The notes under the pieces were generated by a model that was given only the letters and a program-made list of their open reading frames with translations, searched no databases and was not told the DNA's origin. This document shows, piece after piece, positions 1 to 64,000 of a stretch of DNA of 64,000 bases. Source of the DNA: Pseudomonadota bacterium (lineage in GTDB: Bacteria; Pseudomonadota; Alphaproteobacteria; UBA828); assembly GCA_027624955.1 (NCBI GenBank), contig JAQBTG010000015.1, positions 1-64,000 on the forward strand, in the 5' to 3' direction. Position numbers and translations under genes: made by a program. Numbering within the stretch: position 1 is the first letter of the stretch; each line of letters begins with the position of its first letter.

Positions 1-80
1 CGTCGGAAACCCGGCCGCTACCGCTCGCCCCGCTCAAATCCGGTGGCCGTCATGAATAATCCGGGCTAGCTTTCTACTGC

Positions 81-659
81 TTGCGTCTCGACGACGAAGT
101 CGAAGTTCTGCAAGCCGAGACCTATGACCAGGCAGCCGAAATAGCCGCCGGCACGGCGATGCTTGATCTGATTATCCTCGACCTCAACATGCCGGGAGGC
201 TCGGGCTTCGATGGCCTCGACGCGATGCGCAAAAGCTATCCCGATACGCCGATCGTGATGCTTTCGGGATCGATCCGCCGCCAGGACATGACGAACGCGC
301 TCGAGCATGGCGCAAACGGCTATTTACCCAAGACGCTCGGCGGTGATGCCATGCTGAACGCGCTGCGCCTCGTCATGTCGGGCGAGAAGTTCATCCCCTC
401 AGCGCTCTATGACGAAGCCGGCAGCGCCGCAAGTGGCGACGATGTGCCGCGCGACAGCCCGCTGCGCGGCCTCACGCCGCGCGAGACCGAAGTACTCGAA
501 CAGCTCATCGAAGGTAAATCGAACAAAGAAATCGCCACTGTCCTCAACCTTCAGGTGGTCACGGTGAAACTCCATATGAAGGGGATTTTGCGCAAACTCG
601 GCGCGGCCAACCGCACGCATGCGGTGAAGATTGTTCTCGACCTGAGGTCTGCTGCCTAG
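81..659 (+). CDS. LuxR/NarL-type response regulator, 5'-truncated receiver
   Basis: The C-terminal half is a clear LuxR-type helix-turn-helix (LTPRETEVLEQLIEGKSNKE followed by a conserved VKLHMKGILRKL stretch). The N-terminal half keeps the phospho-acceptor block (LIILDLNMPG) and the later Ser and Lys positions (MLSGS, LPK). What is missing is the start of the receiver: the first beta strand and the acidic pair that binds magnesium. The open frame begins only at position 60, just after a TAA, and the first usable start is the TTG at 81. No frame upstream encodes the missing part within the window. It is therefore a decayed or rearranged gene, or one whose 5' end was lost at an assembly join. 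Its last bases overlap the convergent gamma-glutamyltransferase gene. Family assignment is firm; function as a phospho-regulated protein is doubtful. Confidence 0.7.
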   Translation: MRLDDEVEVLQAETYDQAAEIAAGTAMLDLIILDLNMPGGSGFDGLDAMRKSYPDTPIVMLSGSIRRQDMTNALEHGANGYLPKTLGGDAMLNALRLVMSGEKFIPSALYDEAGSAASGDDVPRDSPLRGLTPRETEVLEQLIEGKSNKEIATVLNLQVVTVKLHMKGILRKLGAANRTHAVKIVLDLRSAA

Positions 660-2347
660 CGCCCGGCCGCCATCGCCGGGCGGCGCGGATCAGCAGCGCC
701 AGCCAGAGTGCGACGCTCAAGATCCTGATATATTAAGCACACCGCGCCGGAAAGCGGGCTCCATTCCGGCCACATCCGAACGTCATGCCCCCGCGCCGCC
801 AATTCAGTTTCCACTTGCGGAGCGATGCGCGCTTCCAAATTCAACCGCGCCGGATAGCAATCATGCGGGGCGAAGGAATTGGGAAAACTGTAGGTGGCAA
901 AGCGCGGCGCCTCTACGGCTGCTTGCGGGTTCATGCCGAAGAGCAAGATATTCATCAGCACCTGGAGCATCGCTTGGCATTGCACATCGCCGCCCGGCGT
1001 GCCGAATGGCATGACGAATTCGCCGGCGCGGATCGCCATAGCCGGATTGGGCGTGAGGCGCGGGCGCTTGCCGGGCGCGACGGCGGACGGGTGCGCCGGA
1101 TCGGCCCAGGATTGCGAGCCACGCGATGACGGGCAGAAACCGGTGCCGGGGATCACCGGCGTGTCGTAGGACACATCGCTCGGCGTGGCGGAGAATGCGT
1201 TGCCGTCTTTGTCGATGACGCAAATATATGAGGTATCGCGCGGTAGCGGCGGCTCATCGGCGCTGGCCGGACGGCTTTCCTCACGCGCCCGTCCGGCGTC
1301 GATGAGGGCGCGTCGCGCCGCTGCATAATCTGGCGACAGCAGACGCTCCAGTGGCACATCGACGAAGCGCGGATCGCCGTAATAACGCTCGCGGTCTTCG
1401 AAGGCGAGTTTCAGCGCCTCGCACAAATGGTGAATATAGGCCGGTGTATTGTGCCCCATGGTGTGCAACGCGTCTGTATTGAGCAGTGATAGTGTCTGCG
1501 CCAAGACCGGCCCCTGGCACCACGCGCCGCAGGTATAGATATCGCTATCGAGGAACCGCTGGCGCACCGGCGCTTCGACCGCGCTTCTGAATTCGCCCAG
1601 GTCGGTGGCCGATAGGAGGCCGCCATTTTCGCGATGGTAGCCGAGAATTTTTTGCGCGAGGTCGCCGCAGTAAAAGGCATCGCGCGCCGCCTCCAGGCCG
1701 GCTACACGTCCCTTCCCGGCCGCCGCCTGCTCTTCTTCCGCCATGTAGCTGAGGCTCGCCGCAAGATCGCGTTGAACGAACACGTCGCCGACCTTGGGCG
1801 GTGCGCCGCCGGGCAGATAAATTTCGGCGCTCGATGGCCAGCGCGCATAATCCGCCTCATGCTGGGCCAGAATATTGGCCATGAAAGGATACATCACAAA
1901 GCCCTGGGCGGCGAACTCAATGGCTTGAGCGGCGGCCTCGGCAAAGCTGATCGTGCCATGGCGCTGAAGCGCGCTGATCCAGGCGCAAGGTGCGGCGGGC
2001 ACCACGGTGCGCAATACTCCTTCGGGAATTTCTCCGCCATATTCACGTTGGAACAGATCAGGCGACATGGCTGCGGGCCACGGCCCGAGGCCACTGATGG
2101 TCTCGACCCTGCGTGACTCGGCGCGGTAGATCATGATTGGTGCCACGCCGGCAAAGTTTACATATTCGCTATGCACCACATTGAGAACGAGACCGCCGGC
2201 GACGCCGGCATCGACGGCATTTCCGCCCGCTTCCAATATTTTTAAGGCGGCCTGGGCGGCAAGGTAATGGCCGGCCACGGCCATATGACGACGCCCGCGC
2301 AGAAGCGGACGATAGCCGTCCATACTGGCGGGATCGATGGCGCTCAT
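656..2347 (-). CDS. Gamma-glutamyltransferase family (Ntn hydrolase)
   Basis: A full-length GGT-family protein of 563 residues. The early block LEAGGNAVDAGVA and the autocatalytic cleavage region DTSYICVIDKDGNAF are typical; Thr372 is the likely nucleophile exposed after self-cleavage. The glycine-rich motif near the C-terminus (MPFGTPGGD) is also present. No signal peptide is seen, so unlike the periplasmic GGT of enterobacteria this one is probably cytoplasmic, as are many GGT-like acylases and amidohydrolases. It is the last gene of a minus-strand run with two amidases, an oxidoreductase and ubiX, which suggests hydrolysis of an amide or gamma-glutamyl conjugate rather than glutathione salvage. 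The substrate is unknown. Confidence 0.88.
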   Translation of the reverse strand: MSAIDPASMDGYRPLLRGRRHMAVAGHYLAAQAALKILEAGGNAVDAGVAGGLVLNVVHSEYVNFAGVAPIMIYRAESRRVETISGLGPWPAAMSPDLFQREYGGEIPEGVLRTVVPAAPCAWISALQRHGTISFAEAAAQAIEFAAQGFVMYPFMANILAQHEADYARWPSSAEIYLPGGAPPKVGDVFVQRDLAASLSYMAEEEQAAAGKGRVAGLEAARDAFYCGDLAQKILGYHRENGGLLSATDLGEFRSAVEAPVRQRFLDSDIYTCGAWCQGPVLAQTLSLLNTDALHTMGHNTPAYIHHLCEALKLAFEDRERYYGDPRFVDVPLERLLSPDYAAARRALIDAGRAREESRPASADEPPLPRDTSYICVIDKDGNAFSATPSDVSYDTPVIPGTGFCPSSRGSQSWADPAHPSAVAPGKRPRLTPNPAMAIRAGEFVMPFGTPGGDVQCQAMLQVLMNILLFGMNPQAAVEAPRFATYSFPNSFAPHDCYPARLNLEARIAPQVETELAARGHDVRMWPEWSPLSGAVCLIYQDLERRTLAGAADPRRPAMAAGR

Positions 2348-2368
2348 CGCGTTTGCCGTCTGACGCTG

Positions 2369-3682
2369 CTACACCATCTCGGCGCCGAGTTCCTCGCCGA
2401 GCCATTGCGCAGCGCGGAGAGTCTCCAGATCGGCGCCGCGGCGGCCGATCACTTGTACGCCGACGGGCATGCCAGCTGGGCCTTTGAGCGCGGGTACGCT
2501 GATCGCCGGCACGCCGATCGTGGTCCATGGCAGGCAGAATTTGGGATTGCCGGTGTTGCTCAAATCCTTCGGCGCCTCGCCGGCCGTCACCGGCGCGATG
2601 GCGGCGTCGAAATCTCCGATCACGGCGGGAAACGCCATGCGCATTTTCTGTAGCGCGTCGATGCGGGAGAGGTATTTATCCGCGCTCAGTGAGTAGCCGC
2701 GCACGAACCATTCGCGCAGACCCGGTGAAATCAACTCGCTGGCGGTGCGCCAGCGCTCGCCAAGATTATACGCCGCATCGCGCGCCATAACATCCTGCGC
2801 GACATCGAAGATATCGTCATAAAGCGGCGGCATCTCGACAACCGGCGCGCCCAGGCGATCAGCCAAGTCTGTGAACAATTTCACACTCGAGGGCTCAAGG
2901 TCCGGCCACGCATAATCGCGCAACATGACAAAGCGCGGTTTGGCCACCGGCTGCCCACTCAGGCCGGCGGCAAGGCGGCTCGGCTTCACCCCTTGGCTGG
3001 CCGGGTCTTTTCCATCATCGCCCGAGAGCGCATCGATGATAAGCGCCAAATCGCGGGCTGAGCGGCCATAGACGCCGATATGATCGAGTATGTGTGAGAG
3101 CGCCATCATACCGCTGCGTGGCAAAAGGCCCCAGGTCGGCTTCATCGCCCAGGCGCCGCAGAACGACGCCGGACGCAACACCGAGCCCACGGTTTGACTG
3201 CCGAGCGCGAGCGGCACCATGCCACCGCCGACCGCCGCACCCGAGCCCATCGACGAGCCGCCCGGCGTGCGTTCTGGATCATGCGGGTTAACCGTCTCGC
3301 GCGGCGTGAGAAAGGCGCATTCGGTGGTCACGGTCTTGCCGATGATCACCGCGCCGGCCGCCATCAGACGCGTGACCGCCGTAGCGTCTTGCGTTGGCTG
3401 CCGTCCCTTATCGGTGTCGACGCCATTTTCGGTCGGCATATCGGCGGTGTCGATGATGTCCTTCAGGCCAACACCGGCGCCCGCGAGCGGACCCTTCAGC
3501 GCCGCCGCGTCGACAGCGCGGGCTTTGCTGCGGGCCAATTCCGGATCGATAAATCGCCATGCATGGACGCTGTCTTCACGCGCCGCGACACGGGACAAAG
3601 CCAACTCTGTCTCGGCAAGCGCAGTGCTCTCTCCTGCGGCAACGGCAGCGGCAATTTCAGCGGCACTTCGACAAGCAATCAA
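2369..3682 (-). CDS. Amidase signature family hydrolase (first of two)
   Basis: 437 residues of the amidase-signature family, which hydrolyses C-N amide bonds with a Ser-cisSer-Lys triad. The predicted triad is Lys74 (GVGLKDI), Ser143 (TPGGSSMGSG) and Ser167 (TVGSVLRPASFCG). The nucleophile loop reads TVGSVLR instead of the usual DTGGSIR, a mild departure that its neighbour lacks. The start is a TTG at 3682. It lies 43 bp downstream of a second, only distantly similar amidase and 21 bp upstream of the GGT gene, so it is most likely co-transcribed. Two different amidases side by side suggest successive cleavage of one compound or two related substrates. It is not GatA: there is no gatB or gatC nearby. 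Confidence 0.88.
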   Translation of the reverse strand: MIACRSAAEIAAAVAAGESTALAETELALSRVAAREDSVHAWRFIDPELARSKARAVDAAALKGPLAGAGVGLKDIIDTADMPTENGVDTDKGRQPTQDATAVTRLMAAGAVIIGKTVTTECAFLTPRETVNPHDPERTPGGSSMGSGAAVGGGMVPLALGSQTVGSVLRPASFCGAWAMKPTWGLLPRSGMMALSHILDHIGVYGRSARDLALIIDALSGDDGKDPASQGVKPSRLAAGLSGQPVAKPRFVMLRDYAWPDLEPSSVKLFTDLADRLGAPVVEMPPLYDDIFDVAQDVMARDAAYNLGERWRTASELISPGLREWFVRGYSLSADKYLSRIDALQKMRMAFPAVIGDFDAAIAPVTAGEAPKDLSNTGNPKFCLPWTTIGVPAISVPALKGPAGMPVGVQVIGRRGADLETLRAAQWLGEELGAEMV

Positions 3683-3724
3683 GGCAGTGTCCTTTGTTAT
3701 GGGTTAATCCTTCGGGGGTATGGG

Positions 3725-5125
3725 CTAAACATTCGGGTGGCGATCGTTCCACACCGTCGCGCGCTCGAAGGCGTGTCCGGCCCGCAGGAGAACTCCCTCG
3801 CCGAGATGCCGGCCGATTAGTTGAAAGCCAAGCGGCGTTCCCGCTTCTGTAAAGCCACAAGGCAAAGACAAGGTTGGGCTACCGCTATGGTCGAAGGGTG
3901 AGGTGAAACGGATCAGCCGCTCCAACGCGCCGGGCGCGCCCAACAATTCATCCATGCCGTCCAGGCGAGGCGTCGGCACGAGCATGGATGGCGCAGCGAT
4001 AAGATCAACGTCGTCGAATAATTTTGCCAACTGGCCACTGTAATTCCGACGATGGATGGTCGCGCGCGCGTAATCGGCACCGCTGAGAGCGACACCGGTT
4101 TCCAGCAAGCCGCCCATGACCGGGCCATATTCACTCGCCCGCGACGGATAGGTTTCGCTGTGCCCCAGCGCTGCCTCGGCGGAGCAGATCGGTATCCAGC
4201 TGTCGACGACGTCATCATGCGGCGGCATCGTCACCGCCTGAATCTGCGCACCTTCGCCGCGCAGAACATTGATCGCAGTGTTCAGCGCGTCGGTCACCGC
4301 AGCATCGACACCGCTGCTGTTAAATTGTTCGTCGACGCCAATTCTGAGCCCGCGCATGCCATCCGCCAGCGCAGCGAGATAGTCCGGCACCTCGGCGGTG
4401 AGAGACGTCGGGTCTTGCGCATCGACGCCAGCAAGTGCGCCCAGCATCGCCGCCGCATCGCCGACGCTGCGTGTCATGGGGCCGATATGATCGAGCGTTT
4501 CTGACAGCGGATAGACGCCATACCGGCTCACCCGCCCCCAGGTCGGCTTCAGCCCGACCACGCCGCAGGCGAGCGAAGGAAAGCGGATCGAGCCGCCGGT
4601 ATCGGTGCCAAGCGAGCCGAAACAGAGTCCGGCGGCGGTGGCAACGCCGGAGCCGCTCGACGAGACGCCGGGCCAATAATCGGCGTTCCACGGGTTCACT
4701 GGATCGGTGATATCCGGATGGTGTGCCGCATAGGCACCTTCGGTCAGTTCGAGCTTGCCGAGAATGACCGCGCCGGCGGCGCGCAGACGCGTCACCACGG
4801 TGGCATCGTGATCCGGCTTGCGGTCCTTGAGAATCGGCATGCCGGCACTGGTGCGCACGCCCGCAATGGCCATCAAATCCTTTACCGCAATTGGCACGCC
4901 ATGCATCGGCCCGCGCGTCTCGCCGCGCGCCAACTCGGCGTCGGCGTGTTTTGCCTCGGCCCGGGCCGTTTCTCCGAGAACCGTCACATAGGGGTGCAGG
5001 CTGGCGTTGAGCTTTTCAACGCGGGCCAGCATCGTTTCAGTCAGCTCGAGCGAAGAAATCTCGCCGCTGCTTATTTTCCGCCCGGCTTCGAGAAGAGTGA
5101 GATAATGCATTTCGTCCGACGCCAT
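3725..5125 (-). CDS. Amidase signature family hydrolase (second of two)
   Basis: 466 residues with a canonical amidase signature. The triad is predicted as Lys82 (PIAVKDL), Ser155 (WPGVSSSGSG) and Ser179 (GTDTGGSIRFPS). I chose the ATG at 5125 rather than the GTG nine bases upstream because AGGTGA sits five bases before it. The protein resembles the GatA/Asp-tRNA amidotransferase A-type amidases found singly in catabolic operons, not a GatCAB subunit. It follows the Gfo/Idh/MocA gene by about 45 bp and precedes the other amidase on the same strand. The substrate cannot be read from the sequence. Confidence 0.88.
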   Translation of the reverse strand: MASDEMHYLTLLEAGRKISSGEISSLELTETMLARVEKLNASLHPYVTVLGETARAEAKHADAELARGETRGPMHGVPIAVKDLMAIAGVRTSAGMPILKDRKPDHDATVVTRLRAAGAVILGKLELTEGAYAAHHPDITDPVNPWNADYWPGVSSSGSGVATAAGLCFGSLGTDTGGSIRFPSLACGVVGLKPTWGRVSRYGVYPLSETLDHIGPMTRSVGDAAAMLGALAGVDAQDPTSLTAEVPDYLAALADGMRGLRIGVDEQFNSSGVDAAVTDALNTAINVLRGEGAQIQAVTMPPHDDVVDSWIPICSAEAALGHSETYPSRASEYGPVMGGLLETGVALSGADYARATIHRRNYSGQLAKLFDDVDLIAAPSMLVPTPRLDGMDELLGAPGALERLIRFTSPFDHSGSPTLSLPCGFTEAGTPLGFQLIGRHLGEGVLLRAGHAFERATVWNDRHPNV

Positions 5126-5169
5126 GAATGTCACCTAATTTTTTTTGCTGTTGCTGCCAAATGCGCGAC

Positions 5170-6165
5170 TTACCAGCCGCGTGCTTGGCTGATCAATTGT
5201 ACATTGGCCAAACCATCTTCGGGCGTCAGTGGAAACGGCGCGCCGCTTGAAATGTGGCGCCCGAACGCCTCAACCTGAAGCTTATAGGTCGGGGTCGCGG
5301 GCAACTTGACCGTCCGCTCCTTACCATTCTTGAGGCCTGTGGTGAGCGATCCTTCAAGCCCGAGCAAACCATTTTCGACAATGACATAGCCATTCTCGGC
5401 GTAAAATTCGAGGCGCGCCTTGCCCGGCGCAAGACCGGTCGAGGCCGTCAGCGAACCGACCGAGCCATTCTTGAAGGATATCATCGCCGCCGTGTGATCG
5501 GGGGTGCTGTAGCCCCAGCTTGGGCTCGAACTATGCGCCGCCATCACCTTTTTAGCGTCACCAAGAAACCAGCGTAATTGGTCAATCAAATGTGTGCCGA
5601 TATCGCCATAAACCCAGGCGCCGACCTCTTTATCGCGCGAATGCCAGCCGCCGAGCTTGACCGGATAGGGATAGTAGAGATGGCAGCGACCATGTACCGG
5701 CTTGCCGTAGCGCCCGGCCATCCAATCTTTCTGGACCGCCTGGAGTTTGGGGTGATGGCGCGTGTTGTAGGCGATTTGCAATTTGCGGCCCGCCTTTTTG
5801 GCGGCAGCCATCATCGCCCGGCAGTCGGCCGGCGAGATCGCCATCGGCTTCTCGCACAGCACATGCTTGCCAGCGGCCAGCGCCGCCACGGCGTGCGCTT
5901 TGTGCATGTTGTTGGGCCCGCAAATCCACACCGCATCGATAGATTTGTCGGCGACGAAATCAGCCAGCTTGGAATAGCCGCCCTCAATGCCGTGGCGCGA
6001 ACAAAAATCTTCTGCTTTTTTCCGGGTTGAGGCTAGAACCGCGCGCAGCTCCGACCCCCTCGCCGCTTCAATCGCCGGCGAGAAAGTATGTTCGGCCCAG
6101 CCGCTTGAACCGATAATTCCCCAGCCTATTCTCTTGCTTTTAGCCTTGCTCGTTTTGTTCGCCAC
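5170..6165 (-). CDS. Gfo/Idh/MocA family NAD(P)-dependent oxidoreductase
   Basis: 331 residues. The N-terminal Rossmann fold starts with RIGWGIIGSSGWAEHTFSPA after a short lysine-rich leader, and the family hallmark CEKPMAIS, containing the conserved lysine, is present. The C-terminal alpha/beta domain contains GDIGTHLIDQLRWFLGD, with the conserved Asp and His used in catalysis by many members. Such enzymes oxidise or reduce sugars, cyclitols and other hydroxylated or imino compounds. It lies between ubiX and the two amidases, probably in one transcript. The exact substrate is unknown. Confidence 0.85.
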   Translation of the reverse strand: MANKTSKAKSKRIGWGIIGSSGWAEHTFSPAIEAARGSELRAVLASTRKKAEDFCSRHGIEGGYSKLADFVADKSIDAVWICGPNNMHKAHAVAALAAGKHVLCEKPMAISPADCRAMMAAAKKAGRKLQIAYNTRHHPKLQAVQKDWMAGRYGKPVHGRCHLYYPYPVKLGGWHSRDKEVGAWVYGDIGTHLIDQLRWFLGDAKKVMAAHSSSPSWGYSTPDHTAAMISFKNGSVGSLTASTGLAPGKARLEFYAENGYVIVENGLLGLEGSLTTGLKNGKERTVKLPATPTYKLQVEAFGRHISSGAPFPLTPEDGLANVQLISQARGW

Positions 6166-6204
6166 TTCCGTATTCCTCTCTAAATCGCTGAATAGTTTCC
6201 TAAA

Positions 6205-6792
6205 TTACTGCGCGCGCCGCATCGAGCCATCCCAGCGCCGTGAAAAATCTGCGGCAACCCCGAACTGGTCGAGGATGCGTGAAACGATGTGATCCACGAT
6301 GTCCTCGATGCTTTCGGGATGATTATAGAATGCCGGGTTGGGCGGCAGGATGCGCACCCCCATGCGGCTCAGGCGCAGCATGTTCTCCAAATGAATGTCG
6401 TTGAGCGGCGTCTCGCGCGGCACCAGCACTAGTGGCAAGCGTTCCTTGAGCATGACATCCGCCGCCCGGTGCACCAAATTTTCACCCATGCCGAGAGAAA
6501 TCGCCGCTAGGCTGTGCATCGAACAGGGTGCGATCACCATGCCCATGGTGCGGAACGAGCCCGAAGAAATCGCAGCCGCCATATCGCCGGAACCATAGAG
6601 CTGAGTCGCTCTGGCGCGAAGATCATCAAGCTTGAGCGCGGTCTCATGCTCGAGCGTCTGCTGGCCCCATTTGCTGACGACAAGGTGAGTCTCGACCCCG
6701 GCAGCAGCGAAGGCTTCGAGCGTGCGCACGCCCAAGACGGCCCCGCTGGCCCCGGTTATTCCGATCACGACCTTTTGCAAAATATCTCCCAT
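6205..6792 (-). CDS. ubiX: UbiX-family flavin prenyltransferase
   Basis: 195 residues with the UbiX/Pad1 opening VVIGITGASGAVLGVRTLEA, which binds flavin, and downstream blocks such as GMVIAPCSMHSLAAISLGMG and VLVPRETPLNDIHLENML. UbiX attaches a dimethylallyl group to FMN, giving the prenylated flavin used by UbiD-type decarboxylases. The start at 6792 gives the usual family length; an upstream start at 6864 would add an unconvincing leader. It is divergent from the DUF2461 and ubiD-like genes, the expected genomic partner of a UbiD enzyme. It also heads the minus-strand run oxidoreductase-amidase-amidase-GGT. Confidence 0.93.
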   Translation of the reverse strand: MGDILQKVVIGITGASGAVLGVRTLEAFAAAGVETHLVVSKWGQQTLEHETALKLDDLRARATQLYGSGDMAAAISSGSFRTMGMVIAPCSMHSLAAISLGMGENLVHRAADVMLKERLPLVLVPRETPLNDIHLENMLRLSRMGVRILPPNPAFYNHPESIEDIVDHIVSRILDQFGVAADFSRRWDGSMRRAQ

Positions 6793-6870
6793 GCGCGGTT
6801 GGATCAGGATAGAACTACAGCATACGCGGGCGGGCAAGCCCCGCCTCGGAAGTTGGGGAAGCAAGTCGTT

Positions 6871-7563
6871 ATGAGCGAAAATTTCCGCTTTGAGCCGTCG
6901 CTGTTCAAATATTTACGCGATTTGAAAAAGCACAATGAGCGGCCCTGGTTCAAGGCCAACAAGCCCCGCTATGAATCAGAGTTGCGCGGCCCGATGCTGC
7001 GCTTCATCGAGGAATTCGCGCCGCATTTGGAGAAAATCAGCGAGCATTTCCTGGCCGATGCGCGGCCTATCGGCGGCTCGCTCTTTCGCATTCACCGTGA
7101 CAAGCGCTTCGCCAAAGACAAAACGCCATATAAAACCCATGCTGGCGCGCATTTCCGCCATGTCCGCGCCAAGGATGCCCATACGCCGGGTTTTTACCTC
7201 CATATGGAGCCGGGCAATGTGTTCATGGGCGCCGGAATCTGGCACCCGGATAGCTCGACTCTTGGCAAAATTCGCGAAGCGATGGTGGCCGACCCGAAGC
7301 TTTGGAAGCGCCTGGCAAACGCCAAAGCGCTCAGCGCCGCCGGGTGCGAATTGGTCGGCGACAGCCTAAAACGCCCGCCGCGCGGCTACGATCCGGAGCA
7401 TCCGTTGATCGAGGATTTGAAACGCAAAGATTTCATCCTTGCCGTAACGACCACTGAGGAAGACGCGCTCACCTCTGATTTCATCGTGCGCTTCGCCAAA
7501 TTCTGCGAAACCACAGCGCCACTCAACGAATTCCTCACCCGCGCCCTCGATCTAGAATGGTAG
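6871..7563 (+). CDS. DUF2461 family protein (TIGR02453 type)
   Basis: 230 residues. Features recognised are the N-terminal FLRDLKKHNERPWFKANKPRY-like block, the central IGGSLFRIHRDKRFAKDKTP and the later GFYLHMEPGNVFMGAGIWHP. Together these mark the DUF2461 family, widespread in bacteria and of unknown biochemical role. I start it at the ATG at 6871, which matches the family N-terminus; the frame stays open further upstream but only through sequence opposite ubiX. It is the first gene on the plus strand facing ubiX and sits about 100 bp before the ubiD-like gene. No function is claimed. Confidence 0.85.
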   Translation: MSENFRFEPSLFKYLRDLKKHNERPWFKANKPRYESELRGPMLRFIEEFAPHLEKISEHFLADARPIGGSLFRIHRDKRFAKDKTPYKTHAGAHFRHVRAKDAHTPGFYLHMEPGNVFMGAGIWHPDSSTLGKIREAMVADPKLWKRLANAKALSAAGCELVGDSLKRPPRGYDPEHPLIEDLKRKDFILAVTTTEEDALTSDFIVRFAKFCETTAPLNEFLTRALDLEW

Positions 7564-7666
7564 ACCCGGCCAACAACCCGAGCCTTTACGCGCCCCCGGC
7601 CACATTGATAGTTTCCTTCGAGCAGCGCAAAGCGGCAAAGCAATCAATTTAAGAAGAGGCAACAGC

Positions 7667-9214
7667 GTGACGAAATCAGCGAACGGTGGAGAGACGGGGC
7701 GTATCGAAGCGCTCAAAAGCTTGCGGACAACACTCGATTGGCTCGGCGACGAAGTGCATACGATCAAAAACGAGGTCGATCCGGTGATCGAGATGACGGC
7801 CATCACCAAAGCGTTCGACGGCTCAAAGGCGCTGCTGGCAGAGAACATCAAGAACTACCCCAACGCGCGCATGTATTCCAACCTCTACGCCACGCCTGAG
7901 CGCACCGCCAAGCTGTTCGGTGTCGACGAGTATAAAGACATCAAGCACAAGATTCTGGATGCCTACCGCAACCCGATCGAAGCCAACTATGTCGAGAGTG
8001 ACGACGCGCCGGTACAGGAAACGGTTATTCTGGCGAGCGATATCGACCGCGTTACCGATATTCTGCCGATTGTCCTCCACACCCACGAGGATGGCGGGCG
8101 CATCTTCGGCTCAGGCTGCCACTTGATTGGAGCGCCGTGGGTGCCGGACGGCGGCAACACGATCTCGATGTACCGCATGGCGTTCCGCGACAATCAGCAA
8201 TACGCCTCTATCAACATGGTGCCGGGCGGCCAAGGCGACGTTGTGTGCCAGCGCCATCCGGGCAAGAAAATCCCCGTCACCGTCAATTGCAGCCCGCCCA
8301 TCGGCGCCGAGCTGATGGCGGTCGGCACGCTCAATCCGGTGATCTTTCCCGGCCAGACCGATAAGATCGGCATGGCCGGCGCGCTTCAGGGCTCGGCCAT
8401 CGACCTGGTCAAGGCCAAGACGGTGGACGCCTATGCCATCGCCCAATCGGAATGGGTGTTGGAGGGTTATGTGATCGAGGGCGAACGGGTGTGGGAAACT
8501 GACCAGGCCGAACAGCTCGGCCGCCAGGGCGAAGCGCCGCTGCATCCGGAATGGGCGCGCTATATGGGCCGCGCCTACCGCACGCCGCGCGCGTTCGAAC
8601 TCACTGCCATCACCCATCGCAGCAACAAGCCGCTCTACTACACCCCGCATTTCGGCGCCATCTGGTACACCATCCCGTTTGTCTGCGCCTCGATTTATGA
8701 GATGTGCGAGCGCATGGCGCCGGGCTTCGTGCAAGATGTCGCCGGGTTTACCGGCCTCACCACCTGGGGCGGCATCGTCGTTCAGGTCAAGAAGCAGAAG
8801 CGCAGCGACGAAGGCATGCAGCGCAATATCATGGGCGCCATCATGACCGTGCATCGCGGCCTGCGGCTTTGTGTGGTGGTCGATGAGGATATCGATATTT
8901 GGGAGCCCGAAGACGTGCTGTGGGCGATCGAATCGCGCGTCAGCCCGCGCCGCGATGTTGTGGTTTACAACGAATATGGCCGCGGTCAGGCGTTTCAGCC
9001 TTCGGAGCTGAAAACCGGGCAGATTTCGGTTGCCGATGGCGGCCTCGGCATCGATGCGACCGTGCCGATGGACCAAAAAAGCCAGTTCCAACGCGCGGTT
9101 TATCCGGTGGCGGGGATGGATTTCAGCCGCTGGTTCAGCGACCAGGAGATGACTGATTTACGCGCCCAGCAGGACCGTTACTTCAAATTTCTGGCGCGCA
9201 CCGGCCACGCCTGA
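7667..9214 (+). CDS. Divergent UbiD-family (prenyl-FMN) decarboxylase
   Basis: 515 residues. The family region RAFELTAITHRSNKPLYYTP and the preceding glutamates mark a UbiD-type (de)carboxylase, which uses prenylated FMN to add or remove CO2 on unsaturated or aromatic acids. The catalytic E-x4-E stretch is altered: GEAPLHPEWARYMG suggests Glu-x5-Glu, one residue longer than the usual EGPFGE. The cofactor-binding region (MYRMAFRDNQQYASINMVPG) is also unusual. The GTG start at 7667 follows AAGAGG. With ubiX next door the pairing is strong. Because the active-site loop deviates, the substrate is probably not 3-octaprenyl-4-hydroxybenzoate; a catabolic aromatic or heteroaromatic acid decarboxylase is more likely (inference). 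Confidence 0.87.
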   Translation: MTKSANGGETGRIEALKSLRTTLDWLGDEVHTIKNEVDPVIEMTAITKAFDGSKALLAENIKNYPNARMYSNLYATPERTAKLFGVDEYKDIKHKILDAYRNPIEANYVESDDAPVQETVILASDIDRVTDILPIVLHTHEDGGRIFGSGCHLIGAPWVPDGGNTISMYRMAFRDNQQYASINMVPGGQGDVVCQRHPGKKIPVTVNCSPPIGAELMAVGTLNPVIFPGQTDKIGMAGALQGSAIDLVKAKTVDAYAIAQSEWVLEGYVIEGERVWETDQAEQLGRQGEAPLHPEWARYMGRAYRTPRAFELTAITHRSNKPLYYTPHFGAIWYTIPFVCASIYEMCERMAPGFVQDVAGFTGLTTWGGIVVQVKKQKRSDEGMQRNIMGAIMTVHRGLRLCVVVDEDIDIWEPEDVLWAIESRVSPRRDVVVYNEYGRGQAFQPSELKTGQISVADGGLGIDATVPMDQKSQFQRAVYPVAGMDFSRWFSDQEMTDLRAQQDRYFKFLARTGHA

Positions 9215-9242
9215 CGCGCCAAACCCAGCAAAGGACGCGATC

Positions 9243-10115
9243 ATGTTGACCCAGACCAAACGCTATCCGTACAGCCCCATCTCGCGGCGCGAGAAGCTGC
9301 GCTTTCCCGACGGCGCCCGCGTGGCGGTATTGCCGTACATCAATATCGAACATTTTCCCGAGAATTTACCGGGCACGGCGTTGTCGTCAGCGACCACCAG
9401 CTTCGAACCTGACGTGCTCAACTATGGTTGGCGCGATTACGGCAACCGGGTCGGCATTTGGCGCATGATGGAGGGCTTGGACAAATGCGGCATGCGCGCA
9501 ACCGTTTGCCTAAACAGCGAAGTCTGTCGGGAATATCCCGAAATTGTCGAAGAGGGCAACAAGCGCGGCTGGGAATGGATGGGCCATGGCCACAACAATT
9601 CGCAATTGCTTCCCGGCCTCGAAGAAGATGCCGAGCGCAGCTTGATCAACGATGTTGTGGCAGCGCTCGAAAAATCCACCGGCACCCGGCCCAAAGGTTG
9701 GCTCGGGCCATATGTTTCCGAAACTTACAACACGCCCGACCTGCTGGCCGAAGCGGGCATCGAATATCTCTGTGATTTTTGCTGCGACGACCAGCCATTC
9801 AAGATGAACGTCAAATCCGGCAGCCTGATTTCAATGCCCTATTCGGTGGAGTGTAACGATCTGCCGCTCGCGCTTTATTTTGGCGCGACGGGCGAGGACA
9901 TGGGGCAGATGATCCGGGATCAATTTGACGTACTCTATGAGGAAGGCGCGGACAATGCTCGCGTTCTGCCGATTTGCCTGCACACTTTTATTGCCGGCCA
10001 GCCGTTTCGCTGGAAGCATATTTCGGCGGCGCTCAAATATATTGCCGGGCATGATCACGTCTGGCACCCGACCGGCAGCGAGATCAACGATTGGTACCGC
10101 GCCAACCATCTCTAA
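9243..10115 (+). CDS. Polysaccharide deacetylase family (PuuE/allantoinase-like)
   Basis: 290 residues of the NodB-homology/carbohydrate esterase 4 fold. It carries the long N-terminal segment seen in the PuuE (metal-independent allantoinase) and formamide-type subgroup (VLPYINIEHFPENLPG, YGNRVGIWRMMEGLD). The metal-binding block of secreted chitin deacetylases is replaced by WEWMGHGHNNSQ, which still has His residues, and there is no signal peptide. This suggests a cytoplasmic cyclic-amide or deformylase-type hydrolase. It follows the ubiD-like gene by 28 bp. Together with the two amidases on the other arm, it fits breakdown of a nitrogen-containing compound. Confidence 0.82.
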   Translation: MLTQTKRYPYSPISRREKLRFPDGARVAVLPYINIEHFPENLPGTALSSATTSFEPDVLNYGWRDYGNRVGIWRMMEGLDKCGMRATVCLNSEVCREYPEIVEEGNKRGWEWMGHGHNNSQLLPGLEEDAERSLINDVVAALEKSTGTRPKGWLGPYVSETYNTPDLLAEAGIEYLCDFCCDDQPFKMNVKSGSLISMPYSVECNDLPLALYFGATGEDMGQMIRDQFDVLYEEGADNARVLPICLHTFIAGQPFRWKHISAALKYIAGHDHVWHPTGSEINDWYRANHL

Positions 10116-10158
10116 GGCGCGACGCACAGAAAACTTGCGGAAAACTCACGGAAAACTT

Positions 10159-10581
10159 ATGGCGTTATTTCACATGTCGCGGCGGGTCCGCTTCGCCGAT
10201 ACCGACCCAGCCGGAATCGTCTATTTTCCGCGCTACTTCGTCATGACCAATGATCTGGTGGAGGAATGGTTCGCCGCTGCCCTCGAACTACCCTATCGCA
10301 AGTTTTTTGAGGACGGCATCCGTGCCGTGCCGCTCCTAAATGTGGCGGCAACATTTCCGGCGCCGAGCAGGCTGGGCGATATGTTGGATTTTAGTCTGGC
10401 GGTCTCACGCCTCGGCAACAAATCCTTCACCGTGAAGATCAGGGCGCATTGCGGCGAGCAGGCACGCCTGATCAGCGATCAATCGAGCGCCTGGACGCGG
10501 CGCGATAGCGCCACGCTCAAGGCCGAATCAATTCCACCCGAAGTACGAACGCGCATGAAACAATTTCTTGAAAATTCATAA
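10159..10581 (+). CDS. Acyl-CoA thioesterase, 4-hydroxybenzoyl-CoA thioesterase (hot-dog) family
   Basis: 140 residues with the 4HBT/YbgC-type active-site motif VRFADTDPAGIVYFPRYF, in which the Asp is catalytic. The start is the ATG at 10159; open frame upstream of it overlaps the deacetylase gene. These enzymes hydrolyse aromatic or short-chain acyl-CoA thioesters in the cytoplasm. Coming last in the ubiD-like run, it could release a free acid from a CoA intermediate of the same pathway. The link is positional only. Confidence 0.85.
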   Translation: MALFHMSRRVRFADTDPAGIVYFPRYFVMTNDLVEEWFAAALELPYRKFFEDGIRAVPLLNVAATFPAPSRLGDMLDFSLAVSRLGNKSFTVKIRAHCGEQARLISDQSSAWTRRDSATLKAESIPPEVRTRMKQFLENS

Positions 10582-10644
10582 GGGCTTACACCGTTATATG
10601 ATTCGCGCTACTCTCGCTGGCGCAGATCGGTTTGGCAGGAAAAT

Positions 10645-10899
10645 ATGCTCTATTTGACGCGCAAAATTGGCGATGCGGTGGTGATCAACGACACCATCGA
10701 AGTTACTGTGGTTGAAGTTCGCGGGCGGACCGTAAAGCTCGGCTTCACTTTTCCGGAACATGCGACCGTGTTGCGCAAGGAAATTCATGAGAAGGTCGTG
10801 CGCGAAAACATCGACGCGGCACGGGCCGGCGATGCCCTCGAAGGCGCTACCTTCGACAGCAAAAAACTAACCGGCGGCACGGCCAAGCCAGACGGCTGA
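10645..10899 (+). CDS. csrA: Carbon storage regulator CsrA
   Basis: 84 residues, starting MLYLTRKIGDAVVINDTIEV and continuing through the conserved RNA-binding strand (VKLGFTFPEHATVLRKEIHE). CsrA is a dimeric RNA-binding protein that represses or stabilises mRNAs at GGA motifs and often controls flagellar genes. Here the usual third segment VxAPxxVxVHR is changed to FTFPEHATVLR, a recognisable but divergent version, and there is a C-terminal tail of about 20 residues. An AGGA precedes the ATG by five bases. It lies immediately ahead of the fliO-fliP run, in line with a motility role. Confidence 0.93.
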   Translation: MLYLTRKIGDAVVINDTIEVTVVEVRGRTVKLGFTFPEHATVLRKEIHEKVVRENIDAARAGDALEGATFDSKKLTGGTAKPDG

Positions 10900-10933
10900 A
10901 TCGCTCTCTTGGCAGCGGTCAAAACGCCGGATG

Positions 10934-10955
10934 TTAAGCGAAAATTAAGGTTAAC
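10934..10955 (+). promoter_or_regulatory. CtrA box ahead of the small-gene/fliO/fliP run
   Basis: A perfect TTAA-N7-TTAA (10934-10948, spacer gcgaaaa) is followed two bases later by another TTAA. This is the full binding motif of the cell-cycle/motility regulator CtrA. It lies 72-86 bp before the first small gene of the run that ends in fliP, so it is a plausible activator site for that operon. Confidence 0.7.
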
Positions 10956-11019
10956 GAGGCGATACTCCTGATACAGAAACGGCTGCCATCTGGGCTGCCG
11001 GTGCAGTCAGGATGAAGCC

Positions 11020-11217
11020 TTGAGCGAACTTCCCGAAACCCAACTTGATGATGATACCGCGAGCAGCCAAGGAGGCGACGCAGACCTCGTCGACCTGCTC
11101 GCTACGCTGGACGAGGACAGTTTCATTCCGGTCGCGGCACTGAGTGTCGTCGCCGATATCCTGACCTATCTGCACGGCAGAGATAGCGACCTGGACGCGC
11201 CGGAGGGCTCGTTGTGA
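11020..11217 (+). CDS. Small acidic protein of unknown function upstream of fliO
   Basis: 65 residues, strongly acidic in the first half, with a short hydrophobic helix (FIPVAALSVVADILTYL). It starts at a TTG about 70 bp after a CtrA box and overlaps the next gene by GTGA, a sign of translational coupling. I do not recognise a family. Its position between csrA and fliO in a run ending in fliP argues for a flagellar role, but nothing in the sequence shows what it does. Confidence 0.55.
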   Translation: MSELPETQLDDDTASSQGGDADLVDLLATLDEDSFIPVAALSVVADILTYLHGRDSDLDAPEGSL

Positions 11218-11534
11218 GCCAGTTCGCCGCCGTTGAGCGATTGATTGCTAACGCGCGCGCGCATGTGAGCGCCGGGCAGCAATGCCTCGCCCTCAACCAG
11301 CCTGTCGATTTGCGCGGCCTCGCCGCCGTGGTCGCCGAGATCGGCGAAAGTTTGTCGCAGTTGCCGCGCGACCAAGCACTCACCCAACGCAACGCGTTGA
11401 TCGTGCTGTTTGATGAAATGGGCCAGCTAGATGAAGCCGTCGCCCGAGTGCACCGAGAAACCTCTGAGCAGCTCAAGCAGATTTCATCACGGCGCTACGC
11501 CACCTCCGCCTACAACAATCCGACGAAGTCCTAG
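11214..11534 (+). CDS. Small helical protein, possible flagellar accessory protein
   Basis: 106 residues, predicted nearly all alpha-helical, beginning at a GTG that overlaps the previous stop (GTGA). The C-terminal part (LFDEMGQLDEAVARVHRETS) resembles the long helices of FliT/FlgN-type export chaperones, but the similarity is in style, not in a motif I can name. It precedes fliO by 14 bp. Co-transcription with fliO and fliP is likely; the function is unknown. Confidence 0.6.
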   Translation: MSQFAAVERLIANARAHVSAGQQCLALNQPVDLRGLAAVVAEIGESLSQLPRDQALTQRNALIVLFDEMGQLDEAVARVHRETSEQLKQISSRRYATSAYNNPTKS

Positions 11535-11548
11535 CCTGCGCATCCGGC

Positions 11549-11977
11549 ATGGGATTCGATACCTATCTGCGTTTCATCATGATGCTGGTGCTGGTGATCG
11601 GCATGATCGCCTTCATCGCCTGGCTGGTCCGCCGCTTTGGATTTCTCAACCGAATCGCACCGGGCATGGGTGTAAAAAACGCGAGCCGTCGCCTGGCAGT
11701 AATTGAATCCTGCACGGTAGACGCGAAACGCCGCTTGGTTTTGGTCCGCCGAGATCAAGCCGAGCACCTTATTCTGCTGACCGGCACTGGCTCCGCAGTC
11801 GTTATCGAGCGCGGCACGGAAGGCAATAGGCAGCGCAAAAAGGAGCGCGGCACGACCGCTACCAAGTTCGCCGCAGCGCTGGCCCAGGAAGAACAGGAAT
11901 GGGATGACGAGGCCGAGGCGGCGGAAGACGAACCCGTTACTCGCCTCACCAGATTTGGAAAAAGCGCTTCACGATGA
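11549..11977 (+). CDS. fliO: Flagellar biosynthesis protein FliO
   Basis: 142 residues: one N-terminal membrane helix (FIMMLVLVIGMIAFIAWLV) and a cytoplasmic beta-rich domain (RRLAVIESCTVDAKRRLVLV) followed by an acidic, charged tail. That is the layout of FliO, which assists assembly of the FliP ring in the flagellar export gate. It overlaps fliP by ATGA (11974-11977), the gene order expected for fliO-fliP. No strong ribosome-binding site is visible, in keeping with coupling to the gene upstream. Confidence 0.85.
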   Translation: MGFDTYLRFIMMLVLVIGMIAFIAWLVRRFGFLNRIAPGMGVKNASRRLAVIESCTVDAKRRLVLVRRDQAEHLILLTGTGSAVVIERGTEGNRQRKKERGTTATKFAAALAQEEQEWDDEAEAAEDEPVTRLTRFGKSASR

Positions 11978-12750
11978 CGCGCGCCGGCGCCCGCAAGATT
12001 ATCCTTTCGGCAGGATTGGGAACTGTGGCTGCCGTGCTTTTCAGCGCGGTGGTGCTGGCCTTTCCCAACGCCGGCGTGGCGCAGGAGCTGAACCTCAATT
12101 TCGGCGAGGGCGGCTCGATGACCGGCCAGCTGTTGCGCATGATCGCTTTGTTAACGATCCTCAGCCTGGCGCCTGGAATTCTCGTCGTCGTGACCTCATT
12201 CACCCGTATCGTCGTCGTCTTTTCGCTTTTGCGCAGTGCCATCGGCTTGCAGCAAACTCCGCCCAACACGGTGATCATCAGTCTCTCGCTGTTTCTCACG
12301 GCCTTCATCATGATGCCGACGCTACAACAATCCTATCGCGAAGGGATTGCGCCACTTATCGCTGAGGAGATTACTGAAGAAGAAGCGTTCGTCCGTACGG
12401 TGGCACCACTCCGTATGTTCATGCTACGGCAAGTGCGCGAGGAGGACCTCGCCATGTTCCTTGACCTGGCTAACGAAGGCGTAATCGCCGGCCCGGAGGA
12501 CACGCCGCTCCGCGCTCTTGTTCCGGCATTCATGATTAGTGAATTGCGGCGCGCCTTTGAGATTGGCTTCCTCATCTTCATACCGTTTCTCGTCATCGAC
12601 ATGGTGGTTGCCGGCATTCTGCTCTCGATGGGCATGATGATGCTGCCACCCGTGATGATCTCACTGCCGTTCAAGCTAATATTTTTTGTTCTGGTGGATG
12701 GCTGGATGCTGCTCTCGAGCAGTCTGGTCGACAGCTTCGCGCAGGTATAA
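11974..12750 (+). CDS. fliP: Flagellar export gate protein FliP
   Basis: 258 residues with an N-terminal signal sequence (TVAAVLFSAVVLAFPNAGVA) and the hallmark blocks of FliP: LAPGILVVVTSFTRIVVVFS, GLQQTPPNTVIISLSLFLT, PAFMISELRRAFEIGFLIF and MVVAGILLSMGMMMLPP. FliP forms the pentameric core of the type III export gate in the inner membrane. It appears intact. The partner genes fliQ and fliR are not downstream; a convergent gene begins 8 bp after the stop, so they must lie elsewhere or be lost. Confidence 0.97.
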   Translation: MTRAGARKIILSAGLGTVAAVLFSAVVLAFPNAGVAQELNLNFGEGGSMTGQLLRMIALLTILSLAPGILVVVTSFTRIVVVFSLLRSAIGLQQTPPNTVIISLSLFLTAFIMMPTLQQSYREGIAPLIAEEITEEEAFVRTVAPLRMFMLRQVREEDLAMFLDLANEGVIAGPEDTPLRALVPAFMISELRRAFEIGFLIFIPFLVIDMVVAGILLSMGMMMLPPVMISLPFKLIFFVLVDGWMLLSSSLVDSFAQV

Positions 12751-12757
12751 CGGCCGC

Positions 12758-15700
12758 TCAGTTGACGGCGTTGGTATCGATGTCGCTGTTGACGCCTTCT
12801 GTCGGCGGTGAATCGCGGTAGGTTCTGAGGAACGCTTCGGCGCCCTCAATGTTGGCGAGGATTTTCGGCAGCTCGTGAACCGGAACCGCATCGGTATCAC
12901 TCGAGCGAGTGATGAGATCGAACGCGTTTTTGTAGACGCTTTCCGCCATGCCCGCACCATATTGGAGGCGCAAGCGGGCCAATTCAGACGTATTGTCCGA
13001 CAGCATCAGCGCGACGACTTGGCGCATGATAAGATGCTGCTCATGCACTGCGATATCGCCGCCGGCATGATCAAACGCCTTGCCTAACTCGGTGCTGGCT
13101 TCAGCCCATTGCTCGGACCGCCAATAGATGTCGGCGCGCAGCAGCGCCGCATCGCGGGTCTGGTCGGCTTTCAGAAGCACCAGCGCGGCATCGCCATCGC
13201 CAACAGCCGCAAGCGCCCGGGCCTCGAGATGGCGACGCTGTTGCTTCAGCGCGACGGGCATGTCGATGCCCTCACCTTGCGAAAGTTTGAGCGTATCCAG
13301 AGCGTGCGCCGGCTCCTGGTCGAGCAACTGAATGATCGCTAGATGGGCACCAATGCGTGACTTATCGACACCGGCGACGGCGTCGAGCTGACGATTCAGT
13401 AATTCTCCAGCGCGGTCGAGAAGGTCGACATCGACCAGCCGATTGGCTAGGCCCTCGGCAATCCGTCCCCCCGCCGCACCGTCTTCCGACAAATCGCCGA
13501 ATTCGTAATAGAGGCTGAGTGCTGTCAACGGTGAGAGCGTGTCGGCGCCGCCATCGATAAAGAGGTCAGAGAACATGCGCTGCATTTGCTCGTTCACTGC
13601 GGGGGCCGCTGCGGACTGTGGGAAATTCTCCACGGCGTCGCGCATGGCTTGCAGCGCATTCAGGTAATTTTTCTCTTCGCGGTAGAGCTCCGCGAGCCGG
13701 CGCAGCAGCAATTGTTCGAAGGAATCGCCGCGCCACGCGTGGCGCAGCCGTTCCAGCGCAACAATGGCGTCACTGCGCGTCATGCGACCAAGATGCAGCA
13801 TCAACTCAACCCGCGACAATTCCGCGCGCGCCCGTACCGGGGGACTGCCGTCAATCGCCAATTTGTCGAAATATTCAAGCGCGGCCTCGGTCTTGCCAGT
13901 GCGCTGATAGGCGGTGGCACGCAAGTAGCGCGCTTCCATCTTATCGTTCTTATTGGGTGCTTCAGCCTCGATGCGCTCGACCAAGCGGTTGACGCGGTGG
14001 TAATTTCCCACCGCTAATGCCGCATGGGCCGCCAACAGACCAAAGCGCGCACGTAAATCGAGCGGCAAACGCTCAAACGCCGGGCCAGAAATGGCGAACG
14101 CTGAATCTGCCCCCTGCCAATCGCCGCGCGTTGCCGTCAGCGCGGCGCGCCACAGCGTTACATCCATATCACCATCTAGTATTTCGCGGTTTAGATCGGC
14201 CGCCGCTTCCTCGGCACGGCCGAGCAGCATGAGCGTCGCGCCCCGTAGGGCGAGAAAGTCGGGGCGTTCAAGAGATTTCGGATCTTCTTCGGCGATGCGG
14301 TGAATAACGCCGATGGCATCCTCCGCGAGACCATGGGCGAAGTGAAAGTTTGCAAGGCTTAGACGGCGCTCTGTGCGCACTTCGATTCCGGCGGAAACAA
14401 CCGCATGCTGCAAGAGACGCCTGGCATCAATGTATTGACCGAGATCATCACGCCGACAGGCCTCATATTCAAACAACGGCCCCATAGCGGTTTCAAGACC
14501 GTCCGATATTTCGGCCAAGCGGCCCGTACTCGTGACGGCATCCGCGGACATATAGAGCTCGTGCGGGCTGGTCACTTCAACGCCCGTCACCTTGATATCG
14601 ATGGCGACATCATCGGCGCGGGTCTTGAAGGCCATAATACCCTGCGCGCTCGCGATGATATCGAACTGCACGAAGGCGCGGCCTGTCTTGACGCCGACGC
14701 CGGGCTCTCTCACCGGCACGACGATCAATGTGTCGCCAACCTCCGGGTCATTGATCTTGATTGCCCGACCAGCGCCGGGAGTCGGGACCAATACCCTGGC
14801 GCCGCCTTTTGCCGACGGCTCAGCGCGAATCAAAAGCGGCTTGGCAGGCGGCAACGGCGCATCGGTCATTTCCACCAGCCAAGTGTTGCCGCTGCGCGCA
14901 ACACGCGGCCACAGATCGGCGGCGATACCGAAACGCAAAACAGTCGCGCCCGGCGCACGCAGCTGATCGGCGCTGGTGATCGTTCCGGTCATGCGGTCAG
15001 CCATGCCAAGCGCACTCAGATCGACGATGCGCGGCACATCGAACACCATCCACAGATACCCCATGCGACGAAAGACGCTTGCCCCGACGCGCCGATCCCA
15101 TAGCAAACGCAATCGCATTCCGCCCGATATGGCCTCCGCAGACACAGTGAGCGGCGGCGCCGGTGGCAGCGTGGCAGAGAGGGCGCGCTCCGTCGCATCG
15201 GGATGCCGTTCATCCTCGAATTGCGTGGATGATTGGTTTTTACTTCTAGCGGTTAACGCCGCGGCACGAAGCCCGGCCAAATTCAACGCTGCTATTCCAG
15301 CCGGCAGATGGGCTTTGACATTTTCGCTGCCGCTTTCTTTGGGTCGTTCCGGCTGTAATGTGGCACTGCCCGGAACGGCGATCACGTTCGGCGGAGTCCG
15401 GGTCGGCGTGCTCGCCGTCACCCCGGCTGCGTTCTCCAAGGCATCCAGGACGATGCGCTTGCCTTTCTGAAAATGCCGCATCCGCAGTGATTCGCCTATG
15501 CCGATCTGGAGCAGCAGTTTTCCTTCCGACTGAACACTGTCGATGGAAAAGAACCGCTTCGGCAGCTCCTTTCTCAACGCCAATAGATCAATTTCTCCTG
15601 GCCCGTCAAACAAGATGCTCACCGTCTCTCCGGTGCGTTCAACATCATATTCGACCGCGTCATTCCAGGCGAAAATGAGTCGGCTGAAACTGCCATATTC

Positions 15701-16615
15701 CTTACTTTCCACGGCGATCAAGGGTGCCGGCGCGGAAAACTCTACGTTCGCGGGGGCCGGCGGGAGAGCCGAAGATTGGGGCGCGGCGGTAAAAGGGGCA
15801 GAGATGGAAGCTACCGGCGCAGCAATTGGTACAGTTGGCGGTGCGGTCGGCGATGCTATTGGCGGTGCTGCCGGCGGTGCTGCCGGCGGTGCGATCGACG
15901 GTGCTGCCGGCGGTGCTGCCGGCGGTGCGATCGACGGTGCTGCCGGCGGTGCGGTCGACGGTGCGGTCGGCGGTGCGGTCGGCGCTGCTGTCGACGGTGC
16001 GGTCGGCGCTGCGGTCGACGGCTCTGTCGACGGTGCTTCGAAGGCTGATTTGCCCGCCGTAGCGATAGTCGATTCTTGATTATCGGCCGGTGGCTCGGGC
16101 AATTTCTCCGCTGTTTTGGGAGAGCTCTGTTGTGAAGGGCTTTCGTCCCCTTGTTGCGCACCAACCAGATCGATCACCACCATGTTACCAAGGGTAAAGG
16201 AGCGCAAGGTGAATGGGCGTAGCAAATGCAGGCGGACGGTGCGGTGGTCATCGAGGATTTCAGCGCTCTCGACCCACTCATCCAAATCGTCCAGGAGCCG
16301 TTTGAAATCAGCCTGCAGCGGACTGTCAAACCGTATCTCCGCCACTGTCCCCTCGCCGCTGGCTTGGAAAGCCGGCAGCGGTTTCCAATCGAAGACTATG
16401 CGCGCGAAACCGTCATGCAATCCGCTCCGAACCGTAATTTGGACGGCGGCTTCATTGGCCTCGTCGGTTTCGGCGGAGAGCACAGCTGGAAGGCAGAGCG
16501 TGACGGCCAATCCGAGCAGGGCGGCAACGCAACGACGACGAAACCAACCCCCGCGCGCGCGGGTGCGCGTCTGGGAGTGGGGTGCGGAGCTTGCAGGGCG
16601 CAACGATAAATTCAT
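12758..16615 (-). CDS. Large periplasmic TPR protein of the fliL-fliM-motE operon
   Basis: 1285 residues, not assigned to a named family. An N-terminal arginine-rich leader and hydrophobic core (CVAALLGLAVTLCLPAVLSA) look like a signal peptide. Three similar beta-rich repeats follow, at about 58-150, 305-400 and 500-590, each with a pattern like RIVFDWKPL or RLIFAWNDA, reminiscent of AMIN-type domains. Repeats 1 and 2 are separated by an Ala/Pro-rich linker of variable-number repeats. The C-terminal half, from about 730, is helical with TPR-like units (LRATAYQRTGKTEAALEYFD is a clear one). It is the last gene of the run fliL-fliM-pflI-like-motE-like. A periplasmic TPR scaffold for the flagellar motor, analogous in idea to Campylobacter PflA/PflB or Sinorhizobium MotC, is a reasonable hypothesis only. 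Confidence 0.85.
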   Translation of the reverse strand: MNLSLRPASSAPHSQTRTRARGGWFRRRCVAALLGLAVTLCLPAVLSAETDEANEAAVQITVRSGLHDGFARIVFDWKPLPAFQASGEGTVAEIRFDSPLQADFKRLLDDLDEWVESAEILDDHRTVRLHLLRPFTLRSFTLGNMVVIDLVGAQQGDESPSQQSSPKTAEKLPEPPADNQESTIATAGKSAFEAPSTEPSTAAPTAPSTAAPTAPPTAPSTAPPAAPSIAPPAAPPAAPSIAPPAAPPAAPPIASPTAPPTVPIAAPVASISAPFTAAPQSSALPPAPANVEFSAPAPLIAVESKEYGSFSRLIFAWNDAVEYDVERTGETVSILFDGPGEIDLLALRKELPKRFFSIDSVQSEGKLLLQIGIGESLRMRHFQKGKRIVLDALENAAGVTASTPTRTPPNVIAVPGSATLQPERPKESGSENVKAHLPAGIAALNLAGLRAAALTARSKNQSSTQFEDERHPDATERALSATLPPAPPLTVSAEAISGGMRLRLLWDRRVGASVFRRMGYLWMVFDVPRIVDLSALGMADRMTGTITSADQLRAPGATVLRFGIAADLWPRVARSGNTWLVEMTDAPLPPAKPLLIRAEPSAKGGARVLVPTPGAGRAIKINDPEVGDTLIVVPVREPGVGVKTGRAFVQFDIIASAQGIMAFKTRADDVAIDIKVTGVEVTSPHELYMSADAVTSTGRLAEISDGLETAMGPLFEYEACRRDDLGQYIDARRLLQHAVVSAGIEVRTERRLSLANFHFAHGLAEDAIGVIHRIAEEDPKSLERPDFLALRGATLMLLGRAEEAAADLNREILDGDMDVTLWRAALTATRGDWQGADSAFAISGPAFERLPLDLRARFGLLAAHAALAVGNYHRVNRLVERIEAEAPNKNDKMEARYLRATAYQRTGKTEAALEYFDKLAIDGSPPVRARAELSRVELMLHLGRMTRSDAIVALERLRHAWRGDSFEQLLLRRLAELYREEKNYLNALQAMRDAVENFPQSAAAPAVNEQMQRMFSDLFIDGGADTLSPLTALSLYYEFGDLSEDGAAGGRIAEGLANRLVDVDLLDRAGELLNRQLDAVAGVDKSRIGAHLAIIQLLDQEPAHALDTLKLSQGEGIDMPVALKQQRRHLEARALAAVGDGDAALVLLKADQTRDAALLRADIYWRSEQWAEASTELGKAFDHAGGDIAVHEQHLIMRQVVALMLSDNTSELARLRLQYGAGMAESVYKNAFDLITRSSDTDAVPVHELPKILANIEGAEAFLRTYRDSPPTEGVNSDIDTNAVN
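15837..16034. repeat. Coding tandem repeat (Ala-Pro linker)
   Basis: About 200 bp of short tandem units built from ggcggtgctgcc, ggcggtgcgatcgac and ggtgcggtcgac variants in multiples of three bases. On the minus strand they encode a run of APPAAP, APSIAPP and APTAP units in the linker of the large TPR protein. Near-identical neighbouring units mean the copy number is likely to change by slippage without shifting the frame. Short-read assembly may have collapsed it. Confidence 0.9.
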
Positions 16616-16715
16616 TCACTTATCCGGTTGGTCGCCGGCGAAGTCTTGACTGACAATCTGGGAACGCGGCTAAAACTGTCTTAAGCCTGAGGACGGACCG
16701 TGTCGAGCGGTTAGA

Positions 16716-17363
16716 TTAATCAGAAAAGCGATTGCGTTCAGCCAGGTTTATGGTCAGGCGCTGAGCTTTCTCAGGCGAGAGAAGCGCCAAGATCGGCGCC
16801 GTTTTGGCTTCGCGCATGCGCTCGATGACATCAAGCAATATCTCCCCGTTCAGGTTCGCCAAAATACGCGCGGCATCCTTCGGCTTCATGTTCTCATAGA
16901 TCTTCACAAGGCTTTGCATTCGCCCTTCCTGCTCCTCATCATGCTGGGTGAGCAGGCTTTCGACCTGTGTTTTCAGGCGCTTGAGTTCGGCGATTTTTTC
17001 GACCAGGCCATGCTCCGCCGCCGCCAATGTTTTCTCGCGCAACTCAAATTCCCGCTCGCGTCCCTCGATCTCATGTCGCCGGATGTTTAGGCTTTGCAGC
17101 AATTCAATTTCGGCCCGATTAAGGAGCATGGGGTCAAAATCCAAGTCCTCGAAACGGAAGTCGGAGTTGCTCTGTTCAGGCAATGCCGCGATTTTTGTTT
17201 CCGAGGCCGAAGCCACGGTTTCCTCGGCGGCGGCAAGACTCGAAGCAATGCCAAATGCACCGATTAGCGTGTCGGAATCAGTCCACAAATCGCTGACCCG
17301 CACACCCAACATGAGAAACGCACCCAGAATGGCGATGGGAAGAAGTCTTAGGCGAAATCGCAT
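16716..17363 (-). CDS. MotE-like flagellar protein (coiled coil plus MgtE_N/FliG-like domain)
   Basis: 215 residues. It has an N-terminal signal or anchor helix (LLPIAILGAFLMLGVRVSD), a long coiled coil around residues 85-140 (EIEGREREFELREKTLAAAE) and a C-terminal helical domain (YENMKPKDAARILANLNGEI) of the MgtE-N/FliG-like type. This matches the MotE family of alphaproteobacteria; in Sinorhizobium MotE acts as a chaperone for the periplasmic motility protein MotC. Here the next gene encodes a very large secreted TPR protein, which could be its client (inference). It follows the pflI-like gene by about 25 bp. Confidence 0.8.
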   Translation of the reverse strand: MRFRLRLLPIAILGAFLMLGVRVSDLWTDSDTLIGAFGIASSLAAAEETVASASETKIAALPEQSNSDFRFEDLDFDPMLLNRAEIELLQSLNIRRHEIEGREREFELREKTLAAAEHGLVEKIAELKRLKTQVESLLTQHDEEQEGRMQSLVKIYENMKPKDAARILANLNGEILLDVIERMREAKTAPILALLSPEKAQRLTINLAERNRFSD

Positions 17364-17388
17364 TGCTATATCTCCAAAGCGCAGTTAA

Positions 17389-17955
17389 TCATCGCGCCGC
17401 CCGCAAGGCATTCAACAGTTTCTTTTCGAGATTGCGGCGTTCCGAAGTCTCGGCGCCCAATTCCGGCATTTCATCTGGAAGCTCGAATTTAGCCGGCTTT
17501 TCTTCGCCGAAAAATTCGGAGGGACCGTCGTCCAGGGTCGATTTAGCTCTGTCTTTGCGCCTACCAGAGTTTTGTCCGGACTGTTTGTGAGCATCGCCAG
17601 CGGGGTTATTTACGTTGGCAAATGAGGTCTGGCGAGAGCGCTTCGTCGGTCCGTCCAGGCGCTCGACCAAGCGAGAGCCGCGTTCGGACAGATAAGCCAA
17701 ATCATCATTTAGACGTTCCGCCTGATCAATCGAGGTGCGCAGCGTCGCACCCGCTTCTTCGGCATTGGTCTTCAGAACGGTGATGCCATTCTCGGCGCGC
17801 GACGTGGCCAAATTCAGCTCGGCGATCAGAGTCGCCAACTCGCTCTGATTTTTCCTCAGATCCCTGAGGCGGCGGTTTAGAACTACGCACCAAGCAATGG
17901 TCGTCACCAACAGGATCACAATGACAATATCGAGGAGAAAATCGAAATTCATCAT
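17389..17955 (-). CDS. DUF6468 family protein, PflI-like
   Basis: 188 residues: one N-terminal membrane helix (FLLDIVIVILLVTTIAWCVV), a conserved charged coiled region (RRLRDLRKNQSELATLIAEL) and a low-complexity charged tail with a short conserved end (LEKKLLNALRAAR). From memory, DUF6468 includes Caulobacter PflI, a bitopic protein that helps place the flagellum and lies near fliL-fliM; I cannot verify this here. Its start overlaps the fliM stop by ATGA, so it is translated with fliM. Confidence 0.72.
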   Translation of the reverse strand: MMNFDFLLDIVIVILLVTTIAWCVVLNRRLRDLRKNQSELATLIAELNLATSRAENGITVLKTNAEEAGATLRTSIDQAERLNDDLAYLSERGSRLVERLDGPTKRSRQTSFANVNNPAGDAHKQSGQNSGRRKDRAKSTLDDGPSEFFGEEKPAKFELPDEMPELGAETSERRNLEKKLLNALRAAR

Positions 17956-19085
17956 GTCGGCAACCGGTCTGCAATATCACTGTCGACCCGGACGGCCACA
18001 TTATCGGCAAGCCGACCCATAAATCCGTGCAGCATATGGAGATTGCCGCAGCGTAGCTTTACTGAACTCTCTGGCGTAGCCGATAGCATCAGCGTATCGC
18101 CGAGTTTTAACTCGGCAATTGTGCCCAAACTCATGATCTGCTCGTCGAGCACGGCTTCGATTTCAATGTCGGTGTCGAACATTTGCTCGGCCAGATGGGA
18201 TTCCCATATCGCGTCGCGGCCGAATTTCTCACCCATGAACATTTGCAGCAGCAGGTCACGCACTGGCTCCAACGTCGCATAGGGCAATAGCGTTTCGATC
18301 TTGCCGCCACGGTCTTCCATGTCGATCCGGCAGCGGATCAAAATCGCCGCGTTGGCCGGCCGCGCAATAGTGGCGAAGCGCGGATTGGTCTCGAGCCGGT
18401 CGAAGATGAAATTGACCGGGCTCAGCGGCTCGAAAGCGACGCTCATGTCAGCCAATACGACGTTCAACATGCGTTCGACCAGATTGCGCTCTATCGTGGT
18501 GTAAGGCCGCCCTTCAATACGCATCGGCGCCGTTCCCCGGCGACCGCCAAGGAGCACGTCGACCACTGAATAGATCAGCGAACTATCGACCGTCATCAGG
18601 CCGTAATTGTCCCATTCATGAGCGTTGAAAACCGCCAACATCGCGGGCAACGGAATCGAATTCAAATAATCGCCGAAGCGTATCGAGGTAATATTCTCGA
18701 GCGTGACTTCAACATTGTCCGAAGTGAAATTGCGCAGGCTCGTCGTGAGCAGGCGAACCAGTCGATCGTACACGACCTCAAGCATCGGCAAGCGCTCATA
18801 GGATATGAGCGTGCTGTTGAGAATCGCTTGAATGCCACTCTTGTCGGCGCGTTCGGTGCCGGAGTCAAAACCGAGCAGATTGTCGATTTCGTTCTGATTC
18901 AATACCCGCGTTGAGGATTCGGCCTGGCCGCCGGCGCCGTCTTCGGCCTCAATACCCCAGCCTGGGTCGGACGCGAGATCATCTTCCGAGGATTCGAGCA
19001 TCGATTCCCAATCGGCAGCGCCGTCGGCTTCGTCAGAAGACGTGGCGGCTTTCTCTTCTTCAGCTGTTTCGGTCGCATCAGACAT
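17952..19085 (-). CDS. fliM: Flagellar motor switch protein FliM
   Basis: 377 residues. The FliM N-terminal CheY-binding motif is present as VLNQNEIDNLLG, but it lies about 60 residues in, behind an acidic extension rich in Glu, Asp and Ala. The middle domain (FTSDNVEVTLENITSIRFGD, then FIFDRLETNPRF) and the C-terminal SPOA domain (LKLGDTLMLSATPESSVKLR) are complete. FliM forms the C-ring that reverses rotation on binding phospho-CheY. The start overlaps the fliL stop (TAATG) and the end overlaps the pflI-like start. The long acidic leader is unusual compared with enterobacterial FliM. Confidence 0.96.
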   Translation of the reverse strand: MSDATETAEEEKAATSSDEADGAADWESMLESSEDDLASDPGWGIEAEDGAGGQAESSTRVLNQNEIDNLLGFDSGTERADKSGIQAILNSTLISYERLPMLEVVYDRLVRLLTTSLRNFTSDNVEVTLENITSIRFGDYLNSIPLPAMLAVFNAHEWDNYGLMTVDSSLIYSVVDVLLGGRRGTAPMRIEGRPYTTIERNLVERMLNVVLADMSVAFEPLSPVNFIFDRLETNPRFATIARPANAAILIRCRIDMEDRGGKIETLLPYATLEPVRDLLLQMFMGEKFGRDAIWESHLAEQMFDTDIEIEAVLDEQIMSLGTIAELKLGDTLMLSATPESSVKLRCGNLHMLHGFMGRLADNVAVRVDSDIADRLPT

Positions 19086-19606
19086 TATTGAACTAGCATC
19101 TCCCTAAATAGGACGTCGCTGACCGTCGCCGGCTCGATCGCCTTGTTGACGCGGCCAAGCAGCTCCTCTTTCAGGCGATATACGCCGGCGGAGCCGCTGA
19201 TGTCTTCGGTTCTGAGTTCGCGCAGATAGACCTGGAAGCGATCGACGATGCGCGGCAGCAGCTTCTCCAGTTCCGGAATCATTTTCTCGTCGTGGATTTC
19301 CAAACTGACGGACAATTTTAAGTAGCGCGGCTGCTTGCCCTGCGTGTTGAGGTTTACCAGCAGGTCCGGCAAATCATAGTAGAAGGACTCAGTTGGATGC
19401 GCAGGGACGCCCTCGGATTCGACTTGCTTCTCCGCTGCCCCATCCCCTTCCAACATCGGCAGGCCCATCATCACAGCGACGACCAGGACGGCGGGCAGCA
19501 CCAGGAACAAGAATAACTTCTTGCCGCTGAACCGCCGCGCGCGCGCGCCTTTGGATGTGGCGCCTGGTTCATCGGCGGCCGTCTCGTCGGCCGAAACATC
19601 GGTCAT
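19085..19606 (-). CDS. fliL: Flagellar basal body-associated protein FliL
   Basis: 173 residues. A basic cytoplasmic leader is followed by one membrane helix (KLFLFLVLPAVLVVAVMMGL) and a periplasmic domain with the FliL pattern YYDLPDLLVNLNTQGKQPRY and LKLSVSLEIHDEKMIPELEK. FliL surrounds the stator units at the basal body. It is the first gene of the minus-strand operon fliL-fliM-pflI-like-motE-like-TPR and is divergent from flgF. A TTAACCAT half-site on its strand lies about 90 bp upstream. Confidence 0.95.
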   Translation of the reverse strand: MTDVSADETAADEPGATSKGARARRFSGKKLFLFLVLPAVLVVAVMMGLPMLEGDGAAEKQVESEGVPAHPTESFYYDLPDLLVNLNTQGKQPRYLKLSVSLEIHDEKMIPELEKLLPRIVDRFQVYLRELRTEDISGSAGVYRLKEELLGRVNKAIEPATVSDVLFREMLVQ

Positions 19607-19693
19607 CGGATCGATCCTCCACTAAATCGTCGGACGCCAAGCCAGCAATTCGCCAACTCGCCATTGAGATTACGAGGTCAATGTAGCGGGCGA

Positions 19694-19701
19694 ATGGTTA
19701 A
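19694..19701 (-). promoter_or_regulatory. Possible CtrA half-site upstream of fliL
   Basis: Read on the minus strand this is TTAACCAT, the 8-bp form of the CtrA motif described in rhizobia, about 90 bp upstream of fliL. No second TTAA follows at the N7 spacing. It is a short match and could be chance. Confidence 0.35.
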
Positions 19702-19766
19702 GAAGTTGTTGAGCAACGGTCTCAGTGAGGGGTTGCCCCGCCCGGAGAGCGAAGAGGACGGATCTT

Positions 19767-19785
19767 CCCGGCAATCTCTGCCGGG
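19767..19785. promoter_or_regulatory. FlbD/ftr-like dyad enhancer upstream of flgF
   Basis: A perfect 7-bp dyad, CCCGGCA-N5-TGCCGGG. Its form and position resemble the ftr enhancer elements bound by the sigma-54 activator FlbD in Caulobacter. It lies 71 bp upstream of the sigma-54 promoter at 19857. A second dyad of the same design sits at the same distance before the flgI promoter. The 308-bp gap between fliL and flgF otherwise holds only the promoter and an ungrouped AT-rich stretch. Confidence 0.65.
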
Positions 19786-19855
19786 CGGCGCAAATGAACC
19801 ATCAATCGGCGCGCCAATTATTCTTCAAGACATTGATATTATACGGTTATTTCAG

Positions 19856-19872
19856 TTGGCACGCGGCCTGCA
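19856..19872 (+). promoter_or_regulatory. Sigma-54 promoter of flgF
   Basis: TTGGCACGCGGCCTGCA matches the -24/-12 consensus TGGCACG-N4-TTGCW with one difference in the -12 box (CTGCA). It lies 42 bp before the flgF ATG and is preceded by the dyad at 19767. This is the expected class for middle or late flagellar operons in alphaproteobacteria. Confidence 0.75.
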
Positions 19873-19914
19873 TACAAGCTGTTAGGCGTCAACAATCAAA
19901 ATCGGATCGGATAC

Positions 19915-20643
19915 ATGACAAGCGCCGTATATATTTCAACGTCGAAACAGATGGTTCTGCGCAAGCAAATGGAAGCCATCGCTCAGAATCTCGCCAACAT
20001 CACCACACCCGCGTTTAAGAGCGAGCGCGTAACTTTTAAGGAATATCTTCTGCCGGGCCCGGACGGTAACCCGATCAGCTATGTGGCGGAGGACAAAATA
20101 CAGCGCAATATGAGCCCCGGCAGCTACACCAACACCGGCAACGACCTTGATATTGCCGTCAGTGGCCCCGGTTGGTTCACTGTCAAAGCCGACGAGGAGG
20201 GCGAGCTTTATACTCGCAGAGGCCACCTCAAACTGGATGAAGACCGGACGCTGGTCACCGCATCGGGTGAGCCAATCATGTCCGATGGCGACAGCGAGAT
20301 CATCCTAGAAGACGGCGATGGCGTGATCACGATCAGCAATGACGGCACGGTGTCCGCCGAGTCTGGCGTCCTCGGCCGCATCAAGATCGTGACATTTGAG
20401 AATGAGCGCGCTCTGCAAAAGGCGGCCAGCGGCCTCTTTACCACCGAGGAAACGCCGACAGAATTACCATCGGAAGAGACCCGCATCCAACAAGGTGTGC
20501 TGGAAACCTCGAACGTCAACCCGATCCTCGAAATGACACGGATGATCGATGTTCTTCGTTCCTATCAAGGCACCCAGAAATTGACCCAAACCGACCATGA
20601 CCTGCAGCTCCGCGCCGTGCGTGACATTGCAGCCGTCGGCTAG
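19915..20643 (+). CDS. flgF: Flagellar proximal rod protein FlgF
   Basis: 242 residues. The N-terminus has the rod/hook family block (QMEAIAQNLANITTPAFKSE), a central FlgE/F/G domain (LDIAVSGPGWFTVKADEEGE, LYTRRGHLKLDEDRTLVTAS) and the C-terminal block (GVLETSNVNPILEMTRMIDV, LRSYQGTQKL). It is intact. FlgF joins the proximal rod to the distal rod made by FlgG. It is the first gene of the run flgF-flgG-flgA-flgH under a sigma-54 promoter. Confidence 0.96.
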   Translation: MTSAVYISTSKQMVLRKQMEAIAQNLANITTPAFKSERVTFKEYLLPGPDGNPISYVAEDKIQRNMSPGSYTNTGNDLDIAVSGPGWFTVKADEEGELYTRRGHLKLDEDRTLVTASGEPIMSDGDSEIILEDGDGVITISNDGTVSAESGVLGRIKIVTFENERALQKAASGLFTTEETPTELPSEETRIQQGVLETSNVNPILEMTRMIDVLRSYQGTQKLTQTDHDLQLRAVRDIAAVG

Positions 20644-20660
20644 ATTGAGGATTGTAAACC

Positions 20661-21446
20661 ATGCGTTCATTAAGTGTCGCCGCGACCGGCATGTTGGCTC
20701 AGCAGCTAAATGTGGAAGTCATTTCCAACAATATTGCCAACATGAACACCACGGCGTTCAAGCGTCAGCGCCCAGAATTTCAGGATCTGCTGTACCAGAA
20801 CGTGCGCCAGATCGGCTCCCAGTCTTCTGACTCCGGCACCATCTTGCCAAGTGGCGTGCAATTGGGTTCCGGCGTGAAGACCGCATCCGTGTACCGGATC
20901 ACCGAGCAAGGTGATCTGGTGCAGAGCGGCAACACCCTCGACGTGGCGATTCAGGGCCGTGGCTGGTTCAAGATCGAAATGCCGAACCGCGATCAGGCGT
21001 TCACCCGAGCCGGCTCGTTTTCACGCAGCGCTCAAGGCCAGGTCGTCACGGTGGATGGCTATGTGGTGAGCCCGGGTATCAACATTCCGCCCGATTCGAC
21101 CGGCATAACAGTCAATGAATCTGGCCAGGTACAGGTGAAGATCGCTGGGCAAGTTACGCCGCAAAATGTCGGCTAGTTCGAGCTCAACGTGTTTCCCAAT
21201 GATTCGGGTCTCGAAGGCATCGGCGACAATTTGTTTCTCGAGACACCGGCGTCCGGCGCCGCCGTCGTCGGCATTGCTGGCGCTTCGGGCTTCGGCTCGC
21301 TGCTGCAGGGCTTTCTGGAGACCTCCAACGTCAACGCGGTGGCTGAAATCACTTCGCTGATTACGGCGCAACGCGCCTACGAACTTAATTCCAAGGTCAT
21401 CACCACATCGGACGAGATGATGGCCGCCGTCAATCAGATGCGTTAG
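20661..21446 (+). pseudogene. flgG: Distal rod protein FlgG, interrupted by an in-frame TAG
   Basis: Read through one stop, this frame gives 261 positions, the normal length of FlgG. It carries both family ends (SLSVAATGMLAQQLNVEVIS at the start; VNAVAEITSLITAQRAYELN and the final VNQMR). The stop is TAG at 21174-21176, inside the conserved stretch TPQNVG*FELNVF, where relatives have Gln; a single C-to-T change (CAG to TAG) explains it. No indel is needed and the downstream part has no new start that would give a functional protein. A 171-residue product would lack the C-terminal helix that packs in the rod. Alternatives are suppression or read-through, or an assembly or sequencing error. Confidence 0.9.
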
Positions 21447-21462
21447 GACGGAGAAATCAACT

Positions 21463-22428
21463 ATGAAAACACGAAATTCAGCTTATTTCATTCTATCGTT
21501 GGCATTGTCCGCGCTGTTGTTGCTGCTGGCAACAAACGGTGCCAACGCGGCGCAGCTTCGCCAAAGCGCTGCTGTCAGCGCAAATGTTGTGACGCTCGGC
21601 GATATATTCTCAAACCTCAACGGCGCCGCCGACACGATTGTCATGCGCGCACCAAATCCCGGCAAGAGTCTGATGCTGTCGACGGCCAAGCTGCGGCAGA
21701 TGGCGACGACCGAAGGCATTTCCTGGACACCACAGTTTGGTGATGAAACGCTGCGCATCGACCGCCTCAGTGACATCATCGGTCGCGAGGAAATTTATGC
21801 CGCTTTGATGGAGACTACCGCCCGGGACGGGTTTGGCGAAGCTTACGAGATAGAATTATCGAGCCATATCGCACCGATCCATGTCGCGTACGGCGGCGCA
21901 GCGGCGGTAGAGGTCATCAGCTTTGATACCGATGCCAGACGAACGAGATTTCGCGCCACAATCGCGGCGCCAGCCAATGACCCGTCTGCCCGTCACTTAC
22001 GTGTGAGCGGTCGGATATTTCGAACCGAGCTTCTGCCGGTCGTGAATCGCCGCATCGACAGCGGTGAAACAATCAGGAAAGCCGATGTGGCGTGGCGCCG
22101 TTTGCGCATTTCCGCGATCGGCAACGGCACCGTCTCCAGTATGGAAGAGCTTGTCGGCATGAACACCCGGCGGCCACTCCAGGCGGACGCGGCAGTGCGC
22201 CGGGCCGACCTAAGGACGCCAATACTGATCGCCAAAGGAAGCTCGGTAAAAATGGTTTATCGCAACCGCGGCCTTCTGCTGATTGCGCTCGGCCGTGCCG
22301 TCGAGGACGGCGCCGCCGGCCAGGAAATGCGCATCATGAATATGCAAAGCAAGTCGATCGTCCTGGCCAAGGCAATTGGCCCGGATACCGTCGCCGTCTC
22401 GCAAAACGGCCTTATCGGCATCAATTGA
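21463..22428 (+). CDS. flgA: Flagellar P-ring assembly chaperone FlgA
   Basis: 321 residues with a clear signal peptide (YFILSLALSALLLLLATNGANA) and the C-terminal SAF-type domain (VVNRRIDSGETIRKADVAWR, MNTRRPLQADAAVRRADL). The end, QSKSIVLAKAIGPDTVAVSQ, is typical of FlgA. It works in the periplasm to help FlgI form the P ring. It is intact and follows flgG by 16 bp in the same operon. Confidence 0.95.
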   Translation: MKTRNSAYFILSLALSALLLLLATNGANAAQLRQSAAVSANVVTLGDIFSNLNGAADTIVMRAPNPGKSLMLSTAKLRQMATTEGISWTPQFGDETLRIDRLSDIIGREEIYAALMETTARDGFGEAYEIELSSHIAPIHVAYGGAAAVEVISFDTDARRTRFRATIAAPANDPSARHLRVSGRIFRTELLPVVNRRIDSGETIRKADVAWRRLRISAIGNGTVSSMEELVGMNTRRPLQADAAVRRADLRTPILIAKGSSVKMVYRNRGLLLIALGRAVEDGAAGQEMRIMNMQSKSIVLAKAIGPDTVAVSQNGLIGIN

Positions 22429-22439
22429 AGGAATGGGTG

Positions 22440-23201
22440 ATGAAACGTTCGAGCAATAGATCGATGTACCGATTTGGCTGCCTTGTCGCAGCCGCCGCCC
22501 TCCTCGCTGGCTGTAGCACCATCGAACGCCTTAGCCAGGTCGGAGAAACGCCGAGATTGACGCCGATTGAAAATCCCGTCCGTGACGCAAACTATGAGCC
22601 GGTCACGCTGCCGATGCCGCGGGTGCAACAAGCCTCCTATCGGCCGAACTCGCTGTGGCGAACCGGCGCCAAAGCGTTCTTCAAGGATCAGCGCGCCTCC
22701 ACCGTCGGCGATATCGTCACCGTAAATATCGCCATCAACGATAACGCAACACTCAACAACAGAACCGAACAGAACCGCACCAACGATGAAGACAATGACA
22801 TCACCAAACTGCTCGGCTTTGAGAGCAGCCTGGATGTGCTCCTACCCGAGGCGGTCACGCCGGGAGATCTAGCCGATATCAATTCGACAAAATCGACAAC
22901 AGGAGATGGCACCGTCGTCCGCGACGAGGTGATCACGCTGACGGTCGCCGGCATCGTCACCCAAGTTCTACCCAACGGAAACCTGGTTCTGCGCGGCCGC
23001 CAGGAAATGCGAGTTAACTTTGAGGTGCGTGAACTGTGGATAACCGGCGTGGTGCGGCCGGAGGATATCAGCTCCACCAACACCATCGACTACAGCAAAA
23101 TGGCCGAAGCGCGCGTGGTTTATGGCGGCCGCGGTGTGCTGACCGATATGCAGCAGCCGCGTTACGGTGTGCAGCTATTCGATATTATCTACCCGTTCTA
23201 G
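22440..23201 (+). CDS. flgH: Flagellar L-ring lipoprotein FlgH
   Basis: 253 residues, starting at the ATG at 22440 after AAGGAATGGGTG. The signal peptide ends in a lipobox (AAALLAGC), with Cys as the lipidated residue. The FlgH domain is complete: VGDIVTVNIAINDNATLNNR, a linker ending TKSTTGDGTVVRDE, LPNGNLVLRGRQEMRVNFE and the final LFDIIYPF. FlgH forms the outer-membrane L ring. It ends at a dyad terminator shared with the convergent dksA. Confidence 0.96.
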   Translation: MKRSSNRSMYRFGCLVAAAALLAGCSTIERLSQVGETPRLTPIENPVRDANYEPVTLPMPRVQQASYRPNSLWRTGAKAFFKDQRASTVGDIVTVNIAINDNATLNNRTEQNRTNDEDNDITKLLGFESSLDVLLPEAVTPGDLADINSTKSTTGDGTVVRDEVITLTVAGIVTQVLPNGNLVLRGRQEMRVNFEVRELWITGVVRPEDISSTNTIDYSKMAEARVVYGGRGVLTDMQQPRYGVQLFDIIYPF

Positions 23202-23225
23202 AAAACCGCGCCGTAGCCAAAACAA

Positions 23226-23257
23226 AACCGGCCCGCGATTAAATTCGGGGGCCGGTT
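23226..23257. terminator. Bidirectional terminator between flgH and dksA
   Basis: AACCGGCCC and GGGCCGGTT form a perfect 9-bp stem around a 14-base loop, with A-rich sequence on the left and a weak T run on the right. It sits between the convergent ends of flgH and dksA, where a two-way terminator is expected. Confidence 0.7.
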
Positions 23258-23292
23258 ACTGTTTGACCGATCGGGCGCATCGACACCAGACG

Positions 23293-23721
23293 CTAATCGT
23301 CGCGGTGGGTTTTTTCGTGGCGCTCGTGCATTTCCTGCGCCTCGATAGTGAGAGTCGCGATGGGACGCGCCTCGAGGCGTTTGATGCTGATCGGCTCCTG
23401 TGTTTCTTCGCAATAGCCGTAGGTGTTGTTGTCGATGCGCTGAATTGCAGATTCGATCTTGGAGATCAGTTTGCGCGCCCGTTCGCGGGTTCTGAGTTCC
23501 ACGGAGCGCTCCGTTTCTGACGCCGCGCGATCGGCCAAATCCGCTTCCTGAAGGGTTTCGGTCTTCAGTTTTTCGAGTGTCGTTCCGGTGTCCTCAAGTA
23601 TCTCAGTTTTCCAATCCAGGAGTTTCTGGTGGAAGTACTTCTTCATCACCGGACTCATGAACGCTTCGCTCTTTGTCGGTTTGTAGCTCTTTGGAACAGT
23701 TACGGTTTTCTTACGCGCCAC
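23293..23721 (-). CDS. dksA: DksA/TraR family transcription factor with a one-cysteine finger
   Basis: 142 residues from the GTG at 23721 (MARKKTVTVPKSYKPTKSEA, with lysine-rich start). The coiled-coil core (LLDWKTEILEDTGTTLEKLK and ETERSVELRTRERARKLI) and tip are typical of DksA, which binds the RNA polymerase secondary channel with ppGpp. The C-terminal finger reads YGYCEETQEPISIKRLEARP and keeps only one of the four zinc cysteines. That is the pattern of alphaproteobacterial DksA, which does not need zinc. It is convergent with flgH and upstream of fliX on the opposite strand. Confidence 0.92.
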   Translation of the reverse strand: MARKKTVTVPKSYKPTKSEAFMSPVMKKYFHQKLLDWKTEILEDTGTTLEKLKTETLQEADLADRAASETERSVELRTRERARKLISKIESAIQRIDNNTYGYCEETQEPISIKRLEARPIATLTIEAQEMHERHEKTHRDD

Positions 23722-23873
23722 GGTATTCGACTCATCCCTAATCAAAGCGTCCTGACGGGCGCGGAGTATAGGAATCCGAGGGCCACTCCACAAGATACTG
23801 TTGTCGATTCAGTAAATCTTCCGGGCAGAGATTTTTTATTGTGTTACTTCAAATAGTTAGATGGAGAAATTAA

Positions 23874-24293
23874 CTACGCGCCACGGTCATATTTGGCGAT
23901 TTCGACGCGTGCGCGCAAATCGATCTCATCCAAAATGGCACGAAGACGAGGATCGGCCGTCTCGGAGCGCGTGGCATTCAGTTCTGTGGTGAGGCGTTGC
24001 AGGGTTTGGCGCGGGATTCCGCCGCCCAGCAAACCAAGGCGAATCCTGTCGAGATGCTGCAAAATATTCACGCCGCGGGAAAATTCTTTTGCGCCGCGCT
24101 CGGTTGAATCAGCAATATCCTGCAGCGCCAGCATGGCGGAAATTGGCACTGACGGCGAGCTGCCGCTAGCCACCGGCGCCGCTGCCGCAGCCGGGGTGCC
24201 CTGTGGTGAAAAGGAATCTCCGAATTTCGATTCCGCGCGCCGTCCGCGTTTCGTCGAGGACGCGCGGGACGGTCCGACTGAAGGAATTCGCAT
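23874..24293 (-). CDS. fliX: Flagellar assembly regulator FliX
   Basis: 139 residues with a disordered N-terminal half (Ala/Pro/Ser-rich) and a conserved C-terminal helical domain: ISAMLALQDIADSTERGAKE, LQHLDRIRLGLLGGGI and LRAILDEIDLRARVEIAKYD. FliX is an alphaproteobacterial protein that couples early basal-body assembly to activation of FlbD and sigma-54 promoters. It is divergent from flgI, as in Caulobacter. The dyads and sigma-54 promoters nearby fit its partner FlbD acting at this locus, though flbD itself is not in the window. Confidence 0.9.
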   Translation of the reverse strand: MRIPSVGPSRASSTKRGRRAESKFGDSFSPQGTPAAAAAPVASGSSPSVPISAMLALQDIADSTERGAKEFSRGVNILQHLDRIRLGLLGGGIPRQTLQRLTTELNATRSETADPRLRAILDEIDLRARVEIAKYDRGA

Positions 24294-24341
24294 TTCGGCC
24301 CCTAAACAAGTTTTGCCGCGTTTAGTTTGCGGCCTCTAGGG

Positions 24342-24356
24342 TTAACAGGGCGTAAA
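24342..24356. promoter_or_regulatory. CtrA-like box in the fliX/flgI intergenic region
   Basis: TTAACAGGGCGTAAA is TTAA-N7-TAAA, one base from the full CtrA motif. It lies 49 bp upstream of fliX and 190 bp upstream of flgI, so it more likely serves fliX. Confidence 0.5.
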
Positions 24357-24389
24357 CAGCGCTGCACGCCTGGGCAGAATATTCCGCGG

Positions 24390-24408
24390 CCCGGCATGGA
24401 TTGCCGCG
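24390..24408. promoter_or_regulatory. FlbD/ftr-like dyad enhancer upstream of flgI
   Basis: CCCGGCA-N5-TGCCGCG, the same dyad as at 19767 with one mismatch in the right arm. Exactly 71 bases separate its end from the TGG of the sigma-54 promoter at 24480, the same as at flgF. An extra half-site CCCGGCA lies at 24467-24473, right beside the promoter. Confidence 0.62.
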
Positions 24409-24479
24409 TCGCGCCGCCGGGCCCCGCCGCGCTCAAATTTAACTCTATTTTTTCAAATACTTACCGCCCGGCATGGCGA

Positions 24480-24495
24480 TGGCACGGCATTCGCA
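24480..24495 (+). promoter_or_regulatory. Sigma-54 promoter of flgI
   Basis: TGGCACG-GCAT-TCGCA fits TGGCACG-N4-TTGCW with a single change in the -12 box. It lies 52 bp before the flgI ATG, within the 254-bp fliX/flgI intergenic region. Confidence 0.72.
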
Positions 24496-24547
24496 TCGCT
24501 AGGTGAAAGTAATGCAATAGCGCGAACCGTTGGACCAGAGAAATTAG

Positions 24548-25693
24548 ATGAAACAGTGCCACAACCGGGTCTTCGCCTCTTTCATATCCGTATTTGCGGC
24601 GGGCGTTATTCTGTTGATGCTTTCTGCACAGCCGTCCGAGGCCCGTTCGAGAATCAAGGATATCACCGATTTCGAGGGCATTCGCGCCAACTTGTTGATC
24701 GGGTATGGCCTAGTGGTTGGCCTCAACGGTTCTGGCGACCGTTTGACGAACTCTATTTTCACTCAACAAAGCCTGGTCAGCATGTTGGAGCGCCTTGGCG
24801 TCAACACGCGAGGCACCACACTGACGACACAAAATGTTGCGGCGGTCATGGTTACGGCAACAATGTCGGCATTTTCCCGGCATGGCACACGTATCGATGT
24901 CACCGTCAGCACGATGGGTGACGCCACCAATCTACTCGGCGGCACCCTGCTGGTGACGCCACTCTTAGGCGCCGACGGCGAGGTCTATGCCGTGGCTCAG
25001 GGGCAGTTGGCGGTTGGCGGCTTTACCGCGCAGGGCGCGTCCGGCACCACAATCACGAGAGGCGTGCCGACCAGCGGCCGCATTTCAAGTGGCGCCATCA
25101 TCGAACGTGAAATCGAGTTCAAACTGGCTGCAATGAAGAACGTCAACATCGCGCTGCGCAACCCTGACTTCACCACGGCTCAACGCATCGCTGCGTCGAT
25201 CAACACCCGCCTTGGCAGTAATTTTGCTGCGCTGGTCGATCCGGGAACTGTGGCGCTTCGTGTTCCCAACGCTTATCAGGGACGCGTCGCCGAGTTGCTC
25301 ACCCATATCGAACAGCTCATGGTCGAACCGGATATGCCCGCGCGGGTAGTCATCGACGAGACCACTGGCGTCATCGTCATGGGCGAAAATGTGCGCATCA
25401 ATACGATCGCCATCGCACATGGTAATTTGACCATTCAGGTTTCCGAAACGCCGCAGGTCTCACAACCCGGCGCATTTTCACCCGCTGGTGCCGCCACCAC
25501 TACAGTTCAGCGTAGCGAAATCACTGTCGATGACGGCAGCGACAATAGCCTGACATTGGTGCAAGACGGCATCAACCTGCAGGACCTGGTGGCCGGTCTC
25601 AATTCGCTCGGCGTCGGCCCGCGCGACATGATGTCAATCCTCCAAGCGATCAAGGCAGCGGGCGCGCTGCAGGCAGAAATTCAGGTGCTGTGA
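24548..25693 (+). CDS. flgI: Flagellar P-ring protein FlgI
   Basis: 381 residues with a signal peptide (ISVFAAGVILLMLSAQPSEA) and the FlgI blocks RIKDITDFEGIRANLLIGYG, VVGLNGSGD, GGTLLVTPLLGADGEVYAVA and, at the end, VAGLNSLGVGPRDMMSILQA, IKAAGALQAEIQVL. It is complete. FlgI builds the periplasmic P ring around the rod. Its stop overlaps the start of the rod-binding gene (TGATG). Confidence 0.97.
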   Translation: MKQCHNRVFASFISVFAAGVILLMLSAQPSEARSRIKDITDFEGIRANLLIGYGLVVGLNGSGDRLTNSIFTQQSLVSMLERLGVNTRGTTLTTQNVAAVMVTATMSAFSRHGTRIDVTVSTMGDATNLLGGTLLVTPLLGADGEVYAVAQGQLAVGGFTAQGASGTTITRGVPTSGRISSGAIIEREIEFKLAAMKNVNIALRNPDFTTAQRIAASINTRLGSNFAALVDPGTVALRVPNAYQGRVAELLTHIEQLMVEPDMPARVVIDETTGVIVMGENVRINTIAIAHGNLTIQVSETPQVSQPGAFSPAGAATTTVQRSEITVDDGSDNSLTLVQDGINLQDLVAGLNSLGVGPRDMMSILQAIKAAGALQAEIQVL

Positions 25694-26007
25694 TGGATGT
25701 GACGCAACTCCGGGTGATGCCCGTACAGGCGAGCACCGTATCGCCAGCCGACGTGGCAGGCAGCGGCAAAGGAACCGCGCAGGCGCGCAAGGTCGCCGAA
25801 GATTTTGAGGCGTTTTTCATCAGCATGTTTGTCGAAACAATGTTCTCGGGCATCGAAACCGACGGCGTATTCGGTGGCGGCCACGGCGAAGATGTGTACC
25901 GCTCCCTTCTCAACCAGGAAGTCGGAAAATCCATTGCGCGTACAGGCGGCATCGGAATTGCCGATAGCGTCGTACGTGAAATCATCAAAATGCAGGAGTC
26001 AGCATGA
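25693..26007 (+). CDS. Rod-binding protein (FlgJ N-terminal domain type)
   Basis: 104 residues corresponding only to the rod-binding half of FlgJ: KVAEDFEAFFISMFVETMFS, GGGHGEDVYRSLLNQEVGKS and IGIADSVVREIIKMQ. The peptidoglycan hydrolase half is absent, as is usual in alphaproteobacteria, where a separate lytic enzyme does that job. It starts at ATG 25693, overlapping the flgI stop, and its own stop overlaps the next gene by ATGA. Confidence 0.9.
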   Translation: MDVTQLRVMPVQASTVSPADVAGSGKGTAQARKVAEDFEAFFISMFVETMFSGIETDGVFGGGHGEDVYRSLLNQEVGKSIARTGGIGIADSVVREIIKMQESA

Positions 26008-26465
26008 GCCAGACCCCCTATCCCCCACTGCCCGAGGATATCTCGGGCTTGATCGCCATCACGCGCCGCCTGACGGATTTGTTGATGGCGGAAATCGCAG
26101 CACTTCGCGCCATGCGACCGAAAGATATTGTCCCTCTGCAAGGTGAGAAGGCGGAGCTCACCAACATTTATGAAAGCCGTCTGCGGGCGCTTAAGGACGA
26201 CGCGATCGAGCTCAAGAAAATTCCGCCGGAACTGGCCGCCGAACTTGGCCACAGCACGCAAGTTCTGCGCGGTGTCATCGCCGACAATCAGCGCGCTCTG
26301 AAAGCGGCACGCGAGGTCAATGAAGACGTCATCAACGTTATCGCCGATGAAATCGCCCGCCAGCGCAACCCGGCGCGGACTTATGGCGAACGCGGCCAAC
26401 CGGCGATCAATAACGAGCTCGCCCGGCGCCGGTCTGGGCCGCTGACGTTGGACCAGCAGGCTTAG
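26004..26465 (+). CDS. FlgN-like export chaperone
   Basis: 153 residues, almost all helical. The pattern LIAITRRLTDLLMAEIAALR, then LQGEKAELTNIYESRLRALK, and a C-terminal AINNELARR-type tail fit the FlgN-like chaperones placed just ahead of flgK in alphaproteobacteria. FlgN guards the hook-junction proteins FlgK and FlgL before export. It overlaps the previous gene by ATGA and precedes flgK by 37 bp. Family placement rests on helical pattern and position. Confidence 0.75.
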   Translation: MSQTPYPPLPEDISGLIAITRRLTDLLMAEIAALRAMRPKDIVPLQGEKAELTNIYESRLRALKDDAIELKKIPPELAAELGHSTQVLRGVIADNQRALKAAREVNEDVINVIADEIARQRNPARTYGERGQPAINNELARRRSGPLTLDQQA

Positions 26466-26502
26466 CCACGTTGGCCATCGAAAAGCCGGATAGCGTAAAC
26501 AT

Positions 26503-27630
26503 ATGACCATTTCACTCGCCATCAACAACGCGATCACCGGGCTCAACGCGGCACAGGCGGGCCTGGGCACAATCGCCCAGAATGTGGCCAACGCGAATAC
26601 AGAAGGCTATTCGCGAAAGGTCACCCACCAGTCCGCGATTGTGATCGGCGGCGTCAGCAACGGCGTCAATCTCGATGCTGCAACCCGTCTGGCCAATCAA
26701 TTTCTCGGCACCCAGCTGCGCAACGAAACGTCGGAATTCAACAAAGCCGCGGCGATTGATGAATTTTACCGCTTAACCAGCAATCTGTTCGGCGCGCCGG
26801 GTAGCGATAGTTCGGTCTCGGATTTTTTCTCGGACATCATGTCCTCCTTCGAAGCGATGGCCAACAATCCAGAGAACGCCGCGCTGCGCTTCGATATCGT
26901 CTCTACGTCGACACTCTTTGCCGACAGCGCCGCGTCGGTCGCCACTGATATCCAGAATCTTCGCTTTGCCGCAGACCAGGAAATCAAGGCCGCGACCGAT
27001 AGAGTTAATGAATTTCTGAAAAAGGTCGAAAACTTGAACGGCCTGATTAGTCTGGCGGCCTCCTCCGGCCACCCTATTGGCGATCTCGAAGATCAACGTG
27101 ACTTGGCCATCCAAGGCGTGGCGAAAGAGATTGATATTACAGCCGTCCAGCGCTCGGACGGCAAGATCACCATCAGTACCCGCTCCGGCACGTTGTTGTT
27201 AAGTGACCGGCGTCGCGAGATGACCTACTCGCCAGCATCCATCGCCACATCAACCACAACGTTCGGCGAAATTAGCGTGTTCTCGCTCGACCCAAATGGC
27301 GGCACTGTCGGCACGGGCGATCAAATCGCCTCGTCAGGGACGAGTACAAACGTCACCACGACTTTGCGCGCAGGGCGGATCGCGGGCTTGCTACAAACCC
27401 GCGATCGCGAACTCGCCGATCTGTCCTTGACCTTGGATGAATTCGTCCGCGTCGCGCGTGATGAAATCAACGCAGTCCACAATCAGGGCGCAAGCTTTCC
27501 CGGACCGACCAGCCTGACCGGAACCCTTCCGACGGCGCCGGCGGATGTCTTTCAGGGCAGTGGGACGGTGCGCATTGCCGTCACCGATTCGTCGGGAACG
27601 ATGGTCGATGCGCTCGACATTGATTTAGGG
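26503..27630 (+). pseudogene. flgK: Hook-junction protein FlgK, 3'-truncated by an IS3 element
   Basis: About 376 native residues. The N-terminal rod/hook block (SLAINNAITGLNAAQAGLGT, IAQNVANANTEGYSRK) and the D1/D2 region (VSDFFSDIMSSFEAMANNPE, GDLEDQRDLAIQGVAKEIDI) are typical FlgK. The native frame stops at the IS left end at 27631 and then runs 10 codons into IS sequence to a stop at 27663. The C-terminal helices needed for filament junction assembly are missing, and no 3' part of flgK appears on the other side of the IS. flgL, which usually follows, is also absent here. The gene is therefore destroyed by insertion plus deletion, not by simple insertion. Confidence 0.92.
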
Positions 27631-27645
27631 TGTAAAGCCCCCTCT

Positions 27646-28443
27646 CTATGTACCATTTTCTGATAGAGTTTCGGGCACCGGTGGACGCATGTTCAGAGCC
27701 TGATGCGGACGGATGTGATTGTACTGTTTCAGCCAGGTTTGGATGACGATTTGAGCCTGTTTGATTGAAGTAAACCACTCAGCATTCAAAACCTCCCTGC
27801 GCAGGGTGCCGTTGAAGCGCTCGTTGTAACCGTTCTCCCACGGGCTCCCCGGATAGATACGGATGGGTTTGATCCCAACCTTGGTAAGCCAGGTCTGGAA
27901 GTTCTCTGCAATGAACTCAGGACCATTGTCTGATCTGATGAACTCTGGTCTGCCGTGTTTCAAGAAGAGCGGATAGAGGGCTTCCAGAACCTCCGCATTG
28001 CCCATTCGAGTCCTCACGGCCACGCACAGGGCTTCGCGGGTGTACTCATCCAGTACGGTCAACATCTTGTAGGGCCGGCCGCTGGCCAGCTTGTCATGGA
28101 CGAAGTCTATGCTCCAGATATGGTTCCGGTACTTGGGGCGTAGCCGGATGACAGAACTGTCCTTGTGATAGAGGCGCTTCCGCTTCCTGTGACGCTGCGG
28201 TATCTGGAGACCCTCTTCCCGCCACAGCCGTTCGACCTTCTTGTGATTGACTTGCCAGCCTTCAATGCGAAGCAACTCGGCAATCTTCCTGTAGCCATAG
28301 CGGCCATACTGCTTTGCCAATCTGATCAAAGCCAGCCGAAGGCTGTCATCATTTCCAGGGGATGCCTCATAGCGCTGTGTGGACCGTGCCACGCCGATCG
28401 TTTTGCAAGCCCGCCGCTCGGATGATCCGAGTTTCTGACGCAC
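27646..28443 (-). CDS. IS3-family transposase OrfB (DDE integrase)
   Basis: 265 residues from the first ATG, though in life it is probably made as an OrfA-OrfB fusion by ribosomal frameshift; the frame is open further upstream, overlapping the end of orfA. The N-terminal HTH_21-type region (QYGRYGYRKIAELLRIEGWQ) and the catalytic DDE residues are visible: Asp in WSIDFVHD, Asp in IRSDNGPEF and Glu in PWENGYNERFNGTLRRE. It looks complete, so the element may still be active. Confidence 0.95.
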   Translation of the reverse strand: MRQKLGSSERRACKTIGVARSTQRYEASPGNDDSLRLALIRLAKQYGRYGYRKIAELLRIEGWQVNHKKVERLWREEGLQIPQRHRKRKRLYHKDSSVIRLRPKYRNHIWSIDFVHDKLASGRPYKMLTVLDEYTREALCVAVRTRMGNAEVLEALYPLFLKHGRPEFIRSDNGPEFIAENFQTWLTKVGIKPIRIYPGSPWENGYNERFNGTLRREVLNAEWFTSIKQAQIVIQTWLKQYNHIRPHQALNMRPPVPETLSENGT

Positions 28444-28475
28444 ATGGATTAGGGCCTGACGCAGATCGGCAATCG

Positions 28476-28763
28476 TCAGACCTTCGGCTTTAGGTAATCG
28501 AGGCTCTCCCTCAGGATCAGCTTGTCCAGTTCAAGGTCCGCGACAATTCTCTTGAGGCGGGAGTTCTCCTTCTCAAGGCCCTTGAGCTCCTGAAGCTGGG
28601 ACTTGCCCATCCCACCGTACCTTTTGCGCCAATTATAGTATGTCGCGTCGCTGATGCCTGCCGATCGGCAAGCCATCTCGACACTGCTGCCAGACGCCAG
28701 ACCGAGCTCAATCTGACGCAGCAGGTTCAATACATCCTCATCGGAATATCGTTTCCTTGCCAT
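28476..28763 (-). CDS. IS3-family transposase OrfA (HTH)
   Basis: 95 residues. The N-terminal helix-turn-helix (MARKRYSDEDVLNLLRQIEL, then SVEMACRSAGISDATYYNWR) and a C-terminal leucine zipper (LQELKGLEKENSRLKRIV) are standard for OrfA, IS407-like group. It starts 66 bp from the right inverted repeat and precedes orfB in a different frame. Confidence 0.95.
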   Translation of the reverse strand: MARKRYSDEDVLNLLRQIELGLASGSSVEMACRSAGISDATYYNWRKRYGGMGKSQLQELKGLEKENSRLKRIVADLELDKLILRESLDYLKPKV

Positions 28764-28851
28764 CCAAATACCTCCTCATCTTCGTAAAATATCACGAATT
28801 ACGTGGCACAGTTATAGGGGGGCAGGACACGTTTCGCGCGCGGACAATCGC

Positions 28852-30954
28852 ATGGCTAATCTGAACGGTGCACCGCCAGACGCCAGCGCACCGGGCTTGG
28901 CCCTGCTCGAAAGCTTTAAACGCGGAGATGTCGCCTTAGCGCTTGGCGTCATTTCGATTCTCGTCATTCTCATTATGCCGATGCCGAGTTGGTTGCTCGA
29001 TATCAGCCTGGCGCTATCGCTTGCGATATCCGCCCTGGTCCTGCTGACCGTGCTGTTCATCGAGAAGCCGCTCGACCTCAGCGCCTTTCCGACGATCTTA
29101 TTGATCGCGACGATGTTGCGTTTGGCCCTCAACCTCGCCTCGACGCGGCTGATCCTTACCCACGGTTATGAAGGGCCCGCCGCCGCCGGCCAAGTTATTC
29201 AGGCCTTCGGCGGATTCGTGATGGGCGGAAGCTTTGTCATCGGCATCATCGTTTTTGCCATTCTTGTGATCGTCAATTTCATCGTCATTACCAAAGGCGC
29301 CGGACGCATTGCCGAAGTCTCAGCGCGCTTCAGTCTGGATGCGATGCCGGGCAAACAGATGGCGATCGACGCAGACCTCTCGGCCGGCCTTATCGGCGAA
29401 GAAGAAGCCCGCCAACGCCGGCTGGATTTGGAAGGTGAAAGCAGTTTCTTCGGGTCGATGGACGGCGCATCGAAATTCGTGCGCGGCGACGCCATTGCCG
29501 GCCTGCTGATCACGTTTATCAATGTGATCGGCGGCATGATTGTCGGCGTGTCGCAAAACGGCATGAGTTTCGCCGATGCGGCGCAGACATTCACGATGTT
29601 GACCATCGGCGACGGCCTGGTCTCGCAGATACCCGCGCTGATCATCTCAACCGCCGCCGGCCTGCTGGTCACCAAGGCCGGCATCAGCGGTTCCGCCGAC
29701 AAATTGATATTCGGCCAACTGAGCGCCTATCCGCGCGCCATCGCGATGACGGCCGGCCTTCTCGTGGCCCTGGCATTGCTTCCCGGAATTCCCATGCTGC
29801 CGTTTTTGATCCTTGCTGCAGTGGCTGGGTTTATCGCCTGGCGTGCCCATGGGGCCAATCATCGGCGGTTGGCGGAGGCGCACAACGAGGGTCTTGAAAA
29901 TGACCAACCCGAGCAACCCGAATCTCTGATTGGCAGCGCGCTGCAAATCGATGCCTTGCGCCTGGAACTTGGCTATGGACTGTTGAGCTTGATCGATGAA
30001 CAGCAAGGTCAGCGGCTGACCGAGCAAATCAAGGCGCTGCGCCGACAGATCGCCAACGAAATGGGTTTCGTCATGCCCTCGGTGCGCATTCAGGACAATA
30101 TGCAACTCGGATCGAACTCCTACATCCTGCGCGTCAAGGACATCGAAGCAGGGCATGGCGAACTGCGCCCGCATATGCTGCTGACGATGGACCCAGGCGG
30201 CGAATCGATCTCCCTACCAGGCGAAGAGACACAGGAGCCGACCTTCGGCATGCCGGCGAAATGGATTAATCACAGCGAACGTGAAGAGGCGATGTTCCGC
30301 GGCTACACGGTGGTCGATCCGGCGACCGTCATCACCACCCATATTACCGAGACGGTAAAGGACAATATGGCGGAGCTGCTGTCCTATGCCGAAACTCGCA
30401 AGCTACTGGACGATTTGGAAGACGATCAACGCAAGCTGGTCGACGATCTGGTTCCGGCGCAAATAACCGGTGGTGCGGTACAGCGGATATTGCAGAACCT
30501 GCTGCGCGAGCGCGTCTCTATCCGCGATCTGCCAACGATATTGGAGGGCATCGCCGAGGCAGTCGGCCACACCCAGAACGTCACATATATTACCGAAATG
30601 GTACGCGCCCGATTGGCCCGTCAGATCTGCGCCGCCAACGCCGATGGCGAGGGCGTTTTGCCCTTACTCACACTCTCGCCGGACTGGGAAGAAGCCTTCG
30701 CTGAAAGCCTAGTCGGCAATGGCGAGGACAAGCAGCTCTCGATGGCGCCCAGCCGGCTGCAGGAATTTATCGGTCTTGTCCGCAGTTCGTTCGAGCGCCA
30801 CGCCATGCTGGGCGAGTTGCCTGTATTGCTCACCAGCCCTGCAATTCGCCCATATGTCCGCTCCATCGTTGAGCGTTTTCGTCCCGCAACGCCGGTCATG
30901 TCGCAAAATGAAATTCATCCCAAGATCAAGCTTAAGACCCTGGGCCAGGTTTAG
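28852..30954 (+). CDS. flhA: Flagellar export gate protein FlhA
   Basis: 700 residues, complete. There are about eight membrane helices in the first 330 residues, the FHIPEP signature region (TILLIATMLRLALNLASTRL, LDAMPGKQMAIDADLSAGLI) and a cytoplasmic domain ending HPKIKLKTLGQV. FlhA forms the nonameric ring that feeds substrates into the flagellar export channel. Its ATG lies 22 bp beyond the IS right end, so its native upstream region has been removed and any expression must come from within or across the IS. Downstream comes a fliK-like gene; flhB and fliR are not here. Confidence 0.97.
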   Translation: MANLNGAPPDASAPGLALLESFKRGDVALALGVISILVILIMPMPSWLLDISLALSLAISALVLLTVLFIEKPLDLSAFPTILLIATMLRLALNLASTRLILTHGYEGPAAAGQVIQAFGGFVMGGSFVIGIIVFAILVIVNFIVITKGAGRIAEVSARFSLDAMPGKQMAIDADLSAGLIGEEEARQRRLDLEGESSFFGSMDGASKFVRGDAIAGLLITFINVIGGMIVGVSQNGMSFADAAQTFTMLTIGDGLVSQIPALIISTAAGLLVTKAGISGSADKLIFGQLSAYPRAIAMTAGLLVALALLPGIPMLPFLILAAVAGFIAWRAHGANHRRLAEAHNEGLENDQPEQPESLIGSALQIDALRLELGYGLLSLIDEQQGQRLTEQIKALRRQIANEMGFVMPSVRIQDNMQLGSNSYILRVKDIEAGHGELRPHMLLTMDPGGESISLPGEETQEPTFGMPAKWINHSEREEAMFRGYTVVDPATVITTHITETVKDNMAELLSYAETRKLLDDLEDDQRKLVDDLVPAQITGGAVQRILQNLLRERVSIRDLPTILEGIAEAVGHTQNVTYITEMVRARLARQICAANADGEGVLPLLTLSPDWEEAFAESLVGNGEDKQLSMAPSRLQEFIGLVRSSFERHAMLGELPVLLTSPAIRPYVRSIVERFRPATPVMSQNEIHPKIKLKTLGQV

Positions 30955-31014
30955 GGTCGCGGTCCCTGCCCCACTAGACGCGCGCGCGCCCTCATGACGG
31001 CGCGGCGCTAGGCG

Positions 31015-32040
31015 ATGGCATTTCTCGGATCGTTTTCTCCAGCTTCACTTCCGCAGATCGCCACCACGGCGGCGACTACCGGGCGCGTTTCCGCGATCAC
31101 CGGGCCGCTCCCCGCAGCGCTTGGCACTTTGGCCACTGGCGCGCGCTTGAGTGGTGTCGCGATGGCGCTCCAGGCCAATGGCCAACAGCAAATTCGCACC
31201 CCATTTGGCGTCCTCACATTGACCCCGCGGACACCGTTTCCGGCCGGCGGAAGCTTCTTATTTGAATTGGCCGGTATGCCGACGCGCCCACAATTAAAAT
31301 TAATTGCGCTCACACCTCCAGCGCCTGCCACTGCGGCACCGCCGACCGCAGCCGCGGCCCAAGGCGCCGCAGCGGCAGCGCTGAGCCATCGCTGGACCGG
31401 CCTCGAGAAATTGCTGAACGAGGCCGGCGGGAAAAACCCCGCGCAGGGCGCCCTCGCCGCCGCCCTACCGCGCCCAGGAGCGGGACTGACGCGGGCACTT
31501 ATCACCTTTATTGCCACTTTACGCAGCGGCGGACTGGAGCCACTGCTGGGCCGCGCCCTAGCGCTCAGCCTGTTGAGCCAGCCGCGCCTCGGGCCGCTAG
31601 CCCGCGCGTTGCACCAGGATATGGCGCACCTAGAACGCTTTGCCCTCGACCCTGGGCCGGGGGCTTGGCAAGGCCTGTTCGCGCCGCTCATCGTTGGCGG
31701 CCAGTACCATCAATTGCGCATTTTTACGCGCCGCGATGGCGCGCCTGAAGAGACCGAACCAAAGGCGAAACTGCGCCGTTTCATCGTCGAAACTGAATTG
31801 CCCGCCTTGGGCCCGATCCAACTCGACGGGCTGATGGCAGCCGACACACTCGACTTGGTGATGCGCTGCACGACTGCACTGCCAGCGACGTGGCAATCGA
31901 ACCTCCGGCTTCTGGTCGGGGCATCGGCGGCGCGGGCCGGCATAATCGGCAAGATAGGCTTTCAAATTTGCGACAAATTCCCTGTGGCGCCCCTTGAAGA
32001 CGGGCTGCTCGGCACAGAAGCGCAGGGCATTTTGGCGTAA
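31015..32040 (+). CDS. FliK-like hook-length control protein (tentative)
   Basis: 341 residues, Ala/Pro-rich in the first 160, with a more ordered C-terminal domain. The pattern LRRFIVETELPALGPIQLDG, LDLVMRCTTALPATWQSNLR resembles the C-terminal switch domain of FliK (a beta/alpha unit that contacts FlhB), including the two-layered LGPIQLDGL motif. There is no strong sequence signature, so the call rests on this pattern and on position between flhA and fliJ. It is an ATG start 60 bp after flhA. Confidence 0.6.
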   Translation: MAFLGSFSPASLPQIATTAATTGRVSAITGPLPAALGTLATGARLSGVAMALQANGQQQIRTPFGVLTLTPRTPFPAGGSFLFELAGMPTRPQLKLIALTPPAPATAAPPTAAAAQGAAAAALSHRWTGLEKLLNEAGGKNPAQGALAAALPRPGAGLTRALITFIATLRSGGLEPLLGRALALSLLSQPRLGPLARALHQDMAHLERFALDPGPGAWQGLFAPLIVGGQYHQLRIFTRRDGAPEETEPKAKLRRFIVETELPALGPIQLDGLMAADTLDLVMRCTTALPATWQSNLRLLVGASAARAGIIGKIGFQICDKFPVAPLEDGLLGTEAQGILA

Positions 32041-32064
32041 CGGCTGGCCGCTGACGCGCGCTGT

Positions 32065-32490
32065 CTAGCGCGCCGCTTCCCGTCGCCGGTACATATCGAG
32101 GCCCAATTCGTCGAGTTCGATCTGCTCGCGCCGGTCGGCCTCGCGGGTCTTTTCCAACTCCCGCTGCGCCTGGGTCAATTCATACTTTTTGAGCTCGCGG
32201 AACAGCGTGGCGATATAGTCATTTGCCTCGCCGAGGCGCCCCTCGACGTCATTGAGCTGAAAGTTCATAGCAGCCCGACGTGTCGTCATGACATTCAAAA
32301 AATTGGCAAAGGCGGTATTCGCTTCCCACGACGTAGCCGCGATCAGTTTTTCCGCGGCCACCTGACCCACCAGGCGGGCAGATTCGCCAAGGATGATGTC
32401 TCTCTCGCGGTTTAGATCGGCCAGCGCCCGGCGAGCGTCGTTCAACCGGGTGCGATAAATACGAACGAGCGTGGCGATGCCTTCCATCAA
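32065..32490 (-). CDS. fliJ: Flagellar export chaperone FliJ
   Basis: 141 residues forming a long antiparallel coiled coil, rich in Arg, Glu and Ala (IYRTRLNDARRALADLNRER at the start; KYELTQAQRELEKTREADRR at the end). That, plus overlap with fliI by ATGA (32487-32490), identifies FliJ, the stalk that links the FliI ATPase to FlhA. It appears intact. Confidence 0.88.
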   Translation of the reverse strand: MMEGIATLVRIYRTRLNDARRALADLNRERDIILGESARLVGQVAAEKLIAATSWEANTAFANFLNVMTTRRAAMNFQLNDVEGRLGEANDYIATLFRELKKYELTQAQRELEKTREADRREQIELDELGLDMYRRREAAR

Positions 32491-33848
32491 GCCTTACCGT
32501 CCGGCATAGCATTCTCGCTCTCGGGCGGCACGAAGATTTCCGCCAGATCGCGGTGGCAGACATCCATTTCCACCCGTTCCCGCGCGTCCTGCGACAGAAA
32601 CTGCTCCAAAAGAGCGTGATAGTGGATTGCTTCGTCCACCAATGGGTCGCTACCCTCGCGGTACGCGCCGAGGCGAATCATCTCAGCCATGTCCTCATAG
32701 GTCGCGATCAAACGCCGGGCATGTTGAATGACCTCGTTTTCCGCATCGCTGTTACAGCCAGGCATGGTCCGAGACAAGCTGCGCAGGATGTTGATCGCAG
32801 GGTAGCGGCCGCGCTCGGCAATAGCGCGGTCAAGCACGATATGGCCATCCAAAATTCCGCGCACCGCGTCGGAGATCGGCTCGTTGTGATCGTCGCCTTC
32901 GACGAGGACCGTAAACAGGCCAGTGATTGTTCCCTTGCCGGAGCCCGGGCCCGCGCGTTCCAAGAGTTTTGGTAGTTCGGCGAAAACGGTCGGCGTGTAG
33001 CCTTTGCTTGCCGGCGGCTCGCCGGCCGAAAGGCCAATTTCGCGCTGCGCCATGGCAAAGCGAGTGATGCTGTCCATCAAGCACAGCACGCTATCGTCGA
33101 GATCGCGGAAATATTCGGCGATCGTAAGCGTTAAATGCGCTGCCTGACGGCGCATCAAGGCTGATTCGTCGGAGGTCGCAACGACCACAACGCTGCGCGC
33201 CAGTCCCTCTACACCGAGATTGTCTTCGATGAACTCCTGAACCTCCCGGCCGCGCTCGCCGATCATGCCGATGACCGCAACGTCGGACGCGGTAAAGCGC
33301 GCCAGCATAGAAAGGAGAACCGACTTGCCGACGCCGGAGCCGGCGAAGATTCCCATGCGCTGGCCCTTGCAGCATGTGACGAAAGCGTTGAGAGCGCGGA
33401 TGCCGAGGTCAATTTTCGCACCAACCCGTCGGCGTTCATGCGCCGGTGGCGGCGAGCGTCGCATAGAATAGCCCCGGCCGCCTATGGACAGCGGTCCGCG
33501 CCCGTCGATCGGTTCGCCGAACGCGTTTATCACCCGACCGAGCCAGCTGCGATCGGGAAAAATTAGCGGGTCGAGCTCGCCGAGCATCACCTTGCAGCCC
33601 AACCCCACGCCATCGAGGGTCCCGAACGGCATAAGCACGGCGGCGGCGCTCTGAAATCCGATCACTTCGCACGGAATGCGGCGTCCACCGCGCGCGACAA
33701 TCGTGCATCTGGCGCCAATCGTTAGACTTCCCTGAAGGCCGGCGCAGGAAACCGACATGCCCTGCACGGCAGACACTCTGCCATAGGACTGCATGCCGGG
33801 CAGACGTTCTATCTCGCCGACGATTCTGTTTGCCGCCTCGCTCACCAA
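32487..33848 (-). CDS. fliI: Flagellum-specific ATPase FliI
   Basis: 453 residues. The Walker A motif is at 169-176 (AGSGVGKS), followed by the RecA-type core (FIEDNLGVEGLARSVVVVAT, SVLCLMDSITRFAMAQREIG, AGEPPASKGYTPTVFAELPK) of F1-beta-like export ATPases. It is complete. FliI energises substrate unfolding and docking at the export gate. It is divergent from ctrA, with a 257-bp intergenic region holding two CtrA-type boxes. Confidence 0.97.
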   Translation of the reverse strand: MVSEAANRIVGEIERLPGMQSYGRVSAVQGMSVSCAGLQGSLTIGARCTIVARGGRRIPCEVIGFQSAAAVLMPFGTLDGVGLGCKVMLGELDPLIFPDRSWLGRVINAFGEPIDGRGPLSIGGRGYSMRRSPPPAHERRRVGAKIDLGIRALNAFVTCCKGQRMGIFAGSGVGKSVLLSMLARFTASDVAVIGMIGERGREVQEFIEDNLGVEGLARSVVVVATSDESALMRRQAAHLTLTIAEYFRDLDDSVLCLMDSITRFAMAQREIGLSAGEPPASKGYTPTVFAELPKLLERAGPGSGKGTITGLFTVLVEGDDHNEPISDAVRGILDGHIVLDRAIAERGRYPAINILRSLSRTMPGCNSDAENEVIQHARRLIATYEDMAEMIRLGAYREGSDPLVDEAIHYHALLEQFLSQDARERVEMDVCHRDLAEIFVPPESENAMPDGKA

Positions 33849-33932
33849 TCGCCCGCCACATTGGTCACACCAGATAGCGGCGTTCGGAAAAGTAACACCA
33901 CACCGCTGATTTCGACTGTATCCGGAATTGCA

Positions 33933-33947
33933 TTAACTTGCGGTAAA
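33933..33947. promoter_or_regulatory. CtrA-like box, fliI/ctrA intergenic region
   Basis: TTAACTTGCGGTAAA is TTAA-N7-TAAA, one base off the full CtrA motif. It lies 85 bp upstream of fliI and about 160 bp upstream of ctrA. A GANTC methylation site (GAATC) follows at 33955-33959. Confidence 0.5.
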
Positions 33948-33999
33948 GGCTCAAGAATCAAGGCTACCGGCGAACCCTCATTGTGGGTTTATGCCGTCG

Positions 34000-34014
34000 T
34001 TAATGGATTCTTAA
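34000..34014. promoter_or_regulatory. CtrA box containing a GANTC site, ctrA promoter
   Basis: TTAATGGATTCTTAA is a perfect TTAA-N7-TTAA. The spacer tggattc contains GATTC (34006-34010), a target of the cell-cycle methyltransferase CcrM (GANTC). It lies 92 bp before the ctrA start and suggests autoregulation gated by methylation state, as known in a different arrangement in Caulobacter. Two TTAA half-sites with the same flank (TTAACCAAGC, TTAATCAAGC) follow between 34042 and 34075. Confidence 0.65.
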
Positions 34015-34105
34015 GAGGGAATGGTGTCTCATAGACATATTGTTAACCAAGCCCGCAGATTTATAGTTAATCAAGCGCGGCACCCAAAAGCGAAAGTCAG
34101 CACAC

Positions 34106-34813
34106 ATGCGGGTACTCTTGGTCGAAGACGATTCAGCAATGGCGCAGAGCATCAAGGCGATCCTGCTTAACGATGGCTATGTGTGCGACACCACCGATTT
34201 AGGCGAGGACGGCCTCGAAATCGGCAAGCTGTACGATTACGACATCATCATACTCGACCTGATGCTGCCCGATATCGACGGATATGAAGTGCTGCGCCGC
34301 CTGCGTGCCGCCAGGGTGACAACGCCGATCTTGATATTGTCCGGCCTTTCGGCGCCCGACGAAAAGATCAAAGGCTTCGGCTTTGGCGCCGACGACTATC
34401 TCACCAAACCGTTTGATCGCGGCGAGCTGATGGCACGCATTCAAGCGATCGTGCGGCGCTCCAAAGGCCATGCGGAGTCTCTCATTCGCACAGGACGCCT
34501 GACAGTTAATCTCGAACAGCGCTCGGTCGAGATCGATAATCAACCGATCCATTTGACCGCCAAGGAATATGGCATCATCGAACTGCTGTCGCTCCGCAAA
34601 GGCACGACACTGACCAAAGAGATGTTTCTCAATCATTTGTAAGGCGGCATCGATGAGCCGGAACTGAAGATAATCGATGTGTTCGTCTGTAAGTTACGCA
34701 AAAAATTATCTTCGGCGACCGGCGACGATAACTATATTCACACCGTTTGGGGCCGCGGCTATGTGTTAAAGGAGCCCAGCCAAACTGATGAAGAGGTGCG
34801 CAGCGTTGCCTGA
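34106..34813 (+). pseudogene. ctrA: Cell-cycle/motility response regulator CtrA with an in-frame TAA
   Basis: Read through one stop the frame is 235 positions, the usual CtrA length, and very close to CtrA throughout. The receiver starts [20 protein letters not shown] with phospho-Asp in [10 protein letters not shown], and the OmpR-type DNA-binding domain ends with [14 protein letters not shown] and [10 protein letters not shown]. The stop is TAA at 34640-34642, in [14 protein letters not shown], where CtrA has Tyr (TAT or TAC), so one base change explains it. The 178-residue product would lack the recognition helix and wing, hence DNA binding. A good terminator follows. Suppression, read-through or sequence error cannot be excluded. 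In this lineage CtrA mainly controls motility rather than viability, so loss is tolerable. Confidence 0.92.
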
Positions 34814-34834
34814 CAGGCGGTTGATCGCATGAGC

Positions 34835-34867
34835 AAAACGGCGCTTTTAATGAGCGCCGTTTTTTTT
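34835..34867 (+). terminator. Rho-independent terminator after ctrA
   Basis: AACGGCGCT and AGCGCCGTT form a 9-bp stem around a short AT-rich loop, flanked by AA on the left and a run of eight T on the right. It begins 22 bp after the ctrA reading frame and is the strongest terminator in the window. Confidence 0.9.
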
Positions 34868-34947
34868 ATGGCGGCAATCAGATGATCAGGCCAAAATTTT
34901 CAGTTCTGAGAGCGGTGTCCCACGAACAATTGCTGCCGACCAAACGA

Positions 34948-35011
34948 CATGTGATCCACCGACTGGACCTCACGGCAGCTGCTGTCGGATACCGCCGCGC
35001 TGGATCACATG
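34948..35011. repeat. Unexplained 11-bp inverted repeat between ctrA and chpT
   Basis: CATGTGATCCA (34948-34958) and TGGATCACATG (35001-35011) are perfect inverted copies 42 bases apart, in the otherwise geneless stretch from 34868 to 35081. A second, imperfect pairing (GCTGCCGAC / GCTGTCGGA region) lies around and inside it. It could be the stem of a small RNA or a protein-binding site. I see no open frame or known RNA family here. Confidence 0.5.
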
Positions 35012-35081
35012 CGGCAAATCCGGCTGTCTAAGCGGCTCATGGGTCCGCAGAAATATGGTGCTTAGCTACCGCGAGCCGCGA

Positions 35082-35744
35082 TCAGGCGTGAACTGTCGAG
35101 ACTTCAAACTGCCCCTCGCCGGTTGCTTCGGCACGTACCGAAAGCCCGAGATCTGCCGCCAACATGCCGGTGAGGTAGGGCTGCACGACGCGCGCATTCA
35201 GCTCTCGCAGCACCGCGCGATCGCGGCGGCAGCCGCCGGCCAGCGCATCCGCTGATAAATCGTCGAGAATGACCATGCCTCCGGTGCCGCGAATGGTAAT
35301 GCGCGGGCCGCACGCCTCTCCGGCGGCGACAAAATTCAACTGCCCACCGCGCGGCAGCGCGTTGGCGGCAAGCAGCATCAGATTCAGCGCCAATTTTCCG
35401 GCACCGGCGATATCTTGATCCTCGGCGCCTTCATAGGCGCCCTGCCAGGCGAAATTGATTTTCGAATCGGCCAGCATCGCCGCGCCGGTCTGCATCGCGC
35501 CGGACCAATCCATCCAGCCGTGATGGCTGCCATAGGCGAGGCGGTAGAAGCGTAAACGGCGGACTGCCTGGCCGGCGCAGCTCGAGATCAACTCGCGCGC
35601 ATCCTCCATGCCTTCAGCGCCGCCTTCACTGAGCAGCTCGGCACCATTGTTGGCCGCGCCCACCGGCCCCGCAAGATCGTGACACAGACGCGCGCTCAAC
35701 AGCCCCGCCAGTTCAAGATCGAATGAAGAAGAAGAATTTGTCAT
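35082..35744 (-). CDS. chpT: Histidine phosphotransferase ChpT
   Basis: 220 residues from the ATG at 35744. The N-terminal two-helix bundle carries the phospho-His in LSARLCHDLAGPVGAANNGA, followed by a degenerate GHKL-like domain (AGAGKLALNLMLLAANALPR). ChpT relays phosphate from CckA to CtrA and CpdR in alphaproteobacteria. It is intact although its target CtrA, on the facing strand about 270 bp away, is broken. The two genes are close neighbours. Confidence 0.88.
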   Translation of the reverse strand: MTNSSSSFDLELAGLLSARLCHDLAGPVGAANNGAELLSEGGAEGMEDARELISSCAGQAVRRLRFYRLAYGSHHGWMDWSGAMQTGAAMLADSKINFAWQGAYEGAEDQDIAGAGKLALNLMLLAANALPRGGQLNFVAAGEACGPRITIRGTGGMVILDDLSADALAGGCRRDRAVLRELNARVVQPYLTGMLAADLGLSVRAEATGEGQFEVSTVHA

Positions 35745-35928
35745 GGCCTTCCCGTCTAAATTTGCGCTCCGGCTTCGGCGGCTTCCTGTCCGCTGAAGCG
35801 ATACTAGAAAGTGCCGGCAGTAAAATCGACCCCTCAAAAGGGATAGGCCATACTAGACCGGAGGATAGCACCAGGCCGCCAGCCGCGCTTGCATCGACCG
35901 GCCCCGGATTGCAGGCTATCCTGCCGAC

Positions 35929-36129
35929 ATGCCCAGTCTCGAAGACTCCAGCCATTTCGCCCCCGGTGATTTTGTCCGGCATCCGGAGCGCCCTGAATGG
36001 GGGCTGGGGCGGGTTCAATCGGCGCATGGCGCGCGCCTCACCGCGACGTTTGAAAACGCCGGCAAACAATCGATCAACGCCCATGCCGTTACCCTGGTGC
36101 GGGTCGAGTCGCCGTCTGCGGACGCGTAA
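35929..36129 (+). CDS. DUF3553 small protein
   Basis: 66 residues matching the short DUF3553 family (FAPGDFVRHPERPEWGLGRV, then QSINAHAVTLV), which resembles the SH3-like module found at the C-terminus of some UvrD/PcrA-type helicases. It often sits next to chpT in alphaproteobacteria, as here, divergent across 184 bp. No function has been shown that I know of. Confidence 0.8.
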   Translation: MPSLEDSSHFAPGDFVRHPERPEWGLGRVQSAHGARLTATFENAGKQSINAHAVTLVRVESPSADA

Positions 36130-36135
36130 CACCAA

Positions 36136-37047
36136 GTGAATTTCAAACAATTCAGCTATCTCATCGCCCTCGCCCAGGAGCGCCATTTCGGCCGCGCTGC
36201 CAAGCGCTGCAATGTCGCCCAGCCGACACTCTCGACCGCGATCCGCCGGCTAGAGGATGAACTGGGCGTTCCCGTCGTTATGCGCGGGCAGCAATTTTTG
36301 GGCTTCACCGCCGAAGGCCAACGAGTTCTCGAATGGGCCGAGCGCATTGTCGCCGATCAGGACGCGATGGTGCAGGAGTTGAGCGAAATGCGCGGCAGCC
36401 TGCATGGCCGTCTCCGGATCGGCGTCGTTCCCACCGCGCTGCCGGCAGTCTCGCGCTTGACCTTGCCGTTTTGCGAATCCTATCCCGATGTTTCAATCGC
36501 CGCGCGGGCCATGAGTTCACTTGAAATCCAGCAGCGCCTCGACAATTTCGAGATCGATCTCGGAATCACCTATCTCGACAACGACCCCATGCCGCGGATG
36601 AAATCGGCGCCGCTCTACCGCGAATATTATTGTCTCGTGCACGCCATTTTGGATCATCCTGGGCCCGGAGCGACGACGATCTCATGGCGCGAGGCGGCCG
36701 CGCTACCGCTCTGCCTGCTGTCACCCGACATGCAGAACCGGCGCATCATCGACGCCGCATTCGCCGCCGCCGGCTGCCAGCCGACACCCCAGATCGAAAC
36801 CAACGATCTGGCCGATATTGGGCTGCACGTTAAAACTGGGAAATGGGCCGGCATCGTGCCGCGCCATGTTCTGGATATGCTCGACCTGCCGACTAGCGCC
36901 CAGGCGCTCGACCTGGTGGCGCCGGAAGTTTCCCATTCCGTTGGTCTGGTGATCGCCGACCGTGAGCCCCAACCGCCGACCGCCAAGGCGATGCTGGCCC
37001 TGGTTAAAACAATGGGAGGCGGCGACATTTTCGCGCGTGACCGATAA
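36136..37047 (+). CDS. LysR-family regulator next to formate dehydrogenase
   Basis: 303 residues. The N-terminal helix-turn-helix (MNFKQFSYLIALAQERHFGR, then CNVAQPTLSTAIRRLEDELG) is of the CbbR/OxyR-like LysR class. The C-terminal periplasmic-binding-type domain is complete (LRIGVVPTALPAVSRLTLPF). It starts at a GTG, six bases after DUF3553, and is 93 bp upstream of the formate dehydrogenase operon on the same strand. By position it corresponds to FdsR-type regulators that respond to formate. The effector is inferred. Confidence 0.85.
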   Translation: MNFKQFSYLIALAQERHFGRAAKRCNVAQPTLSTAIRRLEDELGVPVVMRGQQFLGFTAEGQRVLEWAERIVADQDAMVQELSEMRGSLHGRLRIGVVPTALPAVSRLTLPFCESYPDVSIAARAMSSLEIQQRLDNFEIDLGITYLDNDPMPRMKSAPLYREYYCLVHAILDHPGPGATTISWREAAALPLCLLSPDMQNRRIIDAAFAAAGCQPTPQIETNDLADIGLHVKTGKWAGIVPRHVLDMLDLPTSAQALDLVAPEVSHSVGLVIADREPQPPTAKAMLALVKTMGGGDIFARDR

Positions 37048-37140
37048 ACAAAAACTATTGAACGATATAGACAATAGATTTTACAAATCGAGGCGATTTT
37101 GCCACGGTATCGCCGCAGGGCTAGACGCAGGCAGGGATCG

Positions 37141-38859
37141 ATGGCTGTAATAAAGAGTGGCATTCGTAAATTCGGCCATCCCGGTAAGGGGGTGCGCGGC
37201 GCGCGCTACGAGGGCAAGGGCCGCCAAGTCGAACCCGAGGCGCTCCGCGAAATACAGACTTTGCTCGGCGATCGACCGCGCCGCCGCGATCTGCTGATCG
37301 AACATCTCCACATAATTCAAGACAACGCCGGCCATTTGTCTGCGCGCCATCTTGTGGCGCTGGCCCAGGAGATGAAGCTGTCTCTGGCCGAGGTTTATGA
37401 AGTCGCTACATTCTACGCTCATTTCGATGTGACCGCCGATGGCGACGCGCCGCCAGCGCCTCTCACCATCCGCGTGTGCGACAGCCTGAGTTGCGAAATG
37501 CTCGGTTCGGACGCGCTCTATGAAGGGCTGAAGGGACGCCTCGACAGCAGCCAAGTACGCCTCGTCCGCGCGCCCTGCATGGGGCGCTGCGAGAGCGCGC
37601 CGGTGGCCGAGGTCGGCCATCATCACGTGGTCAATGCCACCGCCGATAATGTCATGGACGCCGTCAACAAAGGTCAAACTCATCCCGAAATTCCATCTTA
37701 TGTCAGCTTCGATGAATATATTAAAAATGGCGGATATCGTATTCTAAAAGCTTGCATAAATGGAGATACAGATATCGAAGATATCATCTCCGCTTTGGAA
37801 GCAAGCGAACTGCGCGGATTAGGCGGCGCCGGCTTCCCGACAGGGCGGAAATGGCGCTTCGTGCTGGCCGAACCGGAGCCGCGCCTGCTCGCCGTCAATG
37901 CCGATGAGGGCGAGCCTGGCACCTTTAAGGACCGCTATTACATGGAGCGCGATCCGCACCGTTTTCTCGAAGGCATGCTGATCGCCGCCCGCGCCGTCGC
38001 GGCAGAAGAATGCTTTATTTATCTGCGCGATGAATATCCCGGCCTACATCAGGTGCTGGCCGAAGAAATCGCCAAACTCTCCGCCGCCGGCCTCGATGCC
38101 GGCACCAAGATCACGCTCCGGCGCGGCGCCGGCGCCTATATATGTGGCGAGGAATCGGCGATGCTGGAGAGCATCGAGGGCAAGCGCGGCGAGCCGCGCC
38201 ACAAACCGCCCTTCCCCTCCCAGGTCGGCCTGTTCGGCCGCCCGACGCTGATCAACAATGTCGAGACACTTTATTGGGTGCGCGACATCATCGAGCGCGG
38301 ACCCGCATGGTTCGCCGATGAAGGCCGCAATGGCGGCAAGGGGCTGCGCAGCTTTTCGGTTTCGGGCCGGGTGCGCGATCCCGGCGTCAAGCTCGCGCCG
38401 GCCGGTATTACCGTTAACGAGCTGATTCAAGAATATTGCGGCGGCATGGCCGAAGGGCATGAATTCAAAGGCTATCTGCCGGGCGGCGCTTCGGGGGGTA
38501 TCCTACCCGCGTCGAAGGGCGATATACCGCTCGATTTCGGGACGCTGGAGAGCGAAGGCTGCTTGATCGGCTCGGCTGCCGTCATCGTGTTGTCCGACCA
38601 AGACAATATGCGTGCTGCGGCGCTCAATCTGATGCGCTTTTTCGAGTATGAAAGCTGCGGCCAATGCACGCCGTGCCGCGCTGGAACCGAAAAGGCAGTC
38701 AAGCTCATGTCGGCGCCGGTATGGGATCAACCGCTGTTGCGCGAACTCAGTAAAACCATGATGGACGCCTCGATCTGCGGCCTCGGCCAGGCGGCACCCA
38801 ATCCGCTGCTCACGGTGTTGAAGCATTTTCCCGAGGATTTGACCGAGGAAACAAGATGA
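37141..38859 (+). CDS. NAD-dependent formate dehydrogenase, fused gamma-beta subunit
   Basis: 572 residues that join two subunits usually encoded separately. Residues 1-160 are NuoE/FdsG-like, with the [2Fe-2S] cysteines in VCDSLSCEMLG and RAPCMGRCESAP. From about 190 onward it is NuoF/FdsB-like, with the FMN/NADH loop (LRGLGGAGFPTGRKW), the nucleotide motif NADEGEPGTFKDR, and the [4Fe-4S] cysteines in ESCGQCTPCRAG and SICGLG. I start it at the ATG at 37141, which removes an Arg-rich leader. It passes electrons from the molybdenum subunit to NAD+. The stop overlaps fdsA by ATGA. Confidence 0.92.
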   Translation: MAVIKSGIRKFGHPGKGVRGARYEGKGRQVEPEALREIQTLLGDRPRRRDLLIEHLHIIQDNAGHLSARHLVALAQEMKLSLAEVYEVATFYAHFDVTADGDAPPAPLTIRVCDSLSCEMLGSDALYEGLKGRLDSSQVRLVRAPCMGRCESAPVAEVGHHHVVNATADNVMDAVNKGQTHPEIPSYVSFDEYIKNGGYRILKACINGDTDIEDIISALEASELRGLGGAGFPTGRKWRFVLAEPEPRLLAVNADEGEPGTFKDRYYMERDPHRFLEGMLIAARAVAAEECFIYLRDEYPGLHQVLAEEIAKLSAAGLDAGTKITLRRGAGAYICGEESAMLESIEGKRGEPRHKPPFPSQVGLFGRPTLINNVETLYWVRDIIERGPAWFADEGRNGGKGLRSFSVSGRVRDPGVKLAPAGITVNELIQEYCGGMAEGHEFKGYLPGGASGGILPASKGDIPLDFGTLESEGCLIGSAAVIVLSDQDNMRAAALNLMRFFEYESCGQCTPCRAGTEKAVKLMSAPVWDQPLLRELSKTMMDASICGLGQAAPNPLLTVLKHFPEDLTEETR

Positions 38860-41612
38860 GCGCCAAGACCAGCTTTACTCTGGACGGCCAAACCCTGGAA
38901 GCGGCGGAGGGTGAGACGATTTGGCAATGCGCGGAGCGCGCCGGCATCGACATCCCCCATCTTTGTTATTCCAAGGCGCCGGATTATCGCGCAGACGGCA
39001 ATTGCCGCGTATGCATGGTCGAGGTCGAGGGCGAACGGGTGCTGGCCGCCTCCTGCATCCGCAAGCCGACCGAGGGCATGGTGGTGCACAGCAGCAACGA
39101 GCGCGCGGCAACGGCGCGCAAGATGGTGATGGAACTGCTGGTCGCCGATCAGCCGCCGCGCGAAAGCAGCCACGATCCGAATTCCGAACTGTGGCATTGG
39201 GCCGAGCAGATGGGCCAGACCGCGAGCCGCTTTCCGGCCCGCCGCACACCCGCCGCCGATGTCAGCCACACCGCCATGTCGGTTAATCTAGATGCCTGCA
39301 TCCATTGTACGCGCTGTGTGCGCGCCTGCCGCGAAGTACAGGTCAATGATGTCATCGGCATGGCCGGGCGCGGCGCCGGCAACAAGATTGTGTTCGATTT
39401 CGACGATGCCATGGGATCGTCGAGCTGCGTCGCTTGCGGTGAATGCGTGCAGGCCTGCCCAACCGGCGCCCTGATGCCGGCGCGCGGTGTCGGCAAAGTC
39501 ATTCCCGACAAGAAGGTCGAGAGCGTCTGCCCGTATTGCGGCGTCGGCTGCCAGCTCACCTTTAACGTCAAAGACAACAAGATCCTCTCGGTCGAAGGCC
39601 GCGACGGCCCGTCGAATTCGGAGCGTCTCTGCGTCAAGGGTCGCTTTGGATTTGATTACGTCAACCATGACCACCGCCTGACCAAGCCGTTGATCCGGCG
39701 CAGCGACGCACCTGCTAAATCTGCCAATATCGATATCGACCCGGCCAACCCGTACACCCATTTTCGTGACGCAACGTGGGAAGAAGCGCTCGAAATCGCC
39801 GCCCAGGGTCTGACCCGCATTCGCGATGCGTCAGGCGGCAAGGCGCTAGCCGGCTTTGGCTCGGCCAAGGGCTCCAACGAGGAGGCCTATCTGTTCCAGA
39901 AGTTGGTGCGCTCCGGCTTCGGCAGCAACAATGTCGATCACTGCACGCGTCTTTGTCATGCTTCGTCGGTGGCGGCGCTATTGGAAACCATCGGCTCCGG
40001 CGCGGTGACTGCGAGCTTTAACGAGGCGCGCCATTCCGACGTCATCATCGTCATCGGCGCGCATCCGACCTCCAATCATCCGGTGGCGGCTACATTTTTG
40101 AAGAACGCCGCCCAGCGAGGCGCCAAGCTTGTGGTCATCGACCCGCGTGGCTCCACGCTGGCGCGCCACGCCAGCCATTTCCTGCAGTTCAAACCGGGGC
40201 GCGACGTCGCGCTGTTGAACGCGCTGATGCATGTCATCGTCGCCGAGGAACTTTATGACCAGCAATATGTCCTGGCCCACACCGAAGGCTTCGAACAACT
40301 GCGCGATCATCTGAAGCAGTTTTCGCCCGAGAAGATGGCGCCGATCTGCGGCATTGAACCCGATGTGCTGCGCGAGGTGGCGCGGCTTTATGCCGGCGCC
40401 AAGGCTGCCATCATTTTTTGGGGCATGGGCATCTCGCAACATATCCATGGCACCGACAACGCGCGCTGCCTAATCTCGCTCGCCCTGATGAGCGGCCAAG
40501 TCGGCCGCCCCGGCACCGGCCTGCATCCTTTGCGCGGCCAGAACAATGTACAGGGCGCCTCCGACGCCGGCCTCGTCCCGATGTTCTATCCGGACTATCA
40601 ACCGGTGACCGATACCGCCATTCAGAACCGCTTCGAAGCGCTATGGGGCGCCTCGCTCGATCCCGAACGCGGCCTGACCGTGGTTGAAATAATGGATGCG
40701 GCACATGCGGGAGATATCCGTGGCATGTACATCATGGGCGAAAATCCGGCGATGTCGGACCCCAATACCCACCACGTGCGCGAAGCCTTCGCCAGGCTCG
40801 ACCATCTCGTTGTGCAGGAAATCTTCCTTACCGAAACCGCGTTTTTCGCCGATGTGATCCTGCCGGCCACGGCATGGCCCGAAAAAGACGGCACCGTCAC
40901 CAACACCAACCGGCAAATTCAGATGGGCCGGAAAGCGGTCGATGCGCCGGACGGCGTGATGCCAGATTGGTGGATCATCGCCGAACTAGCAAAGCGTATC
41001 GGCCTCGATTGGAATTACGCCCATCCGTCGGACGTGTTCGCCGAGATGAAACAATGCATGGCCTCGCTCAACAACATCTCTTGGCCGCGTCTTGAGCGCG
41101 AGAGCGTCGTAACCTATCCGTGCGACGGCGAAGATTTGCCCGGCAACGATGTCATTTTTGGTAACGGCTTTCCGACGCCGTCGAAGCGCGGAAAATTCGT
41201 GCCGGCCAGCATCATCGAGCCTGACGAGATGCCGGATGCGGAATACCCGATGGTGCTCTCCACCGGGCGGCAGTTGGAGCACTGGCACACCGGCGCCATG
41301 ACGCGGCGCTCGGAAACGCTCGACAATCTCGAGCCCGAAGCGGTCGCTAGCCTGGCACCGCTGGAGATGGAGCGGCTCGGCATTCGCCCCGGCGACCAGA
41401 TCGAGGTGGCAACGCGACGCGGGCGCATTTCCTTAAAGGCGCGCGCTGATACCGGCATTCCCAAGGGCGTTGTGTTCGTGCCGTTCTGCTATGCCGAGGC
41501 GGCCGCCAACATGCTGACCAACCCGGCGCTCGATCCGATTGGCAAGATTCCCGAATTCAAATTCTGCGCCGCTAAAGTAGAAAAAGCGGCACCACCGGCG
41601 GCGGCGGAATAA
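38856..41612 (+). CDS. fdsA: NAD-dependent formate dehydrogenase alpha subunit (Mo-bis-MGD)
   Basis: 918 residues. In order: an N-terminal [2Fe-2S] ferredoxin domain (CRVCMVEVEG), a NuoG-like cluster region, two [4Fe-4S] sets (CIHCTRCVRACREVQ, CVACGECVQACPTG), the FdhF [4Fe-4S] at the catalytic domain start (CPYCGVGCQLTF), and the molybdopterin domains. The predicted molybdenum ligand is Cys363 in VDHCTRLCHASS, with no selenocysteine. The C-terminal oxidoreductase domain (VLSTGRQLEHWHTGAMTRRS) is complete. It oxidises formate to CO2 in the cytoplasm. The accessory genes mobA and fdhD lie just downstream. Confidence 0.95.
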   Translation: MSAKTSFTLDGQTLEAAEGETIWQCAERAGIDIPHLCYSKAPDYRADGNCRVCMVEVEGERVLAASCIRKPTEGMVVHSSNERAATARKMVMELLVADQPPRESSHDPNSELWHWAEQMGQTASRFPARRTPAADVSHTAMSVNLDACIHCTRCVRACREVQVNDVIGMAGRGAGNKIVFDFDDAMGSSSCVACGECVQACPTGALMPARGVGKVIPDKKVESVCPYCGVGCQLTFNVKDNKILSVEGRDGPSNSERLCVKGRFGFDYVNHDHRLTKPLIRRSDAPAKSANIDIDPANPYTHFRDATWEEALEIAAQGLTRIRDASGGKALAGFGSAKGSNEEAYLFQKLVRSGFGSNNVDHCTRLCHASSVAALLETIGSGAVTASFNEARHSDVIIVIGAHPTSNHPVAATFLKNAAQRGAKLVVIDPRGSTLARHASHFLQFKPGRDVALLNALMHVIVAEELYDQQYVLAHTEGFEQLRDHLKQFSPEKMAPICGIEPDVLREVARLYAGAKAAIIFWGMGISQHIHGTDNARCLISLALMSGQVGRPGTGLHPLRGQNNVQGASDAGLVPMFYPDYQPVTDTAIQNRFEALWGASLDPERGLTVVEIMDAAHAGDIRGMYIMGENPAMSDPNTHHVREAFARLDHLVVQEIFLTETAFFADVILPATAWPEKDGTVTNTNRQIQMGRKAVDAPDGVMPDWWIIAELAKRIGLDWNYAHPSDVFAEMKQCMASLNNISWPRLERESVVTYPCDGEDLPGNDVIFGNGFPTPSKRGKFVPASIIEPDEMPDAEYPMVLSTGRQLEHWHTGAMTRRSETLDNLEPEAVASLAPLEMERLGIRPGDQIEVATRRGRISLKARADTGIPKGVVFVPFCYAEAAANMLTNPALDPIGKIPEFKFCAAKVEKAAPPAAAE

Positions 41613-41619
41613 GGCTGCC

Positions 41620-42339
41620 ATGACCGGGGTGGAAGACCGGCTTCGCGCCGTTCTCCGTCACGGCATCTCCGGCATCGCCAAACGCGTCGTCATCGGCCTC
41701 AACTGGACCTATGTCGAGGGGCCGGTCGGCGCCGGACTGGTGCATACACCGGTGCGCGGCACTGAGGGCTGCCGCAGCCTGCCCGAGTCTGGCAGTTATC
41801 AGGGCCGCACCCTGGCTGATCTCGCCGCGCTGATGGAATCGGACAATATCTTCGAACGCGTGCTGGGCTATGCCGCGGCCAACGCGCATCACAATCGCTA
41901 TGACCTCGAAGGCGTAGCCGTGAATGGTCTCGACATGATAAAGCCGTGCGGCCAACACACCGTGGTGATCGGGCGCTTTCCCGAGCTCGATGAAAAACTC
42001 CCCGGCGCCGCCGTGATCGAGCGCGAACCCCGCCCCGGCGATTATCCGCCCGAAGCCGCCGCCGATCTCATTCCGGCGGCAAAATATCTCGCTATCACGG
42101 CATCGGCGCTTTCCAACGGCAGCCTTGCAGGCCTACTTGCGCTCGCGCCGGCTTCCGCCTTTACGGTGCTGGTGGGGCCGAGCGCACCACTTTGTCCGGC
42201 GCTCTTGGCGCTTGGCATCAACGCGCTGTCCGGACTTATCCCAACCGATCTCGATGGCACGGCGCAACGGGTCGCTGAAGGTGGCTCGGTCCGCGCCTTG
42301 AAGCCGCTCGGCCGGTACGTGACCTTGGTCCCGGATTAG
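41620..42339 (+). CDS. DUF364-like (putative heavy-metal chelation) protein
   Basis: 239 residues. The features IGLNWTYVEGPVGAGLVHTP, then LIPAAKYLAITASALSNGSL and SALCPALLALGINALSGL-like stretches match the two-part DUF4213/DUF364 family, whose C-terminal domain is Rossmann-like and named for putative metal chelation. It follows fdsA by 7 bp and overlaps convergent mobA by 4 bp, so it is probably co-transcribed with formate dehydrogenase. A role in metal (molybdenum) supply is an attractive guess but unproven. Confidence 0.75.
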   Translation: MTGVEDRLRAVLRHGISGIAKRVVIGLNWTYVEGPVGAGLVHTPVRGTEGCRSLPESGSYQGRTLADLAALMESDNIFERVLGYAAANAHHNRYDLEGVAVNGLDMIKPCGQHTVVIGRFPELDEKLPGAAVIEREPRPGDYPPEAAADLIPAAKYLAITASALSNGSLAGLLALAPASAFTVLVGPSAPLCPALLALGINALSGLIPTDLDGTAQRVAEGGSVRALKPLGRYVTLVPD

Positions 42340-42950
42340 CCGATCTCGGCCAACAATCTCTCCGCCTCGGCAAAATCTTCCGGGCGGTTGGCGTTGAAAA
42401 AGGGATCATGCGGCGTCGCCGCAAATTCGACCGTCGCGACTTTATAGCGCGCGGTCCAGGCGTCGATCTTGCGGATATCCTCTTCCACCAACGCATGGCG
42501 CAGCGCAGCGCGCAGTGCGATCGGCCAGAGGGCAAACACCGGATGGCTGCGGCCGTTCGAGGCGGCGCACGCCATCTCCGCGCCCTCCGCCGCAATCGCG
42601 CCATCAAGGCGGGCCACCAGATCACCGGGCAGAAACGGCGCGTCCGTGGCGAAGCTCGCCAGCCAGGCGCAATCCGGCGCGTGCTCCGCCGCCCAATCCA
42701 TGCCGGTCAAGATTCCCGCGAGCGGCCCGGCATGGCCTTCGATCACGTCCGCCGCCATGGGCAGCGCAAATTCATTGAAGCGCCGCGGATCGCCGTTGAC
42801 GTTCAATAGGAGCGGCCCGACCTGCGGGCGCACGCGCGCCAACACATGGCCAAGGATCGGCGTCCCAGCGAGCAAGCGCAGGCTTTTGTCGCCGCCGCCC
42901 ATGCGCCGGGCCAAGCCCCCCGCCAGTAGCACCCCGGCGATTGATTGCAT
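42336..42950 (-). CDS. mobA: Molybdenum cofactor guanylyltransferase MobA
   Basis: 204 residues from the ATG at 42950 (an upstream TTG exists). The nucleotide-binding start is VLLAGGLARRMGGGDKSLRL, followed by ATDAPFLPGDLVARLDGA with the metal-binding Asp. MobA adds GMP to molybdopterin, making the bis-MGD cofactor of the nearby formate dehydrogenase. It starts one base after the stop of the GIY-YIG-like gene, so it is tightly coupled to fdhD-GIY-YIG. Confidence 0.93.
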   Translation of the reverse strand: MQSIAGVLLAGGLARRMGGGDKSLRLLAGTPILGHVLARVRPQVGPLLLNVNGDPRRFNEFALPMAADVIEGHAGPLAGILTGMDWAAEHAPDCAWLASFATDAPFLPGDLVARLDGAIAAEGAEMACAASNGRSHPVFALWPIALRAALRHALVEEDIRKIDAWTARYKVATVEFAATPHDPFFNANRPEDFAEAERLLAEIG

Positions 42951-42951
42951 C

Positions 42952-43530
42952 TCAACCAACTGCGTCCTCCACCATCAGCGGCGCCACGCCGACTAAGCCG
43001 CCTACCAACTTTTTACAGGCGGCCGCCAGAGCGCCGAATTCACTTTTAACCACGACCTCGGCATCGAACTCCGCGACCGGCGGGCGGTTTATATTTTCCG
43101 CATCACTGGCACCGCCGGCGACAGCGAGGCGTTGCATCAGCAGATATTCCACCAGCCCAAGAAAATCGCTGTCGAAACCATCATCGCAGAACGCGCAATA
43201 AAAGCGCATGCGGCGCGCCTCGGCCAGCGCCAATTGGGCGACCTTGTCGATATCGTTGAGAGCGCGGAGCCGGGCGTCGAACGCCGGCGCGAAAACCACC
43301 TGGCCGGACTCATCGCGCAGGCCATGGGTCAGACTGAGCACACCGCCGATATGCTGATCGATGCGCGCCAGCACCTGTTTTGATTGTCCGACATAAGCCA
43401 CCGTCCGCCCACCCGAATAGCTCTTGATGCGGAGATAAACCCCGGCGCGCAGCAAGTTCTCCATGCCTTCAGCACTGTGCGGAAACAATCCGGCGCCGTA
43501 CGGCCCTTGCCAGTGTAATTCAAGTTTCAT
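42952..43530 (-). CDS. GIY-YIG-like nuclease-fold protein
   Basis: 192 residues from the ATG at 43530. The N-terminal region has a GIY-YIG-type pattern, GVYLRIKSYSGGRTVAYVGQ followed by SKQVLARIDQH, with Tyr, Gly and Arg positions of that nuclease family; a distal Glu (VEYLLMQ) fits the metal ligand. The rest is not recognised. It lies between fdhD and mobA in one minus-strand operon, spacing 12 and 1 bp. A cofactor or DNA repair role cannot be told from sequence; the linkage to Mo-cofactor genes is unexpected. Confidence 0.6.
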   Translation of the reverse strand: MKLELHWQGPYGAGLFPHSAEGMENLLRAGVYLRIKSYSGGRTVAYVGQSKQVLARIDQHIGGVLSLTHGLRDESGQVVFAPAFDARLRALNDIDKVAQLALAEARRMRFYCAFCDDGFDSDFLGLVEYLLMQRLAVAGGASDAENINRPPVAEFDAEVVVKSEFGALAAACKKLVGGLVGVAPLMVEDAVG

Positions 43531-43541
43531 GGGACAAGAGC

Positions 43542-44411
43542 TCAGGCGGCGCTGGTCCCGCCGCGCCGCTGCCGGCGGGCCGCTGCGGCCACTTCGCTCG
43601 CATCGGCATCGAACTGAATACGCTCTTCTCCGGCGAGCACGATAAAGCGCTTGCCCTTGGCGCGCCCGACCAAGGTCAGGCCGGTCTGGCGGGCTAGTTC
43701 CACGCCCCAGGCGGTGAAGCCCGAGCGCGATATGAGTACTGGAATACCCATCTGCACCGTCTTCAGCACCATCTCGCTGGTGAGCCGCCCGGTGGTGTAG
43801 AACATTTTGCCTTCCGCCGCGACGCCGTGACGGAACATATAGCCGGCAATTTTGTCGATGGCGTTGTGGCGCCCAACATCTTCCATGTAGATCAATGGGC
43901 GGTCGGCCTCGCACAGCACGCAGCCATGGATCGCTCCGGCTGTCAGATAGAGACTGGGCTGGGTGTTGATCTTGCGGCTGAGCGTGTACAGCCAGGAGGT
44001 TTTTAGCACCGCATCCGGTGGAAATTGAACGCTGTCGATATGCTCCATCATGTCGCCGAAGACAGTGCCTTGGGCGCAGCCGGAGGTGAGCGTTTTCTTA
44101 CGTAATTTTTTCTCGTAATCGGTCTTGCGCTTGGTGCGCACAACGATGGTCTCGATATCCTCGTCATAATCGACCGCCGTCACGATGTCGTCAGGCAGCA
44201 ACATGCGCTGATTGAGGAGATAGCCAAGCGCGAGATATTCCGGGTGGTCGCGGATCGTCATTACCGTGACGATTTCCTGGCCATTGAGGAATATCGTCAT
44301 CGGCCGTTCCTCGACGACGCGAATTTGCAATTCTTCGCCATTCTGATCGAGGCCACGCATCTCACGCGTGAGACGCGGATTTTCTGGTTCCGGTTTTACG
44401 CTGAATTCCAT
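43542..44411 (-). CDS. fdhD: Formate dehydrogenase accessory sulfurtransferase FdhD
   Basis: 289 residues from the ATG at 44411. The FdhD blocks MTIRDHPEYLALGYLLNQRM, DVGRHNAIDKIAGYMFRHGV and YTTGRLTSEMVLKTVQMGIP are all present. The active-site loop reads TSGCAQGTVFG with a single Cys, where E. coli has two. FdhD transfers sulfur from IscS to the molybdenum cofactor, needed for formate dehydrogenase activity. It is the first gene of the fdhD-GIY-YIG-mobA run, facing fdsA and DUF364. Confidence 0.94.
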   Translation of the reverse strand: MEFSVKPEPENPRLTREMRGLDQNGEELQIRVVEERPMTIFLNGQEIVTVMTIRDHPEYLALGYLLNQRMLLPDDIVTAVDYDEDIETIVVRTKRKTDYEKKLRKKTLTSGCAQGTVFGDMMEHIDSVQFPPDAVLKTSWLYTLSRKINTQPSLYLTAGAIHGCVLCEADRPLIYMEDVGRHNAIDKIAGYMFRHGVAAEGKMFYTTGRLTSEMVLKTVQMGIPVLISRSGFTAWGVELARQTGLTLVGRAKGKRFIVLAGEERIQFDADASEVAAAARRQRRGGTSAA

Positions 44412-44513
44412 CCCGCTTCCTTTATCGAATGCGCAACTTAATGACATACAGTAAAACATGTGGCCCGGCAGTCTAATTTCCAGCGTCGGCAGAGCGATCC
44501 CGGGAGGCCATCA

Positions 44514-45364
44514 TAGAAATCGGTTTTTTCGATCAGGCAGCGGTTCAAAGCGCGCTCATTCCCGCCGTGCTGGGATTTGTTCTGACCGGCGCCGTGCGCT
44601 TGGCGAATGGACGAACGCGCGGGCCAAATGTAGCCGGCGCCGCTGTCGCGTTGAGTGTCGCCGCCGTCTATTTCCTCATCATCGGCGTTCCGCCGCACCC
44701 GCCAATGAGCGGGTTGGACAAGCTGGTCTATGGCATCGCGGGCGGCGTAGCGCTGGGGTTTTGCCTCGACTTTCTGCGTTTTCCACCCTTCATCCGATGG
44801 CTGCTGTTCCCCGTCGGCGGTGCGGCGCTGCTCTATTGGCTTGAGCTTCCAGGCGTCGAGACTGCCAGCACCATGGCTTTGATAGGTCTCGGCGCAATGT
44901 GGCTGGCGAGCATTGCCGCATTATGGCGCTTAGAAGCGGAACGCGAGGCCGGGCTCAACCCCACGGCAATGCTGATGGTCGCGGCGCTCGGCCTGGCGGC
45001 GGTGACGATGCTCGGAGGCGCGATAGAGATCGCCCATCTGGCGGTCGCCCTGGCGACGGCACTGTTCGGGTTCTCACTATGGAACTGGCCGACCAATGTC
45101 TTCCCGTACGGCGCAGCGCTTTTGATGGGCGCCGGCGGGACGCTGTTCCTGCTCGCCTGGATCGCGGCGCTGCACTATGCAACCGTTAGCCTGCCGGCAT
45201 TGGCGATCCTGTTGCTGGTCTTTTTCGCCGATATTGCGGCCCGGCATATGCAACTCGGCGATTCCCGCGCCGCCCGCGCAGCGACGCCCATCGTATTGGC
45301 GGCGGTGTGCTGCGTGCCAGCGCTGGGCGCGGTCGCTTTAGCCTATTTTTTGGCTGCGTTGTGA
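44514..45364 (+). CDS. Polytopic membrane protein, start codon possibly ATA
   Basis: About 265-283 residues with roughly eight hydrophobic helices and no catalytic motif (for instance LALGFCLDFLRFPPFIRWLL and WNWPTNVFPYGAALLMGAGG-type stretches), resembling small-molecule transporter membrane subunits such as the TctB type. The frame is open from 44477 with no ATG, GTG or TTG until the GTG at 44567, which would cut off the first helix. A strong GGGAGG (44502-44507) sits five to six bases before an in-frame ATA (44513-44515) that would give MEIGFFDQAAVQ. The start is therefore either a rare ATA or an ATG-to-ATA mutation; the next start at 44567 has no good ribosome-binding site. Function unknown. 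Confidence 0.6.
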
Positions 45365-45365
45365 T

Positions 45366-46235
45366 TTACACGCGCAGAAAATAAAATAGCGCACGAGTCA
45401 CTTCTTCGGGCATTTCCTCAGGTAAGAAATGACCGCCATCAAGCAATCCCCCGGTAACGCTTTCGGCCCGAGTGCGCCAGACCTCAGCCACGTCATACCA
45501 TTTGTTGAGACGGTTGCCCCATAGCACCATGGTTGGGCAGGCGATCTTCTGCGTGAGATCGGCGGCATCATGTTCTAAGTCGATCGTCGCGCCGGCGCGG
45601 TAATCCTCACAACTGCCATGGATGACCGCCGGGTCAGCGAAGCAACGTTCATACTCTGCCAGCGCCTCGGAGGAAAAATAATCCAGCCTGCCGCCGCCCC
45701 AGCTTTTCAAACACCAGTGCAGATAAAACAGCGGATCGCCGCCGATCAGGCGTTCCGGCAGATCGAACGGCTGGGCCAGGAAAAACCAATGGTAATAGCC
45801 CATCGCCTTTTCCATATTGGTCTCGATGAAGGCGGTGTAGGTCGGCACGATGTCTATCAGCGCCAAGCGCTGCACTCTCTCGGGATAATCCAGAGCGAGG
45901 CGATGGGCAACGCGCGCGCCGCGATCATGACCGACCAGCGCGAACTTTTCGAACCCGAGCGCCGCCATCACCGCGACTTGATCCGCGGCACTTGCGCGCT
46001 TGCTGTAGCCAGCATGATCGGCGCCGGCTTCCGGCTTAGCGCTGTCGCCATAGCCGCGCAAATCCGGCGCGATGACGGTGAAATGCTGCGCCAATATGGG
46101 CGCAACTTCATGCCACATGACGTGACTTTGTGGATAGCCGTGCAGCAGCAATACCGGTGGTCCGGAACCGCCGCGCACGAGATTAATCTCGACACCCGCA
46201 GCATCGACAGTTTCCCGTTCGAACTTTCGAAACAT
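45366..46235 (-). CDS. Alpha/beta hydrolase (haloacid dehalogenase/epoxide hydrolase-like)
   Basis: 289 residues. The oxyanion motif is LLLHGYPQSHVMWHEVAP and the nucleophile elbow GHDRGARVAH carries Asp as nucleophile, as in fluoroacetate dehalogenases and epoxide hydrolases, with a lid segment rich in Trp and Tyr and the final His in GGHFLPEEMPEEV. It is complete and cytoplasmic. The Asp nucleophile and GYPQ oxyanion loop are close to the FAc-dehalogenase group, but the substrate is unproven. It is convergent with the membrane protein gene. Confidence 0.85.
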   Translation of the reverse strand: MFRKFERETVDAAGVEINLVRGGSGPPVLLLHGYPQSHVMWHEVAPILAQHFTVIAPDLRGYGDSAKPEAGADHAGYSKRASAADQVAVMAALGFEKFALVGHDRGARVAHRLALDYPERVQRLALIDIVPTYTAFIETNMEKAMGYYHWFFLAQPFDLPERLIGGDPLFYLHWCLKSWGGGRLDYFSSEALAEYERCFADPAVIHGSCEDYRAGATIDLEHDAADLTQKIACPTMVLWGNRLNKWYDVAEVWRTRAESVTGGLLDGGHFLPEEMPEEVTRALFYFLRV

Positions 46236-46359
46236 CCGGCTCTCCGTAGAATTCCGCAGCGATCATGGGTGGCGCCGGGGCGGTGCACAAGAACCTTGCA
46301 TCGCATTTGGATATCGCGCCAGCAAACCGTTATGCTGTGGTGGAAAAGGAGATCAATAA

Positions 46360-46740
46360 ATGGCCAGAGCGCGGATGCGCAATCACTTCATCGCCGCCAC
46401 TATCGGTTCGGCCGTCGAAGCGCCCGACATCGTCATTCCGGCGTTTACCTGCGATGCGGCGCGACTTTACGCCACCCTACGCGAATATGCGCTGACCGAG
46501 CCGCGCACCAAACTCCAATCGGAATCGCCCAACGAAAATCATATGAGCTTCGTCCAGCGGACCGCCTATTGGCATTTTCCCGATGATGTGGTGGCCGAGA
46601 TCACGGCTTTGAAGAACGGCGGCGCGGCGCTCATGCTGTCGAGTAAGGCGCGCTACGGCATGGAGGATTTCGGCGTCAACCAACGACGGGTCAAACGCTG
46701 GATCGCGGCGCTTGAGGCACGCCTAACGAAGGAAACTTAA
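46360..46740 (+). CDS. DUF1499 family protein
   Basis: 126 residues. The C-terminal signature FVQRTAYWHFPDDVVAEITA, then ALMLSSKARYGMEDFGVNQR, RRVKRWIAAL is the DUF1499 pattern (S-R-x-G-x-x-D-F-G-x-N-R). A GGAG lies nine bases before the ATG at 46360. Unlike many members it has no lipobox. The family is of unknown role. It overlaps the convergent MBL gene by four bases. Confidence 0.75.
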   Translation: MARARMRNHFIAATIGSAVEAPDIVIPAFTCDAARLYATLREYALTEPRTKLQSESPNENHMSFVQRTAYWHFPDDVVAEITALKNGGAALMLSSKARYGMEDFGVNQRRVKRWIAALEARLTKET

Positions 46741-47609
46741 AGCCGGGCGACCTGTCCTTCGAAGGCAACAAACGAGCCCGGAAGGCGTTCATCCAATTCC
46801 GCCTGCACCTTTTGCAATTCATCGTCGAAATGATCCGGATGGTGCTGGAAGGCGACCATGCGCTTAGCGCCCGCCGCCTTGCACAGGCGCAAGCCCTCTT
46901 GCCAAGTAGAATGGCCGCGTAGCCCGCCATTGGCGATTTCTTCATCGTAATAATAGGAATCGTAAATTACGAGGTCGCAGGCTTCGATCAGCGCCAGGAC
47001 GGTTTCGTCCGGCTGGTCCGTCAGATGGCCCGTGTTGCTGACATAGCCCAGCGCCTTGCCGCCATATTCGACGCGGTAACCGGTAGCGCCACTGGGATTG
47101 TTGAGCGCCGCCGTCCGGACGCGGATGCCGTCCCGCGGCTCGAACGCGTCACCAGCGACAAAATCGCCCCATGCCTTGAGGCCGCCAATAAAACTGAGCG
47201 GAATAGGGAACAGCGGCGACGTCATGAGGTCGTTAAGATTTTGCTCGATACTGCCGCCTGGGCCGAGATGCCCGGCCCAGACCTTGAAATCATTGGCTGG
47301 GTTATAGCCGGCGCCGAAAAACGGCAGACCACAAGCATGATCGAAGCGGCTGACGGAGAAGAATATATCGGCGTGGATCGGCCGCGATTGATCGAGCGCA
47401 AGGCCAAACGGCCGAATGCCGGTGCCGGCGTCAAGGATGATCAAATGATTGCCGCAATGCACCTCGATACAGGGTGTATTGCCGCCAAACCGCATGGTTT
47501 GCGCATTGGTGGTTGGGATTCCACCGCGTACACCCCAAAAGCGAAGGTCGAACTCGCCATCGACTCTTCCATTGCTTGCACCTGTGCCGGCGCTCGCGTC
47601 TCCTGCCAT
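46737..47609 (-). CDS. Metallo-beta-lactamase fold protein lacking the HxH motif
   Basis: 290 residues from the ATG at 47609. It belongs to the MBL-fold group with the N-terminal block FWGVRGGIPTTNAQTMRFGG and ILDAGTGIRPFG and the later CDLVIYDSYYYDEE and QHHPDHFDDEL. The first metal motif, HxHxDH in relatives, reads FSVSRFDHACG: both leading His are lost while DH remains. The Asp after strand 6 (Y-x-T-D) is also Asn (YVSNTGH). The protein probably binds metal poorly or differently, so calling it a hydrolase is uncertain. It may be a stable degenerate relative or a decaying gene. Confidence 0.8.
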   Translation of the reverse strand: MAGDASAGTGASNGRVDGEFDLRFWGVRGGIPTTNAQTMRFGGNTPCIEVHCGNHLIILDAGTGIRPFGLALDQSRPIHADIFFSVSRFDHACGLPFFGAGYNPANDFKVWAGHLGPGGSIEQNLNDLMTSPLFPIPLSFIGGLKAWGDFVAGDAFEPRDGIRVRTAALNNPSGATGYRVEYGGKALGYVSNTGHLTDQPDETVLALIEACDLVIYDSYYYDEEIANGGLRGHSTWQEGLRLCKAAGAKRMVAFQHHPDHFDDELQKVQAELDERLPGSFVAFEGQVARL

Positions 47610-47649
47610 TTTTTCTCTGTTTACCCCCTCGTAAACAAATCCAAACGAG

Positions 47650-48357
47650 CTAAGCCGCCTGTCCTTCGACCGCGCCGTCCGACGCGGCAAACCCATCGAA
47701 CAAGCCGAGCATGCGCTCGTACCAATTATATATGGGGTCGTCTTCGGCAAGTAAAACCAGTGAGCAGCATGAAATCAGCCATTTGAACGATCCGAAGAGG
47801 ATGTAATCGGCATAGAGCGGCTCCGGACCGGCCAGATAGGGCATTTCTTCGAGCGCCAGCCGGGCCGGCTGTAACACCGCACGAAAGGCGGCAATCCGGC
47901 CTTCGCTGGTATCGGTAAATTCCTCCAAACTCATACCGATGCGCTTCTCGCGCGAGGTGCGGAAATAGGCCTGATCCGCCTCGACGATCGCGTTGTCGTG
48001 AATGTTGCTGAGAACCAAGCGGGCGATGATCGGATGCACAGCGCCAGCGACCCAGCCATCGATAAAGCGCGCACCGGCACGTCCGGCCGCACCGCCGAAC
48101 AGGCTTGGCTGATCGCCATAGGCGTCTTCCAAATAACAAGCGATCGTCCAGGAATCATGGACGACCCGCCCGTCATCCTCGCGAAGCACCGGCACCAGGT
48201 CCTGACCGCTGAAGGCAATTTTTTCTTTCTGCCCGAATTGCACCGGGATGAAATCCGCTTCCAGGCGCTTATGCCAAAGCGCCATGCGCGCGCGCCAACA
48301 AAATGGGCTAAACCGTTTGTCGTCCCGTCCCTGTAACTCGTATAGCTCGCGTGCCAT
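47650..48357 (-). CDS. Glutathione S-transferase-like protein
   Basis: 235 residues. The N-terminal thioredoxin-like domain starts MARELYELQGRDDKRFSPFC, with the conserved cis-Pro region VPVLREDDGRVVHDSWTIAC, and the C-terminal helical domain follows (AGARFIDGWVAGAVHPIIAR). It is a complete cytosolic GST of an unclear class. It lies about 40 bp upstream, on the minus strand, of the MBL-fold gene and is divergent from the alcohol dehydrogenase-like gene. Confidence 0.8.
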   Translation of the reverse strand: MARELYELQGRDDKRFSPFCWRARMALWHKRLEADFIPVQFGQKEKIAFSGQDLVPVLREDDGRVVHDSWTIACYLEDAYGDQPSLFGGAAGRAGARFIDGWVAGAVHPIIARLVLSNIHDNAIVEADQAYFRTSREKRIGMSLEEFTDTSEGRIAAFRAVLQPARLALEEMPYLAGPEPLYADYILFGSFKWLISCCSLVLLAEDDPIYNWYERMLGLFDGFAASDGAVEGQAA

Positions 48358-48436
48358 TGCTTCCTCCCGGCTTTCTTGTCGTCCGCTGGTGACTATAATC
48401 CACCAGTAACAAATTGAAAATCTCGGGAGATAAAAC

Positions 48437-49453
48437 GTGAAAGCGATCGCTCATCAAGGAGAAGGTCTCGACGGCGCCAGATATTGCGATATGGAATTAC
48501 CGGATGTCGGCCCCGACAAGGTGTGCATCAAGCTCAAAGCGGCGGCGCTGAATCACCGCGATATTTGGACCTGCATGCGTGCTGGGCCGAGCGGGCCGTT
48601 GGTCATTCTGGGTTCGGACGGCGCCGGTATTGTCGAGCGCGTCGGCGCCGATGTGACGGACCTCTCCCCCGGCGATGAAGTTGTCGTCAACTCAAGCCAG
48701 GACTGGGCCAGCCGCGACGAGGTGCCGCTCGGTGAATATGGCGTCGGCTACAAGATTCTCGGCTTTCCGGATCACGGAACCTTCGCCGAACAAATCGTCA
48801 TCGGCCGTCATCAGGTCGAGCCCAAACCGGCTCACCTCGACTGGCGCGAGGCCGCCGCACTCTGCCTGGTCGGCATTACGACCTACCGAGCACTCTTTAC
48901 CGAGGGCCGGCTCAAAGCGGGCCAGACCGTCGCCATTCCCGGCATCGGCGGTGGTGCTGCGACCCAGGCACTGCTCTACGCCAAAGCGGCAGGCGCGCGG
49001 ACCGTCGTCACATCGCGCAGCGCCGACAAGTTAGAGCGGGCGCGTAAACTCGGCGCGGATTTGGCCGTTCCGAGCGACGGCGATTGGGGCCAGGCGGTGC
49101 GTGATTTTACCGACGGACGCGGCGCCGATATCGTTATCGAGACCGTTGGCGAAGCGACTTGGAAGAATTCGATGGCGGCGCTTGCCAATGGCGGCCGCAT
49201 GGTGGTGTTTGGCGCCACCGGCGGCGCCTTGGTCGAGATCGACCTCGCCAGCCTTTTCCTGCACTGGCAAAGCATCATTGGCACCACCATGGGCAGCCGC
49301 GAAGAATTCCAGGACATGCTGGCGTTTACCGAAAAGCATCAAATCCATCCGGTCATCGACCGCGCTTTTCCTCTTGCGGACGGCGTCGAAGCGATGCGCT
49401 ATCTCGACGGCGCGAGCCAGATGGGCAATGTGGTCTTAGATATCCCGTCGTGA
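48437..49453 (+). CDS. Medium-chain dehydrogenase/reductase, zinc-free (quinone oxidoreductase type)
   Basis: 338 residues. The N-terminal GroES-like domain begins MKAIAHQGEGLDGARYCDME and has the family block AALNHRDIWTCMRAGPSGPL, and the nucleotide loop is VAIPGIGGGAATQALLYAKA. Structural and catalytic zinc cysteines of alcohol dehydrogenases are absent, which places it with zinc-free MDR enzymes such as quinone oxidoreductase or crotonyl-CoA reductase-like proteins. An AAAACGTG-type leader with GGGAG precedes the GTG at 48437. It is divergent from the GST gene. Confidence 0.82.
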   Translation: MKAIAHQGEGLDGARYCDMELPDVGPDKVCIKLKAAALNHRDIWTCMRAGPSGPLVILGSDGAGIVERVGADVTDLSPGDEVVVNSSQDWASRDEVPLGEYGVGYKILGFPDHGTFAEQIVIGRHQVEPKPAHLDWREAAALCLVGITTYRALFTEGRLKAGQTVAIPGIGGGAATQALLYAKAAGARTVVTSRSADKLERARKLGADLAVPSDGDWGQAVRDFTDGRGADIVIETVGEATWKNSMAALANGGRMVVFGATGGALVEIDLASLFLHWQSIIGTTMGSREEFQDMLAFTEKHQIHPVIDRAFPLADGVEAMRYLDGASQMGNVVLDIPS

Positions 49454-49524
49454 AGCCTTATCGGGACTACGGTATCGGCAGCATGTTGTTGCCTGCGCCG
49501 CTCGCGCCCTTTGGCCGGCCAAAT

Positions 49525-50637
49525 TCACGGGTGGAAACGCGATATATCAAACGCGTCGATGGCGGTTTTTGTGTCGCCATCAAGCGCTAATTCGGCCACT
49601 ACCGCGCCGACGCCGGGGCCGAGGCAAAATCCGTGGCCGCTAAAGCCGAAGGCATGGATCACGCCGGGTGTCGTCGCGCTCGGGCCAAGCACCGGCAACT
49701 GGTCTGGCGTGCAGCCTTCGACGCCGCTCCACAAGCGAATGATATTGATATCCGCCATGCGCGGAATCACTTTGGCGGTGCGCTGCAAGGTGCCGAGCGC
49801 TTCTTCCGCCATGGCGTGGCCGAAGCCCTCGTCAAGATCGGCGGTGCCGCTGCGCCCGCCGAAGATAATGTTGCCGCGTGGAATTTGCCGCACATAGACA
49901 TCGCCGCCAACGACACCGAGCGCCGGCTCGATAAAATAAGGTACCGGCTCAGTCACCACCATCTGTGGCATCATCGGCCATAATTCCACGGCTTCGCCGA
50001 GCCAACCAGCGACCCGGGCACCCCAGGCGCCGGCCGCATTGATCACTTGGCGGGCGCGCACTTCGAGGCCAGTTTCGCTGCGGATGAGAAATCCATCGCC
50101 GTCTTTTTCTAGTGCTGCCACCGGCTCATATTCGCGAATGTCCGCGCCGGCAGCGCGGGCAGCACGGGCAAAAGAGGGGCCGAGCAGGCGCGGATTGGCT
50201 TGGCCGTCGCTGGGGCACCAGGCAGCGCCGACCGCCGCTTCACCGAACCATGGGTAGCGCGCGATCAGCGCGTTGCGGCTAATCATCTCGACGGCACAGC
50301 CGTATTCCGCCTGGCCTTCGGCATGAGCCGCCATGGCGGCCATGTCGTCGTCGTTGCGCGCCACCTTGAGATGGCCAGTGGCACTATATTCGCAATCGTT
50401 GCCGACGAGCTCCGGCAGGCGGTGCCAGATCTCAATGGCGCGCGCCGCCAGCTCAAGCTCAGCCAAAGCGCGGCCATTGCGCCTGACACCGCCAAAGTTC
50501 ACACCGCTTGCCGCGGCGCCGGCTTGGCGCTTTTCCAGCAACACCACCGGCACGCCGCGCAGCGCTATATGGAGGGCGGTGGAGCAGCCGGCGATACCAC
50601 CGCCGATAACGGCGATTTCCGTCTCGATGCGGCTCAT
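49525..50637 (-). CDS. FAD-dependent oxidoreductase, DAO type (HcnC/opine oxidase beta-like)
   Basis: 370 residues. The N-terminal FAD loop is IAVIGGGIAGCSTALHIALR, and the C-terminal part (FGFSGHGFCLGPGVGAVVAE) is typical of the DAO superfamily subunit that oxidises an amino acid or imine in the HcnABC, opine oxidase and D-hydroxyproline dehydrogenase complexes. It overlaps the gene upstream by four bases (ATGA). It is the catalytic partner of the two proteins encoded before it. Confidence 0.85.
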   Translation of the reverse strand: MSRIETEIAVIGGGIAGCSTALHIALRGVPVVLLEKRQAGAAASGVNFGGVRRNGRALAELELAARAIEIWHRLPELVGNDCEYSATGHLKVARNDDDMAAMAAHAEGQAEYGCAVEMISRNALIARYPWFGEAAVGAAWCPSDGQANPRLLGPSFARAARAAGADIREYEPVAALEKDGDGFLIRSETGLEVRARQVINAAGAWGARVAGWLGEAVELWPMMPQMVVTEPVPYFIEPALGVVGGDVYVRQIPRGNIIFGGRSGTADLDEGFGHAMAEEALGTLQRTAKVIPRMADINIIRLWSGVEGCTPDQLPVLGPSATTPGVIHAFGFSGHGFCLGPGVGAVVAELALDGDTKTAIDAFDISRFHP

Positions 50638-52034
50638 ATCGACGCCGCCCGTTCGGGATCGTCCTCAGCTGCTGCGCCGCCGATGCCTATATGCAGTGGC
50701 TTGATCGGCGCCTGACCGCGCAGGCGGCCTACTTCAGCCAAGCCCACGCCTTTCCGATGCGCCAGTATTTCCGCCGCCGCGATGCCGCACATGCGGCCCT
50801 GACAGCGCCCCATGCCAAGCCGGGTATAGGCTTTGGCACGGTTGATTTCATCCGGTTTGAGGGATTGGCTTTGGCGGATATCGCCCGCTGTTACTCCCTC
50901 GCAGCGGCAAACAATGGTGTCGTCCGCCAGCGCCGCCGCCAATCCCGCCGGATAGGGCAGCGCGCGCTCGAGGGCGATGCGAAAGCGCATCAAACGCCTG
51001 AGCCGGGTCTTGAGATATTCACGCCGCCCGGCATGTGCCGCCAAGCCACGATCGGCGAGCAGCGCCAGCGCCGCTAGCTCACCGCGATATTCTGCCGCGT
51101 CCGCGCCCATCACCCCGGCACCGTCGCCGGCCAGATATACGGCTTCGGCGCTCGAGCGCCCTTCGGCGTCACATTCCGGCAGCCATTGCCGCGCCGCGGC
51201 ATCGAAGCGCATGTCGCAGCCCGCGAGTTCGGCTAACTGGCATTCCGGTTTAACGCCCCAGCCAAAAGCCATGGCGTCGCAGTCGATGCGCCGCTCACGC
51301 CCCTTGGCGTCATGGAAACGCAGACCGCTAACGCGGTCCTCGCCATCGACCGCGACTGGCCGAATACCGCGTTTGAGCGGAATGCCCTTGAAACGCAGCC
51401 AGTTTTGATACCACAGGCCCTTGGCCAATGTCGTACCACCGGCCAGCAGGCCAGGGATGACCGGCAGTGCATCACGGAGCCGCGCCGTATCGAGCACGGC
51501 GGCCACCTTCGCGCCGGCATGGGCATATTGATAGGCGACGAGATAAAGCAGCGGGCCGCTGCCCATGAACGCCACCCGCGTGCCGATGGCGCAGCCCTGT
51601 GCCTTGAGGGCGATTTGCGCGCCGCCCAGGGTGAAGGCGCCAGGCAGCGTCCAGCCCGGAATCGGGAGGATGCGGTCTACTCCGCCGGTGCATAGCAGCA
51701 GCGCGGCGAACGGAATGCGCGTCACCCCGTTGGGGCCGATCGTGAATGCCACATTATTCTCGATCGACCACACGCTAGTCTCAGGGCGATAATCAACACG
51801 TTCGCGCAGCGCGTCGAAAGTGGCGTGGAGGGCTTCGGCCTTGGCTGCTTCGAAGCCGTATCTGAGCTTGGCGCTGCGGCGGAATCCGGGCGGCTGGCGG
51901 CGGTAGACTTGCCCGCCGCTGGCCGGAGCGTCATCGACGACGATGGGCCGGAGGCCCTGCCTGACCAAGATCTCGGCGGCCCGGGTCCCTGCCGGGCCGG
52001 CGCCAATGATGAGGATGTTTTCGGTGCTGCTCAT
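50634..52034 (-). CDS. FAD/NAD(P)-binding oxidoreductase (HcnB/OoxA-like subunit)
   Basis: 466 residues. The FAD motif is ILIIGAGPAGTRAAEILVRQ, a second dinucleotide fold follows (VAFMGSGPLLYLVAYQYAHA), and a C-terminal BFD-like [2Fe-2S] domain has CRCEGVTAGDI and GMGRCQGRMCG. This is the middle subunit of the three-part dehydrogenases in the HcnABC/opine oxidase/LhpBEF group. Overlaps of four bases with both neighbours show a tightly coupled operon. Confidence 0.85.
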   Translation of the reverse strand: MSSTENILIIGAGPAGTRAAEILVRQGLRPIVVDDAPASGGQVYRRQPPGFRRSAKLRYGFEAAKAEALHATFDALRERVDYRPETSVWSIENNVAFTIGPNGVTRIPFAALLLCTGGVDRILPIPGWTLPGAFTLGGAQIALKAQGCAIGTRVAFMGSGPLLYLVAYQYAHAGAKVAAVLDTARLRDALPVIPGLLAGGTTLAKGLWYQNWLRFKGIPLKRGIRPVAVDGEDRVSGLRFHDAKGRERRIDCDAMAFGWGVKPECQLAELAGCDMRFDAAARQWLPECDAEGRSSAEAVYLAGDGAGVMGADAAEYRGELAALALLADRGLAAHAGRREYLKTRLRRLMRFRIALERALPYPAGLAAALADDTIVCRCEGVTAGDIRQSQSLKPDEINRAKAYTRLGMGRCQGRMCGIAAAEILAHRKGVGLAEVGRLRGQAPIKPLHIGIGGAAAEDDPERAASI

Positions 52035-52333
52035 TCAGCGCTACCGGTTTTCAGGCGCAAGCCCTGGCGCACATAATTCGTGCAGGCGCGCACCGAACCA
52101 CCGGCCTCCAATTGCACCCAACAATCCTGACACGCGCCCATGAGACAGAACCCAGCTCGCCCGCCAGCGCCGAACTCGAAATCGCGCACCTGCCCGCCAG
52201 CCAGCAATAGTGCCGTCAACAGGGTATCGCCGGCCAATGCCGTCACCGGCGCGCCGTCAACATGGATGGTGATTTCCGGTCGTTCGGTCTCGCTCAGGCG
52301 GACGAATTGCCCGCGCCCAGAAATCTTGCTCAC
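52031..52333 (-). CDS. (2Fe-2S) ferredoxin-like subunit (HcnA-like)
   Basis: 100 residues from the GTG at 52333. The [2Fe-2S] cysteines lie in AGFCLMGACQDCWVQLEAGG and RACTNY. It matches the small subunit HcnA of cyanide synthase and the related small subunits of opine and D-hydroxyproline dehydrogenases. It starts 10 bases after the hpnB stop. This trio, next to dadA, suggests oxidation of an amino or imino acid; cyanide formation would need direct evidence. Confidence 0.82.
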   Translation of the reverse strand: MSKISGRGQFVRLSETERPEITIHVDGAPVTALAGDTLLTALLLAGGQVRDFEFGAGGRAGFCLMGACQDCWVQLEAGGSVRACTNYVRQGLRLKTGSAE

Positions 52334-52343
52334 AATCGCGTTC

Positions 52344-53510
52344 TCACTTACTGGACTTAAGGTCACGCGAATATACCCGGCCTTTCCATAAACTGCGACA
52401 GCCACGCCAGTGGTCGAACGCGGAACTCCACGTCATGGCGAGATAGATCAAGCCGACCAGCGGCATCGTCAGCGCAAGAAGGCGCGGCATCCGGTAATAA
52501 ATGAGGGTCGGCAGATAGCCGGCCACCATGAACAACAGCGCCGTCGCGGCAATCAGCTTGGCGCCGAGCACCGGAACGGCGACGAGGATGAATGGCGGCA
52601 GGCCGCAAGCCAGCGCGAACACCAGCGTACACAGCAATAGCAGCACGAAAGAATGGCGCAATTGCGTATAGGCGCTGCGCGCCACCATGCGCCAAATTTC
52701 GCCGAGCCCGTCATAGGGGCGGAGGCTCCGCGCCGAATGGGTCAGGCCGATCCAGGTGCGGGCACCGTGCCGCGTCACCGCACGGGCCAAGCTGCAATCA
52801 TCGATAATGGCATCTTTGATGGTTTTGAACCCGCCGATCCCAGCCAGCACATCGCGCTCGGTCAAGATGCAGCCACCGGCCGCAGCGGCGATCAGACGGC
52901 CCCGCCCATTGGACAGGCGAAACGGGTAGAGCAGCTTGAAGAAATAGACGAAGGCGGGCATCAGCAGCGTTTGCCAGAAGCCACGCATGTCGAGCGCCAC
53001 CATCAGCGAGAGAAACGCGACACCCTTTTCTTCACGCGCGACCAGCAGCGCCGGCAGAGCGCCTGGTGCCAGCTCGATATCGGCATCGAGCAGCAACACC
53101 AGCGGCGTGGTCAGCCGCTCGCGCCCCTGTTCGAGGGCCCACATCTTGCCAGCCCAGCCTGACGGCAGCGCCGAGCCGGCAATGATTTCGAGACGGCACC
53201 CATCGGGCGCGGCAAGGCGCGCCGTCTCGGCGGTGCCGTCTTCCGAGCCATCGTCGATCAGGATGATCGTCAAGCCTCTGCCCTGGTGCCCGAGTGCCGC
53301 AAGGGTATTGCCAATGAAGCGCGCCTCGTTGCGTGCCGGGATCAGCACTGTGACGGTGCTAAGGTCATTATCCGCCGGCGCCGCGGCCATTTGCGGCACG
53401 GCAAAACGCTCGCGCGTGCGCCAGGGCTGCCACGGCTGGATCAGAATGCCGAGCCATACCAAAGCGCCGGCCGCCGCTAAATAGATCCACAAACAATCGA
53501 GCCACGGCAT
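52344..53510 (-). CDS. hpnB: Hopanoid-associated glycosyltransferase HpnB-like
   Basis: 388 residues. The GT2 fold shows VTVLIPARNEARFIGNTLAA, DDGSEDGTAETARLAAPDGC and the LLLDADIELAPGALPALL block with the DxD-like metal site, followed by about four C-terminal membrane helices (LLCTLVFALACGLPPFILVA). This is the HpnB-type hopene-associated glycosyltransferase. In this window it sits inside an operon between dadA and the HcnA-like gene, an odd place for hopanoid synthesis, with no other hopanoid gene visible. Confidence 0.75.
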   Translation of the reverse strand: MPWLDCLWIYLAAAGALVWLGILIQPWQPWRTRERFAVPQMAAAPADNDLSTVTVLIPARNEARFIGNTLAALGHQGRGLTIILIDDGSEDGTAETARLAAPDGCRLEIIAGSALPSGWAGKMWALEQGRERLTTPLVLLLDADIELAPGALPALLVAREEKGVAFLSLMVALDMRGFWQTLLMPAFVYFFKLLYPFRLSNGRGRLIAAAAGGCILTERDVLAGIGGFKTIKDAIIDDCSLARAVTRHGARTWIGLTHSARSLRPYDGLGEIWRMVARSAYTQLRHSFVLLLLCTLVFALACGLPPFILVAVPVLGAKLIAATALLFMVAGYLPTLIYYRMPRLLALTMPLVGLIYLAMTWSSAFDHWRGCRSLWKGRVYSRDLKSSK

Positions 53511-53514
53511 CGCT

Positions 53515-54765
53515 TCAGAATCGGTCTGCCGTCAGACCGCTGAGATTGATCTCAGGCTGCTTGCCGGAGATCATATCGGCGACAACCTGGCCCGAGCCGC
53601 AGGCATAGGTCCAGCCGGTGCTGCCGTGACCGGTGTCCATATAGAGATTGGTGTAGCGGGTGCGGCCCAATATCGGCAGACAATCCGGCGTCATCGGGCG
53701 GAAGCCGGCCCAGCGCTCGGCCTTGGCCGCGTCGCCGCATTCGGGGAACAGCGCCATCGTCACGTCGAGTATCGCCTGGGTGCGGGAAGCTGACACGCTG
53801 GCGTCATAGCCGGTTAACTCCGCCGTACCGGCGGCGCGCAGGCGGTTTCCGAGGCGGCTCATCACGATGCGGCGCGAGCCTTCGTGAATGGCAACACCGG
53901 GGGCGCCGTGATGGCCGTCCGTTGGGATCGTCACCGAATATCCTTTGAGCGGATAGACAGGCACGCGGATGCCGATTTTACGCAACAGTAGCGGGCTGAA
54001 ACTACCGAGGCTCATGACATAGGCGTCGGCTTCGAGCCGCCCTTGGTCGGTATCGACTGCAGTGATGCGGCCATCGTCGGCCTGCAGGCGGCGCGCCGCG
54101 ACGCCGTAGCGGAAGGTGACACCCTGGCGTTCGGCGGCAGCGGCCAGCCCGGCGGTGAATTTATACGCATCGCCCGATTCATCCTGCGGGAAGAACAGCG
54201 CACCAGCATAAGCCCCGGCGCCTGCTGCCAGCGCCGGCTCTATGACGACGGCGCGGCGCATATCGATGACCTCAGGGTGAAAGCGCGAATCCGCGTGACT
54301 CAATTCCGCCGCCGCTGCGGCGTCCAGTTGCTCTTGGGTTTGGAACAGGTGCAATACGCCGTCGGCGCGCTGGTCATATTGAATCTGTTCGCGCTCGCGC
54401 ACTTCTTTGAGGCAGCCATAACTGTAAGTCGAGAGGCGCAGCGACACTTCCTGGCTGTGTTCAAAGCGCTCGCGCGTGCATTGGCGCAGGAACTTCAGCG
54501 CCCAGCTCCATTGCGACCAGTCGGGACGGAGGCGAAACAGATAGGGCGCGTCCTGGCGGCCGAACCATTTGATCAGCATGCGCGGCACTTCCGGAGTTGC
54601 CCAGGGCCGGGCGGTGAAGGCGCTGACGATGCCGCCATTGGCAAAGCTGGTTTCCAGCCCGGCGCCAGGATTGCGCTCAATCACCGTCACCTCATGACCG
54701 GCTCGGTTGAGATAATAGGCCGCTGCCGTTCCCACCACCCCGGCGCCTAAGACGAGCACTTTCAC
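53515..54765 (-). CDS. dadA: D-amino acid dehydrogenase DadA-like
   Basis: 416 residues from the GTG at 54765 (the usual DadA length). The FAD motif is KVLVLGAGVVGTAAAYYLNR, followed by EVTVIERNPGAGLETSFANG and, near the end, GFRPMTPDCLPILGRTRYTN and GHGSTGWTYACGSGQVVADM, all typical of DadA. It oxidises D-amino acids to 2-oxo acids and ammonia, passing electrons to the respiratory chain. It is the first gene of a run with hpnB and the HcnABC-like trio. Confidence 0.9.
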   Translation of the reverse strand: MKVLVLGAGVVGTAAAYYLNRAGHEVTVIERNPGAGLETSFANGGIVSAFTARPWATPEVPRMLIKWFGRQDAPYLFRLRPDWSQWSWALKFLRQCTRERFEHSQEVSLRLSTYSYGCLKEVREREQIQYDQRADGVLHLFQTQEQLDAAAAAELSHADSRFHPEVIDMRRAVVIEPALAAGAGAYAGALFFPQDESGDAYKFTAGLAAAAERQGVTFRYGVAARRLQADDGRITAVDTDQGRLEADAYVMSLGSFSPLLLRKIGIRVPVYPLKGYSVTIPTDGHHGAPGVAIHEGSRRIVMSRLGNRLRAAGTAELTGYDASVSASRTQAILDVTMALFPECGDAAKAERWAGFRPMTPDCLPILGRTRYTNLYMDTGHGSTGWTYACGSGQVVADMISGKQPEINLSGLTADRF

Positions 54766-54933
54766 CGCACTTACTCCCCATACCTCGGCGCAGATTCGGT
54801 CGCCGATGCTCGACATTTCGCATGATTCAGCGCATTTCAGCAAGCTTCCGCGACGTGGCTGGGAATTGACCGTGACAAACCATCCGCCGCGCCACAAAAT
54901 GCGCGCTCAAACTGACATCAGGGAATTTTTCGT

Positions 54934-55449
54934 GTGACAACAGTTCTGACACATCGCCTGGCCGCGATCCTGGCGGCCGCCATGATGGTCGCCGTATTGG
55001 GCGCAGCATCCGGTGGCGCTACTGCAGAAGAGGGCAAAATTGACCGCCATGCTGGCTATTATTATCCGCCCATCACCAGCAGCGAGACCTATCAGGCGCG
55101 CGCCACCATCATGCCCGATGCCGACCGTTCACAGCGCCTCAAATTCATAAACAATCTGACCGAGCAAATTTTGAGCCGGCCCTATGAGCCGCAATACGCG
55201 ATTTTCGCCAAGGGCGACGAAGCGCAAAAGTTAATCATCGTCGGCCAACAGCCCGGGTCGATCGACACCATCTACCGCGCCCGCGCGCTGCTCGCCACAT
55301 TGACCGCAGTGGCACGCACTTCGCGCCTGTTTCAGGAATTCGGCGTACAGGAATATTTCACGTTTTTCGATCTTGCCCGGCTGTTCGGATTCGAGCGCAT
55401 AACCATTTCCAACGGCGTAGAATTCAGCCACCAGATTTATCTGAAATAA
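54934..55449 (+). CDS. Secreted protein of unknown function
   Basis: 171 residues. A signal peptide (LAAILAAAMMVAVLGAASGGATA) is followed by a mature domain with conserved aromatic runs (AGYYYPPITSSETYQARATI, then LTEQILSRPYEPQYAIFAKG). Similar short secreted alphaproteobacterial proteins are sometimes mis-annotated as molybdopterin-guanine dinucleotide proteins; nothing in this sequence supports that. It is divergent from dadA and convergent with the GFA-family gene. Confidence 0.75.
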   Translation: MTTVLTHRLAAILAAAMMVAVLGAASGGATAEEGKIDRHAGYYYPPITSSETYQARATIMPDADRSQRLKFINNLTEQILSRPYEPQYAIFAKGDEAQKLIIVGQQPGSIDTIYRARALLATLTAVARTSRLFQEFGVQEYFTFFDLARLFGFERITISNGVEFSHQIYLK

Positions 55450-55451
55450 CC

Positions 55452-55946
55452 TCAGTCTTCGGTTCGCAATCCCCGGCTTTGATGCCAGTCATGGATCGAC
55501 TGATCGGGATAGCCAGCAAAATGCCCGTTGCGCTTGCCGCCCGGCACCGGCACCCATCCGGGTTTGAAATCGAGCATAATATGACAGCGCTCAACCGCCT
55601 TCGGCAGCGGCGTATCGATGGCCGAGGCGAAGGGGTGCAGCAACTCCGGCCAGCGCCGGTCCCATACCCAAAGAGCTGACCCGCAGCGCGCGCAGAAATT
55701 GCGCTCGGCCGGGCTGGTCTCGCCAGCTTCCCCAGCTTCGCCGTCTAGAAGCACCTGATAAACGGAGAGGTGTTCTTTGCCACGTACATCGAGGCTATTG
55801 GCTTCGGCGGACAGGTTAATGGCGTAACCGCCACCGCCGGCGGTTTTACGGCAGATCGAGCAATAGCAATACATGTAGGGATAGGGTTCGCTAGAGCGCA
55901 GCGAAAATTGCACCAGGCGGCAATGGCAAGCACCTTCAAGCAGCAT
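55452..55946 (-). CDS. GFA (glutathione-dependent formaldehyde-activating) family protein
   Basis: 164 residues with the zinc-binding cysteines expected of the GFA/Mss4-like fold: GACHCRLVQFSL, YCYCSICRKTAGG and NFCARCGSALWVW. Family members include a formaldehyde-activating enzyme, but many are unrelated to that role. The reading frame is complete and convergent with the secreted-protein gene, separated by two bases. Confidence 0.88.
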   Translation of the reverse strand: MLLEGACHCRLVQFSLRSSEPYPYMYCYCSICRKTAGGGGYAINLSAEANSLDVRGKEHLSVYQVLLDGEAGEAGETSPAERNFCARCGSALWVWDRRWPELLHPFASAIDTPLPKAVERCHIMLDFKPGWVPVPGGKRNGHFAGYPDQSIHDWHQSRGLRTED

Positions 55947-56055
55947 CTGTCTTTCCTTCCCTCGTCACGCAACCGTCGCGACATTTTGACATGCCGTGTC
56001 CCGGCAGTTGGATGATAATGGAGCATTCCTTGCCCAATGCGCGAATCGAATTGCC

Positions 56056-56898
56056 GTGAAAATATTTTTTACCACCCTCCTCTTGGCCCTTCTCTTGCCG
56101 CTGCTTTCTTCTCGGGCTGACGTCGCCGATGGCGTGCGCGCCTATGACGCCGGCTGGTACGCAGAGGCGGTGGCCGAATTTCTGCCCGCCGCGGAGGCCG
56201 GCGACGTACGGGCGCAGCTCGCGCTGGCGAGCATGTATCAGTTCGGCGAAGGCGTGCCGCAAAATGACGTTGGCGCCGCTAGATGGACGCGCGGCGCGGC
56301 GGAGCGCGGCGACCCGGTGGCGCAAATAAACCTGTCGCAATTCTTTGCCGCTGGCCGGGGCGTTCGACGCGACGTAGCGGAAAGTTATTTCTGGCTGCTG
56401 TTGGCCGCGGGCCAGGGCAACAACTGGGCGCAAGTTCGGCTCGCGGCGGCGGCCGTCAACCTACCGAACAGTGCTGCATCGGCCGTGCAGGCGCGGGCGG
56501 CCAATTGGACGCCGTTCGGCGACGACCTCACCGGCCCGCCGGAGGTGCTCGACGGGCAAACGCTGAGTGTCGATGGCCGCCGCCTACGGTTGGAGGGCAT
56601 CACCGCGCCGCCGCTCGGCACACGCTGTCAGCTGCGCGGCAACGAACATGACTGCGGGCGGATATCCACTACCGCCCTGATGGACCTGACCGCCGGCGCC
56701 ACCGTCACCTGCATCCGGCGCGAGATTAGGGCGGCGGACGGCAGCCGCTTTGCGCGCTGTCGAGCCGGCGGCTACGATTTATCAGAGGGTATGGTCTATA
56801 CCGGCTGGGCCGAAGCAGATGGCACGCAAATGACCCGCTATGCCGCGCTCGAAGTGGCGGCACGCCAAGCTCGGCGCGGCATGTGGCGGCGCAATTGA
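56056..56898 (+). CDS. Secreted Sel1-repeat protein with C-terminal nuclease-like (SNase) domain
   Basis: 280 residues from the GTG at 56056. A signal peptide (KIFFTTLLLALLLPLLSSRA) is followed by Sel1-type repeats (AEAGDVRAQLALASMYQFGE, AERGDPVAQINLSQFFAAGR) and a C-terminal beta-rich domain that begins VLDGQTLSVDGRRLRLEGIT and has RCQLRGNEHDCG and the YTGWAEADG region, resembling staphylococcal nuclease-like proteins. Key nuclease Arg and Glu residues are only partly recognisable, so catalysis is uncertain. It is the first of four plus-strand genes leading to a CHASE2 cyclase. Confidence 0.8.
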   Translation: MKIFFTTLLLALLLPLLSSRADVADGVRAYDAGWYAEAVAEFLPAAEAGDVRAQLALASMYQFGEGVPQNDVGAARWTRGAAERGDPVAQINLSQFFAAGRGVRRDVAESYFWLLLAAGQGNNWAQVRLAAAAVNLPNSAASAVQARAANWTPFGDDLTGPPEVLDGQTLSVDGRRLRLEGITAPPLGTRCQLRGNEHDCGRISTTALMDLTAGATVTCIRREIRAADGSRFARCRAGGYDLSEGMVYTGWAEADGTQMTRYAALEVAARQARRGMWRRN

Positions 56899-56933
56899 AG
56901 GCGTGACATACTAGCGCTCCACGAGGGGCGCGC

Positions 56934-57602
56934 ATGGTTTGGCGAAAATTCCAGCAAATTTACATTTCCGGCCTGCTTGGCGCCTGCGCTCTGGCCTCGA
57001 GCAGCGCTCATTCCGACGAACTGGCGGCGATCGTCGAAGACCTCTCCCCCGGCGTCACTGAAACCGGCGAAATCGGCCTGTTCGAATATCTCTCGCCGGG
57101 CGCTAGAGTGAACCTGGCGGAGGGCGATTGGATCCGCCTAGGCTACCTCCGCTCCTGCATCCAGGAAACCATCACCGGCGGCACAGTGCTGGTCCGCGCC
57201 GAGCAAAGTGAGGTCAGTGGCGGCATAGTGGAGAGCCGCGCCGTTGAGTGCGACGGCGGCAATCTGCAACTCTCGTCTGACCAATCGGACCGCGCCGGGG
57301 TCGCCGTGATGCGCAAAAGCGGCGGTGCCATCGAAGTCGCGTTAACGGTGCATGGCCTATCGCCCTATTTTCGCATCGACGGCGACGCGGACATGCTGGA
57401 ACTTGAGCGGCTCGACCGCCCGCGGGAGGCGCTCAAACTAAAGACCGCGGCCAATGGGGTCGATTTAGCGGATCATGGCATTGTGCTTGGCAAGGGCGGG
57501 CTCTATCGCGCCCGCGCGGCAGGGCGTGAAATCATCTTCCGCGTCGATAAATTCGCCCGGCCCGGCGCTGTCGCGTTGTTAAGCCGCCTCGTTCCTCTTT
57601 AG
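56934..57602 (+). CDS. Secreted protein paired with a CHASE2 cyclase
   Basis: 222 residues. A signal peptide (ISGLLGACALASSSAHSDEL) precedes a domain with the pattern WIRLGYLRSCIQETITGGTV and ESRAVECDGGNLQLSSDQSD, with two cysteines that could pair. Small secreted proteins of this kind accompany CHASE2-containing signalling proteins, sometimes as FecR-like modules; here the stop lies 24 bp before the cyclase start. It may bind the ligand sensed by the CHASE2 domain, which is a hypothesis. Confidence 0.7.
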   Translation: MVWRKFQQIYISGLLGACALASSSAHSDELAAIVEDLSPGVTETGEIGLFEYLSPGARVNLAEGDWIRLGYLRSCIQETITGGTVLVRAEQSEVSGGIVESRAVECDGGNLQLSSDQSDRAGVAVMRKSGGAIEVALTVHGLSPYFRIDGDADMLELERLDRPREALKLKTAANGVDLADHGIVLGKGGLYRARAAGREIIFRVDKFARPGAVALLSRLVPL

Positions 57603-57626
57603 TGATCTGACAGAGCGGCGCCGGCT

Positions 57627-59762
57627 GTGAAGCTCAGCAATATTCTTGCCGCCACGGCGGCGGCGCTGGTAGTCGGCGGGATATTCGCCGCGCCGGCGCT
57701 AGACCGGGTCGAGAATATTTCGCTCGACAGCCTGTTCTGGCTGCGCCATGCGGTTTGGGGTCAGCGCCATGCGCCGCAAGAATCGCCGTCCGTGGTAATT
57801 GCCATCGACGAGGAGACCTATCGCACAGCACCGTTCCGTGATGTGCCCAAGGTGATGTGGACCAAGCAGATCGGCACCGTGGTGGATGGCGTGCGCGAGG
57901 CCGGTGCTGCTGTCATTGGCTTCGATATCATTCTGCCCACCTCCGTCGCGACCCTTGATCGGAATTACGACCGCGAATTCATGCTGGCGCTGCGCCGCGC
58001 GGCACAAGAAAATAAAATCGTCCTGGCAAAAGTGCAGCATCAGGTTAAGCCGATCGCACCGTATGCGGGTCATAGTTCTGCCGTCGACCACCAACGCAAT
58101 ATTCGTTCGGTAAACCTTTACGGCGATGCCGACGGCGTGATCCGCCGCGCACCGCTCTTCCTCGATGCCGCGAACACCGACGGCACACTGCGCAAGGAAC
58201 CCTCGCTCTCTCTGGAATTGGCGGCGCGCCAAGCGGGCGAGGCGCCGCGCGTCGATGGCGAGAACGGCGATGTATTCCTCGGCGATTACAGTATTCCGGG
58301 CGGGCGGGAAAATGCGCTGAGCGTTAATTTCGATGGCGGCGCCTCGATACCGACCTATTCGCTGGCTGATATCCATGCCTGCGTGGCGGCCGGCCAGCAG
58401 AATTTTCTAAGCGATCATTTCGCGGGAAAAGCCGTGCTCCTCGGTGTCGTGCTCGATGTCGAGGATCGTAAGATCACCTCCAAACGCTTTATTACTGCCC
58501 CCGAAGGCGATGTCGTCGGCGCGCGTTGCGCGCTGCCGGCGCCCGGCGATCTCTACAAAACCGCGTTCACACGCGATTCTATTCCGGGCGTCTATATTCA
58601 CGCCGCGGCGATCAACAATCTGTTGCGCGGCGACGCGCTGCGGATGCCAGCGCGCATTTGGAACAGTTTGATCACCGTCGCGTTTACTCTTCTCGTTGCC
58701 GGCTTGGCGATGCGGTTTGAGGCATGGCGCGCTGGCCTGGCGATCCTCGGCTGCGGCTTTGTTTGGCTGATTGTTGCCACGACCCTGTTCCGTTCGGGTC
58801 TGGTGCTGCCGCTGTTCGACCCTTTGATCGCCGGCGCCCTGACATTCGCCGTTCTGCTCGGTTACCGTTTCGCCGTCAGTGACAAGGACAAGCGCCGCCT
58901 GCGTCACGCCTTCACCTTGTACCTCGCGCCGGCGTTGGTCGACCGTATGGTGGAGCGCGGCAAAGCACCCGAACTCGGCGGCGAGAACCGGGAGTTGACC
59001 GTTCTTTTCAGTGATATCGAGGGCTTCACTTCAGTTTCGGAACAGCTGTCACCCGAGCAATTGGTTGCCGGGCTCAATATTTATTTATCGGAGATGACCG
59101 ATATCATTGAGGACCATGGTGGCTTTGTGGACAAATATATCGGCGATGCCATCGTCGCCGTATTTGGCGCGCCGCTTGAGGACGCCGATCATGCGCGCAA
59201 CGGCGTCACGGCGGCGCTGGCTTGCCGCGACCGATTGGCGGAAATGCCGAGGGTTTTTCAGGGGCGGCCCGATTTGACCCTGCGTGCCCGCATCGGCCTC
59301 AATAGTGGCGACATGCTGGTCGGCAACATGGGCTCAAGACGGCGCTTCAATTACACCGTCATGGGTGACGCGGTTAATCTGGCGGCACGGCTTGAGGGCG
59401 CGAATAAGGCCTTTGGCAGTCAAATTCTGGTCAGCGAAACAACCGCGCGGGCGTGCGGCGACTCGATTGCCATGCGCGAGCTGGATTTGATCCGGGTCGT
59501 CGGGCGCGAGGCGCCGATCGCTGTCTACGAGCCGCTCTGCCTGGCGGCGCAATCGGATGCTGCGGTAACGGATAGAATAACAGCCTTCGCCACCGCCCTC
59601 GCGCTCTACCGCAGGCGGGAGTTCGAAGCTGCCGCAATCGCGCTGGAAGCGCTGGAACCGGGGGATTCCGCAGCGGCCAAACTGGCAGTGCGGGCGCGCG
59701 GCATGATTTCCAACCCACCACCGGCCGATTGGCAGGGCATCAACGAACTCGTGGAAAAATAG
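57627..59762 (+). CDS. CHASE2-domain class III adenylate/guanylate cyclase
   Basis: 711 residues. An N-terminal membrane helix, a periplasmic CHASE2 sensor (about 40-320; GVREAGAAVIGFDIILPTSV and IPGVYIHAAAINNLLRGDAL are typical), three more membrane helices near 345-425, then a cyclase domain. Its catalytic parts are complete: metal Asp in LFSDIEGFTSVSEQLSPE, the Lys/Asp of VDKYIGDAIVAVFGAPLE (adenine-type) and NYTVMGDAVNLAARLEGANK. It therefore likely makes cAMP in response to an outside signal. It follows the secreted partner and is upstream of a Sel1 lipoprotein. Confidence 0.93.
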   Translation: MKLSNILAATAAALVVGGIFAAPALDRVENISLDSLFWLRHAVWGQRHAPQESPSVVIAIDEETYRTAPFRDVPKVMWTKQIGTVVDGVREAGAAVIGFDIILPTSVATLDRNYDREFMLALRRAAQENKIVLAKVQHQVKPIAPYAGHSSAVDHQRNIRSVNLYGDADGVIRRAPLFLDAANTDGTLRKEPSLSLELAARQAGEAPRVDGENGDVFLGDYSIPGGRENALSVNFDGGASIPTYSLADIHACVAAGQQNFLSDHFAGKAVLLGVVLDVEDRKITSKRFITAPEGDVVGARCALPAPGDLYKTAFTRDSIPGVYIHAAAINNLLRGDALRMPARIWNSLITVAFTLLVAGLAMRFEAWRAGLAILGCGFVWLIVATTLFRSGLVLPLFDPLIAGALTFAVLLGYRFAVSDKDKRRLRHAFTLYLAPALVDRMVERGKAPELGGENRELTVLFSDIEGFTSVSEQLSPEQLVAGLNIYLSEMTDIIEDHGGFVDKYIGDAIVAVFGAPLEDADHARNGVTAALACRDRLAEMPRVFQGRPDLTLRARIGLNSGDMLVGNMGSRRRFNYTVMGDAVNLAARLEGANKAFGSQILVSETTARACGDSIAMRELDLIRVVGREAPIAVYEPLCLAAQSDAAVTDRITAFATALALYRRREFEAAAIALEALEPGDSAAAKLAVRARGMISNPPPADWQGINELVEK

Positions 59763-59837
59763 CTTAAGGCGCTGGCGCGGCGGCATAATATGGGTTAGTG
59801 TCGCTCCGCCGAACGGACGAATCCCGGAGAATTATCC

Positions 59838-60389
59838 ATGAAGACGAGGCACCTCGTTCTCTCACTTGCTACAGCAGGGCTGCTTGCGGCTTGCTCACAA
59901 AGCGGTTTCCGCAATGTCGATACCACATTGGACAATGCGGTGGGCGATGCACCTGTGATCCGCTTAAGTTCGATTGAAAAACACGCCTCAGGCGGCAACG
60001 CCGCGGCTCAGCGAATGCTTGGAAACATGCATTACTGGGGCGAGTATGTGGAGCAGAGCGAAACTCAGGCAGTCGCCTGGTGGAATCGCGCGGCGGAAAA
60101 AGGTGATGAAGAAGCACAGCATAATCTCTCCCTGGTCGCAGCCGGCCAACCGGTCAAGGGTGAGATGACATCTGATGTCGGGAAAAAATACTGGGCGTCG
60201 ATGGAAGAGGGTTATTTCGCGTTTACGGATGATTTCGACACTATGGTGCTACCGTTCCAAGATGCCGCCTTCGGCGAAGACCCGGCAGCGGAAGAAGAGC
60301 CATCGGTGTTGGAGAAAGTCATGTCTCCCGTCGGCAAGCTGTTGACTGACGTCGTTTCGTTTGTCGGCTCGACCGTCAAGGGCGAGTAG
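59838..60389 (+). CDS. Sel1-repeat lipoprotein
   Basis: 183 residues with a lipobox (GLLAACSQ, Cys lipidated) and two Sel1-type repeats (HASGGNAAAQRMLGNMHYWG, AEKGDEEAQHNLSLVAAG). Sel1 repeats mediate protein contact in the periplasm or outer membrane. It follows the CHASE2 cyclase and, with the Sel1/SNase-like protein, brackets it. Role unknown. Confidence 0.82.
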   Translation: MKTRHLVLSLATAGLLAACSQSGFRNVDTTLDNAVGDAPVIRLSSIEKHASGGNAAAQRMLGNMHYWGEYVEQSETQAVAWWNRAAEKGDEEAQHNLSLVAAGQPVKGEMTSDVGKKYWASMEEGYFAFTDDFDTMVLPFQDAAFGEDPAAEEEPSVLEKVMSPVGKLLTDVVSFVGSTVKGE

Positions 60390-60422
60390 CGCGGTTGGCG
60401 TTGCCGCCGTTATTGCTGCATC

Positions 60423-60716
60423 TCAATTTCCGGGCTTGCGGGTGAAATTCTCGCTATAGGATTTCGGCCGGACCCGCCGCGCCTGCGGCTCTTCTAAATT
60501 GTAATCCAACTCATGCTTTTCGGCGTAGGCCAAGGCCTCGCTGCGGCTCGAAAATTTCAAGCATACTTGCGTTTGCGTATCGCCGGATCCGGTCCAGCCC
60601 ATCAGGCTGTCGATCTCGCGCTTGCCGCCGCTCTCATATTCCAGCAGCCAATGGCGCGAGTTGGCCCGCCCCGATTGTGTGGCTGATTTTGCCGGCTGGT
60701 AAATTCGCGCCGTCAT
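60423..60716 (-). CDS. NADH-ubiquinone oxidoreductase accessory subunit (NDUFS4-like)
   Basis: 97 residues from the ATG at 60716. MTARIYQPAKSATQSGRANS, then HWLLEYESGGKREIDSLMGW, KFSSRSEALAYAEKHELDYN is the 'ETC complex I subunit' signature, a supernumerary subunit shared by alphaproteobacteria and mitochondria. It is complete and stands alone here, convergent with the lipoprotein gene. Confidence 0.9.
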   Translation of the reverse strand: MTARIYQPAKSATQSGRANSRHWLLEYESGGKREIDSLMGWTGSGDTQTQVCLKFSSRSEALAYAEKHELDYNLEEPQARRVRPKSYSENFTRKPGN

Positions 60717-60868
60717 ACCGCATTGTCCTTTTACCGTTACACCGCTGAAGCCTGCCTCGTTTATAGCGTTTCGGGCGGTTGAATCAAGCAAGCGCGTTGA
60801 CAGGTCGCACGCCATCGCTCTTTATCGGCGCAACCGGTTACGACAGCAAATGTCTGAGGGAGAAAGCA

Positions 60869-61912
60869 ATGAAAGCGGCGGTGTTGCACGGCTATGACGA
60901 AGCCCTGGCGGGTGAGACGTTCGTTAACTATGAAGACGTCGCCGATCCAAAAATTGTCGCGCCGACAGACGTCATTGTCCGCATCGGCGGCGCCGGTGTG
61001 TGCCGCACCGACCTCCACATTGTCGAGGGCGTGTGGCGCGGCCTGGTGGAAGTCAAATTTCCCCACATTATGGGCCATGAGAATGCCGGTTGGGTCGAGG
61101 AGGTGGGCTCGGGCGTGACCAGCGTCAAGGTCGGCGATCCGGTGATTGTGCATCCCCTTGTCACCAGCGGCCATTGCCTGGCCTGCCGGCGCGGCGAGGA
61201 CATGCACGCCGAAGACTCGAGCTTTCCCGGCATCAACGCCGCCGGCGGCTATGCCGAATATTTGCACACTGGCGAGCGCGCTCTGATCAAGCTGCCCGAG
61301 AGCTTGGCGCCCAAGGATGTGGCGCCCTATACGGATGCCGGCCTCACTGCCTACCGCGCCGCCAAAAAGGCGGCGAAACATTTGGTGCCGGGCGAATATG
61401 CGGTGATCATCGGCGCCGGCGGGCTCGGCCATATCGGCATTCAGGCGCTGGCCGCATTGTCGCCGGCGGAGATCATCGCGGTCGACATGTCCGACCTCGC
61501 CCTTGGCCTCGCCAAGGAGAGCGGCGCGCATCATGTTATCAAGGCCGACGGCAATGAGACCGAGGCGGTGCTGGAACTGACCAAAGGCCGCGGCGCCGAA
61601 GCAGTGATCGATTTCGTCGGCGAGGGCGACGCCATCGCCAAGGGCCTGGCGATGACGCGGAATGCCGGCTACTACTACATTGTCGGCTATGGCGGGCGCA
61701 TCGAAATTCCGGCCATCGAGATGATCATCACCGAGAAAACCATCGTCGGAAATTTGGTGGGGACTTACGCCGAATTGGTCGAACTGATGGCGCTGGCTGA
61801 CCGCGGCTTGGTCAATCTCGCCACCAAGGAATACAAACTCGCCGACGCCAACCAAGCGCTGCACGATCTCCACGCCGGAACAATAAAAGGCCGCGCGGTC
61901 TTAATTCCGTAA
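60869..61912 (+). CDS. Zinc-type alcohol dehydrogenase, reduced structural zinc site
   Basis: 347 residues from the ATG at 60869. It has the catalytic zinc region GVCRTDLHIVEGVWRGLVEV and the GHENAGWVEEVGSGV block, and the NAD loop VIIGAGGLGHIGIQALAALS. The structural zinc loop reads TSGHCLACRRGEDMHAEDS, with only two of the four cysteines, so that site is probably lost. Substrate specificity (secondary or aryl alcohols) is unclear. The start at 60869 follows AGGGAGAAAGCA. Confidence 0.85.
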   Translation: MKAAVLHGYDEALAGETFVNYEDVADPKIVAPTDVIVRIGGAGVCRTDLHIVEGVWRGLVEVKFPHIMGHENAGWVEEVGSGVTSVKVGDPVIVHPLVTSGHCLACRRGEDMHAEDSSFPGINAAGGYAEYLHTGERALIKLPESLAPKDVAPYTDAGLTAYRAAKKAAKHLVPGEYAVIIGAGGLGHIGIQALAALSPAEIIAVDMSDLALGLAKESGAHHVIKADGNETEAVLELTKGRGAEAVIDFVGEGDAIAKGLAMTRNAGYYYIVGYGGRIEIPAIEMIITEKTIVGNLVGTYAELVELMALADRGLVNLATKEYKLADANQALHDLHAGTIKGRAVLIP

Positions 61913-61938
61913 CCGTGATCGGTTTCTTAGCCGAACGC

Positions 61939-62658
61939 CTATTCTGAATCTGGTGGCCACATGTGCAGCGGGCCGGATTCGATGGTGCCATCGGGCATGA
62001 TGGTGGTATCGAAAATGGCGTCGTCAAAACTGGCCTCAAAGAGGTTCGCTTGGCTAAAGTCCACGCGAGTCAAATTGGCCTCGCGGAAGCGCGTATCGCG
62101 TAATGTTGCGGCGGTGAAATCCACTCCGATCAAACTGGCACCGCGCAAAGTGGCGCCGCTTAAATCACTCTCTCTCAGATTGGCGCCGTCCAGCACAGCT
62201 TGCTCCATCTTGGCGCTGGCAAGCTCGACCTTGCCCATATTGGCATCTTTCAGAGAGGCCAAGCGCAGCACGCCGCTCCACAGATTGACCTCGGAAAAAT
62301 TCGCACCGTCGCATTGCGCGCCGGCCATCTCCGCTTGCGACATGTTGGCCCGCACCAATATTGCGCCCGCCATGCGCGCCACCTTGAAGTTGGCGCCCCA
62401 GAGATTGGCTTCGCTTACCTGCGCGCCAGTAAGATTTGCGCCTTGAAACGTGGCCAACCGCGCATTGGCCCCATATAGATTTGCCGCGCTCAAATCGGCG
62501 CCCCAGAAATCCGCTTCACGTAGATCGGCGCCCGATAAGTCGGCCGCGCTGAGATCGGCCTGACGGAAATTCCGCCCTTTGAGGACGAGGCCGCGCATGT
62601 CGGCGCCAGCGAGGCGTCCCGCAGCGATCTGTTCATTGTCCGGCCGCCAGCCTGTCAT
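61939..62658 (-). CDS. Pentapeptide-repeat protein
   Basis: 239 residues made almost entirely of A(D/N)LXX repeats (for example ADLSAADLSGADLREADFWG and ANLTGAQVSEANLWGANFKV), which fold into a right-handed quadrilateral beta-helix. No other domain is seen. Such proteins can mimic DNA (Qnr-like) but most have no known role. Its start overlaps the stop of the small upstream frame by ATGA (62655-62658), so it is translationally coupled to that remnant. Confidence 0.92.
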   Translation of the reverse strand: MTGWRPDNEQIAAGRLAGADMRGLVLKGRNFRQADLSAADLSGADLREADFWGADLSAANLYGANARLATFQGANLTGAQVSEANLWGANFKVARMAGAILVRANMSQAEMAGAQCDGANFSEVNLWSGVLRLASLKDANMGKVELASAKMEQAVLDGANLRESDLSGATLRGASLIGVDFTAATLRDTRFREANLTRVDFSQANLFEASFDDAIFDTTIMPDGTIESGPLHMWPPDSE

Positions 62659-62837
62659 GTCGCAATCACCTTCACATCCACTCCTATCGAAAGACCGAGC
62701 GCCTGGTACGCGCAGCCGCCAGTGACCGCGATCTCGGCCAGACCGTTGACGTTTTCATACCAGAAAGCAGCGCCCTCGGGCATATGTGAAAATATGCGTG
62801 CGCGCACCGCCGACGCCGAAATCGCTACATAATACAA
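62655..62837 (-). pseudogene. C-terminal remnant of SAM hydroxide adenosyltransferase (DUF62)
   Basis: 60 residues, TTG start directly after a TGA. MPEGAAFWYENVNGLAEIAV and TGGCAYQALGLSIGVDVKVI match the C-terminal domain of the S-adenosyl-L-methionine hydroxide adenosyltransferase (DUF62/DUF190-type) family, where the pattern is PxGEPFxYxNSxGxLEIAV-NxGxAxxxLGL-G. The N-terminal two thirds, including the active site, are missing; the divergent VOC gene begins 81 bp away and the interval contains no remnant that I can recognise. It is a fragment left by deletion, still coupled to the pentapeptide gene. Confidence 0.75.
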
Positions 62838-62918
62838 TCACGCGGGCACCGTCACTTGGATTTCGCCGCCAAACACCTTACCTATGAGCAAGATTGATGT
62901 TGCCTGGGGAGAATCGTC

Positions 62919-63557
62919 ATGTATTTGAAGGAAATCAACCATCTCGCCTTTATCACTGGCGATATGGAGAAAACCATCCGCTTTTACCGTGATCTTCTCG
63001 GCATGGAATTGACTCATGGCATTGGCCATGACGGTTACCGCCATTATTTCTTCAAGACCGGCCCCAATTATATCGCCTTCTTCTCCTATGACGGCGCCCA
63101 GCCAATGGTAAAGAAGTCGCATGGCTCGCCCAGCGCGCAACCGCTCGGCTTCGATCATCTCTCGATCAGCGTCGCCTCGAAAGCGGATTTATTCGCCCTC
63201 AAGGACAAGCTCGAAGCCGCCGGCATTGAAGTTAGCGGCGCCGTCGATCACGGCTTCGTCTGGTCGGTCTATTTCTTTGATAACAACAACATCCCGCTCG
63301 AAGCTAGCTGGGATTGTTTCGATATCATCAAGGCGCCGGCTATTCTCGAGGATGATCCGTTGCCGATCGCCGAAGAAGGCGCCGTGGCGCAGCCCGGCAT
63401 CTGGCCAGAGGTCACCAATCCTACGCCACCCGAGCAGATGACGGCCCACCCCGGCAATGGTTTTCCGACGCGCGCGGCGTTGCTGCGTGACGGCTCGGCG
63501 GTGCTGCGGCCCGATTTCACGGAAGACGCGGACAAACACTCCGACGCCGCCGACTAA
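62919..63557 (+). CDS. VOC-superfamily (glyoxalase/extradiol dioxygenase fold) protein
   Basis: 212 residues. The fold shows the paired modules KEINHLAFITGDMEKTIRFY RDLLG (first) and GFDHLSISVASKADLFALKD (second), with conserved His in the first and Glu near EASWDCFD. The C-terminal 50 residues are a Pro/Asp-rich tail. The metal ligands H8, H85 and E136 by pattern fit the one-metal VOC type. Enzymes of this fold vary widely, so no reaction is claimed. It is divergent from the SAM-hydroxide remnant. Confidence 0.82.
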   Translation: MYLKEINHLAFITGDMEKTIRFYRDLLGMELTHGIGHDGYRHYFFKTGPNYIAFFSYDGAQPMVKKSHGSPSAQPLGFDHLSISVASKADLFALKDKLEAAGIEVSGAVDHGFVWSVYFFDNNNIPLEASWDCFDIIKAPAILEDDPLPIAEEGAVAQPGIWPEVTNPTPPEQMTAHPGNGFPTRAALLRDGSAVLRPDFTEDADKHSDAAD

Positions 63558-63611
63558 GACCCGAAGACGCTTGAGAGAACACTCATAGACTCACCCAGGC
63601 GGCACCATCAC

Positions 63612-63639
63612 CCGGAATGCTTGCCGCATTCCGGCAAGC
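63612..63639. repeat. Overlapping, mutually exclusive hairpins
   Basis: Two perfect stems share sequence: CCGGAATGC-ttgcc-GCATTCCGG (63612-63634) and GCTTGCCG-cattc-CGGCAAGC (63619-63639). Only one can form at a time. They lie between the convergent VOC and formamidase-like genes, with no T run on either side. This could be a dispersed REP-like element, a terminator of an unusual form, or a protein site. The stretch 63558-63730 holds no gene. Confidence 0.6.
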
Positions 63640-63730
63640 GCGACCGCGCGCCCGAGTTAATACGAGGGAGCCAAGAGAGCGGACGCGACCGCCCGGCGTT
63701 TGAGGGACCAAACCAAAAATTACCCCCGCT

Positions 63731-64000
63731 TTATTCGGCCAGGAATTTTTTGCGGATTCCGGCGGCGACACTGTATTTGGGGTCAACGACATTGCCCAGC
63801 CGCACGATGCCGCATTGGCTGAGCATCATATAAGCGTCCCATTTATCGAAGCCGTAATCGGCCTCCATCCAGCGAATGAGCTCGCGATAGGCAATGCGGG
63901 TTGCGTCTTCCAACGGCCGCGCGCTGCCGACGCCAAAAATCGCGTCTTCGGTCTCATAGCGCGGCCAATCGAGCGTCCAGCCCTTGATCACATCGACCTT
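63731..64000 (-). CDS. Acetamidase/formamidase family, C-terminal part (runs off the window)
   Basis: 90 residues visible. The end VKYSV-like block and GWTLDWPRYETEDAIFGVGS, MEADYGFDKWDAYMMLSQCG, VDPKYSVAAGIRKKFL match the C-terminal half of acetamidase/formamidase (FmdA/AmdA) enzymes, which split ammonia from formamide or acetamide. The N-terminus lies beyond position 64000. The fragment agrees well with the family and shows no lesion. Confidence 0.82.
   Translation of the reverse strand, partial: KVDVIKGWTLDWPRYETEDAIFGVGSARPLEDATRIAYRELIRWMEADYGFDKWDAYMMLSQCGIVRLGNVVDPKYSVAAGIRKKFLAE

Follow-up and report, generated by a model that had tools for sequence, protein, structure and literature searches.

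A large TPR gene in an alphaproteobacterial fliL-fliM-pflI-motE operon very probably encodes a MotK/FssB-type, PflA-like scaffold protein of the flagellar motor

The 1285-residue protein encoded downstream of motE in the window (the whole stretch of 64,000 nucleotides analysed here) is very probably the alphaproteobacterial MotK/FssB protein, a spoke, akin to PflA, in the periplasmic scaffold of the motor. The family, its architecture, its gene neighbourhood and its co-occurrence with flagella were observed directly, and the protein matches the MotK/FssB/PflA type in nearly every feature checked, the Pfam AMIN model being the exception. We are confident of the family and its role; function in the window organism itself is doubtful. 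A first-pass annotation of the same DNA had known of no matching alphaproteobacterial part, but MotK (PMC10954123) and FssB/CC_2058 (PMC7885107, PMC13023049) have both been described.

The gene is an intact open reading frame with an ATG start and a TGA stop (Table 1). The gene order, reading fliL, fliM, pflI, motE and then the motK-type gene, was borne out by Pfam, and the earlier placement of an intact 1285-residue gene in this operon agreed with both the reading frame and the domain matches, its location on the minus strand having gone unstated. The motE product also matched the NCBIfam model collar_FlbB at 5.6e-10, under the cut-off of that model. The end of motE and the start of motK are separated by 100 bp, and fliO-fliP run convergently toward motK from the opposite side. 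A chance reading frame was ruled out because homologues are widespread, aligning with the window protein in many alphaproteobacteria at about 25-55% identity across most of its length, and because substitutions are concentrated in third codon positions: between the window gene and that of a same-genus genome (G003) they amounted to 0.43-0.48 at third positions and 0.09-0.18 at the others.

Table 1. Features of the motK-type gene, its product and the neighbouring flagellar genes in the window
Feature	Position	Strand	Basis or remark
motK-type gene (fssB/pflA-like), 1285 aa	12758..16615	-	intact ORF; homologues in 106/193 class genomes
Likely Sec signal peptide, residues 1-48	16472..16615	-	RRR, then hydrophobic stretch; sequence judged by eye
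AMIN-type module 1, residues 54-155	16151..16456	-	8 strands + helix in model, pLDDT >90; hhalign to module 2 E 9e-26
Ala/Pro-rich linker, residues 156-290	15746..16150	-	pLDDT < about 55
Tandem array encoding first Ala/Pro linker	15837-16037		12/36-bp repeats
AMIN-type module 2, residues 292-395	15431..15742	-	hhalign to modules 1 and 3; beta model
AMIN-type module 3, residues 483-592	14840..15169	-	hhalign to module 2 E 1.9e-12; beta fold in model
Fourth, distinct beta domain, residues 593-700	14516..14839	-	DPExGD motif; conservation and model
TPR superhelix, residues 717-1236, ~16 helical hairpins	12908..14467	-	Pfam TPR_2; AF2 model pLDDT 84
motE (E-ring protein, FlgY/FlbB homologue), 215 aa	16716..17363	-	MgtE_N PF03448 5.5e-6
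pflI (DUF6468), 188 aa	17389..17955	-	PF20072 3.5e-21
fliM, 377 aa	17952..19085	-	PF02154 3.6e-64
fliL, 173 aa	19085..19606	-	PF03748 8.1e-21
flgG	20661-21446	+	in-frame TAG, codon 172 (21174-21176)
flgK	26503-28829 (with the IS3-family element)		stops at about codon 376
IS3-family element	~27631-28829 (ends by eye)	- (transposase genes)	rve 1.9e-19, HTH_Tnp_1 1.3e-18

Profile comparison shows the three β modules to be mutually homologous (hhalign E 9e-26, 2e-12 and 3e-9), and each has about eight strands in the AlphaFold model, in which the linkers between them are disordered. TPR repeats were detected by Pfam TPR_2 above its cut-off, and the TPR region is wholly helical in the model. The three AMIN-like β repeats, Ala-Pro linker and TPR array read from the sequence at first pass were confirmed, the repeats by hhalign and the model, the linker by the tandem array and the TPR array by TPR_2 and the model. 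The Pfam AMIN model had no match to the window protein at E 0.1, and the modules are AMIN-type by their predicted fold. The fourth domain, which precedes the TPR array, is among the best conserved β parts of the protein.

A structural comparison with PflA had been proposed earlier, and in a fold search of the C-terminal model against 350,542 PDB chains the top match was a PflA-length chain of the C. jejuni motor scaffold (9hmf_K, E 5.9e-10), with a low TM-score of 0.21 for which the bent superhelix may account. We infer that chain K is PflA because the PDB entry contains PflA and the 773 residues of the chain equal the length of PflA 16-788. TPR folds match one another generically. For the N-terminal model, PilQ was the sole PDB match below 1e-3, and weaker matches to AmiC and 9hmf_K stood lower down among small heat-shock proteins. 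By sequence, the PilQ AMIN region was the best PDB match of module 2, at a non-significant E of 0.16; the module-1 profile gave only noise against the PDB, and phmmer against the same database returned only designed TPR and low-complexity matches. Identity with PflB was rejected, since PflB has a mid-array β-strand pair and a membrane anchor, whereas residues 717-1236 of the window protein are all helical and its only hydrophobic stretch is N-terminal.

The distribution of the family was followed through alphaproteobacterial genomes, with the 806-aa C-terminal part of the protein as the query for the first genome search. A scan of the genome contigs with a single protein gave no match, and a six-row profile against the genome contigs gave 431 loci. 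Both MotK and FliM were present in 22 of the 60 genomes in the first sample, and three drafts with MotK only (G003, G007 and G021) carry other flagellar genes, mostly adjoining motK. When a profile made from the 703 C-terminal residues was run on 193 alphaproteobacterial genomes of 95% completeness or more, MotK was matched in 106 genomes, and FliM was present in 111; both were found in 104 and neither in 80, and the nine discordant genomes comprised two with MotK only and seven with FliM only (Fisher p=4e-43, a value that ignores the shared ancestry of the genomes). In five of the seven genomes with FliM only, FliM scored weakly (E 2e-16 to 7e-28), which suggests other flagellar types. Where motK and fliM shared a contig, 79 of the 81 pairs lay within 12 kb. 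A broad spread of homologues through non-flagellate bacteria had been named at first pass as evidence against a motor role; MotK instead tracked FliM across the 193 genomes. That the gene encodes an envelope TPR protein of general function, without motor specificity, is therefore very improbable: TPR and AMIN-type domains are indeed widespread in envelope proteins, and many of the PDB sequence matches were generic TPR proteins, but its close association with flagellar genes, in both occurrence and linkage, and a profile without match in nearly all FliM-less genomes, largely refute this reading.

The order of the operon recurs in other members of the class. The same order was found among 46 long homologous loci for fliM (44/46), motE (44/46) and pflI (42/46), and the usual order in 80 titled loci is flgG-flgF (divergent), fliL, fliM, pflI, motE, cheZ, mbA, mbB, motK and fliP-fliO (convergent). 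Three AMIN-type modules are present in 59 of the 72 homologues whose 5' end is complete, and the size and domain order that had seemed peculiar at first pass are the norm for the class. In the one genome above the Caulobacter FlgE cut-off (G081) the homologue has 959 aa and two modules (profile E 1.5e-185), its gene adjoining fliP-fliO, and two further genomes have AMIN-less versions in the motK slot (profile E 6e-77 and 2e-38). Based on these three-module, two-module and AMIN-less homologues, the TPR core is conserved and the number of AMIN modules that accompany it ranges from zero to three.

The MotK of Cereibacter sphaeroides and CC_2058 of Caulobacter crescentus were compared with the window protein through their published descriptions, and the study that named MotK reported no BLAST similarity between the Cereibacter and Caulobacter versions (PMC10954123). 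C. sphaeroides MotK has a signal peptide, as the window protein is likely to have, and resembles it in an AMIN-type fold at the N-terminus, disordered stretches rich in proline and a TPR-like remainder, and in the location of its gene within a fliL-pflI-motE operon; it is periplasmic, binds MotE and MotB2, is found at the flagellated pole and is required for rotation (PMC10954123). It differs in having 652 aa and one AMIN module, as against 1285 aa, three modules and a fourth β domain in the window protein, and motA lies between motE and motK in C. sphaeroides, where the window has no gene. FssB/CC_2058 is secreted and, like the window protein, is a TPR protein with an AMIN-type N-terminus, encoded downstream of a motE-like gene (CC_2059 in Caulobacter; PMC7885107, PMC13023049), and in Caulobacter the deletion of fssB leaves cells flagellated but with paralysed flagella (PMC7885107). 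One AMIN module has been described for FssB, whereas the 959-aa homologue in our Caulobacter-type genome has two. Campylobacter jejuni PflA likewise consists of an N-terminal AMIN-like β-sandwich, an unstructured linker and a superhelix of 16 TPRs, and contacts the E-ring protein FlgY (PMC12222027, PMC11870540); it works together with PflB, and unlike the window protein, to which no sequence similarity was found, it has one β module. Sinorhizobium meliloti MotC is alike by description, being a periplasmic TPR protein with MotE as its partner, but has no AMIN domain and is encoded downstream of motB (PMC10954123, PMC13023049). Both a review and a preprint identify MotE with the E-ring protein and regard MotK, MotC and CC_2058 as its PflA-like partners (PMC13023049, PMC11870540).

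Published work on these relatives documents a periplasmic location, binding of both MotE and MotB, and mutants that keep their flagella but are paralysed, and by analogy the same would be expected of the window protein. A MotK-type protein would be exported to the periplasm by its putative signal peptide, where its TPR superhelix would bind the MotE ring (E-ring) encircling the MS-ring and extend outward as a spoke. Carried on flexible Ala/Pro linkers, the AMIN modules may contact peptidoglycan or peripheral partners, and MotA/MotB stator units would thereby be kept in place around the rotor and activated there. A periplasmic stator scaffold had already been suggested by the first-pass annotation, and the co-occurrence with FliM and the fold match support it; that annotation was also right in its architecture, in linking the gene to MotE and in comparing the protein with PflA, PflB and MotC.

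The same annotation had judged the gene very likely part of motility, which holds for the family and is doubtful for the organism, the decay of flagellar genes in the window genome having been missed. At codon 172 of flgG, where G003 and G006 have Gln, the window has an in-frame TAG, and the frame read past it is 92% identical to that of G003. Recoding of TAG as glutamine seems unlikely, as TAG also ends several ordinary genes here (flgF, flhA). The flgK frame stops where the IS3-family element starts, and the window has no flgK end and no flgL ahead of flhA; in G006 the open flgK is longer, and the frame after it resembles flgL. A six-frame search of the window genome (G000, 98% complete) found no Flagellin_N domain. 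With flgG, flgK and flagellin broken or absent, swimming is unlikely in the window organism, and the most economical reading of its flagellar gene set would be a recent loss of motility. Because genes for the rod, the hook-filament junction and the filament are broken or missing, the MotK structure probably no longer drives swimming here.

The chances are slightly better than even that the window gene, while of the MotK family, is a remnant from a flagellum since lost, without present function in this lineage, a reading that is compatible with the family assignment and competes only with that of a gene working today. It accords with the damage to flgG, flgK, flgL and flagellin, with the lack of FliM in the same-genus genomes G001, G002, G004 and G005, and with the in-frame joining of fliL to the 3' end of motK in G003, but motK, motE, pflI, fliM, fliL, fliP, flhA, fliI, motA and motB are all still open in the window genome (motA and motB intact on another contig). 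The third-position bias since the divergence from G003 also speaks for a working gene, though it mostly reflects time before any decay, and single-base errors are possible in a draft genome such as this. Alternatively, a basal body without a filament may have been kept for a non-motility role, for example export or envelope anchoring. We consider this improbable: the loss of filament genes, with export genes (flhA, fliI, fliP, fliO) and those of the motor left intact, is what would be expected, but the flgG stop would block the distal rod, and the loss of FliM from most close relatives suggests simple decay. At the G003 junction (L036:3611-4534), fliL is fused to the part of motK from about residue 1000, and fliM, pflI, motE and most of motK are missing, through either a deletion or a draft assembly error.

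Elsewhere in the class, the MotK-type gene has further company. In most alphaproteobacterial operons the stretch from motE (or cheZ) to motK contains two small MotB-like genes, with mbA preceding motK in 45 and mbB in 55 of the 80 loci (examples are L023:6932-8325, L026:7864-9179, L029:8062-9485, L030:6485-7722 and most of L045-L121). The mbB product has a conserved membrane Asp (49/50), OmpA-like motifs and matches to MotB models; that of mbA is without the membrane Asp and matches MotB models weakly. The window locus has no cheZ, mbA or mbB between motE and motK, and the window genome has an ordinary MotB only. No description of the pair was found in literature searches, which is weak evidence of novelty. 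Because mbB keeps the membrane aspartate and its partner mbA is without it, a hetero-MotB module is suggested, and one rather speculative possibility is that most alphaproteobacteria build the MotE-MotK scaffold with this dedicated pair as an anchoring or regulatory module besides MotAB, which the window lineage would have shed.

Based on these data, the large TPR gene of alphaproteobacterial flagellar operons is settled as encoding a scaffold protein of the MotK/FssB/PflA type. This kind of protein, the MotE partner, was already described, and the sequence-level family is a modest gain: the profile unites the long three-module, Caulobacter-type and AMIN-less forms as one sequence family. The MotB-like pair provides a concrete lead on how the MotK scaffold meets the stators.
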